Shown piece by piece: positions 1-32,523 of a stretch of 32,523 bases of DNA. The notes below the pieces were generated by a model. The model had not been told where the DNA came from, did no database searches, and worked only from the letters and a program-made list of their open reading frames with translations. This DNA comes from Candidatus Zixiibacteriota bacterium (lineage in GTDB: Bacteria > Zixibacteria > MSB-5A5 > GN15 > FEB-12). The stretch lies in contig JAQUSF010000026.1 in assembly GCA_028715215.1 (NCBI GenBank), positions 1 through 32,523 of the forward strand, written 5' to 3'. Positions within the stretch are counted from its first letter, which is position 1, and every line of letters begins with the position of its first letter. The translations under genes and the position numbers were made by a program.

Positions 1-312
<312 letters not shown>

Positions 313-370
313 TCACTCCTTTATTTGATACGCCCGGATAAATGTCCGAACTGCCAAAACTTCCTGTTAC

Positions 371-3300
371 TCACTTCTCAATCAACTTCACATCCAGACC
401 CAGAGCCTGAAGTTCCTTGATAAGGACATTGAAGGCTTCCGGGTAACCCGGTTCGGGTGGATTTTCACCCTTGACGATGGCTTCATAAACGCGGCTGCGA
501 CCGGTAACGTCGTCGGATTTAACCGTCAGCATTTCCTGCAGGGTATAAGCCGCGCCGTAAGCCTCCAGCGCCCAGACTTCCATCTCCCCGAAGCGCTGAC
601 CGCCGAACTGAGCTTTACCGCCCAGCGGCTGTTGCGTAACCAGCGAATACGGGCCGATAGAACGGGCATGGATCTTGTCGTCCACCAGATGTGATAGTTT
701 CAACATATATATATAACCGACGGTAACCGGGTTATCGAAAGGCGTTCCGGTAAGACCGTCATAAAGGGTAATCTTGCCGCTTTCAGGAAGACCGGCCTGG
801 TTGAGTTTCTTTTTAATGTCCCCAACCGAGGCGCCGTCGAATACCGGCGTGGCGACATATTCATTCAGGCGCCGTGCTGCCCAGCCCAGGTGGGTTTCCA
901 TTATCTGACCGATATTCATACGCGATGGAACCCCGAGGGGATTCAAAATGATATCGATCGGCGTACCATCTTCCATATAAGGCATGTCCTCGACGGGAAC
1001 GACTTTGGAAACCACGCCCTTGTTGCCATGGCGGCCGGCCATCTTATCGCCCACGGAAATCTTGCGGCGAATGGCTATCGTCACCTTGACCAGTTGCTTG
1101 ACGCCGGGCGGAAGTTCCGCACCGCGCTGTACTTTATCAATCTCAATTTCCATTTCGCTTTTTTTGGCTTCGATGAGCTCCACCGCTTCGGCTATGATAT
1201 TTCCCACATGCTTGTTGATGTTTTCATCGTTGCAGTACCCATCGGGTGCCACCGCGTTGTCAACATCGAACTCGTCGAAGAAACCGGCTTTTAATTTATG
1301 ACCGGAACGAATCAGCACGGAATTATCAGCCAGGGAACGAATCGCTCGCGAGGTTTGCCCGTCGAGAAGTTCATTAAGTTTCTGATTACGCAGGCTGGAA
1401 ATATCCATTATTTTCTTATTGAACTTCTTTTTCAAAAGGGCAATCTCGGTTTTTTCCTTCTTTTTAGCTTCTTCAGTTCTTTCCTTACGGGAAAAAACCC
1501 GGGTTTTAATGACGACACCCTTCATGCCGGGCGGCGCTTTCAAAGAAGCATCGCGCACATCGCCGGCTTTCTCCCCGAAAATAGCCCGCAGAAGACGTTC
1601 CTCGGGCGAAAGCTCGGTCTCGCCCTTGGGAGTAACCTTGCCAACCAGAATATCCCCGGCCTCCACCTCGGCACCAATACGGATAATACCCCGCTCGTCC
1701 AGGTTCAAGAGCGCTTCCTCGGAAACATTGGGAATTTCACGCGTTATTTCTTCGGCCCCGCGCTTGGTATCACGCACCTGAAGTTCGTATTCTTCGATAT
1801 GAATCGAGGTGAAAATATCCCTATGCACCAGGCGTTCGGAAAGAATAATGGCATCTTCAAAGTTATAACCGCGCCAGGGCATAAAGGCAACCAGAGTGTT
1901 ATTGCCCAGCGCCAGCTCGCCCCGGTCAACAGCCGGACCGTCGGCGATAATCTGATTTTCAACGACCTTATCCTCTTCTTTAACCACCGGGCGATAATTC
2001 ACACAGGTGTCCTGGTTGGAGCGGGCGAATTTAATCAAGTTGTATTCCCGGTCTTCGACATAGCCCAATTTTCCGACCCGCTGTTTTATTTCAGGTCGAA
2101 TAATTATTTTTTGATTGTCAACATAAACAACGGTTCCCGCTTCGCGGGCTTTGACCACCACCCCGGCGTCAACCGCCACCTTACGCTCCATACCGGTACC
2201 GATGAGCGGTGCTTCAGTCTTCAAAAGAGGTACCGCCTGGCGTTGCATGTTGGAACCCATCAGGGCACGGTTGGCGTCATCATGTTCAAGAAAAGGGATC
2301 AGGGAAGCCGCTACCGACACGATCTGTCGCGGCGAAACATCCATATACTGAACTTCCTCCGCCTTCACAACCGGATAATCGGAACGGCGCCTGGTTATTA
2401 CCATTTCATTTACAAAACGCCCGTTTTTATCCAGAGGCTCATTGGCCTGAGCGATAAAATACCTGTCCTCGGCGTCAGCCGAGAGATAGACCACCTGGTC
2501 GGTCACTCTTCCCTTTTCCACTTTGCGATACGGGGTCTCCAGAAAACCGTAACGGTTGATGCGGGCATAAGTAGCCAGTGAGGTAATCAGACCGATATTG
2601 GGACCTTCCGGCGTTTCAATCGGGCACATCCGGCCATAATGCGTGTGATGAACGTCACGAACTTCAAAACCGGCTCTTTCACGGGTCAAACCGCCGGGTC
2701 CCAGAGCTGACAACCTTCGTTTATTGGTCAACTCCGACAGCGGGTTGGTCTGGTCCATAAACTGGGACAACTGGGAGGAACCGAAGAAAGTCTCCACCAC
2801 CGAAGACACGGTGCGGGCATTGACCAACAATTGCGGCGTCAGGTTCTCCTGGTCTTTCAGGGATAACCTTTCACGGATAGTACGGGCAACCCTTGACAGA
2901 CCCACGGAAAACAGGTTGGACAACAACTCACCCACCGTGCGGGCGCGCCGGTTACCCAGATGGTCGATATCGTCGGTATAGCCGATATCGTTTCGCAAAC
3001 CGATCAGGTAACGGGTAATGGCAATAAAATCCCTGACGTCAAAAATAGTCTTATCCAGCGGAATATCCAGCCCCATCCGCTGATTTATCATATATCGACC
3101 CACTTCACCGAGGTCATAGCGTTTGTTGTTGAACAGCATTTTATCAAGGAAGGATTCGGCCATTTCCAGCGTCGGCGGTTCGCCCGGTCGCAACATCGAA
3201 TAGACCTTAATAAGAGCTTCCTCGCGGGACTTGGTAGCATCCTTTTTAAGAGTGTTGAGAACCACGTAAGCTTCGCGCTTTTCATCACGGGTAATTATCT

Positions 3301-4147
3301 TGAGGGACTTGCATTTATTATTCAGAAGTTTTTCGATAACGGTTTCGCTTAACTCCTCGCCGACCGGGAAAAGAATCTCACCGGTTTCCCGGTCAACAAT
3401 CGTCTCCGCCAGAAAGGAACCTTCGATACCATCGGCCCCCTTACCCGTCAGATTGACCTTTTTAATGTGTTCCTCATAAAAAAGGTTAACCAGTTCTTCG
3501 TCGGTGGAATAGCCGACACAGCGGAAAAGGGTGGTCAGAGGAATTTTTTTCTTGGAGTCCAGGTAAACGTAAAGGATATCATTGACATCCATGCCGAATT
3601 CAACCCAGCTGCCCCGATAGGGAATAACGCGGGCGGAATATAACTTTTTACCGTTGGGATGAATGACTTCGTCGAAAAACACCCCGGGGCTGCGATGGAG
3701 CTGACTGACAATCACTCTTTCCGCACCGTTAATAATAAACGTTCCCCACTCGGTAATGAGGGGCAGTTCGCCCAGATAGACATCCTGTTCGATGATATCC
3801 TTGACTTCCTTCTGCTTGCCTTCGCCCTGGCGGGTAACCAGACGCATGGTCACTTTCAGGGGAGCGGCATAAGTCATGTTTCGTTCCCGGCACTCTTCAA
3901 TCGAGTATCGTTTGGGACCGAGATGATAACCGAGATACTCCAGGGAGTAGTTTTCATGAATATCGGTTACGGGAAAGATATCCATGAAAATCTGATGCAG
4001 CCCTTTCTTTTCGCGTTTATTGACGGGTACTTGCGCCTGCAGAAAATCTTCGTATGATTGCAGCTGCACTTCAAGTAAATTGGGCATTTCCACGGCGTCC
4101 GGAATAGACGCGTAACTTATCCTTGTTAACTCACCAATTCGGGTCAA
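371..4147 (-). CDS. rpoB: RNA polymerase subunit beta
   Basis: This is the full-length 1258-residue beta subunit, the catalytic half of bacterial RNA polymerase. The rifampicin-pocket segment (about residues 456-490) reads [16 protein letters not shown] and is followed by the conserved [14 protein letters not shown]-type block; the C-terminal [12 protein letters not shown] and [13 protein letters not shown] motifs are intact. Asn475 occupies the place of E. coli His526, and Thr467 that of Asn518. The start is TTG at 4145-4147, with GGAGG 8 bases upstream; no ATG is better placed. The 245-base gap from rplL holds competing hairpins that may set the ratio of polymerase to ribosomal protein expression. 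rpoC follows. Confidence 0.98.
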
Positions 4148-4341
4148 AAGATTACCCTCCTAAAATAAGAAACACTCACGGGTAACACATTAATCCCACT
4201 ATGGATTAACAGACATATATTTAAATTTTTTAAAATTTGGCGATCCTGTTCAAAAAAATAATTTTTCTCCCGTTACTTTGAGGGAGCTATTGTTACAGTC
4301 AATCAACCAACAAACAAAACAAAAGGGGTTTTAAAACTAAA

Positions 4342-4379
4342 GCCGGACTTATCCGGCCGGGAATTAACCTTCCCGGCCG
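4342..4379 (-). promoter_or_regulatory. Mutually exclusive hairpins in the rplL-rpoB spacer (attenuator candidate)
   Basis: Just after the rplL stop, the transcript can form a perfect 10-bp stem (arms 4370-4379 and 4354-4363, 6-base loop) or a 6-bp stem with a 4-base loop (arms 4352-4357 and 4342-4347). The arms overlap at 4354-4357, so only one can form fully. The second stem is followed on the transcript by TTTAGTTTT, as in a weak intrinsic terminator. This spacer is where E. coli has its rplL-rpoB attenuator and an RNase III site. The geometry is seen directly; the attenuation role is inferred. Confidence 0.5.
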
Positions 4380-4392
4380 TTGACTTACAGAA

Positions 4393-4785
4393 TTACTTAA
4401 TCTCAACCGTAGCACCCACTTCTTCGAGCTTGCTTTTCACGGATGCAGCCTCGTCCTTGGAAACACCTTCCTTGACTTTGGCCGGGACACCTTCCACCAG
4501 ATCTTTGGCTTCTTTCAGGCCGAGCGAGGTCAGCTCTCGGACTACTTTAATCACCTGGATCTTCTTTTCACCCACCGCCGATAAAACAACCGTAAACTCG
4601 GTTTGTTCCTCAGCCGCCGCGGCACCACCGCCACCGGCACCGGGCATCATTCCCGGCATCATCGCCATCGGGGCGGCCGCCGTCACACCAAATTTGTCCT
4701 GGATAGCTTTAGACAAATCAGCAAGATCCATAGCGCTTAAACCCGCTATCTTTTCAACAATTTCATCAATCGCTGCGTTTGCCAC
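4393..4785 (-). CDS. rplL: 50S ribosomal protein L7/L12
   Basis: This is the stalk protein of the large subunit, recruiting translation factors to the GTPase centre. At 130 residues it is slightly longer than the usual 120-128. The N-terminal dimerisation helices (about 1-38) are followed by a flexible Met/Gly/Ala-rich hinge (about 39-60, [15 protein letters not shown]) and the C-terminal factor-binding domain containing [20 protein letters not shown]. The start is GTG at 4783-4785, with GAAAGGT upstream. It is separated from rplJ by a 130-base spacer that can fold into hairpins, and from rpoB by a spacer with an attenuator-like structure. Confidence 0.97.
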
Positions 4786-4833
4786 TTTTCTTACCTTTCA
4801 ATTTCGAATATTTAATTTCATTTTTTTTTATTT

Positions 4834-4909
4834 CGGGACGCCTCCCGGCCCAAACGGTGAGACCAAACCGCTTAGAAGCAAGGGGGGAGTAAAATCCCAC
4901 GAAGTCTCA
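4834..4909 (-). promoter_or_regulatory. Structured rplJ-rplL spacer
   Basis: Between rplJ and rplL the transcript can form a long-range stem (TGAGAC at 4904-4909 with GTCTCA at 4858-4863), a nested GGGA/TCCC hairpin (4885-4898) and a separate 5-bp CGGGA/TCCCG stem with a 4-base loop (4834-4847). The last is followed by A residues rather than T residues, so it is not an intrinsic terminator. L12 is made in excess over L10 in bacteria, and a processing or stabilising structure here would fit that. This is inference from short stems only. Confidence 0.25.
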
Positions 4910-4915
4910 ATTTTC

Positions 4916-5440
4916 TCAAACCTGTACCTTTTTCTTTTCCCCAAGGGCGTCAATCGTCCGCACCAGTTCCGAGAAAATACCATCGATTGCATTAACTACG
5001 GAGCTTAATGGCGATTCCACCGCCGCTACCAGCATCGACAGGAGAACATCGCGGGGCGGCAGTTCCGCCAGACGCTTGATATCATCCGGCTGGTAAATAC
5101 TGTTTTCAACCACGAAAGCCTTAATGCGGGGACGTTCTTTTTCCTTAAAAGAGTCATACAACACTTTGGCCGCCAGCGAGGCGTCCTCACTGGTAAATGC
5201 TACCGCGGTCGGGCCGGTAAAATGCTCATCCAGCTTATCCTGACCTACGTTTTTAGCCGCCAGCTTGTAAAGGGTATTTTTGGCAATCAGATACTTGACT
5301 TTATTTTCTCGTAATTTTTTTCTGAGACTGGTCATATCAGGGACATTCAGACCCTGGTAATCGGTTATAAAGAAAGAATTCGATTCCTGGAAAAGCCTGG
5401 TAATTCTTTCAATCGTATCAACTTTTTCGGTTTTCGGCAT
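4916..5440 (-). CDS. rplJ: 50S ribosomal protein L10
   Basis: L10 anchors the L7/L12 stalk dimers to the 23S rRNA. The 174-residue length is normal. The N-terminal region contains the typical SFFITDYQGLNVPDMTSLRK block and FTGPTAVAF; the C-terminal helix (about 140-170) that binds L12 dimers is present. The ATG at 5438-5440 has AAGGAG 10 bases upstream. The gap to rplA is only 19 bases, so there is no room for an E. coli-type L10 leader directly upstream. Confidence 0.96.
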   Translation of the reverse strand: MPKTEKVDTIERITRLFQESNSFFITDYQGLNVPDMTSLRKKLRENKVKYLIAKNTLYKLAAKNVGQDKLDEHFTGPTAVAFTSEDASLAAKVLYDSFKEKERPRIKAFVVENSIYQPDDIKRLAELPPRDVLLSMLVAAVESPLSSVVNAIDGIFSELVRTIDALGEKKKVQV

Positions 5441-5459
5441 GACTTTCTGGCTCCTTATG

Positions 5460-6164
5460 CTATTTCTTCACGGTTTGAAGAAGTTCAGCATGGTCTATTT
5501 TCAAACCCGGGCTCATCGTCGAACAAATTGAAGCTCCCAGGAAATATGCTCCCTTGGCCGTCGCCGGTTTAGCCCGGAGAATAGCCTCAACGAAAGCATG
5601 AACATTTTCCATTATCTGGTTTTCGTTAAAAGACAATTTACCAATGGAAGCGGCCACGTTGGCCTGCTTGTCAACCCGGAATTCAATGCGGCCGGCTTTC
5701 AATTCCTTGATAGTGCGGGTGAGGTCCATCGTCACCGTGCCGGTTTTAGGATTGGGCATCAAGCCCCGCGGTCCCAGCACCTTACCCAGCTTGCCAACCA
5801 CCCGCATCATATCCGGGGTAGCGACCGCTACATCAAAATCGGTCCAGCCGCCCTGGATTTTTTCCGCCAGGTCCTCCGCCCCGATAAAGTCCGCCCCGGC
5901 GGCTTTGGCTTCTTCCGCTTTCTCCGTCTGGGCAAACACCGCCACTCTGACCGATTTCCCGGTACCGTTGGGTAAAGACACGGTGCCGCGCACCATCTGG
6001 TCCGCATTCTTGGGATTTACACCAAGACGAATGGCTATCTCGACCGATTCATCAAATTTCGCGTATTTGTTTTCTTTGATGATTTTGACCGCTTCCGCCA
6101 GGGGGTAATGCCTGGTGCGGTCAATCTTCTCGTGATAGCGTCTGTAATTTTTTGAATGTTTCAT
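5460..6164 (-). CDS. rplA: 50S ribosomal protein L1
   Basis: L1 forms the mobile L1 stalk of the large subunit near the E site and in many bacteria represses its own rplK-rplA mRNA. At 234 residues it has the standard length. The block [12 protein letters not shown] (about residue 140) and the C-terminal region [20 protein letters not shown] are diagnostic. The ATG start has AAAAGGAG 5 bases upstream. It lies between rplK (63-base gap) and rplJ (19-base gap). Confidence 0.97.
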
Positions 6165-6227
6165 ATACTCCTTTTCTCCCTGTCAACGCGAAACATCGTC
6201 ACAGGTACAAACGAAGGTTAACACCGG

Positions 6228-6653
6228 TTATTGTATAATTTCAATGCCCATCGAGCGGGCCGTACCCTCGATAATGGCCACCGCCTGGGCTTCCGACGCG
6301 GCATTCAAATCAGCCATCTTGGTTTTGGCAATTTCCACGACCTGGGCTTTGGTTACCTGACCAATCTTATCCTTATTAGGCATGCCCGAACCTTTTTTCA
6401 CCTTGGCCGCCATCTTTAACAGGGTCGAAGCGGGCGGGGTTTTGGTAATAAAAGTAAACGATTTATCCGTATAGACGGTGATAATTACCGGCGTCAGGAT
6501 GCCCTTACCTTCCTGGGTCCTGGCATTGAAGGCCTTGCAAAACTCCATAATATTGACCCCGCGCTGACCCAGCGCCGGTCCCACCGGAGGGGCCGGATTG
6601 GCCTGACCCGCCGGTATCTGAAGTTTTATTTCAGCTGCTACTTTTTTCGCCAC
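6228..6653 (-). CDS. rplK: 50S ribosomal protein L11
   Basis: L11 binds the GTPase-associated region of 23S rRNA and contributes to factor binding and the stringent response. The 141 residues match the family exactly. The N-terminal domain carries [20 protein letters not shown], including the proline-rich helix, and the C-terminal RNA-binding domain ends [11 protein letters not shown]. The start is GTG at 6651-6653, with GGAG 10 bases upstream. It follows nusG after 26 bases, in the canonical order. Confidence 0.98.
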
Positions 6654-6679
6654 TTAAGTTATTCTCCAAAAAAACAAGC

Positions 6680-7222
6680 TCATGTTTTGCTTTTTACTAA
6701 TTCCACCTGAAGAAAATCAAGTTCCACCGGGGTGGGACGTCCGAATATCGAAACCATGACCTTGACTTTCCGCCGTTCCATATTGATTTCGCTGATGGTC
6801 CCTGAAAAATCCATGAAGGGACCATCCTTGACCTTGACCGGGTCCCCCGCCTGGAAAGGAACATCCGTGCTCTCTTCTGTCCGGCTGCGGTCAATCTGCC
6901 CGACAATGCGTTTGAGTTCGGACTCTTTCAAGGGCGCGGGTTTCCCCCCGGCACCCACAAAATTGGTAATCCCCGGTGTGGAGACCACCAGATTCTGGGT
7001 TTCCTTGTCCAGTTCCATCTCGATGAGAATGTAACTGGGCAGAAACTTTTTGGTCGAAGTGGAGCGTTTGCCCTGCTTCATCTCCGTCACCTGTTCGGTC
7101 GGGACAAGAATCTGGCCGAATTTACTCTGTAAACCGGTATTGGCGATAGCCGATTCAAGATACTTTTTAGCTTTCTGCTCATGCCCGGAATAAGTATGGG
7201 CAACGTACCAGCGTAACGTCAC
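6680..7222 (-). CDS. nusG: Transcription termination/antitermination factor NusG
   Basis: NusG binds the RNA polymerase clamp, increases processivity and couples transcription to translation or Rho. The NGN domain (about 1-115) starts with RWYVAHTYSGHEQKAKKYLE, and a KOW domain (about 125-178) carries FQAGDPVKVKDGPFMDFSGT. Length is 180 residues, normal. The GTG start follows directly on the secE stop codon (TAA-GTG), and its ribosome binding site GGGAGG is encoded by the last glycine codons of secE, so the two are probably translationally coupled. Confidence 0.97.
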   Translation of the reverse strand: MTLRWYVAHTYSGHEQKAKKYLESAIANTGLQSKFGQILVPTEQVTEMKQGKRSTSTKKFLPSYILIEMELDKETQNLVVSTPGITNFVGAGGKPAPLKESELKRIVGQIDRSRTEESTDVPFQAGDPVKVKDGPFMDFSGTISEINMERRKVKVMVSIFGRPTPVELDFLQVELVKSKT

Positions 7223-7426
7223 TTAACCTCCCAGACCACCGCCGAAAATAGTCCTGATAACCAGACTTAAAATCCGGTCCACGATGCCGATAAATATCGA
7301 TACAATCAAGGACACGACCACCGTTATAATAGTCGAGCCGATCAACTCATCTTTGGTCGGCCAGGTCATTTTGCGGAGCTCGGCCATCGTTTCTTTTAAA
7401 TATTTTTTAATTTTCTGTAACACCAT
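7223..7426 (-). CDS. secE: Preprotein translocase subunit SecE
   Basis: SecE clamps SecY in the inner-membrane protein-conducting channel. This is the short 67-residue form with one membrane segment (about residues 29-60). The conserved amphipathic stretch ELRKMTWPTKDEL precedes it. The glycine-rich tail GGGLGG is encoded by bases that also provide the nusG ribosome binding site. The ATG at 7424-7426 lies 20 bases after the tRNA-Trp 3' end; only a weak GGTGG is seen upstream, so initiation may depend on processing of the tRNA leader. Confidence 0.95.
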   Translation of the reverse strand: MVLQKIKKYLKETMAELRKMTWPTKDELIGSTIITVVVSLIVSIFIGIVDRILSLVIRTIFGGGLGG

Positions 7427-7446
7427 CCACCACGTGTTTTATTTTT

Positions 7447-7519
7447 CAGGCCAGGAGGGATTCGAACCCCCAGCATCCGGTTTTGGAGACCGGCGCTCTA
7501 CCGTTGGAGCTACTGGCCT
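7447..7519 (-). tRNA. tRNA-Trp (anticodon CCA)
   Basis: The cloverleaf is complete on the minus strand: acceptor AGGCCAG/CTGGCCT, D-stem GCTC/GAGC, anticodon stem CCGGT/ACCGG with loop CTCCAAA (anticodon CCA), and T-loop TTCGAAT. The discriminator base is G, as expected for tRNA-Trp. The 3' CCA is not encoded. It lies 8 bases after the rpmG stop and 20 bases before secE, so it must be cut out of an mRNA. Confidence 0.97.
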
Positions 7520-7527
7520 CTGTGCTT

Positions 7528-7680
7528 TTATCTCGTTTCCTTATGCGTCGTATGTTTTCTGCAAAAAGGACAGAATTTACGATATTCCACCCTTTCAGGG
7601 TGCAATCGTTTATTTTTCATCATTTCGTAATTGCGTCTTTTGCAATCACCGCAGGCGAGAGTAATTCTTTCTCTGGGCAC
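7528..7680 (-). CDS. rpmG: 50S ribosomal protein L33
   Basis: This 50-residue protein of the large subunit starts [13 protein letters not shown] and ends [15 protein letters not shown]. Cys10, Cys13, Cys37 and Cys40 form two CxxC pairs, giving the zinc-binding form of L33. The GTG start at 7678-7680 lies 34 bases after the tuf stop. There is no strong ribosome binding site; GGAAAG lies about 14 bases upstream. Because it is short and begins with GTG, automatic gene callers could miss it. The position between tuf and tRNA-Trp/secE matches the usual tuf-rpmG-secE-nusG order. Confidence 0.95.
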
Positions 7681-7714
7681 AATTCAACCAACTTTCCAAA
7701 AACAAAAACCAACT

Positions 7715-8920
<1,206 letters not shown>

Positions 8921-8949
8921 CGCCTGGGTCTTCCTCCAAATTTATAAAG

Positions 8950-9022
8950 AGCCCAGAACCAGGATTGAACTGGTGACCTCATCCTTACCAAGGATGTGCT
9001 CTACCAACTGAGCTATCTGGGC
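8950..9022 (-). tRNA. tRNA-Thr (anticodon GGT)
   Basis: The cloverleaf is complete: acceptor GCCCAGA/TCTGGGC, D-stem GCTC/GAGC, anticodon stem CATCC/GGATG with loop TTGGTAA (anticodon GGT), T-stem ACCAG/CTGGT and discriminator T. CCA is not encoded. It lies directly upstream of tuf, as thrT does before tufB in E. coli. Confidence 0.97.
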
Positions 9023-9040
9023 CGTTCAACAAATTCTTTT

Positions 9041-9075
9041 AAAAAAAATTCAAAAAAAAGGCGCACTTCGCCTTT
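9041..9075 (-). terminator. Terminator-like hairpin in the leader of the tRNA-Thr/tuf operon
   Basis: On the minus strand a 7-bp stem AAAGGCG/CGCCTTT with a 5-base loop (9057-9075) is followed by eight T residues (9052-9059), then after GAA by a second run of eight. This is a good intrinsic terminator facing the operon. It begins only about 7 bases after the predicted transcription start of the promoter at 9089-9116 and lies 30 bases before tRNA-Thr. It could end lipoprotein-gene transcripts or act as an attenuator. Both uses are inferred. Confidence 0.65.
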
Positions 9076-9088
9076 CAAGTAAGCCCTT

Positions 9089-9116
9089 AATATATTGCCG
9101 AGCAACATTATGTCAA
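9089..9116 (-). promoter_or_regulatory. Promoter for tRNA-Thr/tuf/ribosomal/rpo operon
   Basis: A perfect -35 TTGACA (9111-9116) is separated by 16 bases from TATATT (9089-9094). The -35 is embedded in TGGCTTGACA, identical in sequence and spacing to the rplM promoter at 25669-25696. Predicted start of transcription is near 9082, about 60 bases before the tRNA. No other good promoter was seen closer to the tRNA. Confidence 0.7.
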
Positions 9117-9118
9117 GC

Positions 9119-9138
9119 CATTTTTAAACATAAAAATG
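9119..9138. repeat. AT-rich inverted repeat just upstream of the tRNA-Thr/tuf -35
   Basis: Perfect 8-base arms CATTTTTA and TAAAAATG are separated by 4 bases and end 2 bases upstream of the -35 element. It could be an operator or an UP-element-like AT-rich stretch. An AT-rich inverted repeat also lies upstream of the rplM promoter. Beyond this, the 293 bases at 9023-9315 contain AT-rich sequence with weak dyads and no gene. Confidence 0.5.
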
Positions 9139-9315
9139 ACTTTAAAAAAAAGGCCTAATCTTTTTTTCGACAAACCGCCCTATTAATTAATGAGGGTTTG
9201 TGCAAAAATTATACATTTTAATAAAAAATAAATGAATTAAACAGCAATTTGAAAATAATAGTCGTATATTTATAACTGCTTGAACAATAACAATATAATA
9301 TTTTTATGGCTGCTC

Positions 9316-9897
9316 TTATGGGAGACCCTGATTCATCTTTTCAATTTGAGCTTTAATGACTTCAAGCGGTTTCACATCCCAAACCTGACGTTCGGAATCA
9401 GTCGTAAGGCTATCTATTTCAAAAAGATACCAGTGTCCGGTACTGTCTCTGTTAAACTGGGTGCCATATTTCTGGGGTTGACCTGAAAAAACCAGATAAC
9501 GGTCAAGACAGGCAGCTGTAAGATTGCGAGCTTCTTCAAAACCACGAGCCACGGCTTCATAAGCCAGCAAATAGGCCAGGTAGAAGCATTCCTGGCAGCT
9601 CGACGGTTCGGCATGCTGTAAAATCAAGGCGGCATGATATAAATTCTTGGGCTCGGTAATCTCCCCTTTCGCCAGAAGTTCATAAATCCGCTGTCGGTGT
9701 TTCAGGTCAATGGCGGCGACCACCGACCATTCCAGAGAATCATTATATCGTATTCGCTGGTCTTCTTCCACCATTGCCGCCAATTCTCTTGAGACGGAGG
9801 TTTCCTTGTCGAATGTCGCCTGGGTGCGACGTTCAATACATCCGGTCAGGGATAACAATAATATCAGCAATGATAAAAATATTTTATTATTAATCAT
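9316..9897 (-). CDS. DUF6624-like lipoprotein between tRNA-Gly and tRNA-Thr
   Basis: This predicted lipoprotein of 193 residues has a signal peptide MINNKIFLSLLILLLSLTGC with lipobox LTGC (Cys20). The mature part contains EEDQRIRYND, AALILQHAE and the C-terminal block DRYLVFSGQPQKYGTQF, which resembles DUF6624 proteins as I remember them; the function of that family is unknown. The ATG at 9895-9897 has AAGG about 8 bases upstream. An upstream extension would read through the tRNA-Gly gene and is rejected. The gap to the tRNA-Gly 3' end is 23 bases, so its mRNA 5' end probably arises by tRNA processing. The position between two tRNA genes that are adjacent in E. coli suggests insertion. Confidence 0.8.
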   Translation of the reverse strand: MINNKIFLSLLILLLSLTGCIERRTQATFDKETSVSRELAAMVEEDQRIRYNDSLEWSVVAAIDLKHRQRIYELLAKGEITEPKNLYHAALILQHAEPSSCQECFYLAYLLAYEAVARGFEEARNLTAACLDRYLVFSGQPQKYGTQFNRDSTGHWYLFEIDSLTTDSERQVWDVKPLEVIKAQIEKMNQGLP

Positions 9898-9920
9898 CGA
9901 CTTACCTTCGTTAAATAAAG

Positions 9921-9993
9921 AGCGGGAGACGAGGCTCGAACTCGCGACCAACAGCTTGGAAGGCTGTGACTCTGCCAACTGAGTTACTCCCGC
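9921..9993 (-). tRNA. tRNA-Gly (anticodon TCC)
   Basis: The cloverleaf is complete: acceptor GCGGGAG/CTCCCGC, D-stem ACTC/GAGT, anticodon stem ACAGC/GCTGT with loop CTTCCAA (anticodon TCC), T-stem GCGAG/CTCGT, discriminator T. CCA is not encoded. In E. coli glyT (TCC) lies directly before thrT (GGT) and tufB; here a lipoprotein gene lies between them. Confidence 0.97.
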
Positions 9994-10003
9994 TTTGACT
10001 GAT

Positions 10004-10032
10004 AAATTATTTCATAAGAGAAAAATTGGCAA
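10004..10032 (-). promoter_or_regulatory. Possible tRNA-Gly promoter
   Basis: TTGCCA (10027-10032) and TAATTT (10004-10009) are spaced by 17 bases, 10 bases before the tRNA 5' end. The -10 match is poor, so this is a weak prediction; the tRNA could also be read from the NAD kinase transcript. Confidence 0.3.
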
Positions 10033-10085
10033 GTTATTTTATTTTTTCAGCTTTGTCAGAACAGTTGGACAATGTCGGTCATAGT

Positions 10086-10949
10086 TCAGGTAAAATATGG
10101 TGAGACACCCCAGTGCAATTTGTTTTTTAAAAGCTGAAAATAGGAGTTTTCCGGAAAAGTAATTAATTTTGCGCGATAGTCAGCCCGGGAAATTATGACT
10201 TTTTCCCGGCTATACAAGGGCACCATGACCTGGCCGTCCAGAGCCAGCGTGGCTTCCCTGTTTTCAGTGAGAATCATCAACTCGAGGACATCGTCAGGGG
10301 ATAAAATCATGGGTCTGGTCGTCAGGGAAAAGGAAGAAATCGGCGACACAATCATGGCTTCGATTTTAGGATGCATAATCGGGCCGCCGACCGCCAGGTT
10401 ATAAGCCGTGGAGCCGGTGGCGGTGGCGATTATCAGACCATCAGCCTTGTAAGTTACCACCTCTTCACCGTTGATTTTAAGGTCGATATCAAGAAGACGC
10501 GGGACAGCGCCGTTATCAATTACGACATCGTTGAGAGCATCGGACGAAGGGGGTTGCTTTTTACCCATGACAACCGTATTAAGCACCATCCGCTCATCGA
10601 GGGAGTACTTCCCGGCCAGGATGGCATCAAGAGCATGGTCCAGTTGTGGCGGTTTCAAGGGGGTTAAAAATCCCAGCGAACCCAGGTTGATTCCCAGAAG
10701 CGGCGTGCCGATAGGACCGGCGGTGCGAGCCGCCGAAAGCAATGTCCCGTCGCCACCCATTGAAACCAGAACATCAACCTCGCCGGCAATATCCTCGCGC
10801 GGACAAAAAAGAGCAAAATCCCTGACGACTTCCTGAAGTTCATGGCTGAGCACTAACTCCTGATTGTTTTTCTTTACCCACTCCAGGATGACTTTAATCG
10901 CATTTTCCGCCCCGATTCTTTTTAAATTGGCAATCAGACCAAACCGCAT
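10086..10949 (-). CDS. nadK: NAD kinase
   Basis: This enzyme phosphorylates NAD to NADP in the cytoplasm. The 287-residue protein has the signature GGDGT (residues 65-69), the LGINLGSLGFL block, ALNDVVID in place of the common ALNE, and the C-terminal DGLIIATATGSTAYNLAVGGPI and LALDGQ motifs. I chose the ATG at 10947-10949, with AGGG 9 bases upstream; an in-frame TTG six codons earlier would leave the AGGG inside the gene. It lies after dxs with a 158-base gap, so it may have its own promoter. Confidence 0.95.
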   Translation of the reverse strand: MRFGLIANLKRIGAENAIKVILEWVKKNNQELVLSHELQEVVRDFALFCPREDIAGEVDVLVSMGGDGTLLSAARTAGPIGTPLLGINLGSLGFLTPLKPPQLDHALDAILAGKYSLDERMVLNTVVMGKKQPPSSDALNDVVIDNGAVPRLLDIDLKINGEEVVTYKADGLIIATATGSTAYNLAVGGPIMHPKIEAMIVSPISSFSLTTRPMILSPDDVLELMILTENREATLALDGQVMVPLYSREKVIISRADYRAKLITFPENSYFQLLKNKLHWGVSPYFT

Positions 10950-10986
10950 TTTATTTATCCCTGCCAATCAATTCGCTTAAGTAAAA

Positions 10987-11016
10987 AATATATCAAAGAA
11001 CTCTCCCCGACGGCAA
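10987..11016 (-). promoter_or_regulatory. Possible nadK promoter
   Basis: TTGCCG (11011-11016) and TATATT (10987-10992) are spaced by 18 bases, 37 bases before the nadK ATG. The -10 matches the consensus at five of six positions, the -35 at four. The rest of the dxs-nadK gap shows no convincing terminator. Confidence 0.4.
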
Positions 11017-11107
11017 GCACAACTTTTTGGAACCGGATAAAATTATATTCCGATATAAAATTACCAGAGGCTGTAACAGTCCAACAATTTTCATGGGATT
11101 TTACCCA

Positions 11108-13060
11108 TCATCCGGACATCGATTTTTTTTTAAGGCTGCCGTTTTTTTTCATAACCAGCTTTTGCAGCAGTCCGGCAGCGGTTTTGTGCTCCGCATAAAT
11201 GAAACTCCGGATTGACCGGGCAATACCTTCCGGGTCAAGGCCAACCTCGCGCAGAAGTTCCAGGCGGGTACCATGAGTGATAAAATCATCCGCCAACCCG
11301 AGGTTTTTAAACTTGCCGTCGTACCTGACGGAAATCAGATAAGCGGCTACTGCCTGACCGAATCCGCCGCGCAGAGCGTTTTCTTCAATAGTGATGATAT
11401 ACTTGGCATCACGCGCGATACCTGCTAAAATATCCATATCGAGAGGCTTGATAAAGCGGGCGTTAACAACCGAAATATCCACGCCTTTTTCATGAAGATT
11501 CTCGCGGGCCTTAAGGGTGTTGGCAGCCATGGCGCCGACCGCCAGAACCACGATATCTCCGGGGCTGGTCAACCACTCCCATTTTCCCCATTCGAGAGCA
11601 GGAACAGGTTCTTCCATCGCAAAAGGAACATTATCACGGGGGTAACGGATTACCACCACCTGGTCAATATTATTATCAAGGGTGTAATGCATCATGGTTC
11701 GAAGTTCATTGCCGTCCTTGGGAGCCGCCACCGTAAGGTTGGGAACGGCAGAAAAACAACTCAGGTCAAAAACGCCGTGATGCGTCGGACCATCGCTGCC
11801 GACCAGCCCCCCGCGGTCCATGCAGATGACCACCGGTAATTTCTGAATAGCCATATCATGAATAACCTGGTCATAAGCCCGTTGCATAAAAGTAGAGTAG
11901 ACCGCCAGATAAGGTCTTATCCCCTCTGCGGCCAGCCCGGCGGCAAAACAGGCCGCATGACCTTCGGCAATCCCGACATCAAAAAAACGGTCGGGATATT
12001 GCTCGGCATACTTGTCCAGACCGGTACCGCTGCACATGGCGGCGGTGATAGCCACGACTTTCTCATTTTTAGAAGCCAGTTCCAGCATGGTGTTTCCGAA
12101 AACATCGGTATAAGATGGAAAGGAACTATTCGAGACGGTAACCTGACCGGTCACTTTATCAAATTTACCGATTCCATGATAAGAAACAACATCCTTCTCG
12201 GCCGGCACAAAACCTTTACCCTTTTTTGAGGCAACATGGAGCAATACCGGACCTTCGATTTTCTTTATATCCCTCAGGATTTTAACCATTTGCGGCAGGT
12301 CATGACCATCGATAGGTCCGAAATAACTGAAACCCAGTTTTTCAAAGAGCATCCCGGGTACCAGAAGAGCCTTGACCGAATCTTCAAGCCGACTTATCGT
12401 TTCTCTGATTTTATCCCGGCGCTTAAAACGCCCGGTCAAATCCCAGATTTCTTTACGCAGTTTATAAAGTTTTTCGTCGGTCATGATGCTGGTAAGGTAC
12501 TTGGATATGGAGCCGACATTTTTAGAAATCGACCAGGTGTTGTCATTCAGCACCACCAGCAAATCTTTTTTGAGAGAACCGGCATTGTTCAAACCCTCAA
12601 AAGCCAGTCCCCCGGTCATAGCACCGTCACCGATAACGGCAATAACTCGGTGTTTTAAACCGGCCATATCGCGGGCGACCGCCAGTCCCAGAGCGGCGGA
12701 TATTGATGTAGAGGCATGCCCGGCGCCGAAAGCATCAAATTCCGATTCACTGCGTTTGGCATAACCGGCCAGACCGCCGTATTGACGGATTGTCGAAATC
12801 CGGTCTTTACGGCCGGTTAATATTTTGTGTGTATAGGTTTGATGGCTGACATCCCAGACGAGTTTATCTTCAGGCAGGTTATAAACATAATGCAAGGCAA
12901 TTGTCAGTTCCACCACCCCGAGATTGGAAGCCAGATGCCCGCCTGTTTCGGCAATGGTTGATACCAGAAGCTGTCTGATTTCTTCAGCTAATTCCGTAAG
13001 CTCTTCGACCGTAAGAACTTTCAGGTCTAAAGGAGTGTTTATTTTACACAGGTGCTTCAT
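11108..13060 (-). CDS. dxs: 1-deoxy-D-xylulose-5-phosphate synthase
   Basis: The first enzyme of the MEP pathway condenses pyruvate and glyceraldehyde 3-phosphate using thiamine diphosphate. The 650-residue protein has the N-terminal TPP domain with GGHLASNLG (40-48; His42 corresponds to E. coli His49) and GDGAMTGG (144-151), the central pyrimidine-binding domain, and a transketolase C-terminal domain. The usual WDVGHQAYPHK is WDVSHQTYTHK here. The ATG lies 22 bases after the prenyl synthase stop; only a distant GGAAG is seen as a ribosome binding site. The neighbouring ispA and uppS use its products. Confidence 0.97.
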   Translation of the reverse strand: MKHLCKINTPLDLKVLTVEELTELAEEIRQLLVSTIAETGGHLASNLGVVELTIALHYVYNLPEDKLVWDVSHQTYTHKILTGRKDRISTIRQYGGLAGYAKRSESEFDAFGAGHASTSISAALGLAVARDMAGLKHRVIAVIGDGAMTGGLAFEGLNNAGSLKKDLLVVLNDNTWSISKNVGSISKYLTSIMTDEKLYKLRKEIWDLTGRFKRRDKIRETISRLEDSVKALLVPGMLFEKLGFSYFGPIDGHDLPQMVKILRDIKKIEGPVLLHVASKKGKGFVPAEKDVVSYHGIGKFDKVTGQVTVSNSSFPSYTDVFGNTMLELASKNEKVVAITAAMCSGTGLDKYAEQYPDRFFDVGIAEGHAACFAAGLAAEGIRPYLAVYSTFMQRAYDQVIHDMAIQKLPVVICMDRGGLVGSDGPTHHGVFDLSCFSAVPNLTVAAPKDGNELRTMMHYTLDNNIDQVVVIRYPRDNVPFAMEEPVPALEWGKWEWLTSPGDIVVLAVGAMAANTLKARENLHEKGVDISVVNARFIKPLDMDILAGIARDAKYIITIEENALRGGFGQAVAAYLISVRYDGKFKNLGLADDFITHGTRLELLREVGLDPEGIARSIRSFIYAEHKTAAGLLQKLVMKKNGSLKKKSMSG

Positions 13061-13082
13061 AAATAATTTATTATACTTCCGG

Positions 13083-13973
13083 TTATTTTTCTCTTTGACC
13101 GATAAAACGAGCCAGATATTTCAGAAGATTATCTTCCTCTTTGTTATTATTAATGACCGCCAGAGCTTCATCAATTAATCGGGCAGCATCCCGGCGAGCC
13201 ATTTCCAGGCCTACGGTTCCGGGATAAGTAGCTTTCTGATTTTTACTATCGGAACCGATTTTCTTTCCCAATAATTTCTGGTCACCCTCAATATCAAGAA
13301 TATCATCAATGATTTGAAAAGCCAGGCCGATTTTTTCACCATATTCAGTTAACCGGGACAAAAGGGCTTCACTGGCGCCGGCAAGGATCGCCCCGATTCT
13401 CACGGCGCCCCTGATGAGAGCGCCGGTTTTCCGTTTATGAATACTAACAATTTCATCTCTGGTTACGGCTTGACCTTCCGCTTCGACATCGGCCATCTGT
13501 CCGCCCAGCATACCGGAGGTGCCGATGGCTTCCGCCAGTTCCATAACGGCCCGGATTGAACCGGTCTTGGCCATTAATTCGAAAGCCACGACATGAAGAG
13601 CGTCTCCGGCCAGCACGGCCACCGCCTCGTCGAACTGTTTATGGCAAGTCGGTCGGCCGCGGCGCAGGTCGTCGTCATCCATACAGGGCAGGTCATCGTG
13701 TATCAACGAGTAGGTATGTACCATCTCCAGGGCTGCCATTGCCAGATGGATAATTTCGATATTGTTGACAACATCACCATTACAATATTTATACACGGCG
13801 AACGCCAGAGCCGGACGAAGGCGTTTACCGCCCGCCATGACCGAATAACGCATGGCGGCATGTAAGCGCTGTGGGGGCACGGTGTCCGAAGGCAGGTATT
13901 TATCGAGCAAATCCTCGGTTAACCTGCGGGTATATTCAAGGTAAAGTTGTCCTTCAATGGCATCTACCGGCAT
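13083..13973 (-). CDS. ispA: Short-chain trans-prenyl diphosphate synthase (farnesyl/geranylgeranyl type)
   Basis: It condenses isopentenyl diphosphate with allylic primers to give C15 or C20 diphosphate. The first aspartate-rich motif is Asp93-Asp94...Asp99 (DDLPCMDDDDLRRGRPT) and the second Asp223-Asp224...Asp227 (DDILD); GGKRLRP near residue 48-54 binds the homoallylic substrate. Length is 296. Product chain length cannot be read reliably, so farnesyl and geranylgeranyl diphosphate are both possible. The ATG shares one base with the xseB stop (TAATG), with GAGGAT inside xseB as ribosome binding site. The xseA-xseB-ispA-dxs order is widespread in bacteria. Confidence 0.93.
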   Translation of the reverse strand: MPVDAIEGQLYLEYTRRLTEDLLDKYLPSDTVPPQRLHAAMRYSVMAGGKRLRPALAFAVYKYCNGDVVNNIEIIHLAMAALEMVHTYSLIHDDLPCMDDDDLRRGRPTCHKQFDEAVAVLAGDALHVVAFELMAKTGSIRAVMELAEAIGTSGMLGGQMADVEAEGQAVTRDEIVSIHKRKTGALIRGAVRIGAILAGASEALLSRLTEYGEKIGLAFQIIDDILDIEGDQKLLGKKIGSDSKNQKATYPGTVGLEMARRDAARLIDEALAVINNNKEEDNLLKYLARFIGQREK

Positions 13974-14224
13974 TATTCCTTATCCTCTGTTTCCGCGAAC
14001 TCTTCTTCAACGAGAGTCTTATTTTTTTCGTTGATGATTTTTACTTTCTTTTCCGCTTCGGACAGTTTCTTATCACAAAAGCCGGCGATTTCCAGACCCT
14101 CGGTGTAAAGCTTGATGGCTTCTTCCAGTTTCACTTCACCGGTTTCCAGAAGATTGGTAATTTCTTCAAGACGATTTATGGCCGTCTCAAAATCCTTATA
14201 CTTTGAAGGATTTGTCATATTCAC
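13973..14224 (-). CDS. xseB: Exodeoxyribonuclease VII small subunit
   Basis: The 83-residue helical subunit binds several copies per XseA. The family core is clear: FETAINRLEEITNLLETGEVKLEEAIKLY is present in the N-terminal half (about residues 12-40), and a charged tail follows. The GTG at 14222-14224 directly follows the xseA stop; the ATG two codons later (14216-14218) is an equally plausible start, with AGGTG just before it. The 3' end overlaps ispA by one base. Confidence 0.93.
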   Translation of the reverse strand: MNMTNPSKYKDFETAINRLEEITNLLETGEVKLEEAIKLYTEGLEIAGFCDKKLSEAEKKVKIINEKNKTLVEEEFAETEDKE

Positions 14225-15436
14225 CTATTTTTCCATATTACTTTCTTCAACCATTGAAATCAAGCGGCCATCAACCAGGATGGTTTCCAGCTTATCGCCG
14301 GGTTTAATTGTTCGGCAGCTTTTCACCAGCGACCGTTCGGGCAGTTTCCGACTCACCGAGTAACCTCGCGACAGTATTTTCAATGGCGACAGAGTATCCA
14401 GCCGTGACAGAACTAAAGATAAATTATTTTTAAAAACTTCAAAGCGATTTTTCCCGGCGGCCTGTAACAAGCGGATTTGACTGTCAAGGTACTGCTGGTG
14501 CTGTTGAATGAAATCAAGGGGTCGGGCATAAACAGGACGGTTTAGAAGAGCTCCAAGCTGTTGGCGGGCTTGCCGGACAAGATTCCCAAGACGCCCCGCC
14601 TGGGTGGAAAGCTGGTACTCAAGACGGCCCTGCATATCCTTTATCGACCATATAACCAGCTCGGCTGCCGCCGAGGGGGTGGGGGCACGAAGGTCAGCGG
14701 CCAGGTCAGACAGGGTTATATCGATTTCATGTCCGACAGCCGAGACCACCGGAATTTTCGAGGCGGCGATTGCCCGTACGGTTATTTCGGTATTGAACGG
14801 CCAGAGGTCCTCAAGCGACCCGCCGCCCCGACCGGTTATTATTACATCGATATCACCGCGGCGGTTAAAATATTCAAGGCCGGCTTTGATGGTCAACTCG
14901 GCGCCCTTACCCTGAACCTGAGCCGGGTAAATAATCAACTCAACGGAAGGGTTACGACGTCGGGCTATCTGGATAATATCCCTGACAGCCGCTCCGGTGG
15001 GCGAAGTTACAATCCCGATTTTACCGGGATACTCGGGTAGTGGTTTTTTACGGGTTTCATCGAAAAGACCTTCCGCGGCTAATTTCTCATACAATTGCCG
15101 GAAAGCCAGTTCCAGTTCACCCGCTCCCACCGGCAGAAGCTTGCGACAGTTGAGCTGATAATTGCCGCCTTTTTCATAGACGGTGATATCGCCGTAGGCG
15201 ATTACTTTCTGCCCGTTTTCCGGTTCGAATTTAAGATATGCTCCGGCTGAACGCCAGATTGTCACTTTAATAACCGCATTTTCATCTTTAAGATACATAT
15301 AACGGTGGCCTGACGAATGATGAATATAATTGGATATCTCCCCCTCAACCCAGAGGTCAAAAAAGCTTTCCTCCAGGGCGGTCTTTATCATTCGCGTAAT
15401 GGCAGTCACCGAAAAAGGTTTTATTTTCTCAGGCAT
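14225..15436 (-). CDS. xseA: Exodeoxyribonuclease VII large subunit
   Basis: The catalytic subunit of the single-strand-specific exonuclease VII. The 403-residue protein has an N-terminal OB-fold (about 1-100, with VEGEISNY and SGHRYMYLKDENAVI), then the catalytic domain with IGIVTSPTGAAVRDI, IITGRGGGSLEDLWPFN and AVGHEIDITLSDLAADLRAPTPSAAAE. I chose the ATG at 15434-15436 as it best matches the family N-terminus; an upstream TTG adds seven residues. Neither has a visible ribosome binding site. A TATAAT lies 4 bases before the ATG, which is probably chance. Confidence 0.95.
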   Translation of the reverse strand: MPEKIKPFSVTAITRMIKTALEESFFDLWVEGEISNYIHHSSGHRYMYLKDENAVIKVTIWRSAGAYLKFEPENGQKVIAYGDITVYEKGGNYQLNCRKLLPVGAGELELAFRQLYEKLAAEGLFDETRKKPLPEYPGKIGIVTSPTGAAVRDIIQIARRRNPSVELIIYPAQVQGKGAELTIKAGLEYFNRRGDIDVIITGRGGGSLEDLWPFNTEITVRAIAASKIPVVSAVGHEIDITLSDLAADLRAPTPSAAAELVIWSIKDMQGRLEYQLSTQAGRLGNLVRQARQQLGALLNRPVYARPLDFIQQHQQYLDSQIRLLQAAGKNRFEVFKNNLSLVLSRLDTLSPLKILSRGYSVSRKLPERSLVKSCRTIKPGDKLETILVDGRLISMVEESNMEK

Positions 15437-15495
15437 GATAATTATATAATGACCCAAGCAACGATAAGCAATAATTAAACCGTCTTATACCGGAC

Positions 15496-17328
15496 CTATA
15501 ATTTATTCAAATTTTCAAGTATGGTGCGGGCTAATTTTTCGTTAATTCCTTTTACTGCAGTCAGCTCTTCGAGGGTGGCTTTTTTTATTCGTTCTACCGA
15601 CCCGAAAGATTGTAAAAGCAACGCTCGCTTTGCCGGACCGATACCGGGAACACTGTCCAGGGCGGATTGGATAGTCCGCCGGGAACGTACCTTACGATTG
15701 TAATTGATGGCGAACCGGTGAGCCTCATCACGGATACGTTTGAGAAGTATCAGGGCCGGTGAGCTTTTACTTATAGTAATCGGGTCGCTTTGCACAGGCA
15801 GGTACACCTCCTCAAGGCGTTTAGCCAGGGCAATAACCGGCTGGTTGTCAAATCCCAGGGACTTGAGTTCAGCCAGAGCCGAGGATAACTGACCTTTGCC
15901 GCCGTCCACCACCACCAGGTCAGGGGGACTCAGCTTCTCGGACTGAAGCCGGTAAAAATAACGGCCGACCACCTCCCGCATCATGGTAAAATCATCCTGT
16001 CCGGTAACACCCTTAATTTTAAAATGCCGGTACTCGTTCTTCCTGGGCTTTCCGTTTTCGAAATAAACACAGGCTCCGACGGCATCGGTCTCACCGGTAT
16101 TGGAAATATCAAAACAGACCATCGTTTTCGGCGACACCGACAGATGCAATTCATCTTTTAAGGCCGTGACCATTTTGCTGGTGCGTTCTTGGTGTCCCTG
16201 CTTCTGAATCAACAGTTCGTCCAGTAAAAGGCGGGCGTTTTTTGCCGCAAGGTCAACCAGCTTGACTTTACTGCCGATCCGCGGCGTTACGATTTTTATG
16301 GCAGAACCTTTGACTGCTTTGAGCCAATTTTCGATTACCGCAACTTCCGCCAACTCCATCGGGATGAAAATTTCTTCGGGAAGGTTGGGTTGATGGTTGT
16401 AATACTGAATCAGAAAAGCTTCCAGAACCGCTTCCTCGGAGTCATTTTCATCCGCCAGAAGTTGAAAATCCTGTCGGCCAATCAAAACCCCTTCCCGAAT
16501 CTGCATGATTACCGCCACCGCATCCCGGGCTTCCCTGGCAATAGAGACGATATCGCGGTCGATGACTTCCCCGACATCGGCACTTTGCTTGACCACCACC
16601 GCTTTTATAGCATCAATCTGGTCACGATACAGCCGGGCTTCTTCAAACCGCATGGCTTCGGAAGCGGCGAACATTTTTTCCGAAAGCCGGCCAAGCAGTT
16701 TTTTTGACTTGCCTGATAATATCATCATCACCGCGTTAACCTGCTCCCGGTAATCCTCTTCGGACTGTAAACCCTCGCAGGGACCCTTGCAGCGGTCGAT
16801 ATGATAATCAAGGCAGACCTGGTATTTTTTTCCCTCAGGTGGTGGTATTATATAATTGCACGTCCGAATTTTGAACAGCCGGGTCAAAAAAGTGACTGTC
16901 TTTCTCATGTTCAGAGAACTGGTGTAAGGACCGAAATATACGGCTTTATCCTTTTCCAGACGACGGACAATCAATACCCTGGGAAAAGGTTCCCCGGTGG
17001 TTATCTTTATATAAGGGAAATGTTTGTCATCCCTGAGCATGACGTTATAGCGTGGTTTGTGCTCCCGCACCAGATTTGCTTCGAGAATTAATGATTCCAC
17101 TTCATTTTCGGTAACCAGCAGCTCCAGGTCGGCTATTTTAGAGACCAGCCGAAATGTTTTCAGGTCGTGACGATTCCCATCTTGAAAATATGAACGGACG
17201 CGATTGCGCAGATTCTTGGCTTTTCCGATATAAATTATCTTCCCCTGGGCATTCTTGAACATATAAACACCGGGGGATGCAGGCAGGTTTTGAAGTTTCA
17301 ACGCCAGATTTTTTGATGCCTTGGTCAT
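15496..17328 (-). CDS. uvrC: Excinuclease ABC subunit C
   Basis: UvrC makes both incisions in nucleotide excision repair. The 610 residues show all domains: GIY-YIG nuclease (about 12-95, with GVYMF and IIYIGKAKNLRNRV), a UVR domain that contacts UvrB (about 205-240), the RNase H-like nuclease domain with VVVDGGKGQLSSA, and a C-terminal double helix-hairpin-helix (about 555-610, VPGIGPAKRALL). The cysteine-rich segment C-x8-C type between the first two domains is present (NYIIPPPEGKKYQVCLDYH). The ATG has a weak AAGAG upstream. It lies 43 bases after the NlpC/P60 gene. Confidence 0.97.
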   Translation of the reverse strand: MTKASKNLALKLQNLPASPGVYMFKNAQGKIIYIGKAKNLRNRVRSYFQDGNRHDLKTFRLVSKIADLELLVTENEVESLILEANLVREHKPRYNVMLRDDKHFPYIKITTGEPFPRVLIVRRLEKDKAVYFGPYTSSLNMRKTVTFLTRLFKIRTCNYIIPPPEGKKYQVCLDYHIDRCKGPCEGLQSEEDYREQVNAVMMILSGKSKKLLGRLSEKMFAASEAMRFEEARLYRDQIDAIKAVVVKQSADVGEVIDRDIVSIAREARDAVAVIMQIREGVLIGRQDFQLLADENDSEEAVLEAFLIQYYNHQPNLPEEIFIPMELAEVAVIENWLKAVKGSAIKIVTPRIGSKVKLVDLAAKNARLLLDELLIQKQGHQERTSKMVTALKDELHLSVSPKTMVCFDISNTGETDAVGACVYFENGKPRKNEYRHFKIKGVTGQDDFTMMREVVGRYFYRLQSEKLSPPDLVVVDGGKGQLSSALAELKSLGFDNQPVIALAKRLEEVYLPVQSDPITISKSSPALILLKRIRDEAHRFAINYNRKVRSRRTIQSALDSVPGIGPAKRALLLQSFGSVERIKKATLEELTAVKGINEKLARTILENLNKL

Positions 17329-17371
17329 ATACTCTTAAACCCGGCTGGCTCCTTCGGAGTTCACGGCGGAA

Positions 17372-17875
17372 TTATTTTAAAATACGCCTTGCCCCGAAAT
17401 AACAACGGGCCCAGTATTTATCGCTCAGATCGCTGATGATAACCCCATAAGACGATGAAGAGTGAATGAAGTCGTTAGTCCCCATATAAATACCAACATG
17501 AGAAATCCTGCCGGTCCGGTCGGTCTTGAAAAAAACCAGGTCGCCGAAGCGAAGCCGTGTCCGGGGAACTTCAATGCCCTGCTTATATTGTTCGGCAGCG
17601 CTTAAAGGCAGATAGAAACGATTGAAATCCCGAAAAACCTGAAAAGTGAACATCGAACAATCCATCCCGTCGCTAACAGCGGATGTTCCCTTATAGGGGT
17701 GACCAAGATACTTGTTGAGAATACGACCGAAACGGATAAATTCATTGGTGGATATAAGGGTACTGTCCACGGTTTTGTCTTCGGGGGTTATCGGCGGACC
17801 GGTTTTATAACGGGGGTAAGTATGACACCCCAGAGACAATAGATATATAGAAATAATCAGGGCAAGATATCTCAT
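17372..17875 (-). CDS. NlpC/P60-family lipoprotein, probable cell-wall endopeptidase
   Basis: Predicted to cut peptide stems of peptidoglycan in the periplasm. The 167-residue protein has a short lipoprotein signal ending LSLGC (Cys17). The NlpC/P60 domain follows, with catalytic Cys in GMDCSMFTFQVF, His in ISHVGIYMG and the third polar residue in IHSSSSYGV; AEQYKQG and RFGDLVFFK are typical of the family. The ATG overlaps the stop of the UbiA-family gene by one base (TGATG), implying translational coupling. A link between wall turnover and the undecaprenyl/lipid genes upstream is plausible. Confidence 0.9.
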   Translation of the reverse strand: MRYLALIISIYLLSLGCHTYPRYKTGPPITPEDKTVDSTLISTNEFIRFGRILNKYLGHPYKGTSAVSDGMDCSMFTFQVFRDFNRFYLPLSAAEQYKQGIEVPRTRLRFGDLVFFKTDRTGRISHVGIYMGTNDFIHSSSSYGVIISDLSDKYWARCYFGARRILK

Positions 17876-18786
17876 CAGGCCATCTCAGGATAGGTTAAAT
17901 TAAATCTCTTCTTGTAATATATCCGGGTAAAAATCAGCAGAGCAACAATAAATAAAAAGTAAAGAGGATAAAAATAACCGGCCAGCAAAGTGACCAGTAA
18001 AAGAGGAAATTTAGCCGTAAACAGAATCATTTTCTCGGAATTTACAAAAAGGGTTACCAATATCAGAAGTGCACTGACCACAGACAGATAAACAAGTTCC
18101 AGAAATCCTGACCGGTGAGCCGGATAAACCGAAAGCGCCATCAAAAGAAAGGCCAGGCCAAGAGCACCACGGGAACCCAACCTTACCGCCACTGTCCTTT
18201 TTCCGGTTGCCCGGTCGCCTTTTATATCGGGAATGGTAGTGATACAGGTTATGGACATGATAGTAATAAAAAAATAAAACGGACTATCCCAACCCAGTAA
18301 GCCGGCGTTATGTAAATTAATATGTGGCATTATCGAAAGAGCGACCAAAAAACCATAAGCATATCCGTTTATTAAAAGGCTTGAAACCACCCGGTCTTTC
18401 AACCGCCAGGGAGGGGCGGAATAAATATACCCGGCCACGAAAATCTGGAGGTAAACAGCAAGGGTAACCACGGATATAAATATGCCTATCACAAGAGCCG
18501 TCAGGGTTACGACCAGGTAGGCTGACATCATCGCTTTCAAAGAAATGACATTTTTCTGGAGAAAACCTAATTTTTCATTGATAAGATCCGACTCGTAATC
18601 AAAAACCTGGTTGAGATACAGCGCCCCGGCAAAAACCAGACTCAGACCGGCGAGGTTCAAAAAATCTCCGGTCTGGAAATTTTTCCCAGCCAGATGATGA
18701 TGATAACGAAGGGCGACCAGAAACACCGACCAGACCGGCATGACAAGTAAAGGGCGGGCGGCAAATATGAAGTCCAGGGCTCTCAT
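17875..18786 (-). CDS. UbiA-family membrane prenyltransferase
   Basis: These enzymes transfer a prenyl chain from its diphosphate to an aromatic or glycerol-phosphate acceptor in the inner membrane. The 303-residue, multi-helix protein shows both aspartate motifs: NQVFDYESDLINEK (Asn59, Asp63, Asp67) and DIKGDRATGKRTVAVRLG (about 188-205). The acceptor cannot be read from the sequence: quinone precursors and geranylgeranylglyceryl phosphate are both possible. It overlaps cdsA by four bases (ATGA) and the NlpC/P60 gene by one, so all three are likely made together. The cdsA neighbour favours a lipid role, but weakly. Confidence 0.88.
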   Translation of the reverse strand: MRALDFIFAARPLLVMPVWSVFLVALRYHHHLAGKNFQTGDFLNLAGLSLVFAGALYLNQVFDYESDLINEKLGFLQKNVISLKAMMSAYLVVTLTALVIGIFISVVTLAVYLQIFVAGYIYSAPPWRLKDRVVSSLLINGYAYGFLVALSIMPHINLHNAGLLGWDSPFYFFITIMSITCITTIPDIKGDRATGKRTVAVRLGSRGALGLAFLLMALSVYPAHRSGFLELVYLSVVSALLILVTLFVNSEKMILFTAKFPLLLVTLLAGYFYPLYFLFIVALLIFTRIYYKKRFNLTYPEMA

Positions 18787-19655
18787 TTGATAAATGAAAC
18801 CAGATACATAAACATAAAGGGGGCGGCAAACAACAGGGAATCAAACCGGTCCAGGACGCCGCCATGGCCGGGTATTATTGCCGAAGAATCCTTAATGTTC
18901 AAAGACCGTTTCCACATTGATTCCACCAGGTCGCCCAGCTGACCGCATACCGAACATCCGATGGAAAGAATAATCAGATGATAAAAGGGCAGGTCTTGAA
19001 ATTTCCAGAAAAACATAATCACACCGATTATCAGGGCTCCGGCGATTCCCCCGATAAAACCCTCTATGGTTTTGTTGGGCGATACGGCCGGGGCGAGTTT
19101 ATGCCTTCCCAGCCAGGAACCTGCAGCCATCGCCGCTGTGTCGCCGACCCATAACAAACCGAACAAGAACAAAAGGCAATCACCACCATCGACCGTTCCA
19201 TTAGTAAAATATTCAATACGGTCGCCCAGAAGGAACACGTAAGGATACAAAAGACCGATATAAAGAACGCCCCAGAGGAGCCGGGAATGTCTTTTAAAAA
19301 GTTCCGCCGGCGGTTTTTCACCGATACTGAAAAGCATGGCGGTAACACCAAAAAAAAGAAGTACCAGGGGAAAAGCCGGATTGGAACCACTACCCCAGAA
19401 ATCACTCTCCAGAAGCTGGATATATTTACCCGCCAGGGTAGAAACGGAAAAAAGAATAAAAACAAAAATAAAACTTAATACGGTCACCGGGCTGTACCAT
19501 CGATAACCTTCGTTAATGATAAACTCTCCGAAACCGACCAGGGCAAAAAGGAGCACCATGGCGTAAAGCCACCATCCCCCCTGGTAACAAATCCACAGGA
19601 TGACGGGAATAGCTATCAGTGCTACGGCAATCCTGGCCGCCAGGTTCTTACTCAT
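18783..19655 (-). CDS. cdsA: Phosphatidate cytidylyltransferase
   Basis: CdsA makes CDP-diacylglycerol from phosphatidic acid and CTP in the inner membrane, the branch point for phospholipids. The 290-residue, hydrophobic protein carries the family signature near its C-terminus, SPNKTIEGFIGG and then KRSLNIKDSSAIIPGHGGVLDRFDS. The ATG overlaps the uppS stop by four bases (ATGA), and its own stop overlaps the UbiA-family start in the same way. The uppS-cdsA pair is common across bacteria. Confidence 0.95.
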   Translation of the reverse strand: MSKNLAARIAVALIAIPVILWICYQGGWWLYAMVLLFALVGFGEFIINEGYRWYSPVTVLSFIFVFILFSVSTLAGKYIQLLESDFWGSGSNPAFPLVLLFFGVTAMLFSIGEKPPAELFKRHSRLLWGVLYIGLLYPYVFLLGDRIEYFTNGTVDGGDCLLFLFGLLWVGDTAAMAAGSWLGRHKLAPAVSPNKTIEGFIGGIAGALIIGVIMFFWKFQDLPFYHLIILSIGCSVCGQLGDLVESMWKRSLNIKDSSAIIPGHGGVLDRFDSLLFAAPFMFMYLVSFIK

Positions 19656-20404
19656 TCGGAATCCTTTTGAGATATTTTGCCAAAACGTCTTTCCCTTTTC
19701 TGATAATCCAGAACCGCTTCAAAAAGCTCCCGACGACCGAAATCGGGCCAGAGGGTGTTTATTATATGTAGCTCGGTATAACTGGTCTGCCAGAGTAAGA
19801 AATTGGAGATGCGCATTTCCCCCGAAGTCCTTATTAGCAAATCGGGGTCGGGGATATTAGCCGTATACAAGAAACCGGCGAAGAAATTTTCGTCGATATC
19901 GGCGATTTCTATGTTTCCGGTTTTGGCAATATTAACAATCGCCTTGACGGCATCGAGTATTTCCGTGCGGCCACCGTAATTAAGAGCCAGATTTAAAACC
20001 AGGCCTTTATTGTTACGGGTACGATGAACCGCCTGCTTGAGAATTTCACGGCTTTCGGATGAAAAAGCGTTGATACGGCCGGTGGTTATCAGTTTGACGT
20101 CGTTTTTAATCAAATCCTCGATTTCACTCAAAGTCGTGCGGGTTAAAAGTGACATCAGGGCATCCACCTCTTCTTTGGGCCGCTTCCAGTTTTCAACCGA
20201 AAAGGTATAAAGGGTCAGATACCTGATCCCGATTTCGCTGCAGGCTTTGACCACCTCCCGCACCGCCTTGACTCCGGCTTCATGCCCGTAAGTCCGGGGT
20301 TTATTGCGTGCCGCCGCCCATCGGCCGTTGCCGTCCATAATGATGGCAATATGAACCGGCAAACGCTCGCGGTTACTTAGTATTTTTTCTTTCATCTGTT
20401 CCAT
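19652..20404 (-). CDS. uppS: Undecaprenyl diphosphate synthase (cis-prenyltransferase)
   Basis: It extends farnesyl diphosphate with isopentenyl units to the C55 carrier lipid for peptidoglycan and surface glycans. The 250-residue protein has HIAIIMDGNGRWA (catalytic Asp24), the GHEAG block, YTFSVENWKRP, and a C-terminal PDLLIRTSGEMRISNFLLWQ. M1 or M4 (a GGA lies 5 bases before M4) could be the start; no strong ribosome binding site is seen. It lies 67 bases after a gene of unknown function. The farnesyl donor would come from the ispA and dxs genes of the same strand. Confidence 0.96.
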   Translation of the reverse strand: MEQMKEKILSNRERLPVHIAIIMDGNGRWAAARNKPRTYGHEAGVKAVREVVKACSEIGIRYLTLYTFSVENWKRPKEEVDALMSLLTRTTLSEIEDLIKNDVKLITTGRINAFSSESREILKQAVHRTRNNKGLVLNLALNYGGRTEILDAVKAIVNIAKTGNIEIADIDENFFAGFLYTANIPDPDLLIRTSGEMRISNFLLWQTSYTELHIINTLWPDFGRRELFEAVLDYQKRERRFGKISQKDSE

Positions 20405-20471
20405 AGTGGTAGTCTTTGAAACTAAAATAATATTCCCGGAGCGTTTATTTCAAGTTCGAAAGTCTTTTTTG

Positions 20472-21164
20472 TCACCGATTTCGGTAAATTTTGAAGTTAT
20501 CGATTCCGGTTTCCAGGCGATAATCATCACTGAAAAAAATACCTCTTTTGGAACCTACCTCCCAGATGGAATCAGGAAAGAGATAACCCTCGATCTCGAC
20601 AAAACGAAAAGAACGGCTGAAACGCTTGTACTTTTCTTTAAACGGATAAAAAAGATACATCCAGCGTAACAGAAACCGATTGCGGTCGATGATAATCAGG
20701 CCTACCGGCCCGGGGTCGGAAGCTACCCGGGTGTCAAAGCCAATCGCCAGGTCTGCCCCGCCGGTGTCATTGGAAAAGAAATAATGGTAGTAATCGAACT
20801 TGAAGATGTCAGGGACATTCAAATCAAGCGTGCGAAAACGGTCCGGGTCGCCAAAGAGGGTTCTGGAAGAATCCAGATTCCCCCAGCTGAAAAAATATTC
20901 CGAACTTAACGTATCGACATCAACCACCTGCCCCCTTCGATCGACTTTCTTATAGAACGAGGTCGCGACAAATGAATAGCTGGTGCCGGTCTCAACGGGG
21001 TCGCGGCTTTTCCGAACGGACCGCGCCCGGTCCCAGTAATAATCCGCTACCGGGTTATCGGCCGGTTCCGAAAAGAGCAGGACCGGATCGATAATCAAAA
21101 TCTGGCAGATAGTGATTAAAATCACTTTACGCCCGGTTAAAATAAATTTCATACTCAGGGTCAT
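20472..21164 (-). CDS. Secreted protein of unknown function heading the uppS-cdsA run
   Basis: I do not recognise this 230-residue protein. An N-terminal hydrophobic stretch (about residues 10-31, ending VLLFSEPAD) looks like a cleavable signal peptide with no lipobox. The mature part is rich in aromatic and charged residues, with GLIIIDRNRFLLRWMYLFYPF, FVEIEGYLFPDSIWEVG and GIDNFKIYRN; the alternating beta-type pattern and closing segment recall periplasmic lipid-binding half-barrels such as LolA, but this is a guess. The ATG at 21164 has AAGGGT directly before it; the ATG four codons later is an alternative. A good promoter is 29 bases upstream. Confidence 0.75.
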   Translation of the reverse strand: MTLSMKFILTGRKVILITICQILIIDPVLLFSEPADNPVADYYWDRARSVRKSRDPVETGTSYSFVATSFYKKVDRRGQVVDVDTLSSEYFFSWGNLDSSRTLFGDPDRFRTLDLNVPDIFKFDYYHYFFSNDTGGADLAIGFDTRVASDPGPVGLIIIDRNRFLLRWMYLFYPFKEKYKRFSRSFRFVEIEGYLFPDSIWEVGSKRGIFFSDDYRLETGIDNFKIYRNR

Positions 21165-21199
21165 ACCCTTCTATATAATAATTTATATATCTTAAGACT

Positions 21200-21228
21200 A
21201 TAATATATATCCCGGGGTGATATCTCAA
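21200..21228 (-). promoter_or_regulatory. Promoter for the unknown secreted protein and uppS-cdsA run
   Basis: TTGAGA (21223-21228) and TATTAT (21200-21205) are spaced by 17 bases, each matching consensus at five of six positions. The start of transcription would be near 21193, giving a leader of about 29 bases. It points away from the plus-strand promoter at 21295-21323. Confidence 0.6.
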
Positions 21229-21294
21229 TACTTATTTTAGTTCCTATAAATGACCAACGGGAGAAATCCTCAAAAAAATGCCATCAATCAAGGG

Positions 21295-21323
21295 TTGGCG
21301 GACGTATTTAAATAAAGTATTAT
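21295..21323 (+). promoter_or_regulatory. Promoter for the CBS-domain gene
   Basis: TTGGCG (21295-21300) and TATTAT (21318-21323) are spaced by 17 bases. The -10 is a strong match, the -35 fair. The leader to the CBS gene would be about 88 bases. Apart from the two divergent promoters, nothing else was seen in the 253-base gap. Confidence 0.5.
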
Positions 21324-21417
21324 TTCGTTTGATTTTTCCATCATCGTTCCGGGCTATCTATCAGGGAAAGAAAGGATGATAAAACTTTATAAAAAAAATA
21401 GACCAGAAGAGGCATGA

Positions 21418-21858
21418 ATGTTAGTAAAAGACATACTTAAATGCAAACAGAAGGGGCTGGTTACCGCCATCCCGAACATGACCATTCGGCAGGCGATGGA
21501 ACTGCTGATTAAAAACAGGATCAGCTCGTTACCGGTAGAAGACGATGACGGGAAACTCATCGGTATAATCAGCGATAAAGATATTTTCAGGAAAATATTC
21601 GAAACCCGGGGCGATTACCGTGTCTTCACGGTCGGCCAGCTCATGACCACTGACCTCATTGTCGGTTTACCCGACGACGAGCTTTCATATATTGCCGGTC
21701 TGATGACCCACAACCGCATCCGGCATATCCCCATCGTGGAAAAAGACCGGCTTATCGGAATTATCTCAGTGGGAGATATCGTCAAAACTCAGATGGAAAA
21801 CATGGAGGTTGAGAACCGATACCTTAAACAGTACTTAAGCGGCTCTTATCACCCTTGA
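21418..21858 (+). CDS. Stand-alone CBS-domain pair protein
   Basis: This 146-residue protein consists of two CBS domains (about residues 7-60 and 73-130) and a short charged C-terminal tail. Tandem CBS domains form a Bateman module that binds adenine nucleotides and usually regulates a partner. The repeats are visible in SSLPVEDDDGKLIGIISDKDIFR and RHIPIVEKDRLIGIISVGDIV. No catalytic domain is attached and the partner is unknown. The ATG at 21418 is preceded by AGAGG; another ATG four bases earlier is out of frame. It is one of only two plus-strand genes and converges on frr. Confidence 0.92.
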   Translation: MLVKDILKCKQKGLVTAIPNMTIRQAMELLIKNRISSLPVEDDDGKLIGIISDKDIFRKIFETRGDYRVFTVGQLMTTDLIVGLPDDELSYIAGLMTHNRIRHIPIVEKDRLIGIISVGDIVKTQMENMEVENRYLKQYLSGSYHP

Positions 21859-21881
21859 AATACGGCTTTCAAAGGCAATAA

Positions 21882-21911
21882 AAAAAAACCGGCTTGAGAG
21901 CCGGTTTTTTT
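21882..21911. terminator. Bidirectional terminator between CBS gene and frr
   Basis: A 13-bp perfect stem (seven A:T pairs plus CCGGCT/AGCCGG) with a TGAG loop is flanked by A and T runs, so it works as an intrinsic terminator in both directions. It lies between two convergent genes, 23 bases after the CBS stop and 19 bases after the frr stop. Confidence 0.92.
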
Positions 21912-21929
21912 AAAATCTCTAATAAATTC

Positions 21930-22487
21930 CTAAACTTCCATAATCTCTTTTTCTTTTTTGGTCATCACCTCATCGATTTTCTTGACGATTTCATCGGTGA
22001 TTTTCTGGATTTCCGCCAGGCCCTCTTTTTCTTCGTCTTCGGAAATATCCTTATCCTTTTGTGCTTTTTTAATCAATTCGTTAGCATCGCGACGGATATT
22101 ACGGGCGGCGACCCGGCTTTCTTCGGCTATTTTTTTACAATGTTTAACCAGTTCCCTGCGCCGTTCCTCGTTAAGCGAGGGGATGTTAATACGAATAACC
22201 TGGCCATCCACGGAAGGGTTCAAGCCGAGGTCAGCTTTATGAATCCCTTTAACTATCTCACCCACCGTGGTTTTATCGAAAGCCTGCACTACCAGAAGGC
22301 GAGCTTCCGGGGCACTAACCGTGGCTACCTGGTTTAAAGGCATCACTGTGCCATAAGCTTCCACCTTGACCGAATTCAGAAGACCGGGGGTGGCTTTGCC
22401 GGTTCTGATAGTACTCAGTTCCCGGACCATTGCTTCAATAGTTTTATTCATTCTATCTTTGGTCTCGGTATAAATTTTTTTCAGCAT
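21930..22487 (-). CDS. frr: Ribosome recycling factor
   Basis: It splits post-termination ribosomes together with EF-G. The 185 residues match the family, with the N-terminal RMNKTIEAMVRELSTIRTGKATPGLL block, VKVEAYG and the three-helix-bundle region KKIAEESRVAARNIRRDAN. The ATG at 22487 has GGGAGAG 7 bases upstream. It closes the rplM-rpsI-rpsB-tsf-pyrH-frr run, 25 bases after pyrH, and is followed by a terminator. Confidence 0.97.
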   Translation of the reverse strand: MLKKIYTETKDRMNKTIEAMVRELSTIRTGKATPGLLNSVKVEAYGTVMPLNQVATVSAPEARLLVVQAFDKTTVGEIVKGIHKADLGLNPSVDGQVIRINIPSLNEERRRELVKHCKKIAEESRVAARNIRRDANELIKKAQKDKDISEDEEKEGLAEIQKITDEIVKKIDEVMTKKEKEIMEV

Positions 22488-22512
22488 AAAAAAACTCTCC
22501 CGATATAAGTTT

Positions 22513-23253
22513 TCATTCCTGCCCTTTACGGGTTACCAGGGTTCCAATATCTTCACCTAAAATCACCCGTTCCAGGTTACCTTCTCTGGTCAGGTTGATA
22601 ATCCGCAGGGGAATTTTACTTCCCATCAGGAGCGAAACAGCTGTGGAGTCGATAACCTTGAGCTCCCTGGTGAGAATATCCATATAGCTTAATTTGGGAA
22701 AGAAAACGGCCGAACTGTCCTTTTTGGGGTCGGCCGAATAAACGCCATCCACGCTGGTGGCTTTTATAAACAGCTCGGCATTGATTTCCATCGCTCGCAG
22801 CGAGGCGGCAGTATCGGTACTGAAATAAGGATTGCCGGTTCCGGCGGCAAAGATAACCAGGCGGCCTTTTTCCAAATGACGAACCGCCCGGCGACGAATA
22901 TACGTTTCCGCAAAAGCTTCAATGCGCACCGCCGACATGACCCGGGTATAAATACCCATTTTTTCCAGCATGTCCATCAGAGCCAGGGAGTTCATCACGG
23001 TGGCAAGCATGCCGATATTATCTCCCACCACGCGGTCCATTCCCCTTTCGGAGGCATGCACCCCGCGGAAGATATTACCGCCCCCGACCACCAGGCCAAT
23101 TTCCACCCCGTAGTCTTTAATTTTTTTGATCTGAGAACAAATGGATTCGACTGTCCGGGAATGAATCCCGTATTCCGTAGGTCCCATCAGGGCTTCTCCG
23201 GACAGCTTGAGCAGAATTCTTTTAAAAGCGGGTTTACTACTGTCGGTTTCCAT
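22513..23253 (-). CDS. pyrH: UMP kinase
   Basis: This cytoplasmic hexameric kinase converts UMP to UDP, supplying pyrimidine nucleotides and UDP-sugars. The 246-residue protein has KRILLKLSGEAL near the N-terminus, VVGGGNIFRG, MDRVVGDNIGMLATVMN and the C-terminal TSVDGVYSADPKKD block. I chose the ATG at 23251-23253, one base after the tsf stop; an in-frame TTG nine codons upstream would overlap tsf by 26 bases and lacks a ribosome binding site. GGTGA at the end of tsf could serve the chosen start. Confidence 0.96.
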   Translation of the reverse strand: METDSSKPAFKRILLKLSGEALMGPTEYGIHSRTVESICSQIKKIKDYGVEIGLVVGGGNIFRGVHASERGMDRVVGDNIGMLATVMNSLALMDMLEKMGIYTRVMSAVRIEAFAETYIRRRAVRHLEKGRLVIFAAGTGNPYFSTDTAASLRAMEINAELFIKATSVDGVYSADPKKDSSAVFFPKLSYMDILTRELKVIDSTAVSLLMGSKIPLRIINLTREGNLERVILGEDIGTLVTRKGQE

Positions 23254-23254
23254 T

Positions 23255-23848
23255 TTATTCACCGAGTCGGAAACGGACAAAACGTTTGATAACTATGTTC
23301 TCACCGAGGGAGCCAATCATCTCTTTGACATAGTCACCGATGGTCTTATCATTATCCTTTACAAAAGGTTGTTCCATCAGAACTATTTCAGCATAATATT
23401 TTTCAATTTTTCCATCAACTATTTTATCAATAATTTTTGCGGGCTTGCCTTCATTTTCAGCCTGTTTACGATAAATTTCCCGTTCTTTTGCAACCAGTTC
23501 CGGGTTGATATCTTCACGTTTCACACAGAGGGGGGCGGAAGCCGCAACATGCATGGCGATATCGCGGGCGAAAGTTCGGAACGACTCGGTGCGGGCGACG
23601 AAATCGGTCTCACACGCGATTTCGACTAAAACACCGAGTTTATCGCCCGGATGAATATAGGACGTGATAATTCCCTCGCTGGTCTCCCGGCCGCTTTTGG
23701 TTCCGGCTTTGGCAATTCCTTTCTCTCTTAAAAGAGTAGCGGCCCGTTCAAAATCGCCTTTGGCTTCCGCCAGGGCACTTTTGCAATCCATCATACCGGC
23801 TCCGGTTTTATCCCGAAGTTCTTTTACCATTTTAGCTGTTATTTCCAT
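23255..23848 (-). CDS. tsf: Elongation factor Ts
   Basis: EF-Ts exchanges GDP for GTP on EF-Tu. At 197 residues it is the short form (E. coli has 283), lacking one of the two core subdomains, as in Thermus and several other phyla. The N-terminal UBA-like domain has VKELRDKTGAGMMDCKSAL, and TDFVAR (about residues 80-85) is the EF-Tu contact motif. The ATG has AGAAGG about 10 bases upstream. It is between rpsB and pyrH in the usual order. Its partner tuf lies in another operon with an almost identical promoter. Confidence 0.96.
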   Translation of the reverse strand: MEITAKMVKELRDKTGAGMMDCKSALAEAKGDFERAATLLREKGIAKAGTKSGRETSEGIITSYIHPGDKLGVLVEIACETDFVARTESFRTFARDIAMHVAASAPLCVKREDINPELVAKEREIYRKQAENEGKPAKIIDKIVDGKIEKYYAEIVLMEQPFVKDNDKTIGDYVKEMIGSLGENIVIKRFVRFRLGE

Positions 23849-23874
23849 TGTAAATAAACCTTCTGTCTTAATTA

Positions 23875-24648
23875 TTACTTGTCCTTCAAGTCATGGTCGG
23901 AAGTATAGGTCGATAAGGGGATGGTCCTTTCCGCTTCGATGGACGCTTCAATCTCCGCCTGCGACAGATGAGTCCGGGCCTCGACCGCCGCGTTAACCAG
24001 TTGCCGCAAAAGAACCCGGATGGATTTAATGGCATCGTCATTACCGGCGATGGGGAAATCGATCGGGTCAGGGTCGGCGTTGGTATCAATAATCCCGATA
24101 ATGGGAATACCCAGCGTGGAAGCTTCCGCGATGGCGATTTTTTCTTTTTTGGCATCGACCACGATTACCAGGCCGGGCAGATAATTCATCTCCTTGATAC
24201 CCCCCAGCACCTTGCTTAATTTGGAAGCTTCATGTTCGATTTTGGCGGCTTCTTTCTTGGTGAATTTCTCAAGGGTACCTTCCTCTTTCATCCGCTCAAT
24301 ATTTTTCAATTTCTTGATGGATTTCTTGATGGTATTGAAATTGGTGAGCATTCCACCCAGCCAGCGTTCGGTGACATAATAGCCTTTGCACCGCGGCGCC
24401 TCCTCGTGGATGACTTCCCGAGCCTGTTTCTTGGTGCCGACAAAGAGAATCGATCGCCCGCTGCCAACCACTTCCCGGACTTTTCTTTTGGCTTTTTCAA
24501 GAGCATTCAGGGTTTTCTGAAGGTCAATGATATAGATACCGTTACGGGCGGCAAAGATAAACGGTTTCATCTTGGGATTCCACCGCCGGGTCTGATGCCC
24601 GAAATGAACCCCGGCTTCGAGAAGTTCCTTGATTTCAGGAGTAATCAT
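23875..24648 (-). CDS. rpsB: 30S ribosomal protein S2
   Basis: S2 joins the small subunit late and stabilises S1 binding. The 257-residue protein has the conserved [20 protein letters not shown] start, [12 protein letters not shown] and [16 protein letters not shown]. The ATG has AAAGGA 5 bases upstream. The 125-base gap from rpsI contains a folded leader; S2 represses its own mRNA through leader structures in other bacteria. Confidence 0.97.
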
Positions 24649-24681
24649 AAGAGTCCTTTAAAGATTTGGTTAATACTTAAC

Positions 24682-24739
24682 CCCGACGTCAGCCCCTTTC
24701 AAACCCGAAGCACTGGGACCATTGAAAGAGTCAGTCGGG
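24682..24739 (-). promoter_or_regulatory. Structured leader RNA between rpsI and rpsB
   Basis: The transcript can fold into a stack of nested helices: a 6-bp outer stem CCCGAC/GTCGGG (24734-24739 with 24682-24687), a 7-bp stem CTTTCAA/TTGAAAG (24722-24728 with 24696-24702) and an inner CCC/GGG with an 8-base loop, with asymmetric internal loops of 8 and 5 bases between the first two. It sits 33 bases before the rpsB ATG. A ribosomal-protein-binding autoregulatory role is inferred from position only. Confidence 0.5.
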
Positions 24740-24773
24740 ACTGCTTATTTCCCCGCAGGGATAAAAAATATCT

Positions 24774-25169
24774 TTAACGTTTCGAATACTGGAACCGCTT
24801 ACGAGCTTTGGGACGGCCATATTTTTTGCGTTCCACCGCCCGCGGATCCCGAGTTAAGAAACCACTTTTACGCAGAGTTATTCGATAATCCGGATTGAAG
24901 ACTACCAGAGCCCGGCTGATGGCCAGACGAATGGCGCCGGCCTGACCGGTAAGACCACCGCCGGTGGATTTACATTCCAGATCCAGACGACCAAAAGTAT
25001 CCGTCAAAAGAAGCGGTTCCTTGATATGTTCCACCAGCGATTCCCGTTTCAGGTAATCGGATACCTGCTTACCGTTAACGGTGATATTTCCTTTGCCGGA
25101 AATTAAACTGACCCGGGCTACCGATTCTTTCCTTCGTCCGGTTGCTGCAAATATATTTTTTTCTTCCAT
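24774..25169 (-). CDS. rpsI: 30S ribosomal protein S9
   Basis: S9 lies in the head of the small subunit and its C-terminal tail reaches the P-site tRNA. The 131-residue protein has [33 protein letters not shown] and the invariant tail ending QYSKR. I chose the ATG at 25167-25169, with GAGG close before it; an in-frame TTG three codons earlier is possible. It follows rplM with only a few bases between them, the universal rplM-rpsI pair. Confidence 0.97.
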
Positions 25170-25179
25170 ATTCCTCAAA

Positions 25180-25614
25180 TTAATGCTTGAATTCTAATTT
25201 CTCAGGTTTTTGAGCCTTATGCGGATGTTCCGGACCAGCATAGACATGAAGCTTCTTAATCATTTTTCGACCCAGACGGTTCTTGGGTAACATCCTTTTC
25301 ACCGCCAGTATAAAAACCTCATCGGGAGTGGCGCGCATTTTCTCACCCAGACTCATTTTTTTCAAACCACCCGGATACCCGGAATAATGATAATAAAACA
25401 TATTATTCATTTTATTCCCGGAAACCTTCAGGTTGGAGGCGTTAACTGCCACCACGTGGTCGCCGGTATCCAGATGAGGCGTAAAAATAGGTTTATTTTT
25501 ACCCCTTAACATATCCGCAACTTTTACAGCCATTCGTCCAAGGGTGGCACCGCCCAGATCAATAATAAACCACTTTCTTTTGGTTGGGTCTATTTTCGGT
25601 ATAAATGTTTTCAT
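25180..25614 (-). CDS. rplM: 50S ribosomal protein L13
   Basis: L13 is an early assembly protein of the large subunit. Length is 144, normal. Diagnostic blocks are [18 protein letters not shown] near the N-terminus, [15 protein letters not shown] and [23 protein letters not shown]. The ATG lies after a weak ribosome binding site (AGAAAG nearby, AGGT about 11 bases upstream). A strong promoter is 55 bases upstream. It starts the six-gene run ending with frr. Confidence 0.97.
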
Positions 25615-25668
25615 TACTTTCTATTACCTGTCTCCAAATTGCTGGTAACTTTTCTTAAAAAGCATAAG

Positions 25669-25696
25669 AATATAAACTGTTATTTTTAATTGTCAA
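25669..25696 (-). promoter_or_regulatory. Promoter for rplM-rpsI-rpsB-tsf-pyrH-frr
   Basis: A perfect TTGACA (25691-25696) is separated by 16 bases from TATATT (25669-25674). The -35 is part of TGGCTTGACA, the same ten bases as in the promoter before tRNA-Thr/tuf, with the same spacer length and the same -10. Transcription should start near 25662. Confidence 0.75.
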
Positions 25697-25709
25697 GCCA
25701 GAGATATAA

Positions 25710-25730
25710 AATTAAGAAAAAAACTTAATT
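25710..25730. repeat. AT-rich inverted repeat upstream of the rplM promoter
   Basis: Perfect 7-base arms AATTAAG and CTTAATT flank seven A residues, ending 13 bases upstream of the -35. Outer GAGAT and ATCTC bases extend the dyad across a 4-base bulge. It may be an operator or UP-element-like. The remaining bases up to the gene at 25973 are AT-rich, and I see no convincing promoter or RNA in them. Confidence 0.4.
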
Positions 25731-25972
25731 ATCTCTCAGTCTCTGGAATTATTATCGACCATTAACGCAAATTATTTATTCATATCGACTTAGCAAATAT
25801 TTTTTAAAATTGTCGGAGGACCATATCAGTTTCTCATGTAATAACCATAAGTTGTTGTCATTTTTTCTATTATCAAATATCTATTAAAAAATGTAATAAA
25901 AAATCGGTCTTCAGTCCCGGCTCTTTTTTCCGATAAATATCATAGAACGAATAAAAATGAGGTTTGAAAAAA

Positions 25973-26248
25973 ATGGCCAAAGAGAAATACTTAAAATTAT
26001 TTGAAGATGTTATAATGAAACAGATAGAGGAGATTGGTCGAGAGAAGGCCTTGTTGCAGGCTAAAAAAGCCGGATTAAGTATTTCTCCTGAAGGTCATAT
26101 TGTCAGTTGTGTCGGCAATCCTCAACTAGTGCTGCTGCGCTTGATAAGATATTTTACGGAAGGCAACAATCTGGCTGCCTTAACTTGTTGCACCCCTTTA
26201 ATTAATGAACTGGAGAAACTTCAGGAAGAATTGGAAGAGGTATCCTGA
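25973..26248 (+). CDS. Small conserved-looking protein of unknown function
   Basis: I do not recognise this 91-residue cytoplasmic protein. It is mostly helical by composition: a charged N-terminal helix (KEKYLKLFEDVIMKQIEEIG), then KKAGLSISPEGHIVSCVGNPQLVLLRLIRYF, a hydrophobic patch with a Cys pair (LTCCTPL) and a charged C-terminal helix. I chose the ATG at 25973, with GAGGT 9 bases upstream; an in-frame TTG three codons earlier is less likely. It is divergent from rplM and its 3' end overlaps the sprT-like gene by 28 bases on the opposite strand. No terminator separates the two. Confidence 0.75.
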   Translation: MAKEKYLKLFEDVIMKQIEEIGREKALLQAKKAGLSISPEGHIVSCVGNPQLVLLRLIRYFTEGNNLAALTCCTPLINELEKLQEELEEVS

Positions 26249-26880
26249 GGTTTTATCCGTCTTGATTTAATTAATTTTAACTTATACTTCTCATCGAAAA
26301 TCCCCCCACGTGAGCAAACTCCACAGGAAGCCATGCGCAACCTCTTCTGACGGGGATATTCACGTCCGCATTGACCGCAAACGTATATATATTTCGGCGG
26401 CTTGCTCAACGCCGGATGAGATTGAGCTTTAATTGAAGCACCTATCCTCTTGGCTTCCTTTTTAAAATCCCGGTCGTGTTTCAAATGAAGGATATGAATC
26501 ATCTCATGTTTAAGAGTATCGTTTATCTCTTCCGGAAAGATCTCATGATATTTTCGACCAATCTTAATTACTCTGCTTCCGGGGGTATAGGAACCGGCTG
26601 AGGTCATACGGTGAGAATAAATAACTCTCACCCGGGGCAGTTTGCCTTTAAAATAAACCAAGTTATACATGTCAAAGCGACGGGCAAGTTCGGCCTGTTC
26701 CGGCAATTCGTTCCTCTCCGCATTTAATTCCTCCGGGGTTACCAGAGCCTGCCTGAGGGCGCTCTCCCTTATTTTGGTATATAACGTAGCCGGTGCCGGA
26801 CTGGATAAAGAGGGAGCCTCAAACAGGTCATAATTAAGAGCTTTAAGAGCTTTTCTCTCCAGAGAACTTTTTTTTGACAT
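26221..26880 (-). CDS. SprT-like zinc metalloprotease-fold protein
   Basis: This 219-residue protein has the SprT-domain active site: HEMIH (125-129), followed by His135 as likely third zinc ligand, and a C-terminal zinc ribbon with Cys168, Cys171, Cys186 and Cys189. In eukaryotes SprT-domain proteins (Spartan) cut DNA-protein crosslinks; the bacterial role is not settled. The N-terminal 60 residues show no recognisable domain. It follows mtnA after 61 bases, and no strong ribosome binding site is seen. The last 28 bases overlap the convergent small gene at 25973-26248. Confidence 0.88.
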   Translation of the reverse strand: MSKKSSLERKALKALNYDLFEAPSLSSPAPATLYTKIRESALRQALVTPEELNAERNELPEQAELARRFDMYNLVYFKGKLPRVRVIYSHRMTSAGSYTPGSRVIKIGRKYHEIFPEEINDTLKHEMIHILHLKHDRDFKKEAKRIGASIKAQSHPALSKPPKYIYVCGQCGREYPRQKRLRMASCGVCSRGGIFDEKYKLKLIKSRRIKPQDTSSNSS

Positions 26881-26941
26881 AATTACATCACATTACCCGA
26901 TAGTTTAAATATCGGTTAATTTAAACCGTCGCTTTATCCGA

Positions 26942-27946
26942 TTATTCCTTTCGTCCACCGGGTTTTATACCCTCGTCGGTTATAAAAGCGGTAATCAATT
27001 CGTCAGGGGTAACATCAAACGCCGGTGAAAAAACCTCGATTCCTTCGGGGGCGATAGGAGTTCCAAAAAGACGGGTAACTTCGGCCGGTGAGCGTTGTTC
27101 AATTTCGATTTCATCACCGGTTTCGGTAGTGCGGTCGAAGGTTGACATGGGAGCGGCAACATAAAAGGGAATACCATGCACCTTTGCCAGGACCGCAACA
27201 GAATAGGTTCCGATTTTATTGGCGGTGTCACCGTTTTTTGTGATTCTATCAGCTCCGACTATCACCTGTGAAATTTTTCCCTGCCGCATCAACATCCCGG
27301 CCATGTTATCCGTAAGAAGAGTCACCCGGATGCCGGCTTTTTTCAACTCCCAGGCAGTCAAACGGGCACCCTGCAACAAAGGCCGGGTTTCATCAGCATA
27401 GACATGGATATTTTTACCCTGTTGATGGCAGGTATATATAACTCCCAGGGCGGTACCGATACCCCCGGTTGCCAGCGCCCCGGTATTACAATGGGTCAAG
27501 ATGCTGTCTCCGCTTTTAAATAAGTCCGCTCCGAATTCGCCGATTCTGCGGCACATCAGCCGGTCTTCCTCATGGATAGCTGCCGCCTCGGACCAGATAA
27601 GCTGCAAAATATCTTCCGGCTTACCGGAAAACGACTTGTTTACTTTCTCCAGAATCCTGTCAATAGCCCAGGATAAATTTACCGCTGTCGGACGAGCGGC
27701 CTTTATTTCCTCCGCCAGTTTAACAATATTAGCCCGTGAGGTATCACCGGTTTGCCCGACCGCCAGCGCCAGAGCATAAGCGGCGGAAATCCCGATAGCC
27801 GGCGCTCCGCGGACTTCAAGACGCTTTATGGCTTCAATAACTTCTTTATAATCATCGTAATCTCGATATATCTCTTCTGAAGGCAGGCGTGTCTGGTCCA
27901 GAAGGCGAATTTTATCACCTACACGTTCGATGGCTTTAACTATCAT
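26942..27946 (-). CDS. mtnA: S-methyl-5-thioribose-1-phosphate isomerase
   Basis: The enzyme of the methionine salvage pathway isomerises methylthioribose-1-phosphate to methylthioribulose-1-phosphate. The 334-residue protein has RGAPAIGISAAY, catalytic Cys153 in LTHCNTGALATGGIGT and catalytic Asp233 in VGADRITKNGDTANKIGT; these correspond to Cys160 and Asp240 of the B. subtilis enzyme. The ATG lies 3 bases after the yjbQ stop, and its ribosome binding site AAAGGA is inside the end of yjbQ. Other salvage genes are not in the window, so the pathway here may be partial or the genes scattered. Confidence 0.94.
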   Translation of the reverse strand: MIVKAIERVGDKIRLLDQTRLPSEEIYRDYDDYKEVIEAIKRLEVRGAPAIGISAAYALALAVGQTGDTSRANIVKLAEEIKAARPTAVNLSWAIDRILEKVNKSFSGKPEDILQLIWSEAAAIHEEDRLMCRRIGEFGADLFKSGDSILTHCNTGALATGGIGTALGVIYTCHQQGKNIHVYADETRPLLQGARLTAWELKKAGIRVTLLTDNMAGMLMRQGKISQVIVGADRITKNGDTANKIGTYSVAVLAKVHGIPFYVAAPMSTFDRTTETGDEIEIEQRSPAEVTRLFGTPIAPEGIEVFSPAFDVTPDELITAFITDEGIKPGGRKE

Positions 27947-27949
27947 CGG

Positions 27950-28378
27950 CTAATCCTTTTTCCCTTCACCTGAAATTTGTACGACCAACCGTCGTGAACG
28001 GGCCTGATTGTCGAATTCCAGAAAAACGACCTGCTGCCAGGTGCCAAGAGATAATTCCCCCTTTACAAAGGGAATGGTTATCCCCGGACCTATCAAAGCG
28101 GCTCTAAGGTGGGAGAAGCCGTTACCGTCCTGCCAGGTTTTATCATGATGATAGGGGCAGTCGGAAGGGATTAAACGTTCCAGCAGTTGAGGCAGGTCCT
28201 TTATTAAACCCGGTTCATACTCAAGGGTGGTCAAGCCTGAGGTAGCACTTGGTGAAAAGACAATCACCGAACCGGACATAATTTCAGAGCCCCGGATGAG
28301 TTCGCGAAGACGCGGGGTGATATCAACGATATCTCCGGCTCCCCTGGTTTCCAGTTTCATTTCGAGATTTACAAGCAT
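27950..28378 (-). CDS. yjbQ: YjbQ/UPF0047 family protein (secondary thiamine-phosphate synthase family)
   Basis: The 142-residue protein shows the family core: VIVFSPSATSGLTTLEYEPG, YHHDKTWQDGNGFSHLRAAL, IPFVKGELSLGTWQQVVFLEFDN. Members form trimers with a conserved His/Asp cluster; E. coli YjbQ has weak thiamine-phosphate synthase activity, but its true role is uncertain. The ATG has AGGA 7 bases upstream. It is tightly coupled to mtnA (3-base gap), which may point to a shared metabolic context. Confidence 0.9.
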   Translation of the reverse strand: MLVNLEMKLETRGAGDIVDITPRLRELIRGSEIMSGSVIVFSPSATSGLTTLEYEPGLIKDLPQLLERLIPSDCPYHHDKTWQDGNGFSHLRAALIGPGITIPFVKGELSLGTWQQVVFLEFDNQARSRRLVVQISGEGKKD

Positions 28379-28556
28379 TATAAGTCCTGTAACTTGTTAC
28401 TTTAATAAGGGGCTCGGAGGGCGATATGTCCATCACCTTTAAAATATCAACCGATATAGACAAACCACCGCCCGCAGGTTTTTTCCAGCCGTTTACCAGT
28501 CATTGCCGGTAAAGCAGGATAAAAAACTTCAACCGCATTTGCTACAAAAAAAGGCG

Positions 28557-28592
28557 AAAAAAAAACCGCCGGGGTGGCTCTCCCCGACGGTT
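28557..28592 (-). terminator. Terminator of the Ig-like lipoprotein gene
   Basis: On the minus strand an 11-position stem (AACCG and CGGGG arms with one mismatch, 7-base loop AGAGCCA) is followed by a run of at least seven T residues. It lies 24 bases after the stop codon. The rest of the 237-base gap to yjbQ contains no gene I can support. Confidence 0.9.
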
Positions 28593-28615
28593 CTAACGAA
28601 GTGCATATGAGAGTG

Positions 28616-30724
28616 TTATTCTTCTTCGACTTTGACATTCAATAACTTGACAATACCGCCCCGAGGGTCAACATCATTAGCGGTGATGGTATAATCACCC
28701 GCCACGCCGGCGCTCCAGGTGAACGGTCCGGCTTCACCATAGGCGTTGGTTTCACCGGTATTGGGGATAACCGCCCCTACCGTGGCACTGACATTGATGG
28801 TATGGTCGCCAAGGGGATTACCTGACCGGTCTTTAATAATTACCGTAAAATAAATGGTTTCACCGGGACTGGCCGAGGTCTGACCATCAATACTGGAATT
28901 ACCGCTGTAAGCATAATCAGTTAACAGGCTACAGGGGTAAACGGAATAGGCACCGCTGCCGCTCCAGTACTGGATATAATCTATAGCCCCGATACCATCG
29001 TCATTGGCTCCCGTTAACGAATTATCTCTTTTCAGCACCGTTGAAGTAATTTTAACCCGGGCACTGGCACTATAACAGCCGTCGCTAAGGACACTACCCG
29101 AAACGGTGAGGTAATTGGCATCGCCTTCAAAAGCAGTACTATTTATCACCGGGTTGTCGTTCAGGTCATAACCGGTCACCGTGACAACCGCTTTAGTGGC
29201 ACCGTCAACCGGGAGACTTGTGGGCACGCCGTAACATATCAGGGTATCGGGATGATGCGTATTGAAAAACATACTGGTATCGGCCACCGTACCGCCTGAG
29301 GTTTCGGCCATAATATAAACGCGTCCGTCAGCCGTACTGACATTGTTACCGGAAAACCACAGCGTGGTAGCAATACCTTCATGGTCATTGGTTCTTTCTT
29401 CAGTCGATTTCATGGTTCCTTCATCGCAGGAGAAATAAACCACCGTGGAATCATTGACGGGATTGAGATAAACATCCGAGACAACCGCGGTGATGCGAAC
29501 CCAGTCACCCACGTTATCCCAGTAATCGACATTGCAAACTTCCGAACCCACCACTATATAAGCGGGCGGACCGGCCGTAATCAGAATCTGAGTGGCGTTG
29601 GACATAACGGTATCGCAGTAAGCCCGGATCCGGATGGTCCCGGAGATGGTGCCGGAATGAATCGGACAGGAAGCAATTCCCTGGCTGTTAGTAACGGTCG
29701 TATAGGAACTGTCGGGTTCAACCGCGGCCAGGTGTTCCCCGCCGCCCGGACCGTCGGTAATAAAGAAAGTAATCGGGACGCCCTCGGGCATAGGATTACC
29801 GTTAATATCATAAGCGGTGGCGCGAATCATCCCGCTTTCAATACCACCGGTATGCTTGACCGAAAGACGGAGCGAATCCGAGGCCAGGAAAATCGAGTAG
29901 AGCATGGCGTCCGGAGTTACCTGCAAAGTGGCATCGCCGGTGACAAAAATGCCTTTATCATCAACTGTCACCTTGATATAAACCGTCCTGGCTTCATAAC
30001 CGGAAATATAGTTGACACTGACGGTTCCGTTGCCGCCGGTAACATAAGCCACCGAGGGAATAATCCCGAAACCATCCCAGGTGCCGTTGCCGTTGGCGTC
30101 GTAAACGAGAGAATCGATACCGTTGGACCAGTAGCCGTTACTGTCAAGATCAACAAATTTTTCTCCGGCGGTAATTTTCACGAGGGTGGAATCAGGAGCG
30201 GGATTCCCGGCATTATCCAGCACGGCAATATTTACCCGTGACGTATCTACTCCGGTAGCCATCAAGAGACTGGGGGTCAGCGAAATTTCCAGGCTACCTC
30301 CGCCCGATGATTGCGAACTGGTGGAGACGGTCAGGTTAAGAGTACGGGTTAAGGCGCCATTGTTGATACTGGCAGTAACCCTAGCGGTACCAGTAGTCAG
30401 AGCGGTAAACATGGTAACCGCTTCACCGCTGGCATCGGTTACGGTATCAGCCGGAGAAAAGGTGCCGGCACTGGACGGCGATACAGAGAAACTTACTGTC
30501 TGGTCATCGACACCCACACCACCGTTAAGAACCGTGACAATGATAAATGCGGTTTTCTCACTTCCAAGGTTGAGGGTAGTACGGCTGGAAGCAATGGAAG
30601 CCGTGGTCCCGGAAGGAGTCGAGTCCGAGGTACTCTTCGAATCGCACCCGGACAGTGTTAAAATAACAAGGGCGACAAAGGCTGCCGCCACTGACAGATA
30701 TAAAGAGGATTTTTGTTTAAACAT
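28616..30724 (-). CDS. Large Ig-like-repeat lipoprotein
   Basis: A predicted outer-surface or periplasmic lipoprotein of 702 residues. The signal peptide ends LTLSGC (Cys27), followed by a Ser/Thr-rich linker. About six bacterial Ig-like (invasin/Big_1-type) repeats follow, recognisable by recurring blocks such as GNPAPDSTLVKI, GNPMPEGVPITF, LNPVNDSTVVYF and GNPLGDHTINVS and by TDASGEAVTMF-type strands. A segment near residues 190-220 (DLDSNGYWSNG and YDANGNGTWDG) looks like calcium-binding Asp/Asn loops. I chose the ATG at 30722-30724, with AGGAGAGG upstream; earlier ATGs lack one. It is next to the pilQ operon but separated by a terminator. Adhesion is a guess. Confidence 0.88.
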   Translation of the reverse strand: MFKQKSSLYLSVAAAFVALVILTLSGCDSKSTSDSTPSGTTASIASSRTTLNLGSEKTAFIIVTVLNGGVGVDDQTVSFSVSPSSAGTFSPADTVTDASGEAVTMFTALTTGTARVTASINNGALTRTLNLTVSTSSQSSGGGSLEISLTPSLLMATGVDTSRVNIAVLDNAGNPAPDSTLVKITAGEKFVDLDSNGYWSNGIDSLVYDANGNGTWDGFGIIPSVAYVTGGNGTVSVNYISGYEARTVYIKVTVDDKGIFVTGDATLQVTPDAMLYSIFLASDSLRLSVKHTGGIESGMIRATAYDINGNPMPEGVPITFFITDGPGGGEHLAAVEPDSSYTTVTNSQGIASCPIHSGTISGTIRIRAYCDTVMSNATQILITAGPPAYIVVGSEVCNVDYWDNVGDWVRITAVVSDVYLNPVNDSTVVYFSCDEGTMKSTEERTNDHEGIATTLWFSGNNVSTADGRVYIMAETSGGTVADTSMFFNTHHPDTLICYGVPTSLPVDGATKAVVTVTGYDLNDNPVINSTAFEGDANYLTVSGSVLSDGCYSASARVKITSTVLKRDNSLTGANDDGIGAIDYIQYWSGSGAYSVYPCSLLTDYAYSGNSSIDGQTSASPGETIYFTVIIKDRSGNPLGDHTINVSATVGAVIPNTGETNAYGEAGPFTWSAGVAGDYTITANDVDPRGGIVKLLNVKVEEE

Positions 30725-30822
30725 GACCTCTCCTGTATTTTTTAAGTTCATTTTCTTCAAAGCAGGGATAAAATGTCTATTCATTATGTTTATCGGAATT
30801 TCAGGAAAATCTTTTAGATACT

Positions 30823-30857
30823 AAAAACCCCCGAACCCTAAAAAATTCGGGGGTTTT
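30823..30857 (-). terminator. Terminator after pilQ
   Basis: A perfect 12-bp stem AAAACCCCCGAA/TTCGGGGGTTTT with a 10-base loop is followed on the minus strand by a short T run. It lies 22 bases after the pilQ stop and separates the pilus genes from the Ig-like lipoprotein gene. Confidence 0.85.
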
Positions 30858-30878
30858 ATGTCCTCAAATCAATTAAAA

Positions 30879-32168
30879 TCACCCGCCGAAAGCCAGGTCC
30901 TCATCAACTATGGTAGGCGTGACGAAAATAACCAGATCCCGGTTTTCCGTTCTCTTATTAGTATATTTAAAAATAATGCCCAAAAGCGGGATATCTTTAA
31001 GAATGGGTACGCCAACTTCGGACTCCACCTCATCCTGGGTCGTCAGACCGCCGATAACTGCGGTTTGTCCATTGCCGACAATAACATTGGTTTCGGCATT
31101 GCTGGTGTTAATCAAAACGCCGTTAGGGTTAAATTCATAGGTTGACCGCTCGGGAATAAGATGCATTAAAATCTGATTTTCCGCCGTAATATGAGGTGTT
31201 ACCGATAAAATCGTACCAACTTCTTCAAAAGTAGTTACCACGTTTCCGGATTCGTCAAACTGCTTGATAGGGACTTTCTGACCCATTTGAATTTTGGCTT
31301 CCTTATTGTCAATCGTGGTAATTTCCGGATGGGCGACAATTTTCCCCTTGCCGCTGGAAACAGCAGCATTGACAATGGCTTCAGCCGTCCAGCCCTTTTG
31401 CAGAGCGGTTACGGAATAGCGGGTAAACGGGTCGGTTACCCGGTCTTTACCCAGAACCTCGGCACGCTGGTCATAACTGCGACCGGATTCCGTGGTATAA
31501 GAACCCTGAATGACCCAGTCTAGACCCAGTTCCTGAAGGCCCTGTGAAGAAATTTCCAATAGCTGGGCGGAGATTTTTATCTGCTTGGCCGGTTTATCCA
31601 GTTCCGCGATAAAATTGAGCAGGCGCTGCATATTATCCGGTACTTCTTGAATTATAATGGAATTGGAACGGGAGTCACTGAAAGCTTTTCCCCGGTCCGT
31701 CATCAATGATTTAACGGCATTGACGATATCATCCGAGGTCGAATTGGATATTTTGATAATCTTGGTATCCAGGCCAACCAGTTGCATCTGGTCCTGGACA
31801 TGTTTGCGTTCTTCGGTTAATTCCTTACGGTAGGTCTCGGATTTCAGCACGCGAATATAGCCGTCGCTTTCATCAACCACCGCCAGGTCATAGGTACGGC
31901 CGATAATATCCATTGCGGTACGCCACATGACATTCTGGAGTTTAATGGTTACCGTTCCGGTGACATCGGGGGCGACGACCACGTTCACGCCGCCGTAATC
32001 AGCCAGAAAATTCAGGACCGACCTTATTTCCGCCGCTTGAAACTGAAGATTCTTAATCGGCTGAGTAGGGTCCTGAACTTCCTCAGCCAGCGTTAGATTA
32101 AGAAAGGTAATCACGAGCGACATGATACCCAGTGCCATTATAAATTTTCTTAATTTGCTCCGAAACAT
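30879..32168 (-). CDS. pilQ: Type IV pilus secretin, PilQ-like (short form)
   Basis: Secretins form the outer-membrane ring through which the pilus passes. The 429-residue protein has a signal peptide (about 1-28, ending LTLAEE), an STN/N0 domain (about 40-110, ADYGGVNVVVAPDVTGTVTIKL), one N1-type ring domain (about 130-195, SRSNSIIIQEVPDNMQRL) and the secretin channel domain (about 245-425, VGTILSVTPHIT, TAVIGGLTTQDE and VPILKDIPLLGIIFKY). There is no AMIN domain and only one N-ring, so it is much shorter than proteobacterial PilQ. GGTG precedes the ATG. It follows the pilP-like gene after 24 bases. Confidence 0.93.
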   Translation of the reverse strand: MFRSKLRKFIMALGIMSLVITFLNLTLAEEVQDPTQPIKNLQFQAAEIRSVLNFLADYGGVNVVVAPDVTGTVTIKLQNVMWRTAMDIIGRTYDLAVVDESDGYIRVLKSETYRKELTEERKHVQDQMQLVGLDTKIIKISNSTSDDIVNAVKSLMTDRGKAFSDSRSNSIIIQEVPDNMQRLLNFIAELDKPAKQIKISAQLLEISSQGLQELGLDWVIQGSYTTESGRSYDQRAEVLGKDRVTDPFTRYSVTALQKGWTAEAIVNAAVSSGKGKIVAHPEITTIDNKEAKIQMGQKVPIKQFDESGNVVTTFEEVGTILSVTPHITAENQILMHLIPERSTYEFNPNGVLINTSNAETNVIVGNGQTAVIGGLTTQDEVESEVGVPILKDIPLLGIIFKYTNKRTENRDLVIFVTPTIVDEDLAFGG

Positions 32169-32192
32169 ATCAACACCAGCCTTTCGTTTTCT

Positions 32193-32523
32193 TTAATATT
32201 CTTCTATTTCTAAAGCCACCGTCCGACTCCAGCCATATTCGAATATCTGGAAGTAGACGCGATCGTTTTCTACTCTCAGGACATATCCTTTCTTGACCTT
32301 ATCCCCGGACTGGAGAATATAACTGTAACCTTCGTTATCTTCAAAAAGAGCGCGGTTTCCAGCGCCGGACTCAATGACCCCCACCAGCTTCAAACCTTCC
32401 ACGTTGGCCAGGCGCTGCTGGATAGGGCTGTCGTAAGTACGGCTTTCATTTATCAGCGTCTCAAATGGGTCGCGATAGGCATTGGCCTTGTATTTCACCA
32501 CCAGCCGCTGCGGGAACTCCGCC
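32193..32523 (-). CDS. pilP: PilP-like type IV pilus assembly protein (5' end outside window)
   Basis: PilP is a lipoprotein bridging the inner-membrane PilN/O complex to PilQ. Only the C-terminal 109 residues are visible. The part contains the typical RDPFETL segment, LKLVGVIESGAGNRALF, YSYILQSGDKVKKGYVLR and the closing SRTVALEIEE, matching the PilP C-terminal beta domain. The reading frame stays open to the window edge, so I treat this as partial; a GTG at 32499-32501 is possible but would leave no signal peptide. It directly precedes pilQ in the usual order. Confidence 0.85.
   Translation of the reverse strand, partial: AEFPQRLVVKYKANAYRDPFETLINESRTYDSPIQQRLANVEGLKLVGVIESGAGNRALFEDNEGYSYILQSGDKVKKGYVLRVENDRVYFQIFEYGWSRTVALEIEEY

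Follow-up and report, generated by a model that had tools for sequence, protein, structure and literature searches.

A conserved terminator-shaped hairpin as a candidate promoter-proximal attenuator of the tRNA-Thr-tuf-nusG-rpoB operon in Zixibacteria

Results

The window, i.e., the whole stretch of 32,523 nucleotides analyzed here, was assigned to Zixibacteria because the closest named relatives of its tuf gene belong to Candidatus Zixiibacteriota. Its minus strand carries an operon that is led by tRNA-Thr (ggt; positions 8949 to 9022) and continues with tuf, encoding EF-Tu (7715 to 8920), tRNA-Trp (cca; 7447 to 7519), nusG (6680 to 7222), the genes of ribosomal proteins L11, L1, L10, and L7/L12 (4393 to 6653), and rpoB, which lies inside the window (371 to 4147). 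At the leader of tuf, Rfam gave no match above the gathering score, and the three tRNAs were the sole matches. Upstream of the operon and on the same strand lies a lipoprotein gene (9978 to 9316), which ends 200 bp before the tuf promoter. Between the two, an inverted repeat CAAACC..GGTTTG (9171 to 9200) and, further down, GGCC-T8 (to about 9145) were noticed; together they possibly form a separate terminator of the lipoprotein gene.

Ahead of tRNA-Thr, the minus strand reads TTGACA TAATGTTGCTCGGCAA TATATT AAGGGC TTACTTG AAAGGCG AAGTG CGCCTTT TTTTT GAATTTTTTTTAAAAGAATTTGTTGAACGG. An earlier note on this DNA had described a TTGACA-16-TATATT promoter with a 7-bp hairpin and a T8 tract before tRNA-Thr/tuf, and we confirmed this arrangement at the positions it gave. 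The -35 hexamer TTGACA (9111 to 9116) and, after a 16-nt spacer, the -10 hexamer TATATT (9089 to 9094) were read from the sequence and recovered by a scan for promoters. With 11 of 12 hexamer matches they make up the best sigma-70-type site between 5000 and 13000. Just upstream of the -35 is an A-rich block, ttTAAAAATGGC (9117 to 9128), which is UP-element-like and presumably acts as such. The -10 is followed by a GC-rich discriminator, AAGGGC (9083 to 9088), recognized in the alignment of relatives.

The terminator-shaped hairpin (9057 to 9075) begins 13 bases past the -10 and pairs AAAGGCG (9075 to 9069) with CGCCTTT (9063 to 9057) around the loop AAGTG, giving a stem of 7 bp to which one G-U pair more (9076/9056) can be added. 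Three T's of the T8 tract (9059 to 9052) are also paired within the stem. A stem of 7 to 8 bp, four GC pairs, and T8 directly after are the form of an intrinsic terminator, and the scan scored the hairpin and its tract as one. The folded leader RNA reached -9.9 kcal/mol (z = -2.43), and 3 of 200 shuffled sequences were equally stable. Transcription is predicted to start at about 9082 (the 7th base after the -10) and the hairpin follows about 7 bases on, so that a terminated RNA would measure about 29 to 31 nt, with the T8 tract as the predicted 3' end of this ~30-nt product. Reiterative G-addition, which reportedly occurs at Bacillus pyrG, was rejected, since the GGG lies 3 to 5 nt after the -10 and is too near to be the start.

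Terminator-like sites were not in excess in the scanned region (8 observed versus 10.2 ± 3.4 in shuffles). A single site of this kind is therefore within chance in an AT-rich region, and the case rests on conservation. That the element is a chance terminator-like sequence in AT-rich DNA, as the lack of an excess would allow, is contradicted by the phylum-wide conservation and covariation given below, and we consider it extremely unlikely.

A tRNA-Thr pattern matched 60 of 132 genomes of the phylum, and the leaders of these loci were read. This layout of promoter and hairpin recurred in about 60 relatives, which represent many families of the phylum. Nearly all tuf leaders show an A-rich block (recurring as aaaaa-n3-TTGACA), TTGAC(A/T), a TATATT-like -10, a start region GG(G)Y(T/C), whose GG(G)Y core recurs at the position of the discriminator, and a short hairpin, which most commonly takes the form RGGCG-n4/5-YGCCY. 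The spacer between -35 and -10 is 16 nt in 48 of the 59 tuf leaders compared. Absence of both elements was specifically looked for in close relatives, and promoter and hairpin are present there. No paper on Zixibacterial leaders surfaced in the literature.

The T-run is more variable than the hairpin. At least five T's (T5 to T9) were counted in 29 of 59 tuf leaders, usually starting ~30 nt past the -10, and about half of the leaders are without such a run. Runs of 7 to 8 persist in the GC-rich genomes G008 (61% GC) and G028 (56%); the GC-rich lineages f19 (a class-level family), G010, G029, and G124 have the hairpin but no U-run. Within 60 nt of the -10, strict terminator-like sites occur in 20 of the 59 tuf leaders, compared to 4.3 ± 1.9 (maximum, 11) in shuffles, and the control stretch of 60 nt upstream of the -35 holds such sites in only 3 of the same leaders. 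Furthermore, one long hairpin with T8 in its loop is possible in the leaders of G036, G018, G023, and G008 (L121, L122, L124, and L136), and its stems in G008 and G023 differ in a compensating way.

RNAalifold found the hairpin unprompted in a MAFFT alignment of the tuf leaders, which was made earlier and is free of the structure-fitting bias of the CM alignment. Among 48 distinct leaders, 78.6% of cells were paired versus 70.0% in shuffles, and 25 cells were changed on both sides versus 11.1, a number that none of 500 shuffles reached; two-sided changes were seen at all six hairpin pairs of the CM-fitted alignment, and these counts lean towards the hairpin because that alignment was fitted to structure. 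When partners were slid out of register as a control, pairing was at most 58%, compared to the 78.6% in register. The conserved promoter-hairpin arrangement is real and broader than first noted. Searching with CM R1 yielded one strong match in the genome of the window (61 bits; next, 23.7) and no second strong copy. In relatives there was as a rule also one strong match, the tuf leader, and most weak matches fell on tRNA or ribosomal protein gene promoters that no terminator follows.

Since the lipoprotein gene shares the strand of the operon and stops shortly before its promoter, polymerases reading out of it would meet the hairpin, which might then terminate that gene and overlap the tuf promoter as an accident of close gene packing. 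Yet relatives keep promoter and hairpin at a fixed spacing although what lies upstream differs. Across 54 genomes, the nearest large ORF on that side represents 29 families, and in 13 of the 54 it points the opposite way (ORFs were called mechanically, so that single cases may be wrong, while the diversity is clear). This argues against lipoprotein gene termination as the conserved role, and we regard this explanation as very unlikely; an incidental role of this kind is possible in this genome. The earlier note had offered two readings, attenuation through a ~30-base RNA and an embedded lipoprotein terminator. The former has gained from the fixed spacing, the covariation, and the parallel at rrn described below, and the latter has lost ground with the varying upstream gene.

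A riboswitch-like switch would need two exclusive pairings within 30 nt, an antiterminator CTCGCC:GGCGAG and the terminator GGCG..CGCC-Un, with start-site choice or a bound factor as the trigger. Family f4, G010, and G028 could form either pairing (L147 to L155, L162, L126, and L127). The antiterminator arm is, however, nearly invariant in f4, so that covariation support is absent, and it is missing in the genome of the window (G000) and in f2; no antiterminator hairpin is visible in the tuf leader of this genome. We therefore rejected a classical attenuator with a covariation-backed alternative hairpin, and a regulated switch of this kind appears very unlikely.

The rrn operon shows the same layout. 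Its leader in this genome (L226, G000:C61, about 1990 to 2063, minus strand) reads TTGACA-17-TATACT-CAGAA-TCTGCC-aggcaatatgtca-GGCAGA-TTTTTTTT-CGGATAAGA-GTTCTTTGACAACT, so that TCTGCC..GGCAGA-T8 stands between the promoter and boxA. The hairpin at the principal rrn promoters of Zixibacteria starts near +1, and T6 to T8 stands between hairpin and boxA in 22 of 29 parsed leaders, namely that of this genome and 28 others. Terminator-like sites were detected in 14 of the 29 rrn leaders compared to 1.5 (maximum, 5) in shuffles, a count that was lowered by a wrong automatic choice of promoter in three loci. As boxA lies past the T-run, its order in the leader argues that boxA-bound factors could not rescue a polymerase there. 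L226 also has a second, upstream rrn promoter (TTGACAAACGGGC...), directly after which stands a 10-bp inverted repeat, ACGATAATAA..TTATTATCGT.

Unlike the rrn leaders, in which boxA follows the hairpin, none of the 60 tuf leaders contains the boxA core TCTTTGA/TCTTTAA, and TCTTTGG was found in 2 of 60. This core search ruled out antitermination at a boxA in the leader of tuf, and for lack of boxA the nut-like rrn leader (boxB-boxA-boxC) was rejected for it as well.

Beyond the Zixibacteria, start site and boxA of E. coli rrnB P2 are separated by a hairpin, GCCGC..GCGGC, that no U-run follows. By eye, several rrn leaders of Gemmatimonadota show a hairpin directly after the -10, again without a U-run, and L304, a leader from the phylum of the Calditrichaeota locus L039 (inferred from the title of L039), has a hairpin with a partial U-run. 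Across the rrn leaders from Gemmatimonadota and the phylum of L039 (L301 to L327), a hairpin often starts immediately past the -10, and in most cases no U-run comes with it. Given these occurrences, the hairpin is an ancient component of rrn leaders; the U-run that gives it the shape of a terminator is typical of Zixibacteria among the leaders examined. In 29 tuf loci of other phyla with upstream tRNAs, no clear sequence of promoter, hairpin, and T-run was noticed by eye.

These leaders bear on the possibility that the hairpin is a boxB-like leader element of stable-RNA transcripts, i.e., a pause hairpin, an assembly site, or a shield of the 5' end, with a U-run that tunes pausing and with little or no termination. 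Such a role would fit the U-run-free hairpin between start site and boxA in E. coli rrnB P2 and several Gemmatimonadota, the Zixibacterial lineages that keep the hairpin without a T-run, and the fact that rrn boxB is without a known partner (PMC10250234). It is hard to reconcile with a T-run placed right after the stem, T6 to T8 in rrn and T5 or more in tuf leaders at the frequencies given above, unless transcripts are released there; the retention of the U-run in some GC-rich genomes and the missing boxA of the tuf leaders also speak against it. We regard a boxB-like element as a rather unlikely alternative.

Discussion

The explanation that we favor, with modest confidence, is a promoter-proximal attenuator in the leader of the tRNA-Thr-tuf-nusG-ribosomal protein-rpoB operon. 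Across the leaders, the terminator-shaped hairpin keeps its place downstream of the promoter and ahead of the operon's first gene, which is the location of an attenuator of the GraL type. In the proposed scheme, whose start site, termination event, efficiency, and regulation we infer from sequence, RNA polymerase would start at about 9082 from a strong, stringent-type promoter and transcribe the hairpin and U-run. Some polymerases would halt ~30 nt in, setting free a very short RNA, and the remaining ones would continue into tRNA-Thr, tuf, and the downstream genes. The passing fraction would probably be set by the early elongation complex, through NusA, NusG, Gre factors, ppGpp, or NTP supply, and expression of NusG and RNA polymerase could thereby be coupled back to termination itself. 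NusA and NusG stimulate intrinsic termination in B. subtilis (PMC8060035), and since nusG is a gene of this operon, feedback through NusG is plausible by analogy.

A conserved hairpin after both the rrn and the tuf-nusG-rpoB promoters suggests that genes of the growth machinery are throttled ~30 bases past the start, and because the rrn operon is laid out alike, a single throttle would serve both the stable-RNA and the tuf-rpoB promoters across the phylum. Where the hairpin stands without a U-run (f19, G010, G029, and G124), it would have another or additional role, or attenuation would have been lost; the hairpin may also act in a boxB-like manner.

Pausing and attenuation in the rrnB leader were reportedly observed in vitro by Kingston and Chamberlin in 1981, and the arrangement proposed here is similar in that elongation would be controlled early in a rrn leader. 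A close precedent for the tuf leader is the greA/GraL leader of E. coli, in which a terminator ahead of a transcription factor gene yields short RNAs of 37 to 59 nt and about one third of the polymerases read through (PMC6829880). Both have a strong promoter with a terminator-shaped hairpin and U-run within tens of bases. In contrast to greA/GraL, the predicted product is shorter (~30 nt), the operons are rrn and tRNA-tuf-nusG-rpoB, and the arrangement is conserved across the phylum; a sequence relation is not claimed. The Zixibacterial rrn leaders also resemble the nut-like boxB-boxA leader of E. coli rrn P2 (PMC10250234) in the hairpin between start site and boxA, but the E. coli hairpin is without a U-run, whereas most of those in Zixibacteria end in T6 to T8. 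The rimP-leader, which is a conserved terminator preceding nusA and has been taken as a factor-dependent attenuator (PMC2965389), shares with the tuf leader a short conserved GC hairpin with a U-stretch, no visible antiterminator, and a position ahead of a termination-factor operon. It differs in its operon (nusA-infB rather than nusG-rpoB) and in a hairpin deeper in the 5' untranslated region rather than at about +7, and the Zixibacterial stem varies in sequence between families. Identity with the rimP-leader (GGGc..gCCC before rimP-nusA-infB) was rejected on the operon, tRNA-Thr-tuf-nusG-rpoB, and on the stem, AAAGGCG..CGCCTTT.

In the usual view, initiation determines how much rrn and rpoB are transcribed, and boxA then shields their transcription from termination. 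A terminator ahead of boxA and of tuf-rpoB would mean that polymerases are stopped or let through at about +30 in the operons with the heaviest transcription. It could also account for the puzzling rrn "boxB" hairpin that persists without a U-run in other bacteria. We tentatively propose, as a conjecture that we hold to be doubtful, that the output of rrn and tRNA-tuf-nusG-rpoB is set at a shared termination checkpoint ~30 nt in, with read-through that depends on NusG/NusA or on ppGpp. If so, growth rate would be controlled at early termination, beyond initiation alone, and NusG and RNA polymerase would exert feedback on this step.

In this genome, ~14 distinct promoter-plus-T6 sites were found, and a GC hairpin, judged by reading, precedes the T-run only at tuf, rrn, and pth-rpsF. 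At the last of these (L287:351-415; G000:C135:16250-16313), the promoter is followed by GCCTGACCTTTTGTCAGGC-CATTATTTTTT directly before a pth-like and then a rpsF-like gene, both named from reading their translations. Another promoter-immediate terminator-like site was seen in L288 (G039:C1:76851-76792, minus strand), where the promoter is followed by CCCTGC-CGAAA-GCAGGG, T6, and tRNA-Asn.
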